From positions 62,001-126,000 of the forward strand of contig JAIYBT010000006.1 of the NCBI GenBank assembly GCA_027488395.1: a DNA stretch of 64,000 nt, in the 5' to 3' direction. The stretch is from Methylophilaceae bacterium. GTDB lineage: Bacteria; Pseudomonadota; Gammaproteobacteria; Burkholderiales; Methylophilaceae. The notes below the pieces were generated by a model, which did no database searches, was not told the DNA's origin, and saw only the letters and a program-made list of their open reading frames with translations. A program made the translations under genes and the position numbers. Below are positions 1 through 64,000 of the stretch, piece after piece (position 1 is the first letter of the stretch; each line of letters begins with the position of its first letter).

Positions 1-1529
1 CGCAACGCGCAGGCATTGGCATTAATGCAGGTCGCATACGCGCTTTGGGCAGTGCGATTCGCGGTGGCGAGGCACAACATACAGGGTGTTTACCCTTTTA
101 TAAATTGTTTCAAGCGGCGGTAAAGTCTTGCTCACAAGGCGGTGTACGTGGTGGGGCGGCAACCTTGTTTTATCCACTCTGGCATTTAGAGGTGGAGTCG
201 TTATTGGTGCTTAAAAATAACCGCGGTGTCGAAGAAAACCGCGTACGTCATTTGGATTACGGGGTACAAATCAATCGCTTGCTTTATCAACGCCTGATTC
301 ATAGCGCGTCGATTACATTGTTTTCTCCGCATGAGGTGCCCGGCTTATACGATGCTTTTTTTGCCGATCAGGCCCAGTTTGAAGCGTTGTATGTGCAATA
401 TGAAGCACAGCCTGACTTACGTAAAAAATGCATGCCAGCGGTGGAATTGTTTTCGCTGTTGATGCAAGAACGTGCAGGCACTGGGCGCATTTATATTCAA
501 AACGTTGACCATTGCAATACACATAGCCCGTTTGATCCAAGCGTGGCGCCAATACGACAATCCAATCTTTGCATGGAAATCGCGCTACCCACCACCCCGC
601 TCAATGCGCTTGATGACACGCAAGGTGAAATTGCCCTATGTACTTTGTCTGCGTTTAATTTAGGGGCATTGCAATCCTTAGATGAGTTGGAAGACTTGGC
701 GGAATTGGTGGTGCGCGCCTTGGACGCGCTACTGGATTATCAGCATTATCCAGTGCCAGCGGCACGACGGGCTACTGATTTACGACGCGCTTTGGGCGTG
801 GGAGTGATTAACTACGCCTACTTTTTAGCGAAACATGGTTGTGATTACAGTAGTGGCTCGGCCTTGCCACTCACCCATCGTACCTTCGAGGCTATTCAGT
901 ATTACTTACTAAAAGCCTCATCCACCTTGGCCGAGGAGCTTGGTCCGTGTGGCGCGTTTCACCAAACAACCTACGCACAAGGCGTGTTGCCGATAGATAC
1001 CTACAAAAAAGAACTAGATCAACTGTGTTCAGAGCCGTTAGCCCTCGATTGGGAAGCCTTGCGGGTGCAAATTCAGCATACAGGCTTGCGTAACGCGACC
1101 TTGACCGCGCTTATGCCATCCGAAACCTCTAGTCAAATTGCCAACGCGACCAATGGCATCGAACCACCGCGCGGCTTGGTTTCGGTCAAGCAATCCAAAG
1201 ACGGGGTGTTGCGGCAAGTGGTGCCTGAGATAGAGCGGTTGGGTGCGCAGTATGAGTTGTTGTGGAACATGCCGAACAATGCCGGCTATTTAAATCTAGT
1301 CGGTGTGATGCAGAAGTTTGTTGATCAATCGATTTCTGCCAATACCAATTATGACCCTGCACGTTTCGAGGGTGGTCGCGTACCGATGAAGCAATTACTT
1401 AAAGATTTATTGCAAGCCTACAAACTCGGGATCAAAACCTTGTACTACCACAATACCCGCGATGGTGCGTCCGATGGCGGCGTAGAGGCCACAGACGATG
1501 GCTGCGCCAGTGGTGCGTGCAAAATTTAA
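1..1529 (+). CDS. nrdA: Ribonucleoside-diphosphate reductase class Ia, alpha subunit (C-terminal part)
   Basis: The gene is cut by the left edge; its reading frame is open from base 3, where it already reads QRAGIGINAGRIRALGSAIR, a conserved NrdA stretch. NrdA reduces ribonucleotides to deoxyribonucleotides in the cytoplasm. About 508 of the usual roughly 760 residues are present. Visible motifs are SNLCMEIALP, with the radical-site Cys and its Asn and Glu neighbours; ALCTLSAFNL, with the second active-site Cys; TLYYHNTRDGA, with the Tyr-Tyr radical relay; and the mobile C-terminal CASGAC pair that thioredoxin or glutaredoxin reduces. The N-terminal ATP cone lies outside the window. nrdB follows after 100 bases and a ferredoxin gene overlaps its end, so this is an nrdA-nrdB-yfaE operon. 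The sequence is strikingly close to the enterobacterial protein as I remember it. Confidence 0.97.
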   Translation, partial: QRAGIGINAGRIRALGSAIRGGEAQHTGCLPFYKLFQAAVKSCSQGGVRGGAATLFYPLWHLEVESLLVLKNNRGVEENRVRHLDYGVQINRLLYQRLIHSASITLFSPHEVPGLYDAFFADQAQFEALYVQYEAQPDLRKKCMPAVELFSLLMQERAGTGRIYIQNVDHCNTHSPFDPSVAPIRQSNLCMEIALPTTPLNALDDTQGEIALCTLSAFNLGALQSLDELEDLAELVVRALDALLDYQHYPVPAARRATDLRRALGVGVINYAYFLAKHGCDYSSGSALPLTHRTFEAIQYYLLKASSTLAEELGPCGAFHQTTYAQGVLPIDTYKKELDQLCSEPLALDWEALRVQIQHTGLRNATLTALMPSETSSQIANATNGIEPPRGLVSVKQSKDGVLRQVVPEIERLGAQYELLWNMPNNAGYLNLVGVMQKFVDQSISANTNYDPARFEGGRVPMKQLLKDLLQAYKLGIKTLYYHNTRDGASDGGVEATDDGCASGACKI

Positions 1530-1585
1530 AGGGAAAGCTTACGGTTGAGGATGGCAGTCCCCCGCAAGCAACACTGATCTACATG

Positions 1586-1606
1586 CTGCAGTGGATCGCC
1601 ATGCAG
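1586..1606 (+). other. Small hairpin in the nrdA-nrdB spacer
   Basis: CTGCA-G-TGG and CCATGCAG can pair around ATCG, giving an 8-bp stem with one bulged G. No T-run follows, so it is not an intrinsic terminator. It could protect or modulate the nrdB part of the transcript. The rest of the 100-base spacer shows only the nrdB ribosome binding site (GAAGGA, just before 1630). Confidence 0.25.
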
Positions 1607-1629
1607 TGTGAACATTTTTAGAAGGAACA

Positions 1630-2769
1630 ATGGCCATGGCTTTTAGCATTTTTTCAACGGGGCAACACCAAGCCCTTACGCAACCGATGTTTTTTGGGCA
1701 ACCGGTGAATGTTGCGCGATATGACCAACAAAAATACCCAGTGTTTGAAAAACTGATTGAAAAACAACTGTCATTTTTTTGGCGGCCTGAAGAAATTGAT
1801 GTGTCGCAAGACCGTGCCGATTTTCAACAATTGCCGGCCCATGAACAGCATATTTTTATCAGCAATCTCAAATATCAAACCTTATTAGATTCGATCCAAG
1901 GGCGTAGCCCCAACTTGGCTTTTTTACCCTTGGTTTCATTGCCAGAGTTGGAAACATGGATGGAAACTTGGGCGTTTTCGGAGACCATACACTCACGCTC
2001 CTATACGCATATTATTCGGAATATTGTGCATGAACCTGCCGTCATGTTTGATGACATCGTGCGTAACACTCACATCCGAGCGCGCGCCACGGACATTGCG
2101 CATTATTACGATGCATTGATTCAACAAAGCATGCTGTACTCGCAACTGGGGGAGGGTGAGCATCTGATCAATGGCGAGCGTGTCATTATCAGTATGCGGC
2201 AACTAAAAACAACGCTCTACCGCTGTTTGATGAGCGTCAATATTTTAGAGGCGATTCGATTTTATGTCAGTTTTGCCTGCGCATTTGCCTTTGCCGAGCG
2301 CAAACTAATGGAGGGCAACGCTAAAATTATCCGCTTGATTGCACGCGACGAGGCCCTGCATTTAACTGGGACGCAACATATGTTGAATATCTTGCGCAGT
2401 GGTCAAGATGATCCTGAATTTGCTGAGATTGCCGCGCAATTACAACCAGAATGTGTGGCGATGTTTAAACAAGCGGCAGAACAAGAAAAACAATGGGCAG
2501 CTTACTTATTCAAGGATGGCTCCATGATTGGGCTCAATCAAGATATTTTGAGTCAATACGTCGAATACATGACCAATAGCCGTATGATTGCAGTGGGCTT
2601 GCCTGCAGCGTTTCCACAAGTAAAACATCATCCGATTCCCTGGATGAATACTTGGTTGGCTTCGGACACCGTGCAAGTCGCGCCGCAAGAGGTCGAGTTA
2701 AGTTCATATTTGATTGGTCAGATTGATGCTGAGATCTCGGCTGAAGATTTGCACGCTTTTGAATTATGA
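1630..2769 (+). CDS. nrdB: Ribonucleoside-diphosphate reductase class Ia, beta subunit
   Basis: NrdB is the ferritin-like diiron subunit that generates and holds the tyrosyl radical used by NrdA. It has 379 residues, against about 376 for the family. The likely ligands are Asp87 ([11 protein letters not shown]), Glu118 and His121 (SETIHSRSY), with the radical Tyr125 in [10 protein letters not shown]. The second helix pair carries EAIRFYVSF and [13 protein letters not shown]. The C-terminus keeps the acidic, hydrophobic tail that docks on NrdA. The ATG at 1630 follows a GAAGGA Shine-Dalgarno. The stop codon overlaps the start of the ferredoxin gene, implying translational coupling. Like NrdA it looks enterobacterial in type, which is unusual among the other betaproteobacterial-looking neighbours. 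Confidence 0.98.
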
Positions 2770-3233
2770 TGGCTCAGCCGATACAAACTGCGCACTTACG
2801 GTTTTATTTACTGCCGTATGAAAGCTTACTCGATGGGTTAGAGCGTACAGGCCACGCCATCGAGTATCAATGCCGTAGCGGCTATTGCGGTGCGTGTCGC
2901 TTAACGTTGGATCAAGGCTCAGTCACGTATCTGACTGAGCCATTGGCCTATGTGGCGGCCGATGAGGTATTGCCATGTTGTTGTGTGCCTAACACCCCGA
3001 TACAACTGGCTTGCGGGTTGCACCTAGCGCTTGACCAACCTGTAGAACAACCACTCGACCAAGCGTTGGAACAAACGTTAGAACAAGTCATGACAGAGGA
3101 CAGCGCGCCATTTCAACACATGTTATTTGATGCGCCCATCACGATGGGGGTAGATCAGCCATTCAAACAAAGCCGTACAAGGCGTGTACGTGCGCTAACC
3201 GCGCACACGCACAATTTAAGTTTATTTATTTAA
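2766..3233 (+). CDS. yfaE: 2Fe-2S ferredoxin for NrdB maintenance, YfaE-like, with a C-terminal extension
   Basis: The first 85 or so residues match YfaE, the plant-type 2Fe-2S ferredoxin encoded next to nrdB that supplies electrons for diferric-tyrosyl radical assembly and repair. Cluster cysteines are seen in CRSGYCGAC (Cys36, 41, 44) and in the CCC at 71-73. The start overlaps the nrdB stop (ATG at 2766 or 2769). The protein has 155 residues, whereas the Escherichia coli one has 84. The extra 70 residues begin with a Gln/Glu/Leu-rich stretch (about 88-106, with repeats of the type DQxLEQ) and end in a basic, then hydrophobic tail. I do not recognise this extension; it may be an added NrdB-docking segment or an extension created by loss of the original stop. 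Confidence 0.9.
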
Positions 3234-3246
3234 CGCTGTAAGCCAA

Positions 3247-3501
3247 TTAAGCATTGCTCGAAACAATGGCATCCAACACATCTTCGTAGTTGCTGCTCAT
3301 GGGTTTTGCTTGCGTCAGTAGCTCACAACTTAACACTTCACAGCGACGATACATTTGTTCAATTTTCTCGTCGGCATCTGCGCGCGATTTGCCATAAATC
3401 TGCAAATTTTTGACGATGACACCGTTTGCACTACGAATGGTATAACTATATTTTCCAGCACTTTCCACGGACATGGTGACATTACCCCAAAATTGCGACA
3501 T
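3247..3501 (-). CDS. Small conserved-looking protein of unknown function
   Basis: An 84-residue soluble protein, with no signal peptide or membrane segment. The N-terminal half looks like a short beta-rich domain (VTMSVESAGKYSYTIRSANG), followed by an Asp/Glu/Lys helix and Cys54 and Cys59. I do not recognise the family. It lies downstream of nadD on the same strand and converges on the nrd operon, with only 13 bases between the stop codons. It occupies the place where rsfS often follows nadD, but it does not resemble RsfS. Coding potential rests on the clean open frame and on the lack of any better gene in this stretch. Confidence 0.6.
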   Translation of the reverse strand: MSQFWGNVTMSVESAGKYSYTIRSANGVIVKNLQIYGKSRADADEKIEQMYRRCEVLSCELLTQAKPMSSNYEDVLDAIVSSNA

Positions 3502-3627
3502 CGATTGTTGATTGTGATGATACGTTTAACAATAGCAGAGATTGATTAACCTGTATATGTGGTGCAAGGGTGGATTGTTGTTGCAATTCAACAGTTTAGG
3601 CGGGGTTTTTGGTGTTGATTCGGCTTT

Positions 3628-4293
3628 TTAAGCCTCTTCGCGAGGCGGCAGATACAGGTGATGGGTATGGATGTAGCGCAATACGGCCTCTGGAATAAAC
3701 GCATCTGCGGCGGGATTCGCTTGTGATAATTGCTGACGCAATAGGGTGGATGAAATATCGGGTGGGGTGACTGTTAAATAGCTGATATATCCGTGTTGAT
3801 GCTGAGAAAACACGGAGGCCGCAACTGTGATCGGCACCTGTTTGCCGATGTGTGCCGCATGTAACGTCAGCGATGGTTCAGCATGTGCACGATGCACAAC
3901 CAACAAATGGGCATGGTCTAACAATGCTTGCCAAGCATGCCAATGCATTAAGTTGGCATAACTATCTTGGCCAAGGATCAAACACAGTGATGCATGGGGA
4001 AACTGTTGACGCATCAGTTGCAGCGTATCAACAGTATACGATGGGCCGCTACGCTCGAGCTCTAGGGTATCCAGCACAAAGTGCGGGTGATGTTGAATTG
4101 CCAGTTGCACCATAGCAGCACGATCTGTAGCAGCGATGATAGGCTGCGCTTTATGCGGTGGCATGGCGGCGGGGATAAAACGAATCTGCGCGCACGAGAG
4201 CGTCTCTAACACACTGTGTGCGAGCGCAATATGGCCGCGATGGATGGGATTAAACGTACCGCCAAATAAGCCAAGCAGAGGGTAAGGTTGCAT
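3628..4293 (-). CDS. nadD: Nicotinate-nucleotide adenylyltransferase
   Basis: NadD transfers AMP from ATP to nicotinate mononucleotide to form deamido-NAD in NAD synthesis. The nucleotidyltransferase signature is seen as GLFGGTFNPIHRGH near the N-terminus, and ISSTLLR (the ISxTxxR motif) lies near the C-terminus. The middle holds SYTVDTL and LILGQDSYANL, typical of the family. I chose the ATG at 4293 (221 residues), because it begins four residues before LGLFGGTF and has TAGGTG upstream; an in-frame ATG at 4326 would add 11 residues without a binding site. It lies downstream of proA, part of the leuS-lptE-holA-proA-nadD run. The 90 bases between proA and nadD hold an inverted repeat overlapping the proA stop. 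Confidence 0.95.
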   Translation of the reverse strand: MQPYPLLGLFGGTFNPIHRGHIALAHSVLETLSCAQIRFIPAAMPPHKAQPIIAATDRAAMVQLAIQHHPHFVLDTLELERSGPSYTVDTLQLMRQQFPHASLCLILGQDSYANLMHWHAWQALLDHAHLLVVHRAHAEPSLTLHAAHIGKQVPITVAASVFSQHQHGYISYLTVTPPDISSTLLRQQLSQANPAADAFIPEAVLRYIHTHHLYLPPREEA

Positions 4294-4383
4294 GGGTGAG
4301 CACCTACTCAGCGGTTGCTGAAACATGGCCAGCCGCCAATATGGCGCCTAGGATTGCGCCTAATATTGGGCTTGGTGTTGCGT

Positions 4384-5640
4384 TTAGGCGCGAATATGCC
4401 CGTCACCCAACACCACAAATTTTAAGGAAGTCAGTCCGTCTAAACCAACGGGGCCACGGGCATGCAACTTATCGGTGGAAATGCCAATTTCTGCGCCAAA
4501 GCCATATTCAAACCCATCGGCAAATCGGGTCGAGGCATTGACCATGACACTGCTGGAGTCTACCTCACGCAAAAAGCGGCGTGCGTGCGTATAGTTTTCA
4601 GTGACAATCGCTTCGGTATGTTGGCTCGAGTGTTGGTTAATGTGCGTAATGGCTTCATCCAGATTGGCCACCACTTTGCATGAAATAATGGCATCTAAAT
4701 ATTCGGTGTAATAATCTTGTTCGGTGGCAGCGATGGCTTGCGGTACCAAAGCGCGGGTATCCGCACAGCCACGAATTTCAATGCCATGCGCGGTCAACAT
4801 CGCGGCTAGTCTTGGTAATGCCTGAGGCGCAATACTGCGCGCAATCAGCAAGGATTCTGCAGTGTTGCAAGTGCCCAAACGTTGCGTTTTTGCGTTTTCT
4901 AAGATCCGCACCGCTTTGTCCAGATCGGCATCATCGTCGACATAGACATGGCAATTGCCATCTAAATGCTTAATTACAGGGATACGCGCATCTTGACTGA
5001 TGCGCTCGATCAAGCCTTTGCCACCGCGTGGCACAATCACATCGACATATTGTTTCATAGTGATCAGTTCACCCACTGCGGCGCGGTCGGTGGTTTCAAC
5101 CACCAATACCGCTGTTTCGGGTAAGCCAGCCAGCCTTAAGCCTTGATGCACCAGTTGAGCCAACGCTTGGTTGCAATGGATTGCTTCACTACCGCCCCGT
5201 AAAATACAAGCATTGCCTGATTTAATGCATAAGCCTGCGGCATCCACTGTCACATTGGGCCTGGCTTCATAAATAATGCCAATCACGCCGAGGGGGACGC
5301 GCATTTGTCCAATTTGAATGCCAGAAGGCCGATATTTGAAATTGCTCATCTCACCAATCGGGTCAGCTAAGCTGGCAATTTGCTCCAGCCCTTCAGCCAT
5401 AGAGGCAATCGATTTTTCACTCAGACTTAAGCGGTCTAGCATGGCCGCTTCCAGCCCATTGGCTTTCGCGCTCGCAAGGTCTTGCTGATTGGCTGTCAGC
5501 AAGTCATTGGCATGGGCGCGAATCAAGCTGGCAATGTGGCGCAACGCCTGATTTTTAATGTCGGTGTCAGCTTTGGCCATTAAGCGGGAGGCTGCGCGTG
5601 CTTGCTCGCCCAACTGTTGCATATAGTGTGGAATATTCAT
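4384..5640 (-). CDS. proA: Gamma-glutamyl phosphate reductase
   Basis: ProA reduces gamma-glutamyl phosphate to glutamate-5-semialdehyde with NADPH, the second step of proline synthesis. It has 418 residues, normal for the family. The aldehyde-dehydrogenase fold is recognisable from [17 protein letters not shown], then [10 protein letters not shown], and [13 protein letters not shown] with the catalytic Cys, and ends with [15 protein letters not shown], the usual C-terminal signature. The start [11 protein letters not shown] is the first in frame. holA lies 31 bases upstream on the same strand, so the two are probably co-transcribed. proB, which makes its substrate, is not in the window. Confidence 0.98.
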
Positions 5641-5671
5641 GTGCTTATTTTAACCTAAAAGCGAACACGGA

Positions 5672-6709
5672 TTATGCGCGTACCCGTTGCCCAGCCGGTT
5701 TACCTTTTGCCGTTCGCGCAATGCCAGTACATAATCGCGATAATTCAAGCCAAGCATCACCGGGCGCAATGCCCTTTGCAATCCGATCAATCTCAGCCAG
5801 TTTTTGCAACGCAGCCTCAATATGTTTTTGCGGTAAGCGCGTCAGCGCGCGTTTGACCAAGGTTTGCCGATCACCAAACAACCGGGCCTGACTGAGTGCC
5901 TGTGACTCGGTTTGCCCTGTTGCCATCGCCATCCGCACTTGCAGTAAAGGGCGAAATAACCATACCAGCGGGTTCATCACAGCGACTGCAGTTTCCCCTT
6001 CCTCACGTAAGCCTTGAATAATGCGTAGGGTGCGACTTTGATCGCCACTGAGCATGGCTTCTGCCAGTTGGGACACATCAAACCGTGCGACATTGAGGAC
6101 ACATTGCTGAATCGCCTCAAAAGCAAGCGGCCCCGGGGGATACAGTAAGCCTAATTTTTGAATTTCTTGATAGGCGGCTAATAAATTGCCCTCGACTTGA
6201 TGTGCAATAAACTGTCTGGACGCTTCATCAGCCTGTTGTTGTTGCATCGCCAAGCGCTCGGCAATCCATTGCGGTAATTGGTTGAGGGGTATTTGGTTCA
6301 GTTGGATCAACACGCCCGCTTGCGTCAGTGCTTCAAACCATGCACTTTGGGTCATGTCACGATCAGGCGCGGGCAAGGTGATGATGACCGTGAGATCCGT
6401 CAGTGCTTGACCTGCCAATTGAATCAGCGCTTTGGCACCTTCTACGCCTGGTTTGCCAGTCGGACAATGGATTTCAAGCAAGCGTTTTTCAGCAAACAAC
6501 GAGAAACTCTGGGTAAATTGTGCGATTTGTTGCCAATTGAAATAGCGCTCTGCGGTGAAGCTGGCGCGCTCCTGTGCGCCGTGCTGACGCGCTGCGGCAC
6601 GAATGCGGTCTTTGGCTTCGGTGATAGAGAGCGGTTCATCGCCGGCAAGCACGTAGAGTGCGTGCTGAGGTGGCAGGTGTTGTGCCAGTTGCGCGGATTG
6701 AATGCGCAT
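5672..6709 (-). CDS. holA: DNA polymerase III, delta subunit
   Basis: HolA is the clamp-loader subunit that opens the beta sliding clamp. The 345-residue length fits the family. It starts MRIQSAQLAQHL and continues with YVLAGDEPLSITEAKDRIR, the typical opening of the delta N-terminal domain. The degenerate AAA+ core and the C-terminal helical collar (LWLFRPLLQVRM-like region, then RLPQKHIEAALQKLAEID) follow. It starts 3 bases after the lptE stop and precedes proA by 31 bases. The leuS-lptE-holA order is conserved in many proteobacteria, which supports the call independently of sequence. Confidence 0.95.
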   Translation of the reverse strand: MRIQSAQLAQHLPPQHALYVLAGDEPLSITEAKDRIRAAARQHGAQERASFTAERYFNWQQIAQFTQSFSLFAEKRLLEIHCPTGKPGVEGAKALIQLAGQALTDLTVIITLPAPDRDMTQSAWFEALTQAGVLIQLNQIPLNQLPQWIAERLAMQQQQADEASRQFIAHQVEGNLLAAYQEIQKLGLLYPPGPLAFEAIQQCVLNVARFDVSQLAEAMLSGDQSRTLRIIQGLREEGETAVAVMNPLVWLFRPLLQVRMAMATGQTESQALSQARLFGDRQTLVKRALTRLPQKHIEAALQKLAEIDRIAKGIAPGDAWLELSRLCTGIARTAKGKPAGQRVRA

Positions 6710-6712
6710 CTG

Positions 6713-7210
6713 TTATGGGCTATTTTTGAGGGCAGACAAGCGCCGTAAAATACCATTCATGACTTCAACTTGCATATTTTCAACCAAGCGTCTTTCTTCC
6801 AGTTGTTTGCCAAGTGTATTGATGTCGTCATAGGTGTAATCGCGCCGACTTTCAATTTGCAAAGGCAGTGTCCATGTCGTCTCTAAATTGGTTTTAGTAC
6901 GATATTGCACGCGATAATACAGCTCAAATTCACGCACAACCCCTGTCCCCGCTAAAGATAAAATTCGTTTTTCATTTTGTTCTTGCAACAACTCAAGCCG
7001 TAAATCCGCATCTGCAGAATCGGTGACTAATTTGATTCCCTGCGCTTTTAGTTGTTTTTTTAAGGCGGTAGTGATGGCGCTAGTGCCGGATAACTGAACG
7101 GTTTTGAAGGGAATGGGTGCTGGGGTGCGCAAATAGAATCCGCAGCTTGTAAGCGTTAATACGAGCGACACCCAGCCTAAAAGCGCACGCCATTTGCAGA
7201 GTATAGACAT
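6713..7210 (-). CDS. lptE: LPS-assembly lipoprotein LptE
   Basis: LptE is the outer-membrane lipoprotein that plugs the LptD barrel during lipopolysaccharide insertion. The 165-residue protein starts MSILCKWRALLGW, has a hydrophobic signal and a lipobox LTSC, and then GFYLRTPAPIPF, a stretch found in almost all LptE proteins. I chose the ATG at 7210 because AAAGGGA stands 6 bases upstream; a TTG at 7225 is the only longer option. It sits between leuS (17 bases away) and holA, its usual place. Its partner lptD is also in the window, at 16170-18539. Confidence 0.94.
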   Translation of the reverse strand: MSILCKWRALLGWVSLVLTLTSCGFYLRTPAPIPFKTVQLSGTSAITTALKKQLKAQGIKLVTDSADADLRLELLQEQNEKRILSLAGTGVVREFELYYRVQYRTKTNLETTWTLPLQIESRRDYTYDDINTLGKQLEERRLVENMQVEVMNGILRRLSALKNSP

Positions 7211-7227
7211 ACGATTCCCTTTCAAGC

Positions 7228-9858
7228 TTATGCAACTACGATATTGATCAACTTATTCGGCACCACAATGATTTTCTTCACACTACCTTCGGCTAAAAAT
7301 TTTTGTACAAAGTCTTGATTGACGGCGGTGGCTTCAATTTGTGCTTTGGCCATGCTTTTGGGAATGCTAATACTGCCACGCAATTTACCATTGACTTGCA
7401 CCACGTACTCCACCTCATCTTGCACCAAGGCAGAAGTCACTGGTTCTGGCCATTTTGCAGTGAGGATATCCTCACCAAACTGGAGTTGTTGCCAAACCGC
7501 TTGGGTGATGTGCGGCGCAATCGGCGACAGTACGCGTAACAAAATCGAATAGCCTTCAAACGCCACCGCTGGCCATTCCGTTTCAGCTTCTTTAAGCACT
7601 TTTTCCAGGGTGTTGAGGATTTTCATACAAGCCGATGCCACCGTATTAAATTGCAACCGCGCCAAATCCACGTTGGCTTGTTTGAGGATGGTATGAATAT
7701 CACGACGATGATGCGCTAGCTCGCCACTCAACTTGTTCGGCATGTCCGTTTGTTTGACGGTTGAAAGCGCGACTGCAAACTGCCATACCCGTTTTAAAAA
7801 GCGGTGTGAGCCTTCAACGCCGCTGTCAGACCACTCAAGTGTTTGTTCAGGTGGTGCGGCAAACATCATAAAAAAGCGCGCAGTGTCTGCACCGTATTGT
7901 TCAATCAGCGATTGTGGATCTACACCGTTACGTTTGGATTTAGACATGGTGCCGATGCCTTGATACTCCACCGCTGAGCCATCTTTGTTGAGGGTGGCGC
8001 CGATGATTTTCCCTGCTTGGTCATGTACCAAAGTGATTTCTTCTGGTGCAAAATATTCTATGCCCCCTTTAGCGGTGCGCCGTGAAAAAATATGATTGAG
8101 CACCATGCCTTGGGTGAGCAAGTTGGCAAATGGCTCGTCATAGTTGACCAAGCCTTGACCGTCGATTTGAATATCGCGCATGACTTTGCTCCAAAAGCGC
8201 GAGTAAAGTAAATGCAAAATCGCGTGCTCGATGCCGCCAATATATTGGTCGACGGGCATCCAATGGTTGGTTTGCGCGTCCACCATGGCGTCATTGCGAA
8301 AGCCAGAGGCATAACGGGCGTAATACCAACTGGAATCCACAAAGGTATCCATGGTGTCGGTTTCACGTTTTGCTGGTTTGTTGCAACGAGGACAACTGCA
8401 ATCAATAAAGCTCGACAGTTTATTGAGCGGGTTCCCCGCGCCATCGGGCACACAGTCCTCAGGTAATCGCACTGGTAATTGGTCATCAGGGACAGGCACA
8501 TCCCCACAATCATCGCAATGAATAATTGGGATAGGGCAACCCCAATAGCGTTGGCGAGACACGCCCCAATCGCGCAATCGCCAATTGGTTTGTTTGCCAC
8601 CCAAGCCTTTGGCTGCTAAATCGGCAGCCACTGCGTCAACCGCAGCTAAATAACCTAAATCATTATATTTTCCAGAGTGTATGCACACCCCTTTTTGTTT
8701 ATCGCCATACCATTCTTGCCAATGTTGGCTATCAAAGCTGTGGTCAACCACGCTGATGACTTGTTTAATAGGGAGTTGGTATTTTTTTGCAAAGCCAAAG
8801 TCGCGTTCATCGTGTGCAGGCACCGCCATGACGGCACCTTCACCGTAGGTCATGAGCACATAGTTACCTACCCAAACGGGAATCGCCTCGCCTGTCAGCG
8901 GATGGGTCACGGTCAGGCCTGTGTCCATGCCTTCTTTTTCCATGGTCGCCATGTCGGCTTCCATCACTGAGCCTTGTTTACATTGCGCAATAAAAGCTTG
9001 TAATTGCGGGTTGTTGACTGCGGCATGGGTAGCCAATGGGTGTTCTGCGGCTACCGCGCAAAAAGTCACCCCCATAATCGTATCAGCGCGGGTGGTAAAT
9101 ACCCACAGTTTACCGTCGTCAATCAAGGCACCTGACGGGTGTTGTATCGTGTGACTAAAAGCAAAGCGCACCCCAGTGCTTTTACCAATCCAATTGGCTT
9201 GCATGGTTTTTACGCGCTCAGGCCAGCCTGTCAGTTGGTCTAAGTCATCCAGTAATTGTTGCGCGTAACCAGTAATATTGAGGTAGTAGCCGGGAATCTC
9301 ACGTTTTTCGACCAAGGCGCCAGTGCGCCAGCCACGGCCATCAATCACTTGCTCGTTGGCGAGTACGGTTTGATCGACAGGATCCCAATTCACGACTTGG
9401 GTTTTTTTGTAAGCGATGCCTTTTTCCAGCATGCGCAAAAATAACCACTGATTCCATTGGTAGTAATCGGGTTGGCATGTCGCCAGTTCACGTGACCAAT
9501 CAATCGCAAATCCGAGTGATTTCAACTGCTTACGCATATAAGCAATGTTGTCATAGGTCCATTTTGCTGGCGGCACGCTGTTTTGAATCGCCGCGTTTTC
9601 AGCAGGTAAGCCAAACGCATCCCAACCCATCGGTTGCAATACGTTAAAGCCTTTCATGTGGTGATAACGGCTGAGTACATCGCCAATGGTGTAATTACGT
9701 ACATGCCCCATATGCAGCTTGCCACTGGGATATGGAAACATCGACAAACAATAGTATTTTGGCTTGTTTGACGCTGGATCGGCGCGAAAGCTCTGGCGGC
9801 TTTCCCAGTGTTGTTGTGCTTGTTGTTCGATATCTTTAAATGGATACTGCGCTTGCAT
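7228..9858 (-). CDS. leuS: Leucyl-tRNA synthetase
   Basis: LeuS charges tRNA-Leu with leucine. The 876-residue protein has the class I motifs: [14 protein letters not shown], with the HxGH site near residue 50, and MSKSKRNG (the KMSKS loop) near residue 640. The editing domain is inserted between them, with [13 protein letters not shown] zinc-ribbon-like cluster HCDDCG ... CPRCNKP lies around residues 435-480. The C-terminal [14 protein letters not shown] domain is complete. It heads the operon leuS-lptE-holA-proA-nadD. Upstream is the intergenic region shared divergently with the TonB-dependent receptor gene. Confidence 0.99.
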
Positions 9859-9888
9859 GTAGTTTCAGACGCTTAAAAGAAAAAATAG

Positions 9889-9894
9889 ATTATA
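9889..9894 (-). promoter_or_regulatory. Probable -10 element for the leuS operon
   Basis: On the minus strand these bases read TATAAT, 31 bases upstream of the leuS ATG. I see no good -35 at the right distance, so this is a partial match only. It would give a leader of about 24 bases. Confidence 0.35.
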
Positions 9895-9968
9895 CCTGAG
9901 ATGAATCTGCCATATAGATAAGGGGGTTTAACCCCGATTGAAATATTCTCCCTAGCGGCTGGCGGTGG

Positions 9969-10013
9969 TGGTGGATATCCACCAACTGTGTGAGATTTGG
10001 TGGATATCCACCA
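9969..10013. repeat. Two identical 16-bp palindromes between leuS and the TonB receptor gene
   Basis: TGGTGGATATCCACCA occurs at 9969-9984 and again, identical in every base, at 9998-10013. Each copy is its own perfect reverse complement. The centres are 29 bp apart. The first copy is preceded by extra GGT units (GGCGGTGG). They stand upstream of a likely promoter at 10026-10055, in the 296-base divergent region. This is the form of a paired operator for a dimeric regulator. It does not match the Fur box consensus. The identity of the binder is unknown. Confidence 0.75.
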
Positions 10014-10025
10014 CTCTATAAGCTA

Positions 10026-10055
10026 TTGAATATTAACAATTTTTTTAAGTATCCT
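10026..10055 (+). promoter_or_regulatory. Candidate sigma-70 promoter for the TonB receptor gene
   Basis: TTGAAT (10026-10031) and TATCCT (10050-10055) are 18 bp apart in an AT-rich stretch. Each hexamer matches the consensus at four of six positions, so support is modest. Transcription would start near 10062 and give a leader of about 90 bases. That leader includes a loose inverted repeat, TTATG ... CATAA, at about 10081-10097. The twin palindrome lies just upstream of the -35. Confidence 0.4.
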
Positions 10056-10154
10056 AGAGATGTCATTTTAAAACAAAAGTTTATGCAATTAACATAAGTT
10101 ATGGTACGGCGTTTGCCTGACATTGATTACGTTTATTCATGTTGGAGTTGTACC

Positions 10155-12335
10155 ATGCAGCAATCTCGAAAATCTCTCATTGCACTCGCCACTGCGCTTG
10201 CCTTGCAAGCCTATGCACAACAGCTCTTGGCTGATACGTCAGCAAACAACCAAAACACGGTTGAGTTAGAGCCACTTGAAGTACGGGGCATCTTGCCTGA
10301 TCGTTTGGATGCTGTACCAGGCGCCTATGTGGTCATTGATCAAAAAGCCATTGAAGAAAGACGCCCATTTTCAATTCAAGAAGCGCTTATTGCGGTGCCT
10401 GGTGTGAATGTCGTCGGTGAAAACAGCTTTGGATTAGGTTTAAATATCGGCGTTCGTGGCTTAGATCCTCGCCGTACTTCTCGAACATTGGTGATGGAAG
10501 ATGGGGTGCCGCTTCAATTGGGTCCATACGGTGACCCCTCTTTGCACTTAACAACACCGATGGAACGCATTCAACGCATTGAAGTGGTCAAAGGCTCTGG
10601 GCAGATTTTATATGGTCCACAAACCGTGGGCGGTATGATTAACTTCGTGACACGTCCTGTGCCAAATGACGGCAAAGTGCATGCTACAACGCAGGCGGTG
10701 ATTGGCAACAATGACTTTACTGGCTTATATGGCAGCATTGGCGCTGGAGATACGCGAGGCGGCTTAATGATTGATGCTTTGCATAAAAAGGGCGATGGCA
10801 TCCGCGATCAGCATGATTTCGAAATCCAAGAATACACTGCAAAGGGCCAACTTAACTTTACTGATCGCCAAAAGTTAACTGCGAAAGTCGGCTATTACAA
10901 AGAAGATTCGCATGTATCCGAAACTGCACTTGGCGCCGCTGAATATGCCATCGATAAATACCAAGCACCCACAGGCAATAACGATCGCTTTGAACTTGAG
11001 CGTAAAAATGCACAGCTTACGCATATTTTTGATATCAATGACAATATGCGTTTAACCACCAATGCCTACTATGTCGATGTGTATAGAACCTCATTTCGGC
11101 AAATTAATGCTTCGGGTGAAAATGCGGGCTTTTCGAGATTAAGTAATTGTCCAGGTGGGTTGCCAGGAGGCAATAATACTCTATCGAATGCTGATCAGTG
11201 CGGCGGTCGCCATCGTCCTCGGGATTTTCAATACTGGGGTATTGAGCCTCGCTTAGATTTTAAACATACATTATTCGGCCTACAAAGTGATGCGGTGATT
11301 GGTTTTAGATACCATGAAGAAGCACAAAAACGTCAACAATTCCGTGGTAATACAGCGGCTGCTCAAAGCTTAAGTTATATACAAGATAACTTTATTACCG
11401 AAGCCGGTGGCCAATTTTCTGAAGATATCCGAATTGATGTCGAAGCCAAATCTTACTATATGCAAAATACATTTTATGCAGGGGATTTTGCAATTACGCC
11501 TGGGTTACGATACGAAGATATTCAACAAAAAACTCGGATAAACCGAGCAGGTGGCGCAGCCGTCAATGTAGCTGGCACCAATGATCAATCGCAATTGTTA
11601 CCAGGCTTAGGTGTGGCTTGGAATGGCAGCAGCAATACCACGGTGTTTGCGGGTGTACACAAAGGCTTTGCACCCCCGCGCGCGAGCCGTGACTTGGATG
11701 GCGCAAACCTCTCAAATACCAAAGCCGAAGAAAGTACTAACTATGAGCTGGGTATGCGATCTTCTTATGTCAAAGGGTTGCGTATTGAAAGTACCTTGTT
11801 TCACACCAATTTTGATGAGATTGTCATTGAACAACCTGCTGGTCGCTTTGTGAACGCAGGGGAGACGGAACAATCGGGCATTGAATTGGCAGGGCGTGCA
11901 GATTTCGGGACCATGTTTGATTCCTCACACAATCTGTATTTAATGGGTTCTTATACCAATGTGTTTAAAGCAGACTTTGAGAAGGGCGTGAATCGTGGCA
12001 ATCGTTTGCAATATGCGCCTAAACACATTGCCTCAGTGAGTGTGGGATATCAGCATCCAGTAGGATTTGATGTGCGGGTGGGTGCAGACTATGTCAGTGA
12101 ACAATTTGCAGATAGCGCAAATACGCGCATTGAAAATGCCGCGGGCACCACAGGGACGATTCCAGCCTATACCTTATTGAATGTATCAGCCAATTACCGT
12201 CCTGTTGGGTCTCACCTGACCTATTTCTTAAGTGGTTATAATTTGGCAGACAAAGAATTCCTCGCTAGCCGTGTTGATGGCAAGGTGGCGGGTCGTCCAC
12301 GCCAAGTATTTGCTGGTATTCGCTTTGATTTTTAA
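10155..12335 (+). CDS. TonB-dependent outer-membrane receptor, FecA-like
   Basis: This is a 726-residue outer-membrane transporter powered by TonB. It has a signal peptide (MQQSRKSLIALATALALQAY), a TonB-box region with VELEPLEVRG, and a plug domain (about residues 50-165). The plug contains IQEALIAVPGVNV, NIGVRGLDPRRTSRTLVMEDG, RIEVVKGSGQILYGPQTVGG and MINFVTRP. The beta barrel ends in an aromatic residue (AGIRFDF). The plug resembles the ferric-dicitrate receptor group, but the substrate cannot be read from sequence. I chose the ATG at 10155 because GGAG stands 7 bases upstream; an upstream in-frame ATG at 10101 would add 18 residues in front of the signal peptide. No fecI or fecR genes flank it, and the N-terminus before the plug is short, so I see no signalling domain. 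Confidence 0.93.
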   Translation: MQQSRKSLIALATALALQAYAQQLLADTSANNQNTVELEPLEVRGILPDRLDAVPGAYVVIDQKAIEERRPFSIQEALIAVPGVNVVGENSFGLGLNIGVRGLDPRRTSRTLVMEDGVPLQLGPYGDPSLHLTTPMERIQRIEVVKGSGQILYGPQTVGGMINFVTRPVPNDGKVHATTQAVIGNNDFTGLYGSIGAGDTRGGLMIDALHKKGDGIRDQHDFEIQEYTAKGQLNFTDRQKLTAKVGYYKEDSHVSETALGAAEYAIDKYQAPTGNNDRFELERKNAQLTHIFDINDNMRLTTNAYYVDVYRTSFRQINASGENAGFSRLSNCPGGLPGGNNTLSNADQCGGRHRPRDFQYWGIEPRLDFKHTLFGLQSDAVIGFRYHEEAQKRQQFRGNTAAAQSLSYIQDNFITEAGGQFSEDIRIDVEAKSYYMQNTFYAGDFAITPGLRYEDIQQKTRINRAGGAAVNVAGTNDQSQLLPGLGVAWNGSSNTTVFAGVHKGFAPPRASRDLDGANLSNTKAEESTNYELGMRSSYVKGLRIESTLFHTNFDEIVIEQPAGRFVNAGETEQSGIELAGRADFGTMFDSSHNLYLMGSYTNVFKADFEKGVNRGNRLQYAPKHIASVSVGYQHPVGFDVRVGADYVSEQFADSANTRIENAAGTTGTIPAYTLLNVSANYRPVGSHLTYFLSGYNLADKEFLASRVDGKVAGRPRQVFAGIRFDF

Positions 12336-12348
12336 CTCACCATGCGTT

Positions 12349-12376
12349 AAAAAGCCCGCAAATGCGGGCTTTTTTT
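12349..12376. terminator. Bidirectional intrinsic terminator
   Basis: AAAAAGCCCGCA and TGCGGGCTTTTT pair perfectly around a 2-base AA spacer (a 4-base loop once the closing A-T pair opens), with T-runs on both strands. It lies between the stop codons of the TonB receptor (+) and adk (-) and can serve both. Confidence 0.93.
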
Positions 12377-12389
12377 AATCTATTTTTTA

Positions 12390-13067
<678 letters not shown>

Positions 13068-13089
13068 TTAAAGGTTGGATTATATCAGG

Positions 13090-13863
13090 CTAGTGCGTGG
13101 CTGCTAGAAAATTGCTGATAGCCACAAACTGTGCCACGCTTAAATTTTCCGCACGTAGTTGTGAATCAATGGCTAATGCAGCAAACCCTGTATCGTCTAA
13201 CAAGCCTTTGAGCGTGTTACGCAGAGTTTTGCGCCGTTGACCAAATGCCGCCAACACCACCTTGGCAAACAGAGCTTCATTGGTGGCAGGGAAAGGCAAT
13301 TGCGCGTGAGGGATGCAACGTACAAACGCCGATTCCACTTTTGGGGGCGGGTCAAACGACTCTGGCGGCACGGTGACTAAATATTCCATCTGCAAACGGT
13401 ATTGCAGCATGACAGATAATCGTCCATATGCTGATGTACTGGGTGCCGCCACCATGCGCTCGACCACTTCTTTTTGTAGCATAAAGTGCATGTCGATGAT
13501 TTGCGCAGTGTTTTCTAGTAGCTTAAACAAAATGGGACTAGAAATGTTGTATGGCAAATTACCGACCACGCGGATACGAGGGGCAATCACCTGAAAATCA
13601 AATTTCAACACATCTTGATTGTGAATGCTGAGTTGACCTGCAGGATAGTAACCTTGCATCCATGTAATGATGTCACGGTCGATTTCAACCACATGTAAAT
13701 GATTGAGTTGTTTGAGTAGGGGTTGGGTCATTGCGCCCAACCCTGGTCCAATCTCAACCATCACATCGTTTGGCTGCGGTTGTATGGCTTGAATCAAGCT
13801 TTGAATCATGGCTTGGTCAATTAAAAAGTTTTGTCCAAAGCGTTTTTTCGGCAGGTGTTTCAT
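13090..13863 (-). CDS. rsmA: 16S rRNA dimethyladenosine transferase
   Basis: RsmA (KsgA) dimethylates two adjacent adenosines near the 3' end of 16S rRNA using S-adenosylmethionine. It has 257 residues. Motifs are KRFGQNFLID at the N-terminus, VEIGPGLGAMT (SAM-binding motif I), VVEIDRD, and the catalytic NLPYNISSPILFKLL. The C-terminal helical domain has AAFGQRRKTLRNTLKG. Its start overlaps the pdxA stop by one base, so it is translated from the lptD-surA-pdxA-rsmA operon. Confidence 0.98.
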   Translation of the reverse strand: MKHLPKKRFGQNFLIDQAMIQSLIQAIQPQPNDVMVEIGPGLGAMTQPLLKQLNHLHVVEIDRDIITWMQGYYPAGQLSIHNQDVLKFDFQVIAPRIRVVGNLPYNISSPILFKLLENTAQIIDMHFMLQKEVVERMVAAPSTSAYGRLSVMLQYRLQMEYLVTVPPESFDPPPKVESAFVRCIPHAQLPFPATNEALFAKVVLAAFGQRRKTLRNTLKGLLDDTGFAALAIDSQLRAENLSVAQFVAISNFLAATH

Positions 13864-14858
13864 TAGGGCGTAGTGGTTTTCTGGGTCATCTCGATGGCTA
13901 ATTCTATGGCATGCAACAAACTACCGACTTCAGCGGCGCCGCTTCCTGCAATATCCAGCGCGGTGCCGTGATCAACCGAGGTGCGAATAATCGGCAAGCC
14001 CAAGGTGACGTTGACGCCTTCGCCAAAGCTGGCATGTTTCAATACGGGTAAGCCTTGATCGTGATACATCGCAAGAAAAGCATGGGTTTCGGCCATGTTT
14101 TTGGTCGAAAACATGGTGTCTGCGGGCAGTGCACCGACGAGTTGCATGCCTTGTTGACGCAGTTGTTCGAGCACGGGATCAATGGTTTCGATTTCTTCAC
14201 GGCCTAAATAGCCGCCTTCGCCCGCATGCGGGTTAAGACCGGCGACCACAATGCGCGGATTGTGGATGCCAAATTTTGTCTTTAAATCTTGATGCAAAAT
14301 ACGGATCACTTGCGTTAAATGTGCGCGGGTAATGGCGGGGCTCACTTGCATGAGGGGTAAGTGGGTAGTGACTAATGCCACACGCATGCCACCACCCACC
14401 AGCATCATCACTACCGTTGGCACATTGCAGCGTTCTGCCAGGTATTCAGTGTGGCCACTAAAAGCGATGCCTGCATCATTGATCACCCCTTTATGCACGG
14501 GCGCGGTCACCATGGCATCAAATCGCCCAGATTGACAACCTGATAACGCATGATCGAGCATGCTTAATACCACTGGGCTGTTGTTTGGGTCTAGGTGTCC
14601 AGCCGTGACGGGCGCGATATTGGCAAAATGATCAATATATAACTCACCATTGCCACGGTGTGAAGGTTGATCAGGATGTGCGGTATGCAGCGTGATTGCG
14701 ATACCCATTTGTAAGGCGCGGGATGCCAATGTTTCGCGGTCGGCCAACAGCGTGATCTGGGCAGGTAAAACACAGTGTGCCAATTTGACGCAGATGTCCA
14801 ACCCAATCCCCGCAGGTTCCCCCGCAGTGACGACGATTCGCGGTAGGCGATGGGTCAT
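13863..14858 (-). CDS. pdxA: 4-hydroxythreonine-4-phosphate dehydrogenase
   Basis: PdxA oxidises 4-phosphohydroxy-L-threonine in the deoxyxylulose-dependent pathway to pyridoxal phosphate. The protein has 331 residues. It starts with PRIVVTAGEPAGIGLDI and contains TAPVHKGVINDAGIAFSGHTE, GLNPHAGEGGYLG with a metal-binding His, and AMYHDQGLPVLKH with another. It lies 4 bases after surA and overlaps rsmA by one base, as in the enterobacterial lptD-surA-pdxA-rsmA operon. Confidence 0.98.
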   Translation of the reverse strand: MTHRLPRIVVTAGEPAGIGLDICVKLAHCVLPAQITLLADRETLASRALQMGIAITLHTAHPDQPSHRGNGELYIDHFANIAPVTAGHLDPNNSPVVLSMLDHALSGCQSGRFDAMVTAPVHKGVINDAGIAFSGHTEYLAERCNVPTVVMMLVGGGMRVALVTTHLPLMQVSPAITRAHLTQVIRILHQDLKTKFGIHNPRIVVAGLNPHAGEGGYLGREEIETIDPVLEQLRQQGMQLVGALPADTMFSTKNMAETHAFLAMYHDQGLPVLKHASFGEGVNVTLGLPIIRTSVDHGTALDIAGSGAAEVGSLLHAIELAIEMTQKTTTP

Positions 14859-14862
14859 GCGG

Positions 14863-16173
14863 TTAAAACTTATCTTCTAAACGTAGTTCCACAAAGGCTT
14901 TATCACGCATTTCACGAATCCAGTCGTTGTAGGCTTCTTCCGCTTTGCGCGTACGAATTTCTTGGCGGGCTTTTAAACGGCGCGATTCTTTAGACATGTC
15001 TTGTTTCCGTCGTTCTAGCACTTCAATCAAATGCCAGCCAAATTGACTGCGCACTGGCTGGCTGACTTCGTTGATGCCCAGTTCATTCATGGTTTTTTCA
15101 AACACAGGCACGGTATCGCCCGGATTTAACCAGCCTAAATCGCCACCGCTAGAAGCACTGCCATCTTCAGAATACTGACGCGCCATATCAGCAAAAGGCG
15201 TGTTGTTATCGATGCGTTCTTTGATGCCATCAATTTTAAGTTTCGCTTCTTTGTCGGACATGACCTCATTCGGCTTTAATAAAATATGACGGACATGGGT
15301 TTGTTCAACAATGAGCGTGTTTGCAGCGGCGCGTCGCTCGTTGAGTTTAAAAATATGTATGCCATTGCCACTTCTGATCGGTCGACTAACCCCACCGACT
15401 TGTAAATTTTTTATCAAGTCTAAAAATTGTGCTGGCAATTGTTGGCCGTTGCGCCAACCCAACACCCCTCCGTCCAGGGCATTGGGCGCTTGCGAGTAAT
15501 TAGCAGAGGCTTTTTCAAAACTCATGCCGCCTTCAAGCGCTTTCAGCACTTGCTCAGTACTGGCACGCGCGGCTTGTATGTCCTCGGGAGCGCTGTCTTC
15601 AGGCAGACGAATCAAAATTTGCGAAACATTAAACTCATCTAAGTCCCCTTGGTTTTCTTGTAACGTCAAATAATTGTCGACTTCAGCCTCAGAGATATTC
15701 ACTTTATTATCGACTTCACGCTCGCGTAAGCGGGCGATCACAATGTCGTTACGGATATCTTCTCTGAATTTTGCAAACTGCGTACCATCCTCTTCCAACG
15801 CTTTTTTAAACGCTGGCAGGGTTAAATTATTTTGTTGTGCAATTCTTTCGATGGTTTTGTCGAGCTGACCATCATCTACCTTAATGCCCGTTTGCGACGC
15901 CATTTGTAATTGCAAACTATCGACAATGAGACGTTCCAAGATTTGTTTTTGTAATACCTCTTGTTGCGGTAACTCAGCCCCTTTTTTTTGCATTTGGGTT
16001 TTGATGAATTCGGTACGGTCAATCAGCTCGCGCTCAGTAATGACCGCTTGGTCGACAACTGCAATAATGCGGTCCAATTTTTCGATATTGCTCGATTTGC
16101 TTGCGGCAAAGCCAACGCCTTGTAAGCAAAGGGTGGAACAACATAGGGCGGTGAGGATAAAACGGTTCATCAT
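14863..16173 (-). CDS. surA: Periplasmic chaperone and peptidyl-prolyl isomerase SurA
   Basis: SurA escorts unfolded outer-membrane proteins, including LptD, through the periplasm. The 436-residue protein has a signal peptide (FILTALCCSTLCLQGVGFAA). The N-terminal chaperone helix domain begins LDRIIAVVDQAVITERELIDR. Two parvulin domains follow: about residues 180-280 (VSQILIRLPED ... GGVLGWRNGQQLP) and about 290-395 (VRHILLKPNEVMSD ... SSGGDLGWLNPGD). The C-terminal helix EMRDKAFVELRLEDKF is typical. It starts within the lptD stop (4-base overlap), coupling client and chaperone. Confidence 0.97.
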   Translation of the reverse strand: MMNRFILTALCCSTLCLQGVGFAASKSSNIEKLDRIIAVVDQAVITERELIDRTEFIKTQMQKKGAELPQQEVLQKQILERLIVDSLQLQMASQTGIKVDDGQLDKTIERIAQQNNLTLPAFKKALEEDGTQFAKFREDIRNDIVIARLREREVDNKVNISEAEVDNYLTLQENQGDLDEFNVSQILIRLPEDSAPEDIQAARASTEQVLKALEGGMSFEKASANYSQAPNALDGGVLGWRNGQQLPAQFLDLIKNLQVGGVSRPIRSGNGIHIFKLNERRAAANTLIVEQTHVRHILLKPNEVMSDKEAKLKIDGIKERIDNNTPFADMARQYSEDGSASSGGDLGWLNPGDTVPVFEKTMNELGINEVSQPVRSQFGWHLIEVLERRKQDMSKESRRLKARQEIRTRKAEEAYNDWIREMRDKAFVELRLEDKF

Positions 16174-18539
16174 TGTAAATTCTGTTCTCTGTAAAGTCCT
16201 GGAATTTCTTCGGTACGCATATAGCTTGGAATATTCCGTTTAATGATATTCATTGGATTGGCGCCAATCGAGGTGAGCCCTCCCAATTCAAGTTGGAAAA
16301 ATAATGCGTTGTTGGTATTTGCAGTGGCAGTTTGCACGCGTTGCATCACCACACGCCCTTGCCAACATCCTGCATCATATTCCAGCCCTGCCAAGGTTTG
16401 CACTGCATTGCTATCACGTATTGAATAGTTCATGCGGCCAATAGCATACCAGCCTTGGCCAAACGGCCATTGCCCAGACATATCTATTTGTTCTAAAACA
16501 TTGGCAGTATAACGATAACCAACATTGAGCGATTTTCCTGGCTCAGGGTTATAACGGAGCAATATGTTATTGCGTTCTAAATTGCTCCGGTCAGGGTTGT
16601 ACTGCCAAAAAGAATCTAGATTGAGGCGACTGGATAAGCGGGCAGTAAAGCCTGTAATGATGTCCGAATTACGACGATTATTTAAATTGGTGTTGGGTAA
16701 ACCAACTTTGGTATCTTCAAAGTTAAAACGTTGACCTAGGGTCGCACTGAACCGCTCAATGCCGTTATCAGCATCAATAAAGCGACTGGTCATCGCTACA
16801 CTGATTTGGTTAGCGTTGTTGATACGGTCTTCACCAAAAAACTGGTTTTCTTGGAATAATGAGTCTTGGTTTAAGGTGGCCAGTGAAGTGTCAAACACTG
16901 GGAGTTTGCTTTGATCACGATATGGAGTGTATACGTAAAAAATGCGGGGCTCTAAAGTGTTGGTATAGCGCGTATCGAAGAAATTGGTTTGACGATCAAA
17001 ATACATTCCCGTATCCAAACTCACTATAGGAAGCGTTCGGCTTAAATTGTTAGATTCTTCATTATAACCAACAGGTAAGTTGTTGTTTAAGCTGTATTGG
17101 CTTGCATGTATGCCGACTTTGGGGGTCAGATAGCCATATGAAGTTTTTAACGGATAAGATACGCTAGGGTAAGCGGTGAGCCGACTACCTGTTGGCACAT
17201 TGCCCGCAGCGTTGAGGCTATCAAAATAGGTATATTGCGCTGTGGTTTGGGTCGTAAATCCATTCCAATCATTTTGATAACTGAAGTTAAGTTGCGGCAA
17301 ACGCTGATACACATAAGAAAGGTTATTTAAGTTTTGTGTTTTTTCTACCAATCCATTGAAGCTTAAGTGATCATCTTTATAATTAATAAATGCTCTTTGC
17401 GGTAAATTCACGCGTGAGGTAACAATAATACGGGTTGCCATTTCAGAAAAGTAGCGATCATCCGATACTCTTTCAATGTTATAGCCAGCTGACCATTGCG
17501 AATTAAATTGATGGTCATGCGTCAATTTATAGTAATAGCGTTGTTGTCCTGTGAGATTGTCGTTGTCTAAGTATTCAACATTATTGATGCCTGAATAATG
17601 TTCGCCCATATAACGAAACTCGCCTTGTAACTGCAGGCCACGTTTACTTAAATAACGTGTCGCAATTGTGGCATCCATGTCAGGACTAATATTAATGTAA
17701 TAAGGGGTTAATACCTCGAACCCACTACGTGAAGTTCTGCCAACCAAGGGCGCTAACAAGCCTGATTTTCGTTGATTGTTGTATGAAAAACTCATCCAAG
17801 GTGTGTATAAAATGGGCACACCTTTAAACTCAACATAAGCATGTTTTGCTTCTGCAACGCGGGTGTAATCGTTGAGCGTAAGATCGTTGGTTTTAATATA
17901 CCAATCATCGACATTCGCTTCACAAGAGGTGTAACTTGCTTGTTTGAGGCGTTTGATATCTTGCCCTTCAAATAGCACCTGCTTGGCGGTCACTCTGAGG
18001 TGATCAAAGCTCATGTTGGTTTGTTGTTCGCTGTAGGCTTGGTTGTCCTCCAGATAGCGCTTGGGATCACTGATCAAAATGGCTTGATCGTTGAGGAGTG
18101 CGCTATTTTTTTGGTCATTTGGCGGTGGTGGCGCACTTTTAATTTCAATCTTGACGTCACGCATTTCACCGATGCTTTCACTGAGGCGCATCCGCAGCGT
18201 TGGTCCCTGAATTTTGGTTTGTCCAAGGCTAATGACGGCATGACCATCGACTTGCAGCTCATCATTTTGCATGTCATAGCGCACATCGTCACCTGTGATT
18301 TGTTGATCGTTTTTGCGGATGATAGCGTTGCCTGTCGCACGTAATTGCCTGTCCATACGCAGTTGCAATTCATCGCCTTCAATCTCGATTGCGTCTGTCA
18401 CAGGCGCTGAGACATTCGTTGGATGTGAAGTATTATTAGGCGCCGAGGCAGCACTCGCCATATGACACACGCTGAGCGCAATCATGGCGAGAATTAAGCG
18501 TAAACCGCGCTCTTGAAAAGTAAAAGTGTGAACTTGCAA
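16170..18539 (-). CDS. lptD: LPS-assembly outer-membrane protein LptD
   Basis: LptD with LptE inserts lipopolysaccharide into the outer leaflet of the outer membrane. The 789-residue protein has a signal peptide, then an OstA-like periplasmic jellyroll domain (about 50-160; IEIEGDELQLRMDRQLRATG and GHAVISLG). The 26-strand barrel follows, beginning near SYTSCEANVDDWYIKTNDL and including YTPWMSFSYNNQRKSGLL. Only a few cysteines are visible (Cys211 after SYTS, and one near the C-terminus in AGCWQGRV), a reduced set compared with the four of E. coli. It heads lptD-surA-pdxA-rsmA. Its start lies 236 bases from the divergent amgK start; that gap shows no convincing promoter hexamers. Confidence 0.97.
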   Translation of the reverse strand: MQVHTFTFQERGLRLILAMIALSVCHMASAASAPNNTSHPTNVSAPVTDAIEIEGDELQLRMDRQLRATGNAIIRKNDQQITGDDVRYDMQNDELQVDGHAVISLGQTKIQGPTLRMRLSESIGEMRDVKIEIKSAPPPPNDQKNSALLNDQAILISDPKRYLEDNQAYSEQQTNMSFDHLRVTAKQVLFEGQDIKRLKQASYTSCEANVDDWYIKTNDLTLNDYTRVAEAKHAYVEFKGVPILYTPWMSFSYNNQRKSGLLAPLVGRTSRSGFEVLTPYYINISPDMDATIATRYLSKRGLQLQGEFRYMGEHYSGINNVEYLDNDNLTGQQRYYYKLTHDHQFNSQWSAGYNIERVSDDRYFSEMATRIIVTSRVNLPQRAFINYKDDHLSFNGLVEKTQNLNNLSYVYQRLPQLNFSYQNDWNGFTTQTTAQYTYFDSLNAAGNVPTGSRLTAYPSVSYPLKTSYGYLTPKVGIHASQYSLNNNLPVGYNEESNNLSRTLPIVSLDTGMYFDRQTNFFDTRYTNTLEPRIFYVYTPYRDQSKLPVFDTSLATLNQDSLFQENQFFGEDRINNANQISVAMTSRFIDADNGIERFSATLGQRFNFEDTKVGLPNTNLNNRRNSDIITGFTARLSSRLNLDSFWQYNPDRSNLERNNILLRYNPEPGKSLNVGYRYTANVLEQIDMSGQWPFGQGWYAIGRMNYSIRDSNAVQTLAGLEYDAGCWQGRVVMQRVQTATANTNNALFFQLELGGLTSIGANPMNIIKRNIPSYMRTEEIPGLYREQNLQ

Positions 18540-18775
18540 TGTGTGTTAAAGCATGAAAAAGTTAAATCAGCGGCCTTTAAATATCAGTCTGCGGCAATCA
18601 TAGCGACAACCGTTTTGCGTTGAAACCGCTTTATCCAGACCGAACCTTACCAAGATATTATTCGTAGTTATTATTCATGAAAACAATTAAAAAGTCATTT
18701 TTCACTTAAAATACCCACGCATTTTAACAGTAAGCGAACACACGCGTTCGCCCATTTGTATCAATAGGATTTTTT

Positions 18776-20429
<1,654 letters not shown>

Positions 20430-20533
20430 AAACTTAGTCGCAATCTAGCCGTGTCAGATGGCGGGTAAGCGCAATTTAAATAAATGATCACAATTAAATG
20501 ATCACATTAGTGATGCAGGGAGTGACGATAACC

Positions 20534-20959
20534 ATGAAACCAGTGATTAATAAAACCGATCAGTTGGCGCATTTGTCTTTGATGTGGATTGAGCGCCTAG
20601 GACTTGCGCTGGTGACATTAGCCACATTTTTTTCGTTGGCCCATGAATTAAGCCGCATGTGGCATGCGGGTATAGTTGGCCTCGGCGATTTGCTCCAGCT
20701 ATTTTTATATCTTGAAGTGTTTTCAATGATTAATAGTTATTTTGGCTCGGGTAAGTTGCCGATGCGCTATCCCATCTATATTGCGATTGTGGCGCTTGCT
20801 CGTTATTTGTTGCTCGATATGAAGGAAATGACAGAGACGCATATGTTGGCGGTGGCCGCCGCCATTTTGATTTTAGCGATCTCTGTGCTGGTGATGCGCT
20901 TTGGCCACGCCAAGTTTCCTTATGAGGATATCCCAGAGCAAAAACGTGATTTGCTTTAA
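20534..20959 (+). CDS. psiE: PsiE-family phosphate-starvation-inducible membrane protein
   Basis: A 141-residue inner-membrane protein with four hydrophobic segments: about residues 18-40 (GLALVTLATFFSLAHEL), 50-70, 80-97 (YPIYIAIVALARYLL) and 105-125 (AAAILILAISVLVM). The arrangement and the RYLLLDMKE stretch match the PsiE family, whose biochemical role is not known. The ATG at 20534 gives a length near the 136 of E. coli PsiE, although its GGGAG is 11 bases away; in-frame ATGs at 20513 and 20498 exist. It follows murU by about 100 bases. I see no clear Pho box. Confidence 0.85.
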   Translation: MKPVINKTDQLAHLSLMWIERLGLALVTLATFFSLAHELSRMWHAGIVGLGDLLQLFLYLEVFSMINSYFGSGKLPMRYPIYIAIVALARYLLLDMKEMTETHMLAVAAAILILAISVLVMRFGHAKFPYEDIPEQKRDLL

Positions 20960-20970
20960 ATCGTCATGTA

Positions 20971-20992
20971 GGCAGCTTAGCCTTAAGCTGCC
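20971..20992. terminator. Hairpin between psiE and the diguanylate cyclase gene
   Basis: GGCAGCTTA and TAAGCTGCC form a perfect 9-bp stem with a 4-base loop, 11 bases after the psiE stop and overlapping the stop codon of the convergent gene. The T-run that follows on the plus strand is broken (ATTTCTTCTT), so termination may be weak. Confidence 0.45.
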
Positions 20993-22026
20993 ATTTCTTC
21001 TTGATACACCGTGACCTGATTGCGGCCTTTTGCTTTTGACGCATACAACGCTTGGTCTGCCCGCGCAATAAATGCCTCTGAAGACTCGCCAATGCGGTAG
21101 GGCGTTACGCCTAAAGAAATTGTGATGTGTGACACTTCCGTGTGCGCTAAGTTATGTTTAATCGAAATGCCCTCCACTTTTTTGCGAATGTCTTCTGCAA
21201 TCTTGGTGGCGGTTTCAATCGGCGTATCTGGTAACAACAATACAAACTCTTCTCCACCGTAGCGGGCGGCAGTGCCTTGATCTGCGTTGGCTTGTTGCAA
21301 GATTTGAGCCACGGCTTTAATCACTTTGTCACCAAACAAATGGCCGTAGCTATCGTTAATTTTTTTAAAATAATCGATATCTGCAATCAACAAACATGCT
21401 GGTTTGAGTAACTTTGCCCCCGTGTGCTGGTATGCGCTTAAACATTGGCCGAGTGCGGTATCAAAGCCTTTGCGGTTGATTAAACCGGTTAAGCCATCGG
21501 ATATTGCCTCTTGTCGTGCACGGCTGATTTCGTTTTGTAACCGTGTCATTTCATCGGTGCTGGCGACCAATTTATCTTGAAGGTGTTCGATCGAGCCTTG
21601 CATCTGCATGGTGTGTGTCAAAATCTCTTGCAACGCATGATGAGAGGATTGATCGAATTGCTTGATTTCGTCCGACCAGGTTTGCAACGCATGCTGAAAG
21701 TGGCTGGTATCTTTGCCCGCTTGCGAAGTAGAGTGGTTGATATCGGTCATCACTTGACCAAAACGATCAATGATGGCTTGGGCGCCTGCATCATCAATTT
21801 TAGCAATGTGTTTGTCGAATAAGCGCGCCGTGTTCTTTTCGTTTAATTTCTTTTCTTTTGCGATCAGCGCATCCATTTCTTCCATCAACTTAGCATGCTC
21901 GCCAGAGGCATATTCATACCAGACAGCGTAACTGACTGGATGAAATGCCGTATCTTGTTGCGTCATGTGGTTGATGGCGAGTCTGAGGTATTCTGCACTT
22001 TTTTCTTTGCTGACTTGGTATTGCAT
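20983..22026 (-). CDS. Diguanylate cyclase (GGDEF domain)
   Basis: A 347-residue cytoplasmic protein that should make cyclic di-GMP. Residues 1-165 are helical, with a conserved-looking YAVWYEYASGEHAKL near the start and a probable coiled coil (about 140-172). The GGDEF domain spans about 173-340: SDGLTGLINRKGF, LLIADIDYFKKINDSYGHLFGD with the metal Asp, and the active-site GGEEF at 257-261. The position of the inhibitory RxxD site just before GGEEF reads ADQG, so product inhibition through the I-site is probably absent. No signal peptide or membrane segment is visible. It is a single gene, convergent with psiE. Confidence 0.95.
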   Translation of the reverse strand: MQYQVSKEKSAEYLRLAINHMTQQDTAFHPVSYAVWYEYASGEHAKLMEEMDALIAKEKKLNEKNTARLFDKHIAKIDDAGAQAIIDRFGQVMTDINHSTSQAGKDTSHFQHALQTWSDEIKQFDQSSHHALQEILTHTMQMQGSIEHLQDKLVASTDEMTRLQNEISRARQEAISDGLTGLINRKGFDTALGQCLSAYQHTGAKLLKPACLLIADIDYFKKINDSYGHLFGDKVIKAVAQILQQANADQGTAARYGGEEFVLLLPDTPIETATKIAEDIRKKVEGISIKHNLAHTEVSHITISLGVTPYRIGESSEAFIARADQALYASKAKGRNQVTVYQEEMAA

Positions 22027-22179
22027 AGGCTAATCTCAAAATGTTAGATTGTTGTTGGTTTTATTGCTTCTATTGCGTGGTGTTACGGCAGCTTTTGCAA
22101 TTTATGTAGGGATGTAAAGCGGCTAAAGCCGCCTAAAACCATCAATTAAACATTAATTTACTCGGATTAACACATTCTA

Positions 22180-22404
22180 ATGCAATCTAAAGATTTGCAC
22201 ACCTTGGTCAGTTTGCGTATGCCTTACGGTAAATACCAAGGACGCCTATTGGCTGATTTACCGGGGCATTATTTAAACTGGTTTGCGCGTGAAGGCTTTC
22301 CCAGCGGTGAGTTGGGTCGCTTGTTACAACTGATGCATGAAATTGATCACAATGGATTATCCGCGTTGTTGCAACCGCTCAGAACAACACCTCCTTTAGC
22401 ATGA
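22180..22404 (+). CDS. Small DUF3820-family protein
   Basis: A 74-residue protein with MPYGKYQGRLLADLPGHYLNWF and GFPSGELGRLLQLMHEIDHNGL, the complete signature of the DUF3820 family, sometimes labelled a quorum-sensing-regulated factor. No enzymatic function is established for it as far as I know. Its stop is followed within 14 bases by the next gene, so they are likely co-transcribed. The 153 bases upstream, shared divergently with the diguanylate cyclase gene, show no clear promoter hexamers. Confidence 0.85.
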   Translation: MQSKDLHTLVSLRMPYGKYQGRLLADLPGHYLNWFAREGFPSGELGRLLQLMHEIDHNGLSALLQPLRTTPPLA

Positions 22405-22417
22405 GGCTGTGCTAAAG

Positions 22418-23182
22418 ATGAAGTGGTGCCTTGGCTTTTGGGTGGTGGTTGCGGCGGCTCAGGCGGGAGAGGTCTGGCAAACCCCTGCGTTTATCCATCA
22501 AGCCTTTACACAAGTGGTGCTCAAAACAGAATACGGCCCGCAACGTGCACAGGTTAAAAAGTGGCAACAACCCATTCAAGTATGGGTGGAGGATTACACA
22601 GCGGATCAGGCGCAACATGTGGCGTTGGTCAATATGCAGTTGGCGCATCTATCGACGTTGACAGGTCTACCGATGCGCGTAGTGTCAAACCGTGCGCTAG
22701 CTAACGTTGAATGGGTGTTTAGTTTAGAGGCACGTTGGCACGCTGATGTGGCGCGTGTGAGCGGGCATACGCGAATGAAGCCGCCAGCCGATGCTGCTTG
22801 TATGTTTGGCTTACAGGCAGATCGACAAGGCCATATTCAACATGCTTGGGTGGTGATTCCCGTCGATCATGCCAGTGAACATCGTGCATTATTGTCCTGT
22901 GTGGTTGAAGAGATGACGCAAGCCCTCGGTTTGCCCAATGATGCCGACAGTGTGTACCCATCCATTTTTAACGATAAAACGCCTGAAGCATTGCTAACTG
23001 GTCTGGATGTGTTGTTGATCCAGTTGTTGTATCACCCAAGGATTAAAGCAGGCATGACGCAGGCGCAGGTGTCGCCAGTGCTCACGCAAGTGTTGCAACA
23101 GTGGCAACACGATGGTCATCTTGATGCTGCTGAGCAATTGGCGAGAAAGACGCCGTTTTATGACATGATGGGATACGATTAA
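22418..23182 (+). CDS. Secreted DUF2927-family protein
   Basis: A 254-residue protein with a short signal peptide (WCLGFWVVVAAAQAG). The core has ACMFGLQADRQGHIQHAWVVIP, then SCVVEEMTQALGLPNDADSVYPSIFND and LTGLDVLLIQLLYHPRIKAGM. This is the DUF2927 pattern, which resembles a degenerate metalloprotease-like fold (VVEEMTQALGL in place of HExxH). Function unknown; probably periplasmic. A GTG at 22409 could add three residues. It precedes pepP by about 90 bases. Confidence 0.82.
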   Translation: MKWCLGFWVVVAAAQAGEVWQTPAFIHQAFTQVVLKTEYGPQRAQVKKWQQPIQVWVEDYTADQAQHVALVNMQLAHLSTLTGLPMRVVSNRALANVEWVFSLEARWHADVARVSGHTRMKPPADAACMFGLQADRQGHIQHAWVVIPVDHASEHRALLSCVVEEMTQALGLPNDADSVYPSIFNDKTPEALLTGLDVLLIQLLYHPRIKAGMTQAQVSPVLTQVLQQWQHDGHLDAAEQLARKTPFYDMMGYD

Positions 23183-23270
23183 GCGCAAATATAAAGTGCT
23201 GAGCCATCGGAACCATTCCAGCAATCGCCCACCAAATCAGTTAAAATATGGCATTCACAGAGGGGTTGTT

Positions 23271-24599
23271 TTGAGCGTATCGCAACAGTTTTCAGCAGTT
23301 GAAGAATTTAGCCAACGACGTCAGCAATTGATGGCACACATGGTTGAGGGTATCGCGGTGATTCCGACCGCACCTGAAGTCATCCGTAATCGTGACAGTC
23401 ACTATCCCTACCGTTTTGATAGCTACTTTTATTACCTCACTGGCTTTAAAGAACCCGAATCAGTATTGGTATTGATCGCAGGTGCTTCACCCAAAACAAT
23501 TTTATTCTGCCGTGATAAAGATCTAGAACGCGAAATTTGGGATGGCTTCCGTTATGGTCCCGCCGCAGCGCAAGCCGAATTTGGCTTTGATGAAGCCTAT
23601 TCCATCCATTCCCTGAATGAAGTGTTATTGACACTATTGTCAAACCAACCCCGCCTTTATTACAGCTTAGGCGCCGATGCGGTGTGGGATCAAACCCTGC
23701 TGGGAATGCTAAATCAATTACGGTCGCAAGGCCGAGCTGGCAAACAACCGCCGCAAGCCATCATGGATGTGCGGCAACTGATAGATCGCATGCGTGTGAT
23801 TAAATCCGCCTACGAATTAAACACCATGAGACGCTCCGCCCAGATTGCGGCAAATGCACATAACCGTGCAATGCAAGTGGCGCGTGGCAAGCAATGGGAA
23901 TATGAAATCGAAGCCGAGTTTTTACATACGTTTTACCAACATGGCGCGCAATCTCCCGCCTACACCAGTATTGTTGCAAGTGGTGCCAACGCGTGCACAC
24001 TGCACTATAACGCCAATAACGCACCGTTAACCCAGGGTGATTTGCTGTTGATTGATGCTGGTTGTGAATTGGACGGATACGCCTCGGATATTACGCGCAC
24101 TTTTCCCATCAATGGCAAGTTTAGTCCTGCACAAAAAGATATATATGAACTGGTGTTAGCGGCACAGTTAGCTGCCATCGAACACGCAACCCCAGCACAC
24201 CATTGGAATGCGCCGCACGAAGCTGCTCTGAAAGTATTGGTAGATGGATTTATTCATTATGGCTTATGCACTGGATCGCCCGAGGCAGTGATGGAAACAG
24301 GCGCTTATCGACAATTTTATATGCATCGCACTGGACACTGGTTAGGGTTGGATGTGCATGATGCGGGTGAGTATAAAACCAGCGAGGGTGACTGGGTCAT
24401 GCTGACGCCTGGGCAGGTATTAACAGTGGAGCCGGGTTGTTATGTTCGTCCTGCGGAGCATGTGCCAGAACATTTTTGGAACATCGGTATTCGCATTGAA
24501 GATGATGTGGTGATTACCGATGGCGCTTGTGAGGTGATCACTGCCGCCGCGAAAAAATCGGTGGTTGAGATTGAAGCACTGATGCAAACAAGCCTGTAG
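23271..24599 (+). CDS. pepP: Xaa-Pro aminopeptidase (aminopeptidase P)
   Basis: PepP removes the N-terminal residue when proline is second. From the TTG at 23271 the protein has 442 residues, matching E. coli PepP, and AGAGGGG precedes it at good spacing; an in-frame ATG at 23196 would add 25 unlikely residues. The N-terminal domain has DSYFYYLTGFKEPES. The pita-bread catalytic domain has the metal ligands in LLIDAGCELDGYASDITRTFP (two Asp), HRTGHWLGLDVHD (His), VLTVEPGCYV (Glu) and GIRIEDDVVIT (Glu). ubiH follows after 2 bases, the classic pepP-ubiH arrangement. Confidence 0.96.
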   Translation: MSVSQQFSAVEEFSQRRQQLMAHMVEGIAVIPTAPEVIRNRDSHYPYRFDSYFYYLTGFKEPESVLVLIAGASPKTILFCRDKDLEREIWDGFRYGPAAAQAEFGFDEAYSIHSLNEVLLTLLSNQPRLYYSLGADAVWDQTLLGMLNQLRSQGRAGKQPPQAIMDVRQLIDRMRVIKSAYELNTMRRSAQIAANAHNRAMQVARGKQWEYEIEAEFLHTFYQHGAQSPAYTSIVASGANACTLHYNANNAPLTQGDLLLIDAGCELDGYASDITRTFPINGKFSPAQKDIYELVLAAQLAAIEHATPAHHWNAPHEAALKVLVDGFIHYGLCTGSPEAVMETGAYRQFYMHRTGHWLGLDVHDAGEYKTSEGDWVMLTPGQVLTVEPGCYVRPAEHVPEHFWNIGIRIEDDVVITDGACEVITAAAKKSVVEIEALMQTSL

Positions 24600-24601
24600 C
24601 C

Positions 24602-25822
24602 ATGACACAGCCGCCTACAACTTCTGCATCACTCACCTGCACCGCTTGCACGCATCCTGTGATCATTGGCGGTGGTCCCGTGGGTATGGTGTTGGCACTG
24701 TCTTTACAGGCGCGTGGTGTGCCTGTGACGGTCTTAGAAGCCCAACCACAAGGCGCGATGTATCCAGACCACCGCGCGTTGGCACTGGCTGCAGGCACGC
24801 AGCAAGTGCTTGAACAATTAGGGGTTTGGCAACGCATTCAATCCGCTGTGACGCCGATTGAAACGATACATATCTCACAGCAAAAAGGATTGGGTCGTAC
24901 CCGTTTGCGTGCCCAAGACTACGGCATGCCCGCACTCGGTTATGTGGTTTCATATGGCCAGTTATTGCAAGCAATCGATGCCGCAGTGAAAGAGGTTACA
25001 GCTCTAGCGCATGCGACACCGTTGCACATACACTATCAAACGGCGGTACAAGACCTCACCGTTAATGCAGCGAACGCGACCATCGCATTCACAGATGCCA
25101 CTGGCCTTCATACGCAGATGACCACGCCATTGGCGATTGTCGCTGACGGTGGCCGTAGCTTAGAGCGTGTATCAGGCTTCGTGCGAGAAACCAAGCTGTA
25201 TGGGCATGATGCCCTTGTCACCCATGTGCAAACACAATCTGCACATGCCAATATTGCTTACGAACGCTTTACTTTGCATGGGCCCATTGCTTTGTTACCC
25301 AATGGTGACCGTTTCTCATTGGTGTGGACAGGTGAAGCCACATACATAGATCGCATCGCAGCCTTAGACGAGGCGGATTTTTTAGCCGCCTTGCATCAAG
25401 CTTTTGGCGATCGTGTGGGTCAATTTACTGCATGTGGCCCAAGGTTACGTTTTCCTCTCAAGTTGAGCAAACTCAGTCAAACGTTCCCTGCCCACGCTGT
25501 GATCATTGGTAATGCTGCGCAGACCATGCACCCAGTGGCAGGCCAAGGATTTAATGTCGGTATTCGTGATGCTGTGGCTTTGGCCCAGTCACTTGAGCGC
25601 ACCCCTGTTGCGGCGTGGGGCAGTGCGACCATGCTTACCACTTATCGCCAATCACGAGCAAAAGACACCGAACGCGGATTATTATTTACGGATTTTTTGG
25701 TGAATGTTTTTTCGAACGATTTGGTTGCGGTGGGCGCGTTGAGAGGCTTAGGCTTAGGCTTGCTGGAAATACTGCCCAATACCCGGCAATGGTTGATAAG
25801 GAAGATGAGTTATGGCCGCTGA
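24602..25822 (+). CDS. ubiH: FAD-dependent ubiquinone hydroxylase, UbiH type
   Basis: UbiH hydroxylates the ring of an octaprenylphenol intermediate of ubiquinone. The 406-residue protein has an FAD-binding VIIGGGPVGMVLALSLQARG at about residues 20-40, and a DG motif at VADGGRSLERVSG. The second FAD motif is IIGNAAQTMHPVAGQGFNVG, whose GNAAQ form is typical of UbiH. It starts 2 bases after pepP and overlaps the next hydroxylase by 11 bases. It is membrane-associated but has no transmembrane helix that I can see. The exact position hydroxylated cannot be read from sequence alone. Confidence 0.92.
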   Translation: MTQPPTTSASLTCTACTHPVIIGGGPVGMVLALSLQARGVPVTVLEAQPQGAMYPDHRALALAAGTQQVLEQLGVWQRIQSAVTPIETIHISQQKGLGRTRLRAQDYGMPALGYVVSYGQLLQAIDAAVKEVTALAHATPLHIHYQTAVQDLTVNAANATIAFTDATGLHTQMTTPLAIVADGGRSLERVSGFVRETKLYGHDALVTHVQTQSAHANIAYERFTLHGPIALLPNGDRFSLVWTGEATYIDRIAALDEADFLAALHQAFGDRVGQFTACGPRLRFPLKLSKLSQTFPAHAVIIGNAAQTMHPVAGQGFNVGIRDAVALAQSLERTPVAAWGSATMLTTYRQSRAKDTERGLLFTDFLVNVFSNDLVAVGALRGLGLGLLEILPNTRQWLIRKMSYGR

Positions 25823-27011
25823 CATCACCACTGAGGTTGCGATTGTCGGCGCCGGTTTGGTCGGTTTAACCGCAGCCATTGCATTGGCACGCCTTGGTCG
25901 TCAAGTGGTGCTGATCGACGCGCAACCCAAACGTATTGCGCCAATCCTCCTAGAAGCCACTGATGCCGCGTGGGATAGCCGCATTTACGCGCTGACCAAT
26001 CAAACAGTGCGTTGGTTAACTGAGATTGGGGTTTGGGCACACCTGCCGCCCAAGCGCATCACCGCCATTGCAGGCATGGATTTATGGGCGCCAAACCAAT
26101 GCCAATCGCAGCCAAATCTTCACCTCGCAGCAACGCAATCTGACCAAGATCAACTGGGGTTTATTGTAGAGAGCCAAGTGGTTACACAGGCGTGTTGGCA
26201 AACATTGGCCGCGTTAAATGTCGAGGTGTTGTATGGGTGTACGCCCACTGCGCTGACACAGCATCCACTTGGCATTACCCTACAATTGGCCGAGCAGTCA
26301 CTTTCCGCGCAATTATTACTGGGCGCTGATGGCGGACAATCTTGGGTGCGGTCGCAATGCGGTATCGGCACGCAAGTGGTTGATTTTGCGCAAACAGCAC
26401 TCGTGGCAAATTTTAAAGCCACGCAAGCGCACCAGCACATCGCCCGTCAATGGTTTGGGCCCCATGAAACACTGGCTTTGTTACCCATGCCCGAACAGCT
26501 GGTTTCGTTAGTATGGGCGTTACCACATGCACAGGCACACGCGTTAGCCCAGCTGACGCCATCCGCGCTTGCGGGTGAAATTGGTCAACGCACTGGGCAT
26601 GCTTTGGGCGAATTGCAACCCCTCGGTGAGGTGGTGAGCTTTGGACTCAAACAACAATCTGCGACATCACAGGTGGTTGAGGGCGTGATGTTGCTCGGCG
26701 ATGCGGCGCATCAAATTCACCCAATGGCAGGGCAGGGGGTAAATTTAGGGTTTGAAGACGTCATGACGTTATGTGCGCAATTACAGCATCATCCCACGCG
26801 GCGGCCCTTAGGTGAATTACGCTTTCTCGCGCATGTGGCGCGCGCTCGAAAATTAAATATTTTTAAACGTCAAGCATTGACGCGGGGCCTACATGCTTTA
26901 TTCTCACGACCTGAGGCGGTATGGATGCATCTCGGATGGATGGGTTTGCAAGCCATTGAAAAGAACTCAGCGATTCAACGCTTACTGATTCGCACTGCAA
27001 GCGGCGATTAA
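25812..27011 (+). CDS. FAD-dependent ubiquinone hydroxylase, UbiF/UbiI type
   Basis: A second flavin hydroxylase of the same superfamily, 399 residues. It has VAIVGAGLVGLTAAIALARLG near the start, WDSRIYALTNQT (the RIYAL stretch seen in UbiF and UbiI), GADGGQSWVRSQCG, and LLGDAAHQIHPMAGQGVNLGFED. In E. coli the gene after ubiH is ubiI (visC), but this one could act at C5 or C6, so I leave the symbol blank. Its start lies 11 bases inside ubiH. Together with pepP and ubiH it forms one transcription unit, perhaps extended to dsbC. Confidence 0.9.
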   Translation: MAADITTEVAIVGAGLVGLTAAIALARLGRQVVLIDAQPKRIAPILLEATDAAWDSRIYALTNQTVRWLTEIGVWAHLPPKRITAIAGMDLWAPNQCQSQPNLHLAATQSDQDQLGFIVESQVVTQACWQTLAALNVEVLYGCTPTALTQHPLGITLQLAEQSLSAQLLLGADGGQSWVRSQCGIGTQVVDFAQTALVANFKATQAHQHIARQWFGPHETLALLPMPEQLVSLVWALPHAQAHALAQLTPSALAGEIGQRTGHALGELQPLGEVVSFGLKQQSATSQVVEGVMLLGDAAHQIHPMAGQGVNLGFEDVMTLCAQLQHHPTRRPLGELRFLAHVARARKLNIFKRQALTRGLHALFSRPEAVWMHLGWMGLQAIEKNSAIQRLLIRTASGD

Positions 27012-27077
27012 ATCGCCCATTGCACTTAACGACACATATCACAATCATTCAAACTCACGATGATAAAGGAACCCATC

Positions 27078-27800
27078 ATGCATCGTTTTAAATGGACTGC
27101 GCTGTTTCTAGCAATTGGCTTGTCAATGCAAGCATGGGCGGACGAGGCTGCGCTGAAAAAAATCATCGAAGCTGCCTACCCCAAGTTTAAAGTTGATAAT
27201 GTTACAAAAACCCCGTATGGCGGCTTATATGAAGTCTTTATGGGCGGTCAAATTATTTACACCGATGATAAATTTAGTTTTTTAATTGCCGAGGGCAAAT
27301 TGGTTGATCCAAAAACTAAAAAAGACATCACCAGTGACCGTTTGGATGAACTGACCAAAATTGACTTTAATGCGCTACCCCTAGATCAAGCCATCAAAGT
27401 CGTCAAAGGCAATGGAAGTCGTAAATTAGTGGTGTTCTCGGATGTCGATTGTCCGTTTTGTAAGCGGTTAGAGCAAAAGGAATTATCCAGCATCAATGAT
27501 GTAACCATTTATACCTTTTTATACCCGATTGAAAGTTTACATCCTGATGCGGCCAATAAATCCAAAAGTATTTGGTGTGCATCTAACCGGGTGAAAGCAT
27601 GGAACGAATGGATTTTTAATAATCGTCTGCCAACTGGCACTGCAAAATGCGAAGTGCCTTTGGAGAAAGTGGGCGAGTTAGCCCGCAAATATGGTGTCAA
27701 CAGTACGCCCACCATGTTTTTTGAAGATGGCAAGCGCATGTTGGGAGCACAGCCTGCCGCGGAAATTGAAAAAGGCTTAGTTGCAGGCAAAAAAAGCTAA
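27078..27800 (+). CDS. dsbC: Thiol:disulfide interchange protein DsbC
   Basis: DsbC is the periplasmic disulfide isomerase that repairs wrongly paired cysteines. From the ATG at 27078 (AAAGGA 7 bases upstream) it has 240 residues and a signal peptide FLAIGLSMQAWA. The N-terminal dimerisation domain (about 20-85) includes GGLYEVFMGGQIIYTDD. The thioredoxin fold has VVFSDVDCPFCKRLE with the active-site CPFC. The cis-Pro loop reads GVNSTPTMFFEDGKRM, and a second Cys pair is visible (SIWCASN and TAKCEVP). LptD with few cysteines and other periplasmic proteins are likely clients. A strong terminator follows. Confidence 0.96.
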   Translation: MHRFKWTALFLAIGLSMQAWADEAALKKIIEAAYPKFKVDNVTKTPYGGLYEVFMGGQIIYTDDKFSFLIAEGKLVDPKTKKDITSDRLDELTKIDFNALPLDQAIKVVKGNGSRKLVVFSDVDCPFCKRLEQKELSSINDVTIYTFLYPIESLHPDAANKSKSIWCASNRVKAWNEWIFNNRLPTGTAKCEVPLEKVGELARKYGVNSTPTMFFEDGKRMLGAQPAAEIEKGLVAGKKS

Positions 27801-27814
27801 GTAACTGCAATAAT

Positions 27815-27847
27815 AAAAAAAGGCTATCCTCAGGATAGCCTTTTTTT
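27815..27847. terminator. Bidirectional intrinsic terminator after dsbC and pilC
   Basis: GGCTATCC and GGATAGCC pair around a 3-base loop. The stem is extended by seven A-T pairs, giving T-runs on both strands. It lies between the convergent stop codons of dsbC (+) and pilC (-). Confidence 0.95.
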
Positions 27848-27880
27848 CATCGCAGCGCTTCCCATCGGCAACGTGGGTGT

Positions 27881-29104
27881 TTAACCGCCCCCACTGACAA
27901 TTTTACCCATTTTAAAGATTGGCATATACATGGCTACCACCAAGCCGCCGATCAATACACCCAACACCACCATGATCACGGGCTCCATCAGGCTAGAAAT
28001 TGAGGCGACGGCATCATCCACTTCTGCTTCATAAAAATCCGCCACCTTGGACAACATGCTGTCCAAAGCGCCAGATTCTTCGCCAATCGCAGTCATCTGT
28101 AACACCATGCCCGGGAACACGTTGGTATTTTGCATCGAGACCGTCAGGCTGCTACCAGTGCTGACATCACTTTGAATTTTTTTGGTGGCATCGGCATACA
28201 CTTTATTGCCAGTGGCACCAGCCACTGAATCTAGGGCCTCGACCAAGGGCACCCCCGCTGCGAACATGGTCGAAAGCGTCCGCGCAAAACGTGCCATGGT
28301 GGCTTTGCGCACAAGGGGACCAAATACAGGAAGGCGCAACATCAGTCGATCCATCACCGCCTGCATGGGTGCAGAGCGTTTCCAAGTGTAGAAGAAAAAC
28401 CAAATGGCCCCGCCCATCGCAATAAAAATGGCCAGCCACCAATCAACAAAAAAGTCAGAGATCGCAATCACCGCCTTGGTCGGGCCTGGTAACTCAGCCC
28501 CAAAGCTACTGAATAACTCTTTAAAGGTCGGCACCACAAAAATCATGATCACCGCGGTAATGACAAAAGCCACAACAATAATCGAGGTTGGATACACTAA
28601 GGCCGATTTGATCTTGCTTTTGATGCCCAAGATTTTTTCTTTATAGGTGGCTAGGCGATCTAATAATGAATCGAGAATACCTGCTTGTTCGCCAGCAGCG
28701 ACCAAGTTGCAATATAGGTTGTCGAAATGTAGTGGGTATTTGCGAAATGCTGCGCTCAAACTGCTGCCCGTTTCCACATCGCCTTTAATATCGACCAGCA
28801 GTTTAGCAACCGCTGGATTGGTATGCCCTTTACCGACAATATCAAATGCTTGTAGTAGGGGAACCCCTGCTTTCATCATGGTAGCGAGTTGACGGGTAAA
28901 CAGGGTGACATCTTTTTCAGTGACTTTGCCGCGGATGGCCAGTGCGTTTTGTTTTTTAATTTTGATATCAGCGTAGCCCTGACGCCTTAAATGACTGCGC
29001 ACCATGGCCTCACCCGTGGCGCGTAATTCACCTTTGATCAGCTTGCCTTTGCGGTCTTTACCTTCCCACAAAAACAGGGCTTGTTTTACATTCGTACTCG
29101 CCAT
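27881..29104 (-). CDS. pilC: Type IV pilus inner-membrane platform protein PilC
   Basis: PilC is the polytopic platform on which the PilB motor acts during pilus extension. The 407-residue protein has the two repeated T2SF-F domains, about 70-195 (TLFTRQLATMMKAGVPLLQAFDIV) and 273-395 (ARFARTLSTMFAAGVPLVEALDSVAG). Transmembrane segments lie around 172-190, 222-240 and 375-397. The C-terminus has MEPVIMVVLGVLIGGLVVAMYMPIF. It is 29 bases downstream of pilB. The prepilin peptidase gene pilD, often next, is replaced here by a convergent dsbC. Confidence 0.97.
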   Translation of the reverse strand: MASTNVKQALFLWEGKDRKGKLIKGELRATGEAMVRSHLRRQGYADIKIKKQNALAIRGKVTEKDVTLFTRQLATMMKAGVPLLQAFDIVGKGHTNPAVAKLLVDIKGDVETGSSLSAAFRKYPLHFDNLYCNLVAAGEQAGILDSLLDRLATYKEKILGIKSKIKSALVYPTSIIVVAFVITAVIMIFVVPTFKELFSSFGAELPGPTKAVIAISDFFVDWWLAIFIAMGGAIWFFFYTWKRSAPMQAVMDRLMLRLPVFGPLVRKATMARFARTLSTMFAAGVPLVEALDSVAGATGNKVYADATKKIQSDVSTGSSLTVSMQNTNVFPGMVLQMTAIGEESGALDSMLSKVADFYEAEVDDAVASISSLMEPVIMVVLGVLIGGLVVAMYMPIFKMGKIVSGGG

Positions 29105-29133
29105 GATGGTCCATTCGTCATGAGTCTTAATGA

Positions 29134-30852
29134 TTATTCGTTGGTGACTGCTTCAATTTCCTCAAGTGAAGTCAGTCCTTGTTTTACCTTGAGCAAGCCA
29201 GATTCTCGTAAATCTTTGATCCCTTCACGCTTGGCTTGGGCGGCAATATCCATGGCATTACCGTGGTTCATAATAATTTCAGCAATGGCTTCGGAGACAG
29301 GCATGACTTGATAAATGCCAACACGCCCTTTGTAGCCTTCGTTGCAATGTTCACATCCGCCCGCTTTGGCGCCATAGAGTTGCCAACTACCATCGAGTTC
29401 GTGCGCGTGAAATCCCATTTTTAACAACACTTCGTCTGGCACACTCACGGGTACGCGACAATGCTTACACAATTTACGTGCAAGCCGTTGTGCAGTAATT
29501 AACGACACGGCAGAGGCAATATTAAACGGGGCAACGCCCATGTTTAAAAGTCTAGATAAGGTGGTCGGTGCGTCATTGGTGTGTAAGGTGGACAGCACCA
29601 TATGTCCGGTCGAGGCGGCTTTGATCGCCATGTCGGCGGTTTCTAAATCGCGGATTTCACCGATCATAATAATGTCTGGATCTTGGCGTAAAAATGATTT
29701 TAGCGCTGCAGCAAAGGTGAGCCCTTGTTTGTCATTGACATTGACTTGATTAATGCCCGCCAGCGCGATTTCGGCCGGGTCCTCTGCGGTGGAGATATTC
29801 ACCCCAGGATTATTTAAAATGTTTAAGCAAGTATACAGTGACACGGTTTTGCCCGAGCCTGTCGGCCCTGTCACCAACACTAAACCATAGGGCCGCTGTA
29901 CCGCTTTCATCAGTGCGTCTTTTTGTTCTGGTTCATAGCCTAGCGCATCGATGCCGAGTGTTGCGCTGGTTGGATCTAAAATCCGCATCACAATTTTTTC
30001 GCCATGAATCAATGGTAAGGTGCTGACCCTGAAATCAATCGCACGTGTTTTAGAGAGCAGCAGCTTCATGCGACCGTCTTGCGGAACACGCTTTTCGGAA
30101 ATATCTAAGTTTGAGATGACTTTAATACGAGAGGCCAATTTATCTTTGATGGCCAGTGGCGGTTGCACAATATCCCGCAAGATACCGTCGACCCGAAAGC
30201 GAATGCGGTAAAACTTTTCATACGGTTCAAAATGTAAATCAGACGCGCCCATCTGGATCGCATCCATTAAAATCTTTTGTAAAAACTTGACTACGGGCGC
30301 GTCGTCAACCTCTTGTGTCGAATCTAAGTCGTTGTCTTCAGTCGCTTCTTCAATGCCTAAATCAAAGTCATCATGGCTATTAAATGCGGACATACTGGTA
30401 TCTTTAGACTCAACCAGTTTGTCGATCCAGCGCCCGAGCTTGTCATCCTCAACCACCACCGGAAATAAGCTGGCCCCAATTTGAAATTGTATGGTGTCCA
30501 ACGCATGTAAATTGGTGGGGTCGGAAATGGCAATAAACGCCACATTGTTTTTTTGTTGCAACAGCATGACGCGATGCGATTGCATCAATTTAATGTCAAT
30601 GCTTTTGGCTGGGAGGGTGTCGCTATCAAGCGCATCTAAATCAAAAAAAGGAAAACTAAACGCATGCGCTGCGGCGGCTGCGATCTGTTGTGCGGAGATT
30701 TTCTTTTGCGCCAGTGTCACCGCAAGAAAGCTGGTTTTTTGCGTGATGGCCAGTTGATTTAATTGATGTGCGTCATCCTCGCTCAGCAACGAAAGTTGCA
30801 CTAACATCCGAGCGATGCCACCTAATTGAATGGTTGTTGCCAACGTTGCCAT
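29134..30852 (-). CDS. pilB: Type IV pilus extension ATPase PilB
   Basis: PilB is the cytoplasmic hexameric ATPase that drives pilus assembly. From the ATG at 30852 it has 572 residues, the family size, with AAGGGCAGC ahead of it; an in-frame ATG at 30963 would add 37 residues with no binding site. The N-terminal domain starts MATLATTIQLGGIARMLVQLSLL. The catalytic core has GPTGSGKT (Walker A), the Asp box around DPDIIMIGEIRDLETADMA, and the His box STLHTNDAPTT. A tetracysteine zinc motif follows: CKHC, then CEHCNEGYKGRVGIYQ. pilC is immediately downstream. Confidence 0.97.
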   Translation of the reverse strand: MATLATTIQLGGIARMLVQLSLLSEDDAHQLNQLAITQKTSFLAVTLAQKKISAQQIAAAAAHAFSFPFFDLDALDSDTLPAKSIDIKLMQSHRVMLLQQKNNVAFIAISDPTNLHALDTIQFQIGASLFPVVVEDDKLGRWIDKLVESKDTSMSAFNSHDDFDLGIEEATEDNDLDSTQEVDDAPVVKFLQKILMDAIQMGASDLHFEPYEKFYRIRFRVDGILRDIVQPPLAIKDKLASRIKVISNLDISEKRVPQDGRMKLLLSKTRAIDFRVSTLPLIHGEKIVMRILDPTSATLGIDALGYEPEQKDALMKAVQRPYGLVLVTGPTGSGKTVSLYTCLNILNNPGVNISTAEDPAEIALAGINQVNVNDKQGLTFAAALKSFLRQDPDIIMIGEIRDLETADMAIKAASTGHMVLSTLHTNDAPTTLSRLLNMGVAPFNIASAVSLITAQRLARKLCKHCRVPVSVPDEVLLKMGFHAHELDGSWQLYGAKAGGCEHCNEGYKGRVGIYQVMPVSEAIAEIIMNHGNAMDIAAQAKREGIKDLRESGLLKVKQGLTSLEEIEAVTNE

Positions 30853-31185
30853 GCTGCCCTTGTGACGAAAAGTGATAAAACATGAACACAAACCTGTTTT
30901 CACAGAGTATAGGGGGACAGTCGCTTGCTTAAATGCGTGAAAAGATTGAGGAAACAACGACATTTATGCCAATTCTAAAAAAAATCGGCTATTTCTTGTT
31001 TTAATATGTTAATTATTGCTTGACTTTTAAATAATGCTCACATATAAAAGTCAAAGGCGTTTGCGTTCAGGTTTTTTGTAGCCGTCTTTAATTTAAGTTT
31101 TAAAGCAAAGCTTGTTTATTGCGACTTGCGTTCTTGAGACAAACTTTTGGGGCGCCTCCCCTTTAGCATAGGTAAGGAAGTAGAA
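30853..31185. other. Intergenic region between pilB and the cold-shock gene
   Basis: This 333-base stretch between divergent genes contains the cold-shock gene promoter (31020-31048) and its long leader of about 130 bases. The pilB-proximal 150 bases include the possible but unlikely pilB N-terminal extension and an AT-rich tract near 30975-31020. I see no other gene, RNA or repeat in it. Confidence 0.6.
31020..31054 (+). promoter_or_regulatory. Sigma-70 promoter of the cold-shock gene, overlapped by an inverted repeat
   Basis: TTGACT (31020-31025) and TATAAA (31043-31048) are exactly 17 bp apart. Transcription would start near 31055. TTGACTTTT (31020-31028) and AAAAGTCAA (31046-31054) are perfect 9-base inverted arms that cover both promoter elements. 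Confidence 0.8.
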
Positions 31186-31389
31186 ATGGCAACAGGTACC
31201 GTTAAGTGGTTTAATGATTCTAAAGGCTTTGGTTTTATCACTCCAGATGATGGCGGCGATGATTTATTCGCTCACTTTTCAGCCATTGTTGAATCTGGTT
31301 ATAAGAGCTTAAAAGAAGGTCAGCGTGTGAGTTTTGATGTGACTGAAGGTCCAAAAGGCAAGCAAGCGAGCAACATACAAAAAGCATAA
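31186..31389 (+). CDS. Cold-shock domain protein, CspA family
   Basis: A 67-residue single-stranded nucleic-acid-binding protein (RNA chaperone). It reads [18 protein letters not shown], with both RNA-binding motifs: KGFGFI (RNP1) and DLFAHFSAI (RNP2). The ATG at 31186 follows TAAGGAAG, a good ribosome binding site. The leader of about 130 bases between the promoter and the start is long for so short a gene; cold-shock mRNAs are known to use such leaders as temperature sensors. Which paralogue of the family it is cannot be told. Confidence 0.97.
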
Positions 31390-31412
31390 GCATCGTCAGG
31401 GGCACCCAATGT

Positions 31413-31444
31413 AAAACGGCACACCAACTGGTGTGCCGTTTTTT
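31413..31444. terminator. Bidirectional intrinsic terminator between the cold-shock gene and icd
   Basis: AAAACGGCACACC and GGTGTGCCGTTTT pair around an AACT loop and end in a T-run on the plus strand. It serves the cold-shock gene and possibly icd from the other side. Confidence 0.93.
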
Positions 31445-31479
31445 AATGTACGCGCTGTTTTTCACAGCAGTACGCATGC

Positions 31480-32715
31480 TTACATATGTTGAATAATCAC
31501 ATCGCCAAATTCGGCAGTGCCCATTTGTGTCGCACCTTCCATTTGGCTGGCAAAATCTCCAGTCACCTGCTTGCTAGCAATCGCTTTCGCCACGCCTGAT
31601 AACACCAAATCAGCAGCTTCTGTCCAGCCTAAGTGACGTAACATCATTTCGGCAGATAGGATCAGTGAGCTCGGGTTTGCTAAATTTTTACCAGCAATTT
31701 TTGGTGCAGTACCATGCGTCGCTTCAAACATGGCAACGGTATCACTTAAGTTGGCGCCTGGTGCAATCCCAATACCACCGACCTGTGCCGCCAGTGCATC
31801 GCTCATGTAGTCGCCATTTAAATTCAGCGCAGTGACCACATCATAATCTTCAGGGTGCAGTAAGATTTCTTGTAAAAAGGCATCGGCAATACAATCTTTA
31901 ATCACAATACCATTGGGTAGCTGACACCAAGGGCCACCATCAATCGGGACCGCACCAAATTCATCTTTGGCTAATTGATAGCCCCAATCACGAAAACCGC
32001 CTTCGGTGAATTTCATGATGTTGCCTTTGTGCGTGATCGTCACTGACTTGCGGTTATTATCAATCGCATATTGAATTGCTTTACGAATCAATCGTTTACT
32101 ACCATCCACCGATACCGGTTTGATGCCAATCGCCGAAGAGTCAGGGAAGCGAATTTTTTTTCTAACCCCCATGTCACTCAAGAAGGTAATGACTTTTTTT
32201 ACTTCTTCAGTGCCCGCGGCCCACTCAATCCCAGCGTAAATGTCTTCAGTATTTTCACGGAAAATCACCATATCAGTTTTTTCAGGATGCTTGACTGGGC
32301 TAGGCACGCCTTGAAAATACTGTATGGGGCGTAAACACACATATAAATCTAATTCTTGTCGCAAAGTCACATTGAGCGAGCGTATACCACCGCCAACAGG
32401 CGTTGTTAGCGGACCTTTAATAGAAACGACATAGTCTTTTAATACCGCCATGGTTTCATCTGATAGCCAAGTATCTTTGGCATACACTTGCGTCGATTTT
32501 TCTCCGGCATAGACTTCCATCCAAGCAATTTTGCGCTTGCCTGCGTAGGCTTTATTGACGGCCTCATCCACGACTTTGATCATCGGCGGGGTGATATCAA
32601 TGCCAATGCCATCGCCTTCAATAAACGGGATGATAGGGTGGTCGGGCACATTTAAGGTATTATCGGCATTCACCGTGATTTTACTGCCAGTTGTTGGCAC
32701 CTTGATTTTTGACAT
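31480..32715 (-). CDS. icd: Isocitrate dehydrogenase, NADP-type
   Basis: Icd converts isocitrate to 2-oxoglutarate and CO2. The 411-residue protein has [22 protein letters not shown] at the N-terminus, the substrate loop [20 protein letters not shown] (with the regulatory Ser region), [14 protein letters not shown], and metal ligands in [35 protein letters not shown] lies near the cofactor site. Start choice: the ATG at 32715 has GGAAAG about 5 bases upstream; an ATG at 32727 would add four residues. The divergent rluE starts at 32726, so there is hardly any spacer. In obligate methylotrophs this enzyme mostly serves glutamate synthesis. Confidence 0.97.
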
Positions 32716-32725
32716 AGCGCTTTCC

Positions 32726-33256
32726 ATGTTGTTACTGTTTAATAAACCGTTTAACGTCGTTTGTCAGTTTAGCCCGCATGAAAAACATGCAACGCTCAAA
32801 GACTATATTCCGATCCCCAATGTGTATGCTGCGGGACGCTTAGATACTGATTCTGAAGGTCTACTCATTTTAACCGATGACGGTGCATTGCAACATCGTT
32901 TAAGTCATCCTAAGCACAAAGAAGTGAAAACTTATTGGGTGCAAGTTGAGGGTGCTCCTACGGAAGCAGAATTGATGCCATTGCAACAGGGTTTAGATTT
33001 AGGTGATTTTGTCACGCAACCTGCGCAGGTAAGTATCATGTCCGAACCTGACCATTTGTGGCAACGTGATCCGCCGATTCGCGAGCGTAAGCACATCCCA
33101 ACTACTTGGCTAGAACTCAAAATCCATGAAGGTAAAAACCGCCAAGTACGCCGCATGACCGCCCAGTTGGGCTTCCCGACCCTGCGATTAATTCGCTACG
33201 CAATTGGCGCGTATACCTTGGACGGAATTTTGCTTGGACAATATCAACGCGTGTAG
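32726..33256 (+). CDS. rluE: 23S rRNA pseudouridine synthase, RluE-like
   Basis: RluE converts a single uridine of 23S rRNA to pseudouridine. The 176-residue protein begins [16 protein letters not shown] and contains the catalytic [17 protein letters not shown]. It ends with [39 protein letters not shown] and IGAYTLDG, very like E. coli RluE. It lacks the roughly 40-residue basic N-terminus of the E. coli protein. In E. coli rluE is also divergent from icd, so the pair is conserved. No ribosome binding site is visible before the ATG, which lies inside the icd start region; translation may be leaderless. Confidence 0.93.
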
Positions 33257-33271
33257 ATGAGATCGTCATTG

Positions 33272-34024
33272 ATGAAACCGGTCGTCGTATTTCGGCATGC
33301 CTGCTGCGAGGGCGCAGGCTATTTAGGCACATTTTTAGCGCAACGCGCTATTCCTTGGTGCGAAGTGCGCATCGATAAAGGCGAACGGGTGCCAACCGAT
33401 GCCAGCGCCTACAGTGGCATCGTGCTGATGGGTGGTCCGATGAGTGTCAATGATGATTTACCTTGGATCCCTGCTGTATTGAGTCTGATTCGGGATGCGA
33501 TTTTACGCGATATTCCAGTGCTTGGTCATTGCTTGGGCGGTCAGTTGATGAGTAAAGCCTTGGGTGGGGTCGTATGCAAAAACAACGTGAAAGAGATTGG
33601 CTGGGGTCAGGTGTCGGTGCTGCCTATTCCAGAGGCCCAGCTTTGGTTTGGCGACTTGACGGGCTTTAACAGCTTTCATTGGCATGGAGAGACATTTACG
33701 CTACCAGCGGGAGCAATCCATTTATTGCGCAGTCCCTATTGTGAAAACCAAGCGTACGCACTCGGTAAACATATCGCATTTCAGTGCCATATTGAAATGG
33801 TGCCAGACATGGTGCGGACTTGGACTGAGAAATGGCAGGCTGATTTAGTGCTTGCGACGCAAACGCCGTCAGTTCAGTCGGCAGATGCGATTTTATCCAA
33901 TGTAGAAGTGGCCTGCGCGCAATTGCATTCGGTTGCTGATCAAGTGTATCGACGTTGGATCCAAGGCTTGGTGAACGTGGATCACGCGGTAGTCTCACCT
34001 ATCATTGAAACACAAGCATACTAA
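33272..34024 (+). CDS. Class I glutamine amidotransferase-like protein
   Basis: A 250-residue protein of the GuaA-type glutamine amidotransferase fold. The triad is seen as GHCLGGQL (nucleophile Cys about 91), and CHIEM (His and Glu about 179-181). VLMGGPMSVNDDLPWIP is the usual segment before the nucleophile in this free-standing subgroup. No synthase domain is attached and the amination target is unknown. Some relatives are annotated as GMP synthase homologues without evidence. An in-frame ATG at 33257, directly after the rluE stop, would add five residues. It follows rluE closely and may be co-transcribed. Confidence 0.85.
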   Translation: MKPVVVFRHACCEGAGYLGTFLAQRAIPWCEVRIDKGERVPTDASAYSGIVLMGGPMSVNDDLPWIPAVLSLIRDAILRDIPVLGHCLGGQLMSKALGGVVCKNNVKEIGWGQVSVLPIPEAQLWFGDLTGFNSFHWHGETFTLPAGAIHLLRSPYCENQAYALGKHIAFQCHIEMVPDMVRTWTEKWQADLVLATQTPSVQSADAILSNVEVACAQLHSVADQVYRRWIQGLVNVDHAVVSPIIETQAY

Positions 34025-34028
34025 TGTT

Positions 34029-34907
34029 TTAATCGTTTTCGCGTGTGTTGTTGTCAAGATGGCCTTGCAATTTATGCATGGCATATCGCCTTTGCTTGTA
34101 GCGATTGTACTGCCATAAATACTGCTGCGGGCATTGTGCAATTTGGCTGGCAATCGCGGCGTTGAGTAAGGTTGGCGTAGCAATGCTTTCAATCGGGCGT
34201 AAATGAATATTGTAGCCAATACCGTTGGTACACCGTTCAGCAAAAGCCATGATGATATGCGCGCCTGTCTTTTGTGCCAATTTGCTGGCAAGACCCATGG
34301 TGTACGCTGGTTTGCCAAACAGCGGCGCCCATTCGCCTTCACCCTGTCTTGGAATTTGATCAGGCAATATCCCAATCGCTTGGCCCGCTTTTAACGCGGT
34401 CAGCAGTTTTTTTACCCCCTGCGCATTGGCAGGTGCCAAACTGACATTGCCTTTAGCGCGTCCTTCAGTCACGATTTGTTGAAGCCAGGATAATTTTGGA
34501 GGGCGATATAACACCGTGATCTGATGCTGTGCGCCATAAAAAATTGATGCCATTTCATAGCAACCCAAATGGGGTGTCAAAAAAATCAGTCCTTTGCCAG
34601 CTTGTTGCGCGGTTAACACATGGTGCCAACCATGAACCTCTCGCACCAAAGGTAAAAGCTTGGTTTGGTCACTGCCCCAAATGTAGAGTGTTTCCAATAA
34701 CGATTTGCCTGCCTCGATGCGGCTCGTTTTAACTAGTTGATGGGCCGCATCCTGATGGTGCGTTAAGCCCGATTGCAAAATGTTATCCAATGCAATGCGA
34801 TTGCTTTTCTGGTCAAAGCAATAGGAAAGATAACCCAGCACACTGCCGATACGATGTATCCATCGCAATGGCATCCAACTGAGGGTTTTGCATAAAAAAA
34901 CAAGCAT
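34029..34907 (-). CDS. Lipid A late acyltransferase, LpxL/LpxM family
   Basis: A 292-residue membrane-anchored acyltransferase that would add a secondary acyl chain to lipid A. The N-terminal hydrophobic anchor is MLVFLCKTLSWMPLRWIHRIGSVLG. The catalytic HX4E motif is seen in LTPHLGCYEMASIFYG. Other family stretches are VLYRPPKLSWLQQIV and GILPDQIPRQGEGEWAPLFGKPAYT. The chain length and acceptor position cannot be inferred. The stop lies 5 bases from the convergent amidotransferase stop. It stands at the edge of the LPS core gene region, which fits its role. Confidence 0.93.
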   Translation of the reverse strand: MLVFLCKTLSWMPLRWIHRIGSVLGYLSYCFDQKSNRIALDNILQSGLTHHQDAAHQLVKTSRIEAGKSLLETLYIWGSDQTKLLPLVREVHGWHHVLTAQQAGKGLIFLTPHLGCYEMASIFYGAQHQITVLYRPPKLSWLQQIVTEGRAKGNVSLAPANAQGVKKLLTALKAGQAIGILPDQIPRQGEGEWAPLFGKPAYTMGLASKLAQKTGAHIIMAFAERCTNGIGYNIHLRPIESIATPTLLNAAIASQIAQCPQQYLWQYNRYKQRRYAMHKLQGHLDNNTREND

Positions 34908-34947
34908 CTGAGTAATCTAATAAATCAATCTGTTAAAATTAATAGGG

Positions 34948-34969
34948 TGAACATAGCTAGACATGTTCA
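34948..34969. promoter_or_regulatory. 22-bp inverted repeat ahead of the LPS kinase gene
   Basis: TGAACAT (34948-34954) and ATGTTCA (34963-34969) are perfect arms with an 8-base spacer. The site lies in the 121-base region between the divergent acyltransferase and kinase genes, about 60 bases before the kinase start. It could be an operator controlling the LPS genes. It does not match the LexA boxes I know for betaproteobacteria. Confidence 0.4.
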
Positions 34970-35028
34970 GTTTAGCCCAACATCTTAAACAAATTCTGGC
35001 CTACCACCTTCATTTCATTGGATAACTT

Positions 35029-35817
35029 TTGGATTTTTCTGCCTATCCATCCTCAGGCGCGCACCTTAGTCAATCTTTAGCCGTGGCAGGCTTCAGTGAT
35101 TTCGACAGTTGGTGGCAACAATCATTACCTTGGCTAGAGCCGCCCAATGAAGAGCGGGGTGGTTGGAGTGGGGTCAGTCGCTATGCACTCAAACAAGCCG
35201 CTGAGGAGCCTGTTCAACTGTATGTGAAACGTCAGCAAAATCATACACGACGCACTTGGCGCCACCCATGGCGCGGCGTGCCCACTTTTTTTGTAGAGTA
35301 TCTGGCCTTAATGCAATTGCAAGCGTTAGGGATGTCGGTGCCAAAAGTCATTTATTTCGGCATGCGTCAGCATGCAGGCGCACAGCAAGCCATTCTTGTG
35401 ACGCAAGCTTTAGATGGCTACGTCAGTTTAGATCAGTTAGATCCCAAACAGCTTGCACCATCACAACTGAATGATTTAGCTCAGCAGATTGGGTATACCT
35501 TGCGTCGCTTGCATGCCGTTGGTTGGCAACATCGCGCCATGTATCCAAAACATATGTTTGTTGCCTGGCCAATATCAACGGTGGATTCGGCTGAGCCAGC
35601 GCTGTGCGCGTTGATAGATTTAGAAAAAGCGCGACCTTTTTATCGCCTTTTTTGGCAACCATATACGGATTTGGTGCCGTTTTTTTATCGCTTGCAAGCG
35701 TGGCCACATGCTTGGTTAACGTTGATATATGCCCATTATTGTGGGCAGTCGCAAGGACGCATCTCTCAAAAATTGGGCTGGTGGTGGATACAATCACAAA
35801 TCAACAAGCGGCGTTAA
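35029..35817 (+). CDS. InaA/WaaP-family lipopolysaccharide kinase-like protein
   Basis: A 262-residue protein of the WaaP/InaA kinase family, likely acting on the inner core of LPS at the cytoplasmic face. The nucleotide Lys is in LYVKRQQ (67), Glu90 is in FFVEYLAL, and the metal Asp is in ALIDLEKARPF (197). The catalytic loop reads GWQHRAMYPKHMFV. The residue after HR is Ala170, where WaaP has the catalytic Asp; I recall similar substitutions in InaA relatives, so activity is uncertain. The start codon is TTG at 35029, with only a weak binding site. The gene begins a run of three co-directed LPS genes. Confidence 0.85.
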   Translation: MDFSAYPSSGAHLSQSLAVAGFSDFDSWWQQSLPWLEPPNEERGGWSGVSRYALKQAAEEPVQLYVKRQQNHTRRTWRHPWRGVPTFFVEYLALMQLQALGMSVPKVIYFGMRQHAGAQQAILVTQALDGYVSLDQLDPKQLAPSQLNDLAQQIGYTLRRLHAVGWQHRAMYPKHMFVAWPISTVDSAEPALCALIDLEKARPFYRLFWQPYTDLVPFFYRLQAWPHAWLTLIYAHYCGQSQGRISQKLGWWWIQSQINKRR

Positions 35818-35838
35818 TCGCAGGATGAATAGGGTTAA

Positions 35839-36801
35839 ATGAATACTTCAATTTTAGTAGTCACTTCGAGTAGCACGGGTAACAATATTTTTTGTACACC
35901 TGCCATACACTTTTTACGCAAACATCTGCCTACAGCGGTGATCGATGTGGTGGCGTTAGATGCGTTATCGGCGCAAGTGTTTGCAAATCACCCCGATATT
36001 CAACAGGTGCATATTGCCAACAGCGCGCGCGCGCTCACGCGTTTGGCCAGTCAATATCAGCATGTGATTGCGCTCAATAAAAATGCGATGAAAAAATTTG
36101 TGGGTATCCAATTTCCAATTGAGTTGGCGGTACTGCACTCGAGTGAGCAACACCATGCGGATCAATTGCTTGATTTTGTGAGTGCGTGGCTCAAGCAACA
36201 CTTTAACCTTGAAACGCACATTACCGATGAGGACAGGCGCTACCAATTGGTTGCGAGCAACACGTTGTCACATTTAGCCCCAGATGCGACTTGGCAACAA
36301 GCGCGTACGGTCGTCAATATCCATTTAGGCTGTGGCACCACCTTGCTCCACGGTTGGAAGTTTTTTTATGCCAAGCGGGCAGAGGATAAAAAGCTATGGC
36401 CCTTGTCGAGTTACATTGCGCTAGGTCTTGCACTCAATGCCAATGTGCAGTCGTTGCTGATTGTGATTACAGGCACTAAAAATGAATCGTTTCTGGCCAA
36501 ACAATTTGCCAAAGCCGTGCCCAATACGCTCAATCTCGTGGGTAAAACCACCATTGCAGATTTGCGTGCCATGATGGATCGCGCGCAGTTGTTTATTGCG
36601 CATGATTGTGGGGTGTTTCACGTAGCGGCAGCAGCAGACGTACCGATGCTTGGGTTGTTTGGCCCCACAAATCACTTGCTGACTGGACCGTATCCTGAGA
36701 AGGATAATCGCGCATTAATCATTCAACCGAGTATGGCAGATATTACGGTGGATACAGTGTTAGACCGTGCGTTAGCCATGCTTAACCCCGTAGCTATATA
36801 A
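35839..36801 (+). CDS. Glycosyltransferase family 9 (heptosyltransferase-like)
   Basis: A 320-residue protein with the GT9 pattern: STGNNIFCTPAIHFLRKHLP at the N-terminus, and NIHLGCGTTLLHGWKFF in mid-protein. The sugar-nucleotide part has FIAHDCGVFHVAAAADVPMLGLFGPT. It resembles ADP-heptose:LPS heptosyltransferases, but the N-terminal motif departs from the usual GxGDxxL form (STGNNIF), so donor and acceptor are open. It could be heptosyltransferase I or III. It lies 21 bases after the kinase gene and 3 bases before the tandem kinase gene, one operon. Confidence 0.88.
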   Translation: MNTSILVVTSSSTGNNIFCTPAIHFLRKHLPTAVIDVVALDALSAQVFANHPDIQQVHIANSARALTRLASQYQHVIALNKNAMKKFVGIQFPIELAVLHSSEQHHADQLLDFVSAWLKQHFNLETHITDEDRRYQLVASNTLSHLAPDATWQQARTVVNIHLGCGTTLLHGWKFFYAKRAEDKKLWPLSSYIALGLALNANVQSLLIVITGTKNESFLAKQFAKAVPNTLNLVGKTTIADLRAMMDRAQLFIAHDCGVFHVAAAADVPMLGLFGPTNHLLTGPYPEKDNRALIIQPSMADITVDTVLDRALAMLNPVAI

Positions 36802-36804
36802 GCC

Positions 36805-38259
36805 ATGCATGTGCTGACGCAATACATGCAGTTAGGTAAGCTGCAAATTGCCTTGCCGCTCGCGGATGGCACCATGCTGGCCTGTGAGCACCTGTTGCGC
36901 GTATTGCCCCATCGGCGCTGGGTGGTTCGCGGTACTTGGCATGCCCAGGCAGTGGTGGCAAAAATATTTTCTGGTCAACATGCTGCACGCTATGCCGCAC
37001 GCGATGCGAAAGGTGCGCAATTATTCGCGCAAGCAGGCATTGCAACGCCTGCGTTGTTGTGGCGTGGGCAGTCGCATGATGCCACTGCAATAGTGCTGAT
37101 TTATGCAGCAATAGATGCGGCGGAAAGTGCTGAATCCGCCTATCAACGACGATGCATGGAGCAAAAGCAAGCACTGATGACGCAATTAAGTCGTGTATTG
37201 GCGCAACAACACATGGCTCAACTCAGGCAAACAGATTTACATCTCGATAATTTTCTTATCCAACAAAACAAAGTATGGTCGATTGATGGGGATGGCGTCC
37301 AACATCAGACCATTTCTAAATCATGCGCTTATCGTGATTTAGCCAGACTCATCTCTAAAATTACTGTGCAGGACCAAATACATGTTGTCGGCACCTGTTT
37401 GGCAGCTTACGATCAGCAATGTGGTTGGGCAGGAGATATGTTGCCCGCGCGATTGCTCCAAATGGCAATACAACAACATCGAACAGACGCTTGGCGATTT
37501 GCCGCCCATAAAGTGTTTCGATCATGTAGTGATGTGCGTTGGCAACGAACACCATCCCAAACGCTGGCACTGGTTCGAGCAAGTGCCTTGACGGCTACGG
37601 ATGTTAATCTCGACAACCTAGAAGCGTGGATGCAACAGGGGGTCAACCTGAAAGCGGGTAACACCAGTACTGTGGTGCATGTGACATTCAACGGCATGCC
37701 TCTGGTCATCAAACGCTACAACATCAAAAGTTTTTGGCATGCAGTCAGTCGTGCTTGGCGGCCAAGTCGCGCGGCACATGCTTGGCGCAATGCGCATTTG
37801 TTGCGTTATTTTGGAATAGCAACCCCTTCGCCATTGTGCTTGCTAGAGACACGACGATTTGGTTTACGGGGCAAAGCCTACTTTATTGCAGCCCATAGCC
37901 CATGGCCAGATGCCATGCAGTTTTTTAAACAATCCACAGACGTTGTTTTGCATGCCGAGGCGATCAAACAGTTGGTCAAGTTATGCTATCAGTTGTATGT
38001 GCTGCAATTGTCACATGGCGATTTAAAAGCGAGCAATTTACAAATTACCGATACAGGTGAAATTGTGGTGTTAGATTTAGATAGTTTGCAGTTGCACCGC
38101 TGCCCATACTTTGCGCTGCGCGCGCATGCAAGGGATATTCGTCGATTGCTACAAAATTGGAAAGCAGACGCTTCACTGTATAATGCGTTGGTTGAGCAAT
38201 TTAATGTCATCTATCAAGACGATCGTCCACTCAAGCTGGCAGGCATTGCTCATTCATAA
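36805..38259 (+). CDS. Tandem two-domain kinase, LPS-core type
   Basis: A 484-residue protein containing two WaaP/Rio-like kinase domains in one chain. Domain 1 (about 30-200) has Lys53 (VVAKIFSG), catalytic loop TDLHLDNFLI (Asp144, Asn149) and metal Asp161/163 (SIDGDGV). Domain 2 (about 280-470) has Lys303 (LVIKRYN), catalytic loop HGDLKASNLQI (Asp406, Asn411) and metal Asp424 (VVLDLDSL). Both look catalytically complete. No signal or membrane segment is visible. Its place directly before a carbamoyltransferase recalls gene PA5006 of P. aeruginosa, next to wapO, as I remember it. Likely role: phosphorylation of two positions in the inner core; this is inference. A terminator-like hairpin follows. 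Confidence 0.85.
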   Translation: MHVLTQYMQLGKLQIALPLADGTMLACEHLLRVLPHRRWVVRGTWHAQAVVAKIFSGQHAARYAARDAKGAQLFAQAGIATPALLWRGQSHDATAIVLIYAAIDAAESAESAYQRRCMEQKQALMTQLSRVLAQQHMAQLRQTDLHLDNFLIQQNKVWSIDGDGVQHQTISKSCAYRDLARLISKITVQDQIHVVGTCLAAYDQQCGWAGDMLPARLLQMAIQQHRTDAWRFAAHKVFRSCSDVRWQRTPSQTLALVRASALTATDVNLDNLEAWMQQGVNLKAGNTSTVVHVTFNGMPLVIKRYNIKSFWHAVSRAWRPSRAAHAWRNAHLLRYFGIATPSPLCLLETRRFGLRGKAYFIAAHSPWPDAMQFFKQSTDVVLHAEAIKQLVKLCYQLYVLQLSHGDLKASNLQITDTGEIVVLDLDSLQLHRCPYFALRAHARDIRRLLQNWKADASLYNALVEQFNVIYQDDRPLKLAGIAHS

Positions 38260-38286
38260 CGTTTTTGCTTAAAAACGTTCTTTTTT
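38258..38286 (+). terminator. Intrinsic terminator between the tandem kinase and the carbamoyltransferase
   Basis: AACGTTTTT and AAAAACGTT pair around GCTT, followed by C and six T. The stem overlaps the kinase stop codon. It would end or attenuate the kinase transcript just before the carbamoyltransferase start at 38307. Confidence 0.7.
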
Positions 38287-38306
38287 AAAAAATAAAGAGT
38301 CTTTGC

Positions 38307-40025
38307 ATGATTGTATTAGGGTTATCTGGCGCATTAGGACACGATGCCTCCGCCGCGTTGTTGATTGACGGCAAAATTATCGCAGCCGCTGAAGAAGAGC
38401 GGTTTATTCGTGACAAGCACGCTAAAAATCATTGGCCCTACGAGGCGACTAAATTTTGTTTGCAACAAGCAGGTATCCGCGCGGATGAGGTGGATATCGT
38501 CGCCTTTCCGTATGGTGAAATTCCGTTGACCTCTGCCGCGCGTTGGCATTATGCCAAGCGCTATTGGTATGCGCCTGACCGTGCGTTAGATGCGCTTTTT
38601 AACGGCAACCGTCGTTTTCGACGCAATCGCGATAAATCGCTTAAATTAATGGAAGATATGGGGCTCGTGAATGCTCGATATGTGCCAGTGGAGCACCATC
38701 TTGCGCATGCTTCGAGTGCATATCATTTGAGCGGCTTTAGCGAAAAAACCGCCATTGTCGGCATTGATGGCAAAGGGGAGTATGCCACGACGTTTTTTGG
38801 CTACGGCGAAAACGGTGTCATTCACAAAATTAAAGAGTTTTATGACCCAGACTCGTTAGGGGGCCTCTATGGCGCCATTACGGAGTATCTTGGTTTTGAA
38901 ATGTTAGATGGTGAATTTAAAGTCATGGGCATGGCGCCTTATGGCGACCCCAACAAATATGATTTAAGCCGACTTGCCAAATTTGAAAACGGTGAGCTGA
39001 TTGTCAATACCGACTATGTCAATGTCGTGGGTTTGCGCCGCTACAAAGAAAACGGCAAAGGTTTTTATTTCACACCAAAACTGATTGAGTGGTTAGGTCC
39101 TAAGCGTGCCGGTGACGAGATTGATGATCCTTATATTCACTACGCCGCGAGCGTGCAAAAGTTACTCGAAGATTTAGCCTTGCAAATGATTGAATACTAC
39201 CTAGGCGACATTATTCGTGAAACTGGCAAAATTGTGATGGCGGGCGGTGTGGCTTTAAATGTGAAGCTTAATCAACGCATTATCAGTTTGCCGCACGTAA
39301 AAGAGCTGTTTGTACAGCCCGCTTCTGGCGATAATGGCACCAGCTTGGGTGCGGCCACCTATGCTGCGCATGGTGCGGGCGAAACCATCGAAAAAATGGC
39401 GCATGCCTATTTAGGCCCTGCATACAGTAACGCTGAATGTATTGCCGCGTGTGAAGCACATCCAGCCAAACCTGTGTTTACCAAAGTTGATAACGGGCCA
39501 TTGCAGGCAGCGGAGTTGCTGGCGGCTGGTCATCCCTTGGCATGGTTTCAAGGGCGTATGGAGTTTGGTCCGCGTGCGTTGGGTTGTCGCAGTATTTTAG
39601 GCGACCCAAGCTTTCCAGGTGTGGCCGATCGTATCAACGCGCAAATTAAGTACCGTGAGCGCTGGCGGCCATTTTGCCCCAGCATGTTAGACACTGTTGC
39701 AGAAGACATCCTGCAAACCAGCCATCCTGCGCCTTACATGACGTTTACGTTTGATGTTAACCCTGCTTGGAAAGCGCGTATCCCCGAAGTGGTACACGAA
39801 GATGGCACCGCGCGTGCACAAATTGTCACCGCAGCAACCAACCCTCGATATTATGCTTTGATTCAACATCTTGAACGTTTGCGTGGCAATGGGGTGGTGC
39901 TCAACACGTCCTTAAATCGTCGTGGTGAACCCATGATCTGTAGTCCTACCGATGCACTCAATATGTTCTTTGGTTGTGATCTTGAATACCTCATGCTTGA
40001 GGATATTTTAGTCACAAAAGCTTAA
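38307..40025 (+). CDS. Carbamoyltransferase, NodU/CmcH family (WapO-like)
   Basis: A 572-residue O-carbamoyltransferase that moves the carbamoyl group from carbamoyl phosphate, through carbamoyl-AMP, to a sugar hydroxyl. The N-terminal Kae1-like domain starts VLGLSGALGHDASAALLIDG and has PVEHHLAHASSAYHLSGF with metal-binding His residues, then VGIDGKGEYAT and VMAGGVALNVKLNQRI. The C-terminal domain has MEFGPRALGCRSILGDP and LNTSLNRRGEPMICSPTDAL. In P. aeruginosa the neighbour of LPS kinases, WapO, carbamoylates inner-core heptose; the context here suggests the same. AAAGAG precedes the ATG. carAB, which makes carbamoyl phosphate, is at the right end of this window. Confidence 0.94.
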   Translation: MIVLGLSGALGHDASAALLIDGKIIAAAEEERFIRDKHAKNHWPYEATKFCLQQAGIRADEVDIVAFPYGEIPLTSAARWHYAKRYWYAPDRALDALFNGNRRFRRNRDKSLKLMEDMGLVNARYVPVEHHLAHASSAYHLSGFSEKTAIVGIDGKGEYATTFFGYGENGVIHKIKEFYDPDSLGGLYGAITEYLGFEMLDGEFKVMGMAPYGDPNKYDLSRLAKFENGELIVNTDYVNVVGLRRYKENGKGFYFTPKLIEWLGPKRAGDEIDDPYIHYAASVQKLLEDLALQMIEYYLGDIIRETGKIVMAGGVALNVKLNQRIISLPHVKELFVQPASGDNGTSLGAATYAAHGAGETIEKMAHAYLGPAYSNAECIAACEAHPAKPVFTKVDNGPLQAAELLAAGHPLAWFQGRMEFGPRALGCRSILGDPSFPGVADRINAQIKYRERWRPFCPSMLDTVAEDILQTSHPAPYMTFTFDVNPAWKARIPEVVHEDGTARAQIVTAATNPRYYALIQHLERLRGNGVVLNTSLNRRGEPMICSPTDALNMFFGCDLEYLMLEDILVTKA

Positions 40026-40094
40026 ACAGCCTGTTGCATCACAGTCGCCATATTTCGCTTAAGTCCCTGTTTTATTTTTAAAATTTTATGGCAT

Positions 40095-40202
40095 GCTTGC
40101 GTTTGGTTTGACGCAAGCTTGGACTTTAGCGATAATCAAGGCAGGGAGCGGCGATGGCAACCGATATATAATGTCACGCTACTGTAGCAAATCTCAGTTT
40201 GC
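40095..40202 (+). promoter_or_regulatory. Putative promoter and operator region of edd
   Basis: The 247-base gap before edd contains a hairpin (GCTTGCGT 40095-40102 with ACGCAAGC 40111-40118), which has no T-run. A consensus -10 TATAAT follows (40167-40172), without an obvious -35. Two small inverted repeats lie right at the expected start of transcription: GCTACTGTAGC (40178-40188), and GCAAA/TTTGC (40187-40202). They may bind a sugar-phosphate-sensing repressor, but neither matches the HexR consensus well. Confidence 0.45.
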
Positions 40203-40272
40203 AATAGTGGCGACGGATGTCCATCACGTAGTCAAAAAACATGTATTCAAAAACATAGTTGAGCAATAGCCA

Positions 40273-42087
40273 ATGAAACAATCGCACATTGAAGTTACCG
40301 AGCGCATCATCGAACGTAGTCGTCCGACCCGCTCGGCCTATTTAAATCGCATCGATGAATATCTGAATCGTGCTAAGGGACCAGATCGCTTAGGCTGTGC
40401 GAACGTGGCCCACGCATTCGCGGCCTTGCCACAAAACGATAAGTTGAAAATTTATGCCGAAAAGCCTGCGCATATTGGCATTGTGACGGCTTACAACGAG
40501 ATGCTGTCAGCGCATCAGCCTTATGTAAATTACCCAGACATCATTCGTGATGAAGCTCGTAAATTAGGCGCGACCGTACAAGTCGCAGGTGGTGTGCCTG
40601 CCATGTGTGATGGAATCACCCAAGGTGAACCTGGCATGGAGTTGAGCTTGTTTAGCCGCGATACCATCGCCATGAGTACCGCAGTCGCGTTATCACACGA
40701 TGTGTTCGATGCCGCATTGTTGTTAGGCGTATGTGACAAAATTGTGCCAGGCTTGCTCATTGGCGCTTTGCATTTTGGCCATTTGCCTTGTGTGTTCGTG
40801 CCAGCAGGCCCGATGAGCACAGGCATTGATAACACTTCCAAATCTAAAGTGCGTGAGCAATATGCACAAGGCTTAGTCGGTCGCGAAGAATTACTGGCCA
40901 GTGAATCAGCTGCTTATCATGGCGCGGGTACTTGCACTTTTTATGGCACCGCTAACAGTAACCAAATGTTGCTTGAAGCCATGGGCTTACACGTCCCAGG
41001 TGCTGCGTTTATTCATCCGCACGATGGCATGCGCGAAGACTTTACCCGTGCGGCTGTCAAAATGGTGTTACAAAATACGCAAAAAGAACGCTTTGTGCCG
41101 ATTGGCCGCTTGGTGGATGAGCATGTGATTGTGAATGCGATGGTGGCCTTGTTAGCCACTGGCGGTTCCACCAATCACTTGATCCACTGGGTCGCGGTTG
41201 CACGTGCGGCAGGCATTATTATCGATTGGACCGATTTCCATTACTTGGCGCGGTCTACACCATTATTAGCCAGTGTCTATCCCAACGGTAAAGCAGATGT
41301 TAACGAGTTCCAACAAGCGGGTGGTCCAGGGTTTGTGATTCGCGAGTTGATCGAAGGCGGCTATATGTATCCGGATGTCTACACCATCAGTGGTGGTGGC
41401 ATGCGTGATTATGGTAAGCAACCGGTAAAAGAAAATAACGCGATTGTGTGGAAAGACTACCCAGCGGAAAGTGGAGATGAAACCATTGTGCGCACGGTGT
41501 CTCATCCCTTTAATGAATCAGGCGGTTTACGCTTACTCAAAGGCAACTTGGGCCGCAGTGTGATTAAAATTTCTGCTGTGCCAGAAGACCGTCACATTAT
41601 TGAAGCCCCAGCCATTGTGTTTGATGCGCAAGAAGAATTATTGGCAGCATTTGATCGTGGTGAGTTAGAAAAAGATTTTATCGCAGTGGTGCGTTTCCAA
41701 GGGCCAAAAGCCAATGGCATGCCAGAACTACATAAACTGACACCACCGCTAGCGGTCTTGCAAAACAAAGGTTTCCGCGTGGCGATTGTCACTGATGGCC
41801 GGATGAGTGGTGCCTCTGGCAAAATCCCTGCAGCCATTCATCTCAGTCCAGAAGCCAGTGCTGGCGGTGCCATTGCCAAAATTCGCAACGGCGACATTAT
41901 TCGTCTCAACGGCACCGTTGGTCAGTTGAATGTGTTGGTGGATGAAGATACATGGGCTGAACGCGAAGCCGAAGAGTTAAGCGATGCCAAACGTCACCAC
42001 AACGCCCACGGTTTAGGTCGTGAACTGTTCGGTGGCATGCGTAGGAACGTGTTGTCGGCTGAAGAAGGCGCCATCACTTGGTTATAA
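40273..42087 (+). CDS. edd: Phosphogluconate dehydratase
   Basis: Edd dehydrates 6-phosphogluconate to 2-keto-3-deoxy-6-phosphogluconate in the Entner-Doudoroff pathway. The 604-residue protein is full length. It has [64 protein letters not shown] and [16 protein letters not shown] (Fe-S cluster cysteines in the CDG, VCDK and TCTFYG stretches). [22 protein letters not shown] lies near the C-terminus. eda follows after 66 bases. In ribulose-monophosphate methylotrophs this pair cleaves hexose made from formaldehyde. Its place between LPS genes is unusual. Confidence 0.98.
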
Positions 42088-42153
42088 AGCAATCATCGGC
42101 GTATCCCTTGCGTGGGTATCGTCAGTCAATTTCATTAAATTTTTGAGAGTGTT

Positions 42154-42783
42154 ATGAGTTCATTAGCGTTAGCAAACCACGGCCCCGTCATCCCTGTGAT
42201 TGTCATTAACAAAGTTGAAGATGCAGTACCCATGGCAGAGGCTTTGCTCGCAGGCGGCGTCAAAGTGTTAGAAGTGACATTACGTTCCTCATGCGCATTA
42301 CAAGCCATGGAGCAAATTGCGAAGCATGTGCCAGACGCAATTTTAGGCGCGGGCACTGTGCGTAACTTAAAAGATGCACAAGCGTCTAAAGATGTTGGTT
42401 GCCAATTTGCAGTGAGCCCTGGCTACACCAGCGAATTAGGTCAGTTTGCACGTAAAATTGGTCTGCCTTTATTGCCAGGGGTATCCACTGGTTCTGAAAT
42501 CATGATGGCAAACGCCGATGATTATTATTTTTTAAAATTGTTTCCAGCGGTTGCGGTTGGCGGCATTAACTTGCTCAAAGGCTTTGCTGGCCCATTTGCG
42601 GATGTAAAATTTTGCCCAACGGGTGGTGTGAGTGTGGAGTCTGCACCTCAATTTTTAGCGCTTCCAAACGTGGTTGTCTGTGGCGGCACTTGGCTCACGC
42701 CAGGCGATGCTGTTGAGCGCAAAGATTGGGCACACATTACTAAATTGGCGAAAGAGGCTGCCGCCATCGTCGCGGCAAAATAA
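42154..42783 (+). CDS. eda: 2-keto-3-deoxy-6-phosphogluconate aldolase
   Basis: Eda splits KDPG into pyruvate and glyceraldehyde-3-phosphate. The 209-residue protein has VIPVIVINKVEDAVPMAEAL, GVKVLEVTLRS with the catalytic Glu, GAGTVRN, LPGVSTGSEIM, the Schiff-base Lys in FLKLFPA and PTGGVSVE for phosphate binding. GTGTT-type spacing before the ATG is weak, but the start matches the family. It is co-directed with edd and closed by a terminator, so edd-eda is a self-contained unit within the LPS region. Confidence 0.98.
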   Translation: MSSLALANHGPVIPVIVINKVEDAVPMAEALLAGGVKVLEVTLRSSCALQAMEQIAKHVPDAILGAGTVRNLKDAQASKDVGCQFAVSPGYTSELGQFARKIGLPLLPGVSTGSEIMMANADDYYFLKLFPAVAVGGINLLKGFAGPFADVKFCPTGGVSVESAPQFLALPNVVVCGGTWLTPGDAVERKDWAHITKLAKEAAAIVAAK

Positions 42784-42800
42784 GCCGATTTCATCACACA

Positions 42801-42827
42801 AAGGCTTGTAAATATACAAGCTTTTTT
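42801..42827 (+). terminator. Intrinsic terminator after eda
   Basis: GCTTGTA and TACAAGC pair around AATA and are followed by TTTTTT. The site lies 18 bases after the eda stop and 21 bases before the next gene. Confidence 0.88.
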
Positions 42828-42847
42828 GTTGGCACAATACCCATCCC

Positions 42848-43516
42848 ATGCAAACATTGTCACACTATAAAACCCTCATCCTTGATTGTGATGGGGTGGT
42901 ACTGAACAGCAATCAAACTAAAATTGATGCTTACTACAATACTGCAAAACAGATGGGTGGCACCGATGCGCAAGCACAAGCCTTTGTGGACTATCACCTC
43001 AAGCTGGGAAGCATTCCAAGAAACGATAAAATACGCCATTACATGGCTGAAATTATCCAACAGCCGTTCACAGAGGCATTATTTCAAGCCTATATGGATA
43101 CGTTTACAGACATCCTAGATACCACCTTAATGCAATGTGAAATATCCACTGGCTTGGATGCGCTCAAAGCAGCCACGCCGAATGCGCATTGGATGTTGAT
43201 GTCAGGGGGTGATCAAGCGGAGTTACGGCAAATTTTCCCCAAGCGCAATCTAGACCATTATTTTGAACTTGGTATTTTTGGCGGGCCAACCAAAAAAAAT
43301 GAGCATCTGGCCAGCATGCTGGCGTCGCACACCATCACGTTTCCTGCATTATTTATTGGCGATAGTCGCTTTGATCATCAAGCCGCGACTGGCGCAGGCT
43401 TAGATTTTGTTTTTGTCAGCGATTGGACGGATTTTGCCGAATGGCAAACTTACTGTGCAATCCATCAGATTCATGTACGTCGGCATTTACAGGCGATTGT
43501 GGAGCAAGACACATGA
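42848..43516 (+). CDS. HAD-superfamily phosphatase-like hydrolase
   Basis: A 222-residue protein with all four HAD motifs: LILDCDGVVLNSN (nucleophile Asp13 and Asp15), MLMSGGD (motif II Ser), PTKKNEHL (motif III Lys), and IGDSRFDHQAA (motif IV). A helical cap domain sits between motifs I and II, as in the beta-phosphoglucomutase-like group. It is not GmhB, whose motif I reads differently, although a heptose-bisphosphate phosphatase is needed here and none is seen in the window. The substrate is unknown. A 17-codon reading frame overlaps its stop and leads into the WaaP-like gene, suggesting coupled translation. Confidence 0.88.
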   Translation: MQTLSHYKTLILDCDGVVLNSNQTKIDAYYNTAKQMGGTDAQAQAFVDYHLKLGSIPRNDKIRHYMAEIIQQPFTEALFQAYMDTFTDILDTTLMQCEISTGLDALKAATPNAHWMLMSGGDQAELRQIFPKRNLDHYFELGIFGGPTKKNEHLASMLASHTITFPALFIGDSRFDHQAATGAGLDFVFVSDWTDFAEWQTYCAIHQIHVRRHLQAIVEQDT

Positions 43517-43566
43517 ACCCTAATATGAAGGCTACATTGCATCCTAAATCAATTTTAAATGGCTAG
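43513..43566 (+). CDS. Possible 17-residue bridging reading frame
   Basis: ATGA joins the HAD stop (43514-43516) to a short frame of 17 codons (MNPNMKATLHPKSILNG) that ends in TAG at 43564-43566, a few bases after the WaaP-like ATG at 43559. The WaaP-like gene has no visible ribosome binding site of its own and an in-frame stop directly before its ATG. The mini-frame could carry ribosomes to it by coupling. Whether the peptide itself matters is unknown. Confidence 0.3.
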   Translation: MNPNMKATLHPKSILNG

Positions 43567-44392
43567 CTTGTTGATGAACTGCCGTCACGCCTTTGTTGAA
43601 TGCTACGCAGGCTTTGCGCCAGATGTACAAGATTTTGCTGGATTGATGGCGTTGACTGGCCGCGTTTACCGTCAGGTCAAAGATCGACAAACCCATCAAC
43701 TGATGCTGGGTGGGCAATCGGTGTTTATCAAAAAACACTATGGTGTGGGCTGGTTGGAGATTATTAAAAACTTGATCAGCCTAAAGCGCCCTGTGTTAGG
43801 CGCCCGCAATGAATGGCTGGCCATACAAAAGCTTAATCAAATCGGCATTGCCACCACACCACTCTTGGCGTTTGGTGAGCGTGGTTGGATGCCTGCCACC
43901 CGACAATCTTTTATCATCACGCAAGATTTAGGCGATATTGTCACTCTAGAAGAGCTTTGCGACACATGGCAATCAAAGCCACCCACACCGCAGTTTAAAC
44001 GGCAGTTGATCCGCAAAGTGGCGAATTTAGCGCGTGTTTTTCATGATAGTGGCATGCTACATCGTGATTTTTACCTTTGTCATTTTGCCTTACAACAAGC
44101 CCAGTTAAGTGATGCTAATGCGCCTTTGATTTTGATGGATTTGCATCGGGTTGAAATCTACCCACAATTACCAGCGGGCAAACGGCGCAAAGATTTAGCG
44201 GGCTTATACTTTTCAGCTTTGCATATTGGTCTTGGTAAACGGGATTTGTTACGTTTTTTGCGGCAGTATTTCCAGCAACCGCTGCCAGTCGCTTTCGATC
44301 AACACCGTGCATTGCTCAGTTATTTGCAATTACGAGCGCACAAGCTTGACCGTAAGCTTGCCCGCAAGGTAGCCCAAGGGGTAGCACTTTGA
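43559..44392 (+). CDS. waaP: LPS core heptose kinase, WaaP (RfaP) family
   Basis: WaaP phosphorylates heptose I of the inner core using ATP. The 277-residue protein has QSVFIKKHYG (nucleotide Lys), GARNEWLAIQKLNQIGIAT with a conserved Glu, the catalytic loop GMLHRDFYLCHFAL (Asp170, nearly the family consensus) and LILMDLHRVEI (metal Asp194). The ATG at 43559 is the only one compatible with an in-frame stop immediately upstream, apart from internal starts such as 43574. It is the most conventional of the LPS kinases here. The InaA-like gene at 35029 and the tandem kinase at 36805 would act on other positions. Confidence 0.92.
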   Translation: MASLLMNCRHAFVECYAGFAPDVQDFAGLMALTGRVYRQVKDRQTHQLMLGGQSVFIKKHYGVGWLEIIKNLISLKRPVLGARNEWLAIQKLNQIGIATTPLLAFGERGWMPATRQSFIITQDLGDIVTLEELCDTWQSKPPTPQFKRQLIRKVANLARVFHDSGMLHRDFYLCHFALQQAQLSDANAPLILMDLHRVEIYPQLPAGKRRKDLAGLYFSALHIGLGKRDLLRFLRQYFQQPLPVAFDQHRALLSYLQLRAHKLDRKLARKVAQGVAL

Positions 44393-44452
44393 GCTTGCCC
44401 GCGCTGGTGCTTTGGCCAGCCTTGATCAGCCATTTCTCGCCATAATTCTCCT

Positions 44453-45592
44453 ATGCATGTACTGCAAATTTGTCACGCCTACTATCTACCCTTTTTAGAT
44501 TGCGCTCGGCAATACGCCGCCTTGTTTCAAGGCACGACTATTCAAGTGACGACGGTATATTTGCAAGGTGAATACGATGCGCAAGTGGAGACGGGAAGTG
44601 CTTCCGATAGGGTGATTTTTTTAGGCTACCGCAGCGAGCAACTAAGTGGTCTTAAATTGCGCATGATTGCAGACATCAAACGTATTGCAGCCAATACACC
44701 CTTTTTATTTTGCATCGCACACCGGGTCAAGCCCACTTATGTTGCATTACTCGCCACCCAACTGCCTGTCATCAGTGTGCATCACAATTACAACGATTAT
44801 CAGCGGTTAACCAGACGGCTGTTCGTCAATTTTTTTCGCGAGCGGTTGTCGATGCTGGGCGTCTCTGATTCGGTGCGTGATGATTTAAGACGCGATCTAA
44901 AAGGCTGGCCAACGGAAAAAATTCAAACGCTGTATAACCGTATCGATGTTGCAGCAACACAAGCACAGTTGCTGAAGGCAAGTGCGGCACGTGATGCCTT
45001 ACACCTACCCAACGGCCCATTCATCATCGGCAATGTCGGCAGGTTACATCATGATAAAGACCAAGCGACACTCATTCGCGCCTTTGCTATGGCAAAACCC
45101 GCGCTACCGCCTGGGAGTTTGTTAGTTATCATGGGTGCAGGGCCACTAGAACATGAACTGCATGCTTTGGTCGATCGCCTGAAGATAACGAGTCAGGTGA
45201 TCTTGACTGGCAACGTAGCCAATGCCAAGCAATTTTTTAAAGCATTTGATGTATTTGTACTCAGCTCAGACCACGAGCCGTTTGGCATGGTGTTGCTAGA
45301 GGCCATGGCCGCGCAAGTGCCTATTATTGGGAGCGATTGTGGCGGTGGGCGTGAAATCGTTGAAAAGGTTGGCTTGTTATTCCCGTTAGGTGATGCCGCT
45401 GCATTGGCAGCGCAATTGTGTGCAATACATCAACATACGCCCAATCAAGGGCATAGCCTGCATGTGCTCAATACGCAGTTTTCCGACCATGCGGTCAGTG
45501 CGTCATTTTGGCAAATGCCTCTGATGCAATCCTTAGTGCCCGTTGAGGTGGTTCACCTCGCGCAGGATAAAACATATTCTGCATCGATTTGA
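44453..45592 (+). CDS. Glycosyltransferase family 4
   Basis: A 379-residue GT-B enzyme. The C-terminal Rossmann half has IIGNVGRLHHDKDQATLIRAFA, LLVIMGAGPLEHEL, VILTGNVANAKQFFKAFDVFVLSS and the EX7E signature in DHEPFGMVLLEAMAAQVPIIGSD. The N-terminus reads MHVLQICHAYYLPFLDC. Retaining GT4 transferases add hexoses to the LPS core; sugar and linkage cannot be told. It is the last plus-strand gene of the LPS region and converges on the minus-strand set. Its position after a WaaP-like gene recalls wapH of Pseudomonas. Confidence 0.92.
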   Translation: MHVLQICHAYYLPFLDCARQYAALFQGTTIQVTTVYLQGEYDAQVETGSASDRVIFLGYRSEQLSGLKLRMIADIKRIAANTPFLFCIAHRVKPTYVALLATQLPVISVHHNYNDYQRLTRRLFVNFFRERLSMLGVSDSVRDDLRRDLKGWPTEKIQTLYNRIDVAATQAQLLKASAARDALHLPNGPFIIGNVGRLHHDKDQATLIRAFAMAKPALPPGSLLVIMGAGPLEHELHALVDRLKITSQVILTGNVANAKQFFKAFDVFVLSSDHEPFGMVLLEAMAAQVPIIGSDCGGGREIVEKVGLLFPLGDAAALAAQLCAIHQHTPNQGHSLHVLNTQFSDHAVSASFWQMPLMQSLVPVEVVHLAQDKTYSASI

Positions 45593-45653
45593 GTTTGCTA
45601 GGTACATGACATTGTAGAAAAACGATGCATGCTTACTGAATAAAATGAGTAGA

Positions 45654-47192
45654 TCAGACCTTTTTAAAAATCACGGCAAACTTTTTACCTTTTGCATCTT
45701 TAAAGCGGTTGACCTCAATGTAGTTAGGCAGCTTTAACAGTATGGTTTGTAATGCGGGCAGTTCCTGTTGCGAGGGGGTCAGTACTAAATATTGAAATTG
45801 CTGAATCGTTTGGTCAGCAATGGCATCGACTAGCCGAGCTTGGTTGTCGGCCCAAGTACCTGTAAACGGTTGGCCAGCATAGTATTTTACTTTTGAATCA
45901 TCGTAAAAAACGTTGGATTGTGGCGCGGTCTGCTGCACCCAGGCCACGGCGTCTTGCAGATAGTTATAGCCGGCTTGTTTGGGTATTAGGTTTTTGATGC
46001 TACCCAACAGACAAATCACCACAATGCAAATCAAGATGGCGGTCGGCCAACGCTTGCGGGTTGGTGATGACGCTGCGGTGATCAGTCGTGCCAGAGATAG
46101 ACTTGCAAACACCATCAATATCATGGCCAGCGGCATCAGATAGCGGCCAGACAGCACAAATACTTTCACAATAATCAATGCAGCATTAACGAGGGCAATG
46201 CCTGCAGCGGCTTTTAATACTAAAGCAGCCGTTGGCTCCATGAAGCGCTTGTGCACGCGGAGGCCATACCATGCGAGTAGACTTGTGATCCAGCCCGTGG
46301 TGCTGATCGTTTTTATCACGATCACGTATAGAAATGTGAGTAATAACCCTGGGATGGCAAATTCATCTAGGTAGCTCCCTAACACTTCGCTTGCCATGCG
46401 TTGCGATTGTGTTGAAAACATTGCAACAAATTTAGCCAACAGATCAACGTTTAAAAATTCATCTAGTCTGCCCAGTGCTTTGCTGGTGACATGCGGTTGG
46501 GTGATCATGACGCCCGCAATCATGACGACTGCGATGAGGGTTAGGCTATTTGCGCTGAACCACTGCCTTAGGCGATAGCGCAGTTGGCGTTGTGGTTGGC
46601 AAAAACAAATCCATGGTAACAACGCTAGAAAAAATAGACCCTCTACCCGAAACAATGTGGCGATGATGATGTAAGTTTGCCAGAGGAGGGCGTGTTTTAG
46701 TTGTTGTGTTTGCAAAAAACGTATCATGGCCGCCACCGCTAATACAAAAAACGCCCAAAAGCCCTCGTCACGCATCAACATCTCAAGTACGCCACCAATC
46801 ATATATTGTGCGCTTAACCACAACAGCATGCCTGCTATCAAGGCGGCTTGTTTGCCGCCCGATAAGCGGATTAATTGCATAAACCCATGGCTGGCTAACG
46901 CAAAAAACAGCATATTCAATACTTGTGCAGAGGTGAGTGTGTCTAGGGTGGTGATGGCATGTACGCCAAAAATACAGAGGGCATAAAAAGGCCAAGGAAA
47001 TACGGCAAAGCCGGCTTGCCACTCGCTACGACTAAAGAAATTGGCGGCTTCAAGGTAAAGCACGCTATCGTTATTGATCCAGCCATGTTGGATATATTGC
47101 ACCTGGGCTGCAATTAAGATGGCGAGCACGACCGTAAGCACATGCCAAAATTCCAAGCTTTGTTGTAATAAGCGCGTTTTAATGCTTTGCAT
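45654..47192 (-). CDS. Polytopic membrane protein, GT39/ArnT-like
   Basis: A 512-residue inner-membrane protein with about ten to twelve hydrophobic segments and a soluble C-terminal region (about 415-512). An early loop contains WINNDSVLYLEAANFF, which resembles the first periplasmic loop with an acidic residue found in lipid-linked sugar transferases of the GT-C fold (PMT, ArnT). MLMRDEGFWAFFVLAVAA and RVEGLFFLALLPW are further family-like stretches. It might transfer a sugar from a polyprenyl donor to LPS, but this is inference. Its start overlaps the waaF stop by 14 bases, so the two are translated together. Confidence 0.75.
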   Translation of the reverse strand: MQSIKTRLLQQSLEFWHVLTVVLAILIAAQVQYIQHGWINNDSVLYLEAANFFSRSEWQAGFAVFPWPFYALCIFGVHAITTLDTLTSAQVLNMLFFALASHGFMQLIRLSGGKQAALIAGMLLWLSAQYMIGGVLEMLMRDEGFWAFFVLAVAAMIRFLQTQQLKHALLWQTYIIIATLFRVEGLFFLALLPWICFCQPQRQLRYRLRQWFSANSLTLIAVVMIAGVMITQPHVTSKALGRLDEFLNVDLLAKFVAMFSTQSQRMASEVLGSYLDEFAIPGLLLTFLYVIVIKTISTTGWITSLLAWYGLRVHKRFMEPTAALVLKAAAGIALVNAALIIVKVFVLSGRYLMPLAMILMVFASLSLARLITAASSPTRKRWPTAILICIVVICLLGSIKNLIPKQAGYNYLQDAVAWVQQTAPQSNVFYDDSKVKYYAGQPFTGTWADNQARLVDAIADQTIQQFQYLVLTPSQQELPALQTILLKLPNYIEVNRFKDAKGKKFAVIFKKV

Positions 47193-48198
47193 GTGTGAGC
47201 ACCAGGTGCGATATCACGCGCTCGGGCGTGATGTGCTGTAGGCAATGTAAATGGTTGAGCGGGCAACTACGTTGAAAGCAGGGGCTGCAAGACAATCCTA
47301 AATATTCAATGACCGCTTGGGGTGACATGGGCGGCGTATGCTGCGGGTCGGAAGAGCCATAAATCGCAAGCAATGGTTTATTTAACGCGGCCGCAATATG
47401 CATTAAACCAGAGTCATTGCTGACCACCTGATCACAAACTGCCATTAAGTCGATGACTTCGGTGAGGGTAGTCTTACCCGCTAAGTCAACACATTGGTGT
47501 TGGGTCATGGCTTGAATATGGGCAGTCACATCTTGATCTTTGGCAGAGCCAAATAGCCACACCTGCCAGCCTTGAGCGCGTGCATAGGTTGCCACCTCAG
47601 CGTAATGTTGTGCGGGCCAACGTTTTGCTTCACCGTATTCTGCGCCGGGACACAAGGCCAGCACAGCTTGCGGGTGGTGTGGGATGTTGAGACGTTGATA
47701 CAGTGATGCTGCACGCTCAGGGTAAGAGACCAACGCTGGCTGTGGCATTGGGTCTGGCAGCGGTTGTGTCGCCGCGCGGCCTAAGGCTAAAAAACGCTGA
47801 ACAGTTTGCTTGAGCAGGCTTTTGTCGAGTGTGCGCATATCATTGACTAACCCGTAGCGCATTTCACCTTTAAAGCCAGTACGTACTGGAATATTCGCGG
47901 CCCAAGGCACAATGGCTGATTTTAAATGATTGGTCAGTAAAATGGCTTGGTCATACTGCGTTGCGCTCAGTTGTCTTCCCAATTGCCAACGCGCACGTAA
48001 TGCCAGTTCCCCATGCTTAAATGGTAAGGCAATGGCAGTTCTGACCTCTGGCATGCGCGCTAACAGTGGCAGGGTCCACGGTGGAGCAGCGACGTCAATT
48101 TGGCAATCCGCTTGATCGATTTTGAGCTGTTTGAACACACTTTGCGCCAACACCATGTCACCCACCCATGCGGGGCCAATCACCAAAATTTGTTTCAT
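47179..48198 (-). CDS. waaF: ADP-heptose:LPS heptosyltransferase II
   Basis: WaaF adds the second heptose to the inner core. The 339-residue GT9 protein starts MKQILVIGPAWVGDMVLAQSVF and has LCPGAEYGEAKRWPAQHYAEVA, VSNDSGLMHIAAALNKPLLAIYGSSDPQHTPP, and a cysteine-containing tail (LSCSPCFQRSCPLNHLHCLQ) that is typical of WaaF. It overlaps hldE by 4 bases upstream and the polytopic protein by 14 bases downstream, so it is in one operon with the ADP-heptose synthesis genes that make its donor. Confidence 0.96.
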   Translation of the reverse strand: MKQILVIGPAWVGDMVLAQSVFKQLKIDQADCQIDVAAPPWTLPLLARMPEVRTAIALPFKHGELALRARWQLGRQLSATQYDQAILLTNHLKSAIVPWAANIPVRTGFKGEMRYGLVNDMRTLDKSLLKQTVQRFLALGRAATQPLPDPMPQPALVSYPERAASLYQRLNIPHHPQAVLALCPGAEYGEAKRWPAQHYAEVATYARAQGWQVWLFGSAKDQDVTAHIQAMTQHQCVDLAGKTTLTEVIDLMAVCDQVVSNDSGLMHIAAALNKPLLAIYGSSDPQHTPPMSPQAVIEYLGLSCSPCFQRSCPLNHLHCLQHITPERVISHLVLTHAKH

Positions 48199-49652
48199 GA
48201 GTGCATTTTTTTAATTAAGTTGGTGGTGCTGCGTCCTTCAACCAAGTCAATCAATGCAATTTCTCCCCCCCAAGCAAGCACTTCTTTGCCACCCACCACT
48301 TGATCAGCTGTGTAGTCACTGCCTTTAGCAATGACGTGTGGTTGAATCGCTTGGATCAAGTTAAGCGGGGTATCCTCGTCAAATAAAATCACTGCATCGA
48401 CCGATGCCAGCGCGGCTAATACGCGGGCACGGTCAAGCTCGTTGACCACTGGCCTTGTTGGGCCTTTGAGTGCAGACACAGAGCGGTCAGTATTTAAGCC
48501 TAATACCAATTTATCACCACGCTTTTTTGCTGCTTCTAGATAGGTCACATGACCTGCATGTAATAAATCAAAGCAGCCATTGGTAAAGACTATTTTTTCA
48601 CCAAGCGCTTTCCAGCGGCTAACTTTTTGTTGCAATGCAATGAGATCACATACTTTATGCGCTTGCTCGCTACCTTGTGCTTGGCTGAGCGCTTCGATGA
48701 GTTCGCTGCGGCAGATCGGTACAGTACCCACTTTGCCAACCACCACACCTGCAGCCACGTTTGCCAGGGATAAGCTGTCAAGTGGACTCAGGCCATGCAT
48801 CAAGCCTGCGGCCAAGGTCGCAATCACTGTGTCACCAGCGCCCGAAACATCAAACACTTGCTTGGCAGTCGCACTTAAATGACTGATCTGATCGGCAATC
48901 AGGGTAATGCCTTCCTCACCACGGGTTACCGCTAAAAAGTCAATGCCCAGCGATTGTTTGAGCAACGTGGCTTTTTCAATTAATGCGGGATCATGAAGCG
49001 CCGTTGCGCAGGCTTCTGCAGTTTCTTTTTTGTTGGGAGTCAGTGCAGTGGCACCACGGTATTTTTGATAGTCACGGCCTTTGGGATCCACCAAAACAGG
49101 AATATGCAGTGCACGACATGCGTTGATGACATATTGGCAAAGGGTTTCGTTAAGCAAGCCTTTTGCGTAATCCGACAAAATAACCAACTGCGGCTGCCTG
49201 GCTAAACAGGCATCAATATTGTGTAATAACGTGGTTTGTTCTTCATCAGTCAGCGCATGGGTTAACTCTTGATCTAGGCGCATCATTTGTTGATGGCCGC
49301 CTAAAATACGAGTTTTAGCAATCGTAGGTCTACTCGATGTGCGCGTCATGCGGTCGGTATCGATGCCTAAGGCTTGCATAGCATTCATCAGGCAGTCGGC
49401 TTCTGCATCGTGCCCCACCAAGCCTAACATGCTGGTCTGAATACCTAATTGTGCCAAATTGGCAGCAACATTCGCTGCACCACCTAGCCGTTGTTGTTCT
49501 TGGGTGATTAAGACAACTGGCACAGGTGCTTCTGGAGAGATGCGGTTCACTTCTCCCATCAAATAACGGTCTAACATTACATCGCCAATGACCACCGCAT
49601 GTTGTTGTTTGGCGCCAAACTGTTGCACCGTATTGCTAAAGATTGGATGCAT
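48195..49652 (-). CDS. hldE: Bifunctional heptose-7-phosphate kinase/heptose-1-phosphate adenylyltransferase
   Basis: HldE performs two steps of ADP-heptose synthesis. The N-terminal ribokinase-like domain (about 1-325) has VVIGDVMLDRYLMGEVNRISPEAPVPV, RLGGAANVAANLAQLG and FDVSGAGDTVIATLAAG. The C-terminal nucleotidyltransferase domain (about 345-485) has VFTNGCFDLLHAGHVTYLEAAKK and KGSDYTADQVVGGKEV. Both halves are in one frame, as in Enterobacteria; many betaproteobacteria have split rfaE1 and rfaE2 genes. It lies 6 bases after gmhA and overlaps waaF by 4. Confidence 0.97.
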   Translation of the reverse strand: MHPIFSNTVQQFGAKQQHAVVIGDVMLDRYLMGEVNRISPEAPVPVVLITQEQQRLGGAANVAANLAQLGIQTSMLGLVGHDAEADCLMNAMQALGIDTDRMTRTSSRPTIAKTRILGGHQQMMRLDQELTHALTDEEQTTLLHNIDACLARQPQLVILSDYAKGLLNETLCQYVINACRALHIPVLVDPKGRDYQKYRGATALTPNKKETAEACATALHDPALIEKATLLKQSLGIDFLAVTRGEEGITLIADQISHLSATAKQVFDVSGAGDTVIATLAAGLMHGLSPLDSLSLANVAAGVVVGKVGTVPICRSELIEALSQAQGSEQAHKVCDLIALQQKVSRWKALGEKIVFTNGCFDLLHAGHVTYLEAAKKRGDKLVLGLNTDRSVSALKGPTRPVVNELDRARVLAALASVDAVILFDEDTPLNLIQAIQPHVIAKGSDYTADQVVGGKEVLAWGGEIALIDLVEGRSTTNLIKKMHS

Positions 49653-49658
49653 GCTGGC

Positions 49659-50219
49659 TTACGATTCTAAAATTTCACACAGGCAGTGCCCAATAAAGAT
49701 GTGCGCTTCTTGTATGCGTGCAGTCACGGCTGAGGGCACCACAATATTGTATTGACACAATTGATTGAGTTTTCCACCCGTTCCACCTGTCATGCCGACG
49801 GTTGTTGCACCCATTGCATTTGCGGCTTCTATCGCACGTACCACGTTTGCGCTGTTGCCGCTGGTGGTGAGACCGATCAACAGGTCTTCTGGGCGACACA
49901 GTGCCTCAATCTGGCGGGCAAAGATATAGTCGTAGCCATAATCGTTACCAACCGAGGTCAAAATAGAGGTATCTGTGGTGAGTGCGATGGCGGGTAAGCC
50001 TTTACGCTCTTTTTTAAAGCGACCGACAATTTCAGCAGCGATATGTTGGCTATCTGCCGCACTGCCACCATTCCCGCATAATAAAATTTTACCGCCTTGC
50101 GCAATACATGTTCGGATAGCAAGTCCGACATCATTGATGGTAGGAAAAATGCTTTCTAACGCTTGAAACATGGCGATATGTGCCGCGTGCTCGCCTTTTA
50201 GGTAATCAATATAAGCCAT
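49659..50219 (-). CDS. gmhA: Sedoheptulose-7-phosphate isomerase
   Basis: GmhA makes D-glycero-D-manno-heptose 7-phosphate, the entry step of ADP-heptose synthesis. The 186-residue SIS-domain protein has [42 protein letters not shown] and [21 protein letters not shown]. The C-terminal [14 protein letters not shown] includes the metal-binding His. It starts in the hldD stop (1-base overlap) and leads into hldE. Confidence 0.97.
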
Positions 50220-51208
50220 CAGCAGTAAGGATCCTCTTGCATCAGATAGTGTTGTACGTAGTCTCTAATACCCTCTTCTAGAGAGCTGAACGGGGCTTTA
50301 AAGCCCGCGTCGCGTAATTTTTGCACGGTTGCTTGGGTAAAGTATTGATATTTCCCTTGCAAATCAAGCGGCATATCAATGTAGGTGATGTTTGTTTCTA
50401 GACCCATATTGGTCATCACCTGCGTGGCTAAATCTTTAAAGCTACGGGCCTCACCGGTGCCGATATTGTAGATGCCATTGGTAGCAGGTTTTTTACTGAA
50501 TGCGGACTCTAAAAAAAACGCCATCACGCTAGCGACATCTTTTACGTAGACAAAATCACGCAATTGCATGCCGTCTTCAACCCCAGCTTTGGTGCCTTTG
50601 AACAAGCGCATGGTGCCAGTTTCTTTAACTTGGTTAAAGGTATGCCATGCAACACTGGCCATGCGCTCTTTGTGGTATTCGTTGGGGCCGTACACATTAA
50701 AAAACTTGAAGCCTGCCCAGGCCGGGGGCGTTGGCTGTTTCTGTTTGACTTGGTCTAACACCCATTGATCAAAAAAGTGTTTTGAATAGCCATAGCCATT
50801 GAGCGGTCGAAGTTGGGCGATACTTGTGTCGTCATACCCACGTTCGCCTGCGCCGTAAGTGGCAGCGGAACTGGCGTAAAAAAAGGGTACTTCATATTCA
50901 GCGCACCACGACCATAAATCTTGTGAATAATGAATATTGTCTGCAACGAGTTTGTTGAAATCCCGTTCGGTGGTGGCACTGATTGCACCCATGTGAATGA
51001 CGGCAGTGATGTCGTCATTTTCCTCAAGAAAGTCAAACAGCTGATCTTTATCGAGGTATTCGGCATAGTGTCTGTGCACTAAGTTTTGCCACTGAGCTTC
51101 ATGTGTGATGCGATCAACAATCACTAAATCTTGTCGACCAAGTTTGGTATTCAGATGCCAAGCCATGATAGAACCTATCATGCCTGCGCCGCCAGTAATT
51201 ACGATCAT
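50219..51208 (-). CDS. hldD: ADP-L-glycero-D-manno-heptose 6-epimerase
   Basis: HldD epimerises ADP-D-glycero-D-manno-heptose to the L-glycero form used by heptosyltransferases. The 329-residue short-chain dehydrogenase fold begins [13 protein letters not shown] (NADP-binding GxxGxxG). It has [29 protein letters not shown] with the catalytic Tyr and Lys, [19 protein letters not shown] and [12 protein letters not shown] chose the ATG at 51208; a TTG 21 bases upstream would put seven residues before the dinucleotide fold. It heads the hldD-gmhA-hldE-waaF operon. GmhB is missing from the run. Confidence 0.96.
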
Positions 51209-51296
51209 AATGTTGCGCGCGTTGGGCAACTGACCTGATTTCGGTGAGTTGCCTCGCAGTCCTTAATCAATGAGGATGAGCGCGCATTATAAACGC

Positions 51297-52403
51297 TTAT
51301 TGCGCTGCTCCCAACGCTTTCGCATGCGCGGCGCTTGCAGCCGCTTGCACTTGCGCAGTATGCGCATCCCAATCTTGACTTAACCAACCTTGGCAATGTT
51401 CTAAGGCAATGGCGGTCATTGCACTAATCCATTGCGGGTGATCGTTGAGTGCTGGAATGTAGTGATAATCACCGCCACCAGCTTCTTGAAATAAATGTTT
51501 ACCTTCCATGGCAATTTCTTCCAAGGTTTCAAGGCAGTCACTACTAAACCCAGGACAAAATACATCAATCCGTGAAAGTTTTTGCGCGCCTAATTCAGCT
51601 AAGGTTTCAGCTAAGTACGGTTTTAACCATTCTTGCCGACCAAAGCGTGATTGGAAGGCAACCACATACTGCTGTTTCTCTAAGCCTAAGGCCTCTGCTA
51701 ACAATCGGCCTGTCTTGTGACATTCACAATGGTAATTGTCACCTTTCATCAGGTGAAATTTAGGCACACCGTGAAAGCTCATCACAAGTTTTTCGGGCTG
51801 CCCATGTGTGTCCCAATGGGCGCGAACTTGCGCCGCCAAGGCTTGAATGTATAAGGGGTGGTCGTGGTAATGTTTGATTGTGCGTACTGCAGGTACATTA
51901 CGCGTTTTTAATAACACCCGCCAAACGGCATCAAATACGGCTGCAGTGCTACTGGCGGCATACTGAGGAAACAAAGGAAACACCAAAATACGATCACATT
52001 GTTGCGCCTTAAGCGAAGCGATCGCACTTTTCATACTCGGATTGCCATAGCTCATGCCCAGTTCCACGGCAAAAGGGCTTGCGACTTGCTTGGCTAAATG
52101 GTCCTCGAACAATTGTTTTTGTGCTTTGGCGTACACCATCAGCGGTGAGCCCGCATCTGTCCAAACGCTGGCATATTTCTCGGCCGATTTGCGTGGTCGG
52201 ATGACTAAAATAATAAAGTGCAAAATCCAGCACCAGATAAAGCGTGGTATTTCAACCACGCGTCTATCCATCAAGAACTGCTGCAAATAGGGCCTGAGCG
52301 CTTTTGCAGTGGGGGCGTCTGGGGTGCCTAAATTTGCTAGTAAAACGCCGACTTTTGCTTGTGTGCCATGCGTGTAGGGGGGTTCTGAGTTGTAGTATGC
52401 CAT
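51297..52403 (-). CDS. hemH: Ferrochelatase
   Basis: HemH inserts ferrous iron into protoporphyrin IX, the last step of heme synthesis. The 368-residue protein has VGVLLANLGTPDAPTAKALRPYLQQFL, FPQYAASSTAAVFDAV, LVMSFHGVPKFHLMKGDNYHCECHKTG with the iron-binding His, and DVFCPGFSSDCLETLEEIA with the conserved Glu. Of the two extra Cys pairs, none makes a clear Fe-S site. The 154-base side toward the lipoprotein gene has no terminator that I can see. Confidence 0.97.
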   Translation of the reverse strand: MAYYNSEPPYTHGTQAKVGVLLANLGTPDAPTAKALRPYLQQFLMDRRVVEIPRFIWCWILHFIILVIRPRKSAEKYASVWTDAGSPLMVYAKAQKQLFEDHLAKQVASPFAVELGMSYGNPSMKSAIASLKAQQCDRILVFPLFPQYAASSTAAVFDAVWRVLLKTRNVPAVRTIKHYHDHPLYIQALAAQVRAHWDTHGQPEKLVMSFHGVPKFHLMKGDNYHCECHKTGRLLAEALGLEKQQYVVAFQSRFGRQEWLKPYLAETLAELGAQKLSRIDVFCPGFSSDCLETLEEIAMEGKHLFQEAGGGDYHYIPALNDHPQWISAMTAIALEHCQGWLSQDWDAHTAQVQAAASAAHAKALGAAQ

Positions 52404-52502
52404 CGCGCTATTCTAATGTGAAAACAAGCGCTCTGACGTCAAAACCAAAAAAAAGTGCTGTAAAGTTCGATCGCTATACTCAGTTGATCGAACGATGCGT
52501 GC

Positions 52503-52724
52503 TTATTTTTTATGAATTTGATTGCCGATAACGCCGCCGATCGCTGCACCGCCCACCGTACCCACCGAACTGCCACCTGTCAGCACCGCCCCTGTGACTG
52601 CACCGATGCCTGCACCAATTGCGGTACTTTTACCACGGGTGCTCATGCTGCCACAGGCCGAGGATGATAATGCTAATAACAAAATAACAGCGTATGTCAG
52701 TGCTGGATGGCGGTTCGTATGCAT
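52503..52724 (-). CDS. Small glycine-zipper lipoprotein
   Basis: A 73-residue protein with a signal peptide and lipobox (LALSSSACGSM), followed by a Gly/Ala-rich glycine-zipper hairpin: AIGAGIGAVTGAVLTGG and VGGAAIGGVIGNQIHKK. This is the pattern of small OsmB/YMGG-like outer-membrane lipoproteins, often linked to envelope stress. The ATG at 52724 has AAAGGG about 8 bases upstream; an in-frame TTG at 52742 is less likely. Function is not known. Confidence 0.85.
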   Translation of the reverse strand: MHTNRHPALTYAVILLLALSSSACGSMSTRGKSTAIGAGIGAVTGAVLTGGSSVGTVGGAAIGGVIGNQIHKK

Positions 52725-52896
52725 TTTTAAAACCCTTTGCAAATGAAATATTAATTAATGACGTAAATCATGCCTGCTTTAAAGTGAGCATGCATGTCGC
52801 GAATGGCTGATTTGATTGTAAGAAGCCGCTGACAGTCAGCAGGTGCAAGCACCTTTATTATGTGCGTAAACATTTATATACGAACACGAGCATCGC

Positions 52897-53913
52897 TTAA
52901 TTGCCTGAAAGCGCATTCGAAAGTAGTTTTGCCGTCACATCGACAATCGGAATAATGCGTTCGTAGGCCATGCGGGTAGGGCCAATGACGCCTAAGGTGC
53001 CCACCACTTGCGCGTCGACTGAATAAGGCGCGGTCACCATGCTACATTCGTCTAACGGTAAATAGCCGCTCTCTCCGCCAATAAAAATTTGCACACCTTG
53101 CGCATGCTGGCTTTGGTCAAGCAGTTGCATCAGTGCCGTACGGTGTTCAAAAATTTCAAATAATTTTCGCAGACTTGTGACATTGGTGGATAACTCATCG
53201 ACTTGCAGTAAATTGCGTTCGCCAGCAATCACCATTGCATCTTTATCCGATGGTTCTTGCTGCGATGAGGCCTCCAATGCAGCAGTCATTAAACGATTGA
53301 TATCGGTTTGCATCTGTTGCAACTCAACGCGCAAGCGTTGTTGAACTTCATCTAGGCTTAAACCGCTGCAATGTGCATTGACGTAATTAGTGGCCTGCGT
53401 CAGTTCACTGGGGCTCATGGCTTTATCAGTCAGTACGATGCGATTTTGCACTTGACCATCTTCGGTGACCAAAATGACTAGAATTTTTTTCTCGCCTAGT
53501 TGCAAAAACTCCAAATGTTTAAGCGTAGGGCGCGTACGTTTTGGCACCATGACGATGCCGGCAAACTGCGTGAGTTGCGACAACATGTCGGCAGCGTTGT
53601 TGATCAGCGCTTGTGGATCGGGTGAGCGTAAGCCCAGTTTGAGCTGATCGACAGCGCTATGATCGATGGGTCTGACGGTGAGTAATGAATCCACAAACAA
53701 ACGATAGCCTTTTTGCGTGGGGATGCGGCCTGCAGAAGTGTGCGGGCTCGCAATAAAGCCTAACTGCTCAAGGTCACTCATGACATTGCGAATGGTGGCT
53801 GAACTGACATCGAGCCCCGAGTGTTGCAATAAGGTGCGTGAGCCAATCGGTTGGCCTTCACTGATGTAATGTTCAACCAATGTTTTTAGTAAAATTTGTG
53901 CGCGTTTGTCCAA
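52897..53913 (-). CDS. hrcA: Heat-inducible transcription repressor HrcA
   Basis: HrcA represses heat-shock operons by binding CIRCE operators. The 338-residue protein has a winged-helix N-terminus (ILLKTLVEHYISEGQPIGSRTLL, SSATIRNVMSDLEQLGFI, HTSAGRIPTQKGYRLFVDSL) and a GAF-like core, ending with VIGPTRMAYERIIPIVD. The start codon is TTG at 53913, with AAGGGC upstream. No CIRCE element is visible around this gene, and grpE, dnaK and dnaJ are not in the window. It is divergent from nadK. Confidence 0.96.
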   Translation of the reverse strand: MDKRAQILLKTLVEHYISEGQPIGSRTLLQHSGLDVSSATIRNVMSDLEQLGFIASPHTSAGRIPTQKGYRLFVDSLLTVRPIDHSAVDQLKLGLRSPDPQALINNAADMLSQLTQFAGIVMVPKRTRPTLKHLEFLQLGEKKILVILVTEDGQVQNRIVLTDKAMSPSELTQATNYVNAHCSGLSLDEVQQRLRVELQQMQTDINRLMTAALEASSQQEPSDKDAMVIAGERNLLQVDELSTNVTSLRKLFEIFEHRTALMQLLDQSQHAQGVQIFIGGESGYLPLDECSMVTAPYSVDAQVVGTLGVIGPTRMAYERIIPIVDVTAKLLSNALSGN

Positions 53914-54018
53914 ACTGTTTTGCCCTTGTAATCACAACTTAAAATTTTGCCTGATTTGGTCATGTCGGGATAGCCGTTTAAGCTTCTCACACCAGGGGTT
54001 ATATGCTTTAATGCGCGC

Positions 54019-54888
54019 ATGCTTTCTCGTTTTAGTTCGGTTGCCATCGTTGGCAAATATATGGATGAATCTGCTTTGCAGCGCATGCAAACCGATCTGA
54101 CGCGACTTGCTCACCATTTGTTGCAATCTGGCGTGCACGTATGCATCGAACAACACACCGCGCAATACGTGGGCTTTGAAGGCTTTCATGTTGCCAGCCT
54201 CAACAGTATAGGGGAAAAAGCGGACTTGGTAATTGTGATGGGCGGCGATGGCACCATGCTTAGCGTCGGGCGCGTATTGAGAAACACTCGCGTACCATTG
54301 ATCGGGATCAATCTAGGTCGCTTGGGGTTTTTAACCGATTTGCAAACCAATACCATGCTGGTTGAAATTGATAAGATTTTAGCGGGTGATTATCAAATTG
54401 AAACGCGCATGTTGTTGCAAACTGAGGTAACGCGTCAATCGAACACATTGGTGGATACGGTAGCACTCAATGATGTTGTGATTAAAAGTGCTTTCAGATT
54501 GATTGAATTAGAAGTGCATGTCAACGGTCAATTTGTGTCTAGGCAACGCGCAGACGGCTTAATTTTAGCCACGCCAACGGGCACTACCGCCTACGCTTTA
54601 TCGACAGGCGGGCCGATCATGCACCCAGATTTAGAGGCGATTTCAATTGTGCCCATCAGTCCACATACCTTGAGTTATCGGCCGATAACGGTCCCTGCGG
54701 AAAGCATCATTGAAGTGGTCGTGGTGCAGGCAGATGATGCCCAACTTAATTTTGATGGACAAGGCCAATATGCGCTTGCGGTGGGCGATCACATCCGCAT
54801 TGCCAAAGCACATCAAGAAATACAATTGTTACATCCCAAAGATTATTGTTATTTTGATATGTTACGTAATAAGCTCAACTGGGGTTGA
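54019..54888 (+). CDS. nadK: NAD kinase
   Basis: NadK phosphorylates NAD to NADP. The 289-residue protein has ADLVIVMGGDGTMLSVGRVL (GGDGT motif), PLIGINLGRLGFLTDL, LNDVVIKSA and the second conserved motif in DGLILATPTGTTAYALSTGGPIMHP. The hrcA(-)/nadK(+)-recN(+) arrangement is common in betaproteobacteria. The recN gene starts 28 bases downstream. Confidence 0.97.
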   Translation: MLSRFSSVAIVGKYMDESALQRMQTDLTRLAHHLLQSGVHVCIEQHTAQYVGFEGFHVASLNSIGEKADLVIVMGGDGTMLSVGRVLRNTRVPLIGINLGRLGFLTDLQTNTMLVEIDKILAGDYQIETRMLLQTEVTRQSNTLVDTVALNDVVIKSAFRLIELEVHVNGQFVSRQRADGLILATPTGTTAYALSTGGPIMHPDLEAISIVPISPHTLSYRPITVPAESIIEVVVVQADDAQLNFDGQGQYALAVGDHIRIAKAHQEIQLLHPKDYCYFDMLRNKLNWG

Positions 54889-54916
54889 GTCTATGTTAAA
54901 GCGCTGAATCCATTCC

Positions 54917-56569
54917 ATGTTACAAACACTTTTAATACGTGATTTTGTCATTGTCGATCAACTCGAACTTGACTTTGCACTTGGTTTTACCGCGCTGACT
55001 GGTGAGACAGGTGCCGGAAAATCCATTTTAATTGATGCCTTATCGTTGGCCCTAGGGGCACGCAATGAAGGGGACGTGATTCGCCGCGGTGCTGATAAAG
55101 CGGAAATTTCAACCCATTTTGATATTCGTCACAATATTGCGGCACAGGCCTGGTTAACCGATCAAGAAATGCCTGCTGACGAGACCTTAATTCTGCGTCG
55201 GGTGATATACACAGATGGGCGTAGTCGAGCCTTTATAAATGGTGTCTCCGCCACGGTCGCGCAACTGCGTGAATTGGGCGAAAGTTTGATTGATATTTAT
55301 AGTCAAAATGCCCATCACTCGCTGTTAAAAACCGCGATGCAACGGGATATTTTGGATGCCTATGCGCAGGCCACCCCGTTGGCTAAAACAGTGAATCAAG
55401 CTTTTAAAGCCTGGTATCAGCTGCATCAAGAACAAATACGTGTCAGTCAACATGCAAACGAATACGCAGATACTCTGGCCGAGTTACGCGATAAAACGCG
55501 AGAACTCAATCAACTGGCGTTTAGTGTAGAGGATTGGCAAAATTTACAACAAGAGCATGCACGTTTAAGTCACGGTGCGAGCTTGCTCAGTGGCGTGGAG
55601 TCTTGCTTGCATTGCTTAGGCGAAGGCGAAGTCAATGCCTTAGGCATGCTGGCGCAAGCACAGCTCAAGTTGGCCGATATGCAAGAGATTGATGCACAGT
55701 TGAGCCCTATGGCAGAAGGCTTGGATTCGGCGGTGATTCAACTAGAAGAGGTCAATCGACAACTCAATCGTTATTTACAAAAAGCGGAGCTTGATCCCGA
55801 GCGGTTGGCAGAAGTCGAAGCGCGCCTACAACATATTCATGCGACCGTACGTAAATATCGCATTAAACCAGAAGACATCCCAGAGCAGCTTGCAAAAGAT
55901 GGCATGCAGATGGATCAGTTGGCGGCCTATGCCGATGATGGTCAGTTAGCCGCGCAAGTGGATGCGGCATGGCACACTTATCATCAATTGGCGACACAGT
56001 TAACAGAAGCTAGGCAGGCTGCAGCCAAGCAATTGGCTGATACCATCACCAACTACATGCAAACACTTTCGCTGAAAGGCGGACAGTTTGCTGTGGCATT
56101 AACGCCGGTTGAGGCCAGCGCATATGGTCTTGAGCAGGTTGAGTTTTTGGTGGCAGGTCACGCTGGGGTCGAACCGCGTCCATTAAACAAAGTGGCCTCT
56201 GGCGGTGAATTATCCCGCATTAGTTTGGCTTTGCAAGTCACCACTGCCACCTTAGGCACCGTGCCTTGTATGATTTTTGATGAAGTGGATGTGGGAATTG
56301 GTGGCGCGGTGGCCGAAGTCGTTGGGCAATTGTTGCAATCGCTCGGTCAACATCGACAAGTATTGGTGATTACCCATTTGCCGCAAGTCGCTGCTCAAGC
56401 AAAACAACATTTGCAGGTGAGCAAAGCTGAGCAGGAGGGGGTGACATTGAGTCGCATTCGGCAGTTAAGCGATAGTGAACGTATCGATGAGCTTGCACGT
56501 ATGCTGGGTGGGTTAACGATTACAGAAGTCACACGACAACACGCGAAACAAATGCTGGGTTTGAGCTAA
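54917..56569 (+). CDS. recN: DNA repair protein RecN
   Basis: RecN is an SMC-like ATPase that tethers DNA at double-strand breaks. The 550-residue protein has the N-terminal head FALGFTALTGETGAGKSILIDALSLALG (Walker A), a central coiled coil (about 155-370), and the C-terminal head with SGGELSRISLALQV (signature) and IFDEVDVGIGGAVAEVVGQLL (Walker B). No obvious LexA box appears in the short spacer from nadK. The 242 bases after recN contain no gene; an imperfect AT-rich hairpin (AAAATTGA / TCAATTTT, 56765-56793) could be a weak terminator. Confidence 0.97.
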   Translation: MLQTLLIRDFVIVDQLELDFALGFTALTGETGAGKSILIDALSLALGARNEGDVIRRGADKAEISTHFDIRHNIAAQAWLTDQEMPADETLILRRVIYTDGRSRAFINGVSATVAQLRELGESLIDIYSQNAHHSLLKTAMQRDILDAYAQATPLAKTVNQAFKAWYQLHQEQIRVSQHANEYADTLAELRDKTRELNQLAFSVEDWQNLQQEHARLSHGASLLSGVESCLHCLGEGEVNALGMLAQAQLKLADMQEIDAQLSPMAEGLDSAVIQLEEVNRQLNRYLQKAELDPERLAEVEARLQHIHATVRKYRIKPEDIPEQLAKDGMQMDQLAAYADDGQLAAQVDAAWHTYHQLATQLTEARQAAAKQLADTITNYMQTLSLKGGQFAVALTPVEASAYGLEQVEFLVAGHAGVEPRPLNKVASGGELSRISLALQVTTATLGTVPCMIFDEVDVGIGGAVAEVVGQLLQSLGQHRQVLVITHLPQVAAQAKQHLQVSKAEQEGVTLSRIRQLSDSERIDELARMLGGLTITEVTRQHAKQMLGLS

Positions 56570-56811
56570 AGTCAACGTGTGTGCGAGTGCCTAACAAAAT
56601 CAGTATTTGATTGTTGTAAAAATAAGAAAAACATCGTCAAACTAAAACGTTGTGTTTGAAGCAGTCGTTAATTCATTTGTTGTGCTGGATTCAATAAGCA
56701 CTGTCATTGGTGGGGTGAACAGCGCGAGTGGTTGGACGATTTTGATCGCGCAGCAATGATTCTGAAAATTGATTTTTTTATAGGGTCAATTTTAAGACAT
56801 GCACCACAAAT

Positions 56812-57237
56812 TTAGTTTTTGTTGACGCAATTGACTTTCGTGCAGTCTGCATAAATATAGAGCGAATGGTCATGAATTTTAAAGCCGCGATCTTCTGCTA
56901 CTTTATGTTGTAACGCTTCAATATCTTCATTGCAAAACTCTTCAACATGCCCGCATTGAACGCACACGATATGGTCGTGATGACCGCCTTCGTTCAGCTC
57001 AAACACCGCTTTACCGCTTTCAAAATGATGGCGTACGAGTAAGCCCGCTTGTTCAAACTGGGTTAACACCCGATATACCGTCGCTAAACCAACATCCTCA
57101 CCATTTGTGATCATGACTTTATAGATATCTTCCGCTGAGAGGTGACGTTGCTCACTGTTTTCAAATAACTCTAAAATTTTAAGGCGTGGTAATGTTGCTT
57201 TTAGGCCAGCATTTTTAAGTTCTTTTGGGTCATGCAT
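56812..57237 (-). CDS. fur: Ferric uptake regulator Fur
   Basis: Fur is the iron-responsive repressor. The 141-residue protein has the winged helix (LKATLPRLKILELFENSEQRHLSAEDIY and GLATVYRVLTQFEQAGLL). The metal sites are in GGHHDHIVCVQCGHVEEF (His cluster plus the first Cys pair), and a second pair of Cys lies in DCTKVNC. It is divergent from the BamE-like gene, an arrangement known from fur-omlA in other proteobacteria. The FecA-like receptor at 10155 would be an obvious candidate target, but I see no Fur box in front of it. The 103 bases to the next gene show no clear Fur box either. Confidence 0.97.
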   Translation of the reverse strand: MHDPKELKNAGLKATLPRLKILELFENSEQRHLSAEDIYKVMITNGEDVGLATVYRVLTQFEQAGLLVRHHFESGKAVFELNEGGHHDHIVCVQCGHVEEFCNEDIEALQHKVAEDRGFKIHDHSLYIYADCTKVNCVNKN

Positions 57238-57340
57238 ATGGAGATCCTATCTGATGTTCATGGCTGTCATCGCTTGGAATGCGGTCATGACGTGGTATAT
57301 TAATGTTTGTTATTGATAGCCTGATTATAAAGTGAATCCA

Positions 57341-60121
57341 ATGCGTAATTCTATCTTTTTTGTATTGGTGGTCGCCACCATTCAAAGTGGTTGCGGTTCT
57401 AAGTTGCCTTCAGTAAAACCTTTTAAAATGGAAATCCAGCAAGGCAATGTGGTGACATCTAAAATGTTACTGCAACTGCGCCCTGGGATGACCCGCTCAC
57501 AAGTGCGTTACATCATGGGTACGCCTTTGATTGTAGATAGTTTTAGAGATAATCGTTGGGATTATTTTTATGAATTGCGCAAACAAGGTGTGGTCGTTGA
57601 AAAACGCCGTGTCATTTTAGATTTTGATAAAGATAGCTTGCTTGCAGTGCGAGGGGATGTGATACCAAGCGCGGACAATGCAGAGATAAAAACGATCGCT
57701 GAGGCGCCAAAAGTGGTGGTGGATGAATCAGCGCATTGGACTGAAAAGCTTAAATTTTGGAAAGAGGAAGCGGCCACCGCGCCTGCACCCCTCGCAAATG
57801 CGACTGCTGCAGCACCAGCACTAGCATCACCTTCTACTGCATTAAAAGACGCGCCGCCAGTCGTGGCGCTTGAATCTGCTGTGTCAGCAACCAACACAAC
57901 AGCGGCTACTTCAGCCGAATCCACGCTTGCTGCGGCAGTGATAACAGCCGCGCCCGCAGCGCAGTCTGCTGATTCCGCACCGATGCCAGCAACATCAACG
58001 CAACTTGAACCATCCAAAGTTGATTCTGCAAATAAACCTACCGCTAATGTAGATGCTGTGGTGATTGCAGATCAACAAGCGGCACAAGCTGTCATTGCCG
58101 ATTTGCAAGTTGAAACACCAGTCGCGGCAATCATCCCAGCACCCGTGACGAGTGCAACCACAGCTGTGCCGCAGGTTGAGGCTGCAGTGGCTACGCAACC
58201 CGGTGCGACAGGCATTGCAATTGCCTCAGCGGCAACAGCCATCAACGCTGCGGATGCGTCTTCTGCGAAGAACACGCAAGCGGAAAAGACGGAGACGGTA
58301 AAACGCGTATCCACTAGCACTGAAGCTATCCAAACCCCTACAGCTATCCAAAACCCTACAGCAATCCAAAACCCAAGTGTTGAGCCTGCCTCATCTGCAG
58401 CCGCTTTAGCGCGACCAGCGCCAAAATCTGCGATTACGCGCCCAGCCTCTGGCGCGAAACCAACCTTGTTTTTAACCACAAGGCCTCCCATACAAGCATC
58501 TAATCTAGCGCCGCTCGCGCCCACGGTCACCAAATCCAAGCCCAAGATGGCACCGATTGCGCCTGTGCCGATGGCAGCAAATGATGATGAAATTGTGCCA
58601 TTTATTCCAGAGGGTGAATATCAAGGCCCTGGACCTACGCCAGACGAAATGCTCAAAGGCAATGCCGAAGAGTTGGTGACGCCTATGGTTGAAGCGGCTA
58701 CGCAAACAGTCACTGAAAAAGGGGTGGCGCCTGATGTTAAGGCGGAGGCAGAAGCCGTGTTTATTGCCGAACAGCTGCCCGAGCCAGCGATAGAACCAGC
58801 ACCTCAAGCAGAGGCGCCGCTGGTGATTCCGCAAGCGGTCATTGCAGCACGTGAAAAAGCAAAAGCTGAGATGGCTAAATTAGAGGCTTTGAAAGCTGAA
58901 CTCGCGAAAGCAGAAGCCGCAAAGGCCGCCGCGGCCACTGCTGAGTTGCCTCAATCTGAGATTGCACACGCTGACCTTGGCAACGTTGAGGCATTGCCCC
59001 AAACCCAAGCCCAAACCATTGCGCAGTCCGCTAGCGTACCGTTAGCAGGCTCAGCAATGGCAAGTGATGATCATAGCGCTGCCGATGCTCTTTCCGCAGC
59101 CGTCACCAGTGATGTTGCCAATACGCCAGCGCTACCGACAACCACCGCAGCATCTGATAGAACGATTGCTGGCACTGCCGCTGGGTCCGCTGCAATTGCG
59201 TTGTCCGATATGCAGCCGGCTGCCAATCCAGAAGCGCTTATACAGGCGGATGTTTCTGCATGGGCACAAGCTTGGCGGGGCAAACAAATTAAACCCTATC
59301 TAGCCGCCTATGCCGCTGATTTTGTGCCTGAGGGTGCGCCAAGTAAGCAAGTATGGGAAGCGCAGCGTCGGCAACGTTTATCAGGCAAGCAAGGGGATAT
59401 TCGCTTGGTGCTAAAAGATGTGGTGATAAAGCAGGACGGCAATCTTGCCAGCGTGCAGTTTGAACAGCAGTATTCAGCAAAAAACTACAGTGATAAGTTG
59501 ATTAAAACGTTGCAGATGCGGTTTGATCTAGCGCTCGGGCATTGGTTGATTACCCGTGAGCAGACTGCGCCTGTAGCACGATTGGCGGCTGCTGAAGGAG
59601 TAAATGCTGAATCGGCAGGTATCCAGCCAACTGCCAAAGTTGAAGCAATGCCAGATTTACCGACAGTCGCTGCACCAGTCACCGCCTCTATGGCAAGCTT
59701 ACCTGATGCAAAAGCGTCTGTAGCCTCTTGGGCACAGGCTTGGCAACGCAAAGATATTGCTGCTTATTTGGCGGCATATGCGCCCGAGTTTACACCCGAA
59801 GGCTTGCCCTCACGCCAAGCTTGGGTAGCCCAACGAACATCACGGTTATCACTTAAACAAGGCCCGATTGCAGTTGAATTAAGCGATGTGGTTGTTGAGC
59901 AATCCGAAACCACTGCCAAAGTCAGCTTTCATCAAAAATATAGCGCAAAGGCCTATCGCGATGAGACGCAAAAAACATTACAGTTGCGCTTTGATTCAAT
60001 CGCCAACGCATGGTTAATTGTCAAAGAAACGACCCGTGCAGATGCGACGCAACAAGCGGTAGCTGCGCCAGCCGCTTCCGTAACACCAGCAGACAGTGTG
60101 TTGGATCCCATTGGTTTTTAG
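57341..60121 (+). CDS. Giant BamE-like lipoprotein with tandem NTF2-like C-terminal domains
   Basis: A 926-residue secreted lipoprotein. Residues 1-110 are BamE (SmpA/OmlA): signal and lipobox IQSGCGS, then VTSKMLLQLRPGMTRSQVRYIMGTP and WDYFYELRKQGVVVEKRRVILDF. Residues about 111-630 are a low-complexity Ala/Pro/Thr linker, including an 18-bp triplicated repeat (58325-58378) and a charged helix (about 502-535, AREKAKAEMAKLEALKAELAKAE). Two related domains follow at about 631-741 and 791-900; each reads like ASWAQAWxxKxIxxYLAAYA ... LRFD ... WLI, an NTF2-like fold of the type found at the C-terminus of some L,D-transpeptidase proteins. Normal BamE is about 110-180 residues. A GTG at 57332 is the alternative start. 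It is divergent from fur and upstream of dapB. Confidence 0.9.
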   Translation: MRNSIFFVLVVATIQSGCGSKLPSVKPFKMEIQQGNVVTSKMLLQLRPGMTRSQVRYIMGTPLIVDSFRDNRWDYFYELRKQGVVVEKRRVILDFDKDSLLAVRGDVIPSADNAEIKTIAEAPKVVVDESAHWTEKLKFWKEEAATAPAPLANATAAAPALASPSTALKDAPPVVALESAVSATNTTAATSAESTLAAAVITAAPAAQSADSAPMPATSTQLEPSKVDSANKPTANVDAVVIADQQAAQAVIADLQVETPVAAIIPAPVTSATTAVPQVEAAVATQPGATGIAIASAATAINAADASSAKNTQAEKTETVKRVSTSTEAIQTPTAIQNPTAIQNPSVEPASSAAALARPAPKSAITRPASGAKPTLFLTTRPPIQASNLAPLAPTVTKSKPKMAPIAPVPMAANDDEIVPFIPEGEYQGPGPTPDEMLKGNAEELVTPMVEAATQTVTEKGVAPDVKAEAEAVFIAEQLPEPAIEPAPQAEAPLVIPQAVIAAREKAKAEMAKLEALKAELAKAEAAKAAAATAELPQSEIAHADLGNVEALPQTQAQTIAQSASVPLAGSAMASDDHSAADALSAAVTSDVANTPALPTTTAASDRTIAGTAAGSAAIALSDMQPAANPEALIQADVSAWAQAWRGKQIKPYLAAYAADFVPEGAPSKQVWEAQRRQRLSGKQGDIRLVLKDVVIKQDGNLASVQFEQQYSAKNYSDKLIKTLQMRFDLALGHWLITREQTAPVARLAAAEGVNAESAGIQPTAKVEAMPDLPTVAAPVTASMASLPDAKASVASWAQAWQRKDIAAYLAAYAPEFTPEGLPSRQAWVAQRTSRLSLKQGPIAVELSDVVVEQSETTAKVSFHQKYSAKAYRDETQKTLQLRFDSIANAWLIVKETTRADATQQAVAAPAASVTPADSVLDPIGF
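58325..58378 (+). repeat. Triplicated 18-bp repeat in the BamE-like gene
   Basis: Three tandem copies of the type GCTATCCAAAACCCTACA encode AIQTPT, AIQNPT and AIQNPS. Copies two and three differ at a few positions, so the expansion is probably not very recent. It preserves frame and lies in the disordered linker. Confidence 0.9.
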
Positions 60122-60152
60122 TCGTTAATTAGATCAAGACGTAGAGCAAATT

Positions 60153-60962
60153 ATGTTAAAAGTAGTCATTGCAGGGGTGTCAGGCCGAATGGGGCACGCT
60201 TTGCTTGAAGGTGTGTTTTTGGATACACAGTTTGTGTTGCATGGTGCATTGGATCGGCCTGAAAGTCCAATGATAGGGCGTGAGGCTGGCGAACAATTTG
60301 GACGCGTCACTGGGGTAAAAGTCAGCGCGGATACGCAAGCTGTGTTAGTGGGCGCTGACGTATTGATTGACTTTACTAGGCCTGAGCCTAGTTTAGCCTA
60401 TCTTGATCAGTGCGTGGCTTCTGGCGTTGCAATGGTGATTGGAACAACCGGTTTTAATGAAGTACAAAAGCAATTGATCGCACAAGCTGCTCAAAAGATT
60501 GCGATTGTATTTGCCCCCAATATGAGCGTGGGTGTGACACTGTTGATTGATCTGGTTGAGCAAGCCGCCCGAATCCTTAATGAGGGCTACGACATCGAAG
60601 TGGTTGAAATGCATCATCGTCATAAAGTAGATGCGCCCTCAGGCACAGCGTTACGCTTGGGTGAAGCTGCTGCCAAAGGGCTCGAAAAACCTTTAAATAC
60701 TTGTGCAGTGTATACGCGTGAGGGTGATACGGGAGAGCGTAAAGCAGGTACCATCGGTTTTGCCACCATGCGCGGTGGGGATGTGGTGGGTGATCATACG
60801 GTGGTGCTGGCAGGCATTGGTGAACGGATTGAACTGACCCATAAAGCATCTAGTCGCGCGACCTTTGCTTTGGGTGCATTGCGTGCGGCTAAGTATTTGT
60901 CTGAAAGGGCAACAGGCTTATTTGATATGCGTGATGTGTTAGGTGTCAATGCAAGGCCGTAA
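60153..60962 (+). CDS. dapB: 4-hydroxy-tetrahydrodipicolinate reductase
   Basis: DapB reduces the dipicolinate precursor in lysine and diaminopimelate synthesis. The 269-residue protein has VVIAGVSGRMGHALLEGV (nucleotide binding), DVLIDFTRPEPSLAYLD, VIGTTGF and FAPNMSVGVTLL. The catalytic EMHHRHKVDAPSGTALRLGE follows. It lies 31 bases after the BamE-like gene and before carA, as in many proteobacteria. The carA promoter lies beyond its stop. Confidence 0.98.
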   Translation: MLKVVIAGVSGRMGHALLEGVFLDTQFVLHGALDRPESPMIGREAGEQFGRVTGVKVSADTQAVLVGADVLIDFTRPEPSLAYLDQCVASGVAMVIGTTGFNEVQKQLIAQAAQKIAIVFAPNMSVGVTLLIDLVEQAARILNEGYDIEVVEMHHRHKVDAPSGTALRLGEAAAKGLEKPLNTCAVYTREGDTGERKAGTIGFATMRGGDVVGDHTVVLAGIGERIELTHKASSRATFALGALRAAKYLSERATGLFDMRDVLGVNARP

Positions 60963-61018
60963 ATCCATCGCCATTGTTCAGCATGCGTTGATCATTCAAG
61001 GTGTGCTCGCTTTCACCC

Positions 61019-61047
61019 TTGAGTGAATGTGCCCTTTACGCTATAAT
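61019..61047 (+). promoter_or_regulatory. Sigma-70 promoter of carAB
   Basis: TTGAGT (61019-61024) and TATAAT (61042-61047) are 17 bp apart, a strong match. The start of transcription would fall near 61054, placing the hairpin at 61060-61094 at the very 5' end of the mRNA and giving a leader of about 130 bases. Confidence 0.85.
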
Positions 61048-61059
61048 GTCGCAATTCTG

Positions 61060-61094
61060 AAAACGGGAAGAGTCCAACCAGCTTTTCCCGTTTT
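61060..61094 (+). promoter_or_regulatory. Terminator-like hairpin in the carA leader
   Basis: AAAACGGGAAGAG (61060-61072) pairs with CTTTTCCCGTTTT (61082-61094) over 13 bp with one G-T pair and a 9-base loop, ending in TTTT. It lies downstream of a strong promoter and upstream of carA, so it is in the leader, not at the end of dapB in the usual sense. A second small hairpin, TGCGT/ACGCA, is at 61127-61143. No leader peptide is visible between them. Confidence 0.6.
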
Positions 61095-61182
61095 GCACAT
61101 CTATTGACAGCGTCTACAGGCATTTTTGCGTGGTAAGAACGCATGACAAAATGTGCTTCGTCTCAAATTTAAGGAGCTTAAG

Positions 61183-62322
61183 GTGTCGAAAACAATTCCA
61201 GCGATTTTAGTATTAGCAGATGGAACTGTTTTTAAGGGCATCAGCATTGGCGCTGCTGGGCAAACGGTGGGTGAGGTGGTGTTTAACACTTCAATCACTG
61301 GCTATCAAGAAATTTTGACAGATCCTTCCTACACCAAACAAATCGTTACACTCACTTATCCGCATATTGGTAACTATGGGACCAATGATGAAGATGTTGA
61401 GTCAGACAACGTCTATGCTGCCGGTCTAATCATTCGAGACCTGCCTTTATTGGAAAGCAATTTCCGCAGTCAACAAAATTTATCCGATTATCTACAAGCA
61501 AATCAAGTGGTTGCGATTGCTGATATTGATACGCGCAAATTGACACGTATTTTACGTGAAAAAGGTGCGCAAGCCGGTTGTATTATGGCAGGCGAAACAG
61601 TGGATGAGGCGCAAGCGCTGGCGTTAGCAAATGGCTTCCCAGGCTTAGCAGGAATGGATTTGGCTAAAGTTGTCAGCTGTGCTGAGCCCTACGAATTTAC
61701 CCAGGGTGAGTGGCATTTAGGGGAGGGATATAGTCAAGTCGCACCCAAGCAATTTCATGTAGTGGCATTTGATTACGGGGTCAAACGTAACATCCTTCGA
61801 ATGTTGGTTGCACGTGGCTGCAAAGTCACTGTGTTGCCTGCGCAAGCGACCGCTGAACAAGCCATGGCGTATCAGCCTGATGGTATTTTCTTATCGAATG
61901 GTCCTGGCGATCCTGAACCTTGTACCTATGCCATCCAAGCCATCAATGCATTAGTTAATGCAGGGATTCCAACGTTTGGTATTTGTCTGGGCCACCAGTT
62001 ACTCGCCCTTGCAAGCGGTGCGAAAACGCTCAAGATGAAGTTTGGACATCACGGCGCGAATCATCCTGTACAGGATGTAGAGACAAAACGTGTGTATATC
62101 ACAAGTCAAAACCATGGCTTTGCGGCCGATCCTGCTACTTTACCTGCCAATCTAAAAATCACGCACGTGTCTTTATTTGATGGCAGTTTGCAAGGCATTG
62201 CCCGCACAGATCAACCTGCATTTAGTTTTCAAGGTCACCCAGAGGCGAGCCCTGGTCCCCAAGAAATGAGCGTGCTGTTTGATCAATTTATCGACTTCAT
62301 GCGTGCCAAACAACACGCATAA
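61183..62322 (+). CDS. carA: Carbamoyl-phosphate synthase, small (glutamine amidotransferase) subunit
   Basis: CarA hydrolyses glutamine and channels ammonia to CarB for carbamoyl phosphate, the precursor of arginine and pyrimidines. From the GTG at 61183 (AAGGAG 6 bases upstream) it has 379 residues. The N-terminal domain has [32 protein letters not shown] and [10 protein letters not shown]-like [16 protein letters not shown]. The amidotransferase half has [29 protein letters not shown] with the nucleophile Cys, and [11 protein letters not shown] with the His and Glu. The ATG at 61153 would only add residues upstream of the binding site. Confidence 0.98.
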
Positions 62323-62384
62323 CTCTTCGGCAAAAAAGTGGGCATGTACAACATGCCTTTTTTGCAACACAGTGGTGAAAACAT

Positions 62385-64000
62385 ATGAGTAAACGTACTG
62401 ACATTCAATCCATCTTAATCATTGGCGCTGGTCCGATTGTGATCGGTCAAGCCTGTGAATTTGATTATTCTGGTGCGCAAGCCTGTAAAGCCTTGCGTGA
62501 GGAAGGTTATCGTGTGATTTTGGTGAACTCTAATCCAGCCACCATCATGACCGACCCCGAAATGGCAGATGCCACTTATATTGAGCCAATTACGTGGCAA
62601 ATCGTTGAAAAAATTATTGCAAAAGAGCGTCCTGACGCCTTGTTGCCGACCATGGGCGGCCAAACAGCTTTAAACTGCGCCCTTGATTTAGACAAGCATG
62701 GTGTCTTACAAAAATACAATGTGGAATTGATTGGCGCGAGCAAAGAAGCCATTGATAAAGCCGAAGACCGCCAAAAATTTAAAGAAGCCATGACCAAAAT
62801 TGGCTTAGGTTCTGCGCGTTCTGCGATTGCGCATAGTTTAGAAGAGGCCTTACAAGTACAAGCCAGCATCGGCTACCCAGCCATTATTCGACCATCGTTT
62901 ACCATGGGCGGTAGTGGCGGTGGCATTGCGTATAACCGTGAAGAGTTTATTGCGATTTGCGAGCGTGGCCTAGATGCTTCTCCCACCAATGAGTTATTGA
63001 TTGAAGAATCGTTACTTGGTTGGAAAGAGTATGAGATGGAGGTAGTACGCGATAAAGCGGACAACTGCATTATCATTTGTTCGATTGAAAACCTGGATCC
63101 GATGGGTGTGCACACGGGTGACAGCATAACGGTGGCCCCTGCACAAACGTTGAGTGATAAAGAATATCAAATTATGCGTAACGCATCCCTCGCAGTGTTG
63201 CGGGAAATTGGCGTTGATACGGGTGGCTCAAACGTGCAGTTTGCCATTAATCCGCAAGATGGTCGCATGATCGTCATTGAAATGAACCCGCGTGTATCGC
63301 GTTCATCTGCGTTGGCCTCCAAAGCCACAGGCTTCCCGATTGCAAAAGTGGCCGCAAAACTCGCAGTTGGTTTTACGCTAGATGAATTGCGCAATGAAAT
63401 TACAGGTGGTCAAACCCCGGCCTCGTTCGAGCCCTCGATTGATTACGTAGTGACCAAAGTGCCACGGTTTGCCTTTGAGAAGTTTCCTCAAGCTGATAGT
63501 CGCTTAACTACGCAAATGAAATCGGTGGGTGAAGTGATGGCCATGGGCCGTAGTTTTCAAGAGTCTTTCCAAAAAGCGTTACGTGGCCTTGAAGTGGGGG
63601 TTGATGGCTTAGACAGTATCACGCAAGACAAAGACCGTATTGTGAAAGAAATGGGTGAGCCAGGCCCTGAGCGTATCTGGTATGTCGCAGATGCGTTCCG
63701 TTTGGGCATGTCAGTGGCTGAGGTATTTGAAATTACCAGCATTGATCCATGGTTTTTGGTACAAATTGAAGACATCATTCAATTGGAGCAGTCGCTGATT
63801 GGCAAACATATTGCTGATCTAAGCAAAGACACGGTATTTAGACTCAAGCGTAAAGGGTTTTCAGACCGTCGCTTGGCAAAGTTGCTAGACACTGATCAAC
63901 ACGCGGTACGCGCATTTAGACAAGCGCTGGGTGTACGTCCAGTCTACAAACGTGTCGATACCTGCGCGGCTGAATTTGCGACCAATACCGCTTATATGTA
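62385..64000 (+). CDS. carB: Carbamoyl-phosphate synthase, large subunit (N-terminal half)
   Basis: The gene runs off the right edge; 538 full codons of about 1070 are present. CarB makes carbamoyl phosphate from bicarbonate, ammonia and two ATP. It starts [30 protein letters not shown]. The first ATP-grasp half has [17 protein letters not shown], the glycine-rich [13 protein letters not shown], and [24 protein letters not shown]. The oligomerisation domain follows from about residue 400. The final residues match the sequence [10 protein letters not shown]. It lies 62 bases after carA. No stop or frameshift is seen in the part present. Confidence 0.98.

Follow-up and report, generated by a model that had tools for sequence, protein, structure and literature searches.

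The Fusion Gene and Its Genomic Context

The window analyzed here is a stretch of 64,000 nucleotides from contig JAIYBT010000006.1 of a Methylophilaceae bacterium (GCA_027488395.1). Near its end, a gene for a protein of 926 amino acids is read in one uninterrupted frame from an ATG at position 57341 to the stop codon at 60119-60121, with a GTG three codons 5′ of the ATG (57332) as an alternative start. A putative lipoprotein-type signal, a BamE domain, a linker of about 520 residues and two domains of the family PF24125 are joined in this single intact frame (Table 1), so that the BamE head, long linker and two NTF2-like domains described in the initial annotation are confirmed. A fur-like gene is located 5′ of the fusion gene on the opposite strand, and a dapB-like gene follows 31 bp 3′ of it. 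The names recN, fur, dapB, carA, transpeptidase and TPR were read off the translations and stand for no profile results.

Table 1. Features of the BamE-NTF2 fusion gene, in positions of the window.
Feature	Position	Strand	Basis
BamE-linker-NTF2-NTF2 fusion, whole gene	57341..60121	+	stop-free frame; Pfam
Putative lipoprotein signal (residues 1-18) with Cys18 as its last residue	57341..57394	+	sequence; Cys18 in 67/67 rows
BamE domain, residues 35-102	57443..57646	+	PF04355, 86 bits; PDB BamE chains
Ala/Pro-rich linker, mostly predicted disordered, including helices 133-140 and 498-532	57647..59230	+	full-length model
Predicted helix 133-140 with Lys138-Phe139-Trp140 motif	57737..57760	+	model; alignment
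Tandem repeat within the linker (18-bp unit, 2.8 copies)	58324..58374	+	Tandem Repeats Finder
Lone predicted helix 498-532, Ala/Lys/Glu-rich	58832..58936	+	full-length model
NTF2-like domain 1, residues 631-744; K722 as pocket lysine	59231..59572	+	Pfam, alignment, model
NTF2-like domain 2, residues 788-903; pocket Y809, F817, R832, K878	59702..60049	+	Pfam, alignment, model
C-terminal Ile-Gly-Phe, remnant of a FERMLEKIGF-type end	60110..60118	+	Gly-Phe end in 67/67 rows

A frameshift or assembly error joining two genes had been named as one way to refute this reading. It was rejected because a frame of the same kind, with BamE, linker and two NTF2-like domains, is present in 13 further genomes of the genus, all independent assemblies. 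Separate genes for the two parts do occur in Ferriphaselus, but within the window nothing points to such a join, and the loci include named Methylophilus isolates; an artefact is scarcely conceivable.

The BamE Head

The beta-barrel assembly machine of the outer membrane (BAM) includes the small lipoprotein BamE. The head of the fusion protein was assigned to the BamE family by Pfam (PF04355, 86 bits; cut-off 23.2) and by its matches to the BamE chains of the PDB entries 9pxg (8.5e-26) and 5d0o (4.7e-11). The NCBIfam equivalog for BamE, PRK11548, scored 47.1 bits and did not reach its cut-off of 93; as this model describes short proteins, the miss counts against naming the protein by PRK11548, while the Pfam and PDB tests identify BamE. 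With the known BamE proteins (SmpA/OmlA, PF04355) the fusion shares the domain, a putative lipoprotein-type signal and the presence of only one copy found in the genome, but the BamE proteins of the matched solved entries comprise about 87-176 residues, whereas the protein described here has 926 and carries two NTF2-like domains on a long arm. Its Cys18 is located behind a hydrophobic stretch and is invariant in all 67 aligned BamE rows, and the preceding residues (-3 to -1) read Q-S-G, which is an atypical lipobox.

The search for a separate canonical bamE, proposed in the initial annotation, yielded none in the source genome, which is 91.67% complete, so that about 8% may be missing. The fusion is the sole BamE match, and at this completeness the idea that it is a second, extra copy alongside a canonical bamE is not supported. 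Judged from the sequence, the fusion protein is probably the organism's own BamE and would reside in the BAM complex.

A weaker PDB match of the head was obtained for TpgA-N (9vnj, E 0.0011). The identity of the protein as TpgA was rejected, since the NCBIfam model for TpgA scored 14 bits against a cut-off of 350 (E 0.021). The wall-binding domain of TpgA is of the OmpA type, and the Pfam scan of the fusion protein revealed no OmpA-type domain (PF00691). In TpgA of Acinetobacter, a domain weakly resembling the BamE head of the fusion is joined to a wall-binding domain; TpgA differs in that it serves a trimeric autotransporter (PMC13082670).

Family and Fold of the NTF2-Like Domains

The C-terminal part contains two related tandem repeats, which span approximately residues 631-744 and 788-903 and thus nearly agree with the limits proposed before (631-741 and 791-900), and the W-A-Q-A-W, AAYA, Q-R and WLI features that had been pointed out are present in the aligned repeats. 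Two stretches matched PF24125 (Cds6_C, NTF2-like; cut-off 27 bits); the protein as a whole scored 89.4 bits, with the best stretch at residues 792-896. The "Cds6" in the name of this family looks like Csd6 of Helicobacter. A profile of these domains had its best PDB matches in the entries of Bd1075 (7o21, 4e-11), Csd6 (4xzz, 1.7e-4) and Pgp2 (6xj6, 3.2e-4).

Structure prediction led to the same assignment. In a separate model of residues 614-926 both domains adopt an NTF2-like fold with a pLDDT above 90; the pTM is 0.50 because the mutual placement of the two domains is undefined. The full-length model contains the signal helix and a BamE fold, and both NTF2-like domains again exceed a pLDDT of 90 in most blocks. 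When the 614-926 model was compared by Foldseek, the top ranks were taken by other NTF2-fold proteins, the first being an epoxide hydrolase; Pgp2 followed with 22-23% identity and 2.9-3.9 Å over 112 columns and Csd6 with 22% identity and 2.9 Å over 116 columns. The Bd1075 rows extend over both domains at an rmsd of about 20 Å and therefore carry no superposition. The possibility that the repeats lack an NTF2-like fold, which would have undone the proposal, was thereby removed.

The domain type had been likened in the initial annotation to the C-termini of L,D-transpeptidases. The matches include wall carboxypeptidases, and the domain is also found on an L,D-transpeptidase-like protein of the same genome, which supports an assignment to the kind of domain seen on wall enzymes. 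With the C-terminal domain of Csd6, Pgp2 and Bd1075 (PF24125) the fusion domains share family, fold and pocket residues. In those proteins, however, the domain is attached to an L,D-carboxypeptidase, whereas here it occurs in tandem, and Pfam, applied to the full protein with E values up to 1, found no catalytic YkuD-type domain. In the same genome, a PF24125-type domain was also identified on a TPR protein, whose adjoining gene encodes the above L,D-transpeptidase-like protein, identified as such by motif and not by profile scan. Elsewhere, the NTF2 domain was found on TolC-type channels (5 of the 10 proteins scanned) and on a FimV-domain protein. This range of envelope proteins is consistent with a general wall-gripping module.

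Conservation of the Putative Peptidoglycan Pocket

In Campylobacter jejuni Pgp2, NMR showed that the pocket of the NTF2 domain binds peptidoglycan fragments; the mutated pocket residues are Y233, F242, K257, K307 and E324, and sacculi pulled down the K307A variant only weakly (PMC8038945). Using a profile alignment, numbered from the residues named in that report, four of these five residues could be placed: in alignment A1, Y233 corresponds to position 22 (Y), F242 to position 30 (F), K257 to position 45 (R) and K307 to position 91 (K), each invariant in 27 of 27 rows. Their counterparts in the second domain are Y809, F817, R832 and K878, with K257 changed from lysine to arginine. The counterpart of E324 is probably E896, which lies beyond the printed alignment.

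The residue matching K307 is a lysine in all 134 domains compared (131 distinct), whether linked to BamE or not; locus L215, which lies on the same Ferriphaselus R-1 contig as L139, was left out of this set. Among the 80 domains that are BamE-linked or from Ferriphaselus, the Y233 counterpart is tyrosine in 72 and phenylalanine in 8, the F242 counterpart phenylalanine in 72 and tyrosine in 8, and the K257 counterpart arginine in 79 and lysine in one. Since the pocket is conserved throughout the family, this supports a retained function and not one that is specific to BamE. By analogy with Pgp2, the BamE-fused domains may bind peptidoglycan. Strong pull-down of Pgp2 required the catalytic domain in addition to the NTF2 domain, and catalytic-site mutants bound poorly as well (PMC8038945); an isolated NTF2 domain may for this reason bind weakly.

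Linker and Conserved Short Motifs

The linker comprises 521 residues between the domain matches and is the longest among the fusions measured. The earlier description as a mostly disordered spacer of about 520 residues is borne out by the full-length model, in which 476 of 926 residues have a pLDDT below 50, most of them within the linker. The lengths are 31-101 residues in the Gallionellaceae-type fusions and 127-421 in the other Methylophilaceae fusions. Because they vary from 31 to 521 residues, the linker span was rejected as a conserved property, and the argument that the linker reaches across the periplasm is not supported.

Two short motifs outside the domains, which do not appear in the initial annotation, are shared with other BamE proteins of the family. 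An [LMF]xFW motif 3′ of the BamE domain is present in 62 of the 67 aligned Methylophilaceae rows and occurs twice in 10 of them. Gly-Phe forms the last two residues in all 67, mostly as part of FERMLEKIGF-type ends; the Methylophilus fusions have lost the aromatic part and kept the IGF remnant. This alignment (A3) omits locus L006, which is cut at a contig end, as well as L015, L016 and L053; L015 and L016 also end in Ile-Gly-Phe, and across the 70 Methylophilaceae loci the Gly-Phe end is found in 68, the exceptions being L006 and L053. Similar ends (e.g., FFGRMLEKIGF and FFGKMLEKVGL) were found in 6 of 40 loci of other families in the order (L083, L100, L107, L108, L110, and L114). The Gly-Phe end and the Lys-Phe-Trp motif may serve as short motifs for binding or form amphipathic helices.

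Distribution of the Fusion

The same architecture, for which a search in related bacteria had been suggested, was found in Methylophilaceae and in further families. Among 70 fetched Methylophilaceae bamE loci, 28 encode a BamE-NTF2 fusion in the same frame; two NTF2 domains are present in 13 loci, one in 15 and none in 41, and the remaining locus (L053) was counted as cut off since its frame overruns the contig end. The set was a selection, made up of the 30 loci that scored highest for BamE, those genomes of the genus for which a BamE position was listed, two loci picked for their long frames, and representatives, so that 28 of 70 is not a prevalence. As 41 of them are without NTF2, the arm is dispensable at the family level. 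Within the genus, the window included, the matches listed comprise 14 with two NTF2 domains, five with one, one with none, one cut off and one without a BamE match. Searching named records with the NTF2 profile gave 38 loci, 23 of which are BamE fusions, including Methylophilus isolates; Methylophilus methylotrophus DSM 46235 (L118) has the form with two NTF2 domains.

In a second family, taken as Gallionellaceae, BamE and NTF2 are joined in the same frame in at least 15 of 120 genomes, six with two domains and nine with one detected; this is a lower bound, and weaker-scoring fusions elsewhere may be missed. In the genus Ferriphaselus, a short bamE is immediately preceded by a multi-NTF2 gene in all three genomes examined (G386, G581, and G587). 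The gene order in Ferriphaselus R-1 is recN-like, four-NTF2 gene, bamE, dapB-like, and the multi-NTF2 gene of G587 itself begins with a BamE-like domain. In a third family (f42) the fusion occurs in 13 of 51 genomes; one genus has it in all 8 of its genomes, another in 5 of 7. Two of the 13 were read as sequence and 11 were assigned from a shared contig, strand, frame length and adjacent coordinates. Finally, a genome of a fourth family (G189) has a BamE-like protein fused to NTF2 plus another BamE match among the matches listed.

Origin and Selection

A single clade of the Methylophilaceae BamE-NTF2 domains is compatible with the data (AU p 0.359), while one clade of the Methylophilaceae and Gallionellaceae-type domains is rejected at the borderline (AU p 0.040); with f42 added, one clade gave an AU p of 0.062. 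The groups for these tests were named after a first, quick tree, and the analysis comprises 112 rows and 115 columns, with 39 open forks and an unsettled bootstrap. A second tree was calculated without the genome copies L163, L173 and L177 and without the long or odd rows L140, L151, L152, L153 and L172, with L178 placed in the third family. The 18 rows of two-domain Methylophilus proteins group together with good support (95/99), as would be expected from a duplication inside the genus. From these trees, several captures seem likelier than one ancient fusion, though not decisively.

The fusion is under purifying selection. In 12 pairs the dN/dS values (NG86), where computable, were 0.00-0.03 for BamE, 0.02-0.14 for the NTF2 domains and 0.07-0.43 for the linker; in many cells dS was saturated or not computable.

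Proposed Role of the Fusion Protein

A role as coupler or reader between BAM and the cell wall, in which a wall-binding module has been added to BamE, is favored here with a probability of about 0.6. The BamE head would dock on BAM beneath the outer membrane, and the flexible arm would allow the two NTF2-like domains to reach the sacculus, where their pocket of aromatic residues and lysine could hold peptidoglycan stem peptides as in Campylobacter Pgp2. BAM might thus be held near a wall of a given composition or respond to it, and the NTF2-armed BamE would turn the link between BAM and the wall into a covalent one. Peptidoglycan binding as well as residence in BAM and an effect on its position or activity are what we infer. 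A link between outer-membrane assembly and the wall had been proposed in the initial annotation; the BamE head, the wall-enzyme type of the NTF2 domains, the conserved pocket and the recurrence of the pairing speak for it, whereas the argument from linker reach has to be given up. The recurrence in other families suggests a physical link of membrane building to the wall.

Such contacts have precedents. In E. coli, several BAM proteins including soluble BamE bind tetrapeptide wall chains in vitro, and a tetrapeptide-rich wall lowers BAM activity whereas a pentapeptide-rich wall has little effect. Cross-linking to the wall in cells was seen for BamA and BamC but not for BamB or BamE (PMC9242858), and the result for BamE speaks against the proposed role. 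In Caulobacter, it is Pal that connects BAM to the wall (PMC2797634), and there, as proposed for the fusion, the connection is made via a peptidoglycan-binding lipoprotein; Pal is, however, a separate OmpA-domain protein, while the module described here is a covalent part of BamE and belongs to an unrelated domain. The source genome also encodes a Pal-like lipoprotein with an OmpA domain (one of six PF00691 matches), and the NTF2 arm would accordingly be an additional link. No description of a BamE-NTF2 fusion was found among the titles and abstract openings listed in searches of open-access papers.

The NTF2 domains could instead act as protein-protein adaptors which bring a periplasmic protein, such as the transpeptidase-like or the TPR protein, to BAM without contact to the wall. 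NTF2 folds are functionally diverse, the two other proteins with the domain are encoded side by side in the genome, and in Bdellovibrio the NTF2 domain directs its enzyme to one cell face (PMC8938487). Against this, peptidoglycan is the published ligand of the closest characterized domain, Pgp2 (PMC8038945), and the pocket lysine and aromatic residues are kept in the 80 BamE-linked or Ferriphaselus domains, so that an adaptor is rather unlikely. A pocket ligand other than wall peptides, e.g., an envelope sugar, a lipid or a small molecule, is less probable still: enzymes and binders of small ligands are common among NTF2 relatives, but the same domain is found on wall enzymes, and the NMR data on Pgp2 place wall fragments in the pocket (PMC8038945).

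A passive add-on, i.e., a spare domain at the end of a disordered tail with no role in BAM, would explain that the number of NTF2 domains ranges from zero to two within one genus and that the linkers vary widely. It is a little less probable again, as the dN/dS of the NTF2 domains is low where computable, the pocket residues are invariant, and the pairing recurs in three families with adjacent separate genes as a fourth arrangement.

Within the preferred reading as a coupler or reader, the protein might even be a built-in reader of wall maturation, with a pocket that distinguishes stem-peptide states so that BAM would prefer wall of one age as the site for inserting outer-membrane proteins, and with lineages that evolved the covalent link separately. 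This extension is doubtful; if true, it would be a covalent version of the coupling which E. coli achieves by several weaker contacts.

The fusion bears on the question of how cells match the growth of their outer membrane to the wall, as a domain of the wall-binding type appears to have become part of a BAM subunit, and this probably on more than one occasion. In a cultivable methylotroph, it offers a system in which such a link between BAM and the wall could be severed while the BAM core stays intact.

NTF2-Like Domains on Other Envelope Proteins and Conserved BamE Motifs

Two short motifs are conserved across the BamE proteins of the Methylophilaceae (relatives L007-L075): a Lys-Phe-Trp motif following the BamE domain and a Gly-Phe C-terminal end. 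Ends resembling the latter were also found beyond the Methylophilaceae, in some families of the same order.

In the window's own genome, the NTF2 domain type of the window's protein is shared by two adjoining genes (locus L003), which encode a TPR protein and, judging from its sequence, a putative L,D-transpeptidase.

In Ferriphaselus sp. R-1 (locus L139), four NTF2 domains, connected by Ala/Lys/Glu-rich stretches, form a protein of their own, whose gene is located directly upstream of bamE. In genome G587, assigned to Ferriphaselus by its genus code, a frame combining a BamE-like domain with three NTF2 domains (L214) has a short bamE as its immediate downstream neighbour. Genome G189, which belongs to a fourth family, encodes a BamE-like protein that carries a single fused NTF2 domain (L172), and a second BamE match was detected on a different contig.

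Of ten proteins scanned, five were TolC-type outer-membrane efflux proteins with the NTF2 domain type of the window's protein at the C-terminus, and in genome G453 (L160) the NTF2 domain precedes a FimV N-terminal domain.

Coordinates of the motifs and of genes encoding NTF2 or BamE domains
Feature	Position	Strand	Residues
Lys-Phe-Trp motif	window 57737-57760		
Gly-Phe end	window 60110-60118		
NTF2 gene pair	L003:772-1833	+	
NTF2 gene pair	L003:1875-3155	+	
Four-NTF2 protein	L139:1227-3842	+	871
bamE, Ferriphaselus sp. R-1	L139:3869-4225	+	118
BamE-like/three NTF2	L214:1386-3443	-	686
BamE-like/one NTF2	L172:955-1836	+	
TolC-type/NTF2	L145:1899-3902	+	
TolC-type/NTF2	L149:1044-2930	+	
TolC-type/NTF2	L158:1498-3273	-	
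TolC-type/NTF2	L159:25-1836	+	
TolC-type/NTF2	L164:1501-3315	-	
NTF2/FimV	L160:931-3333	+	801
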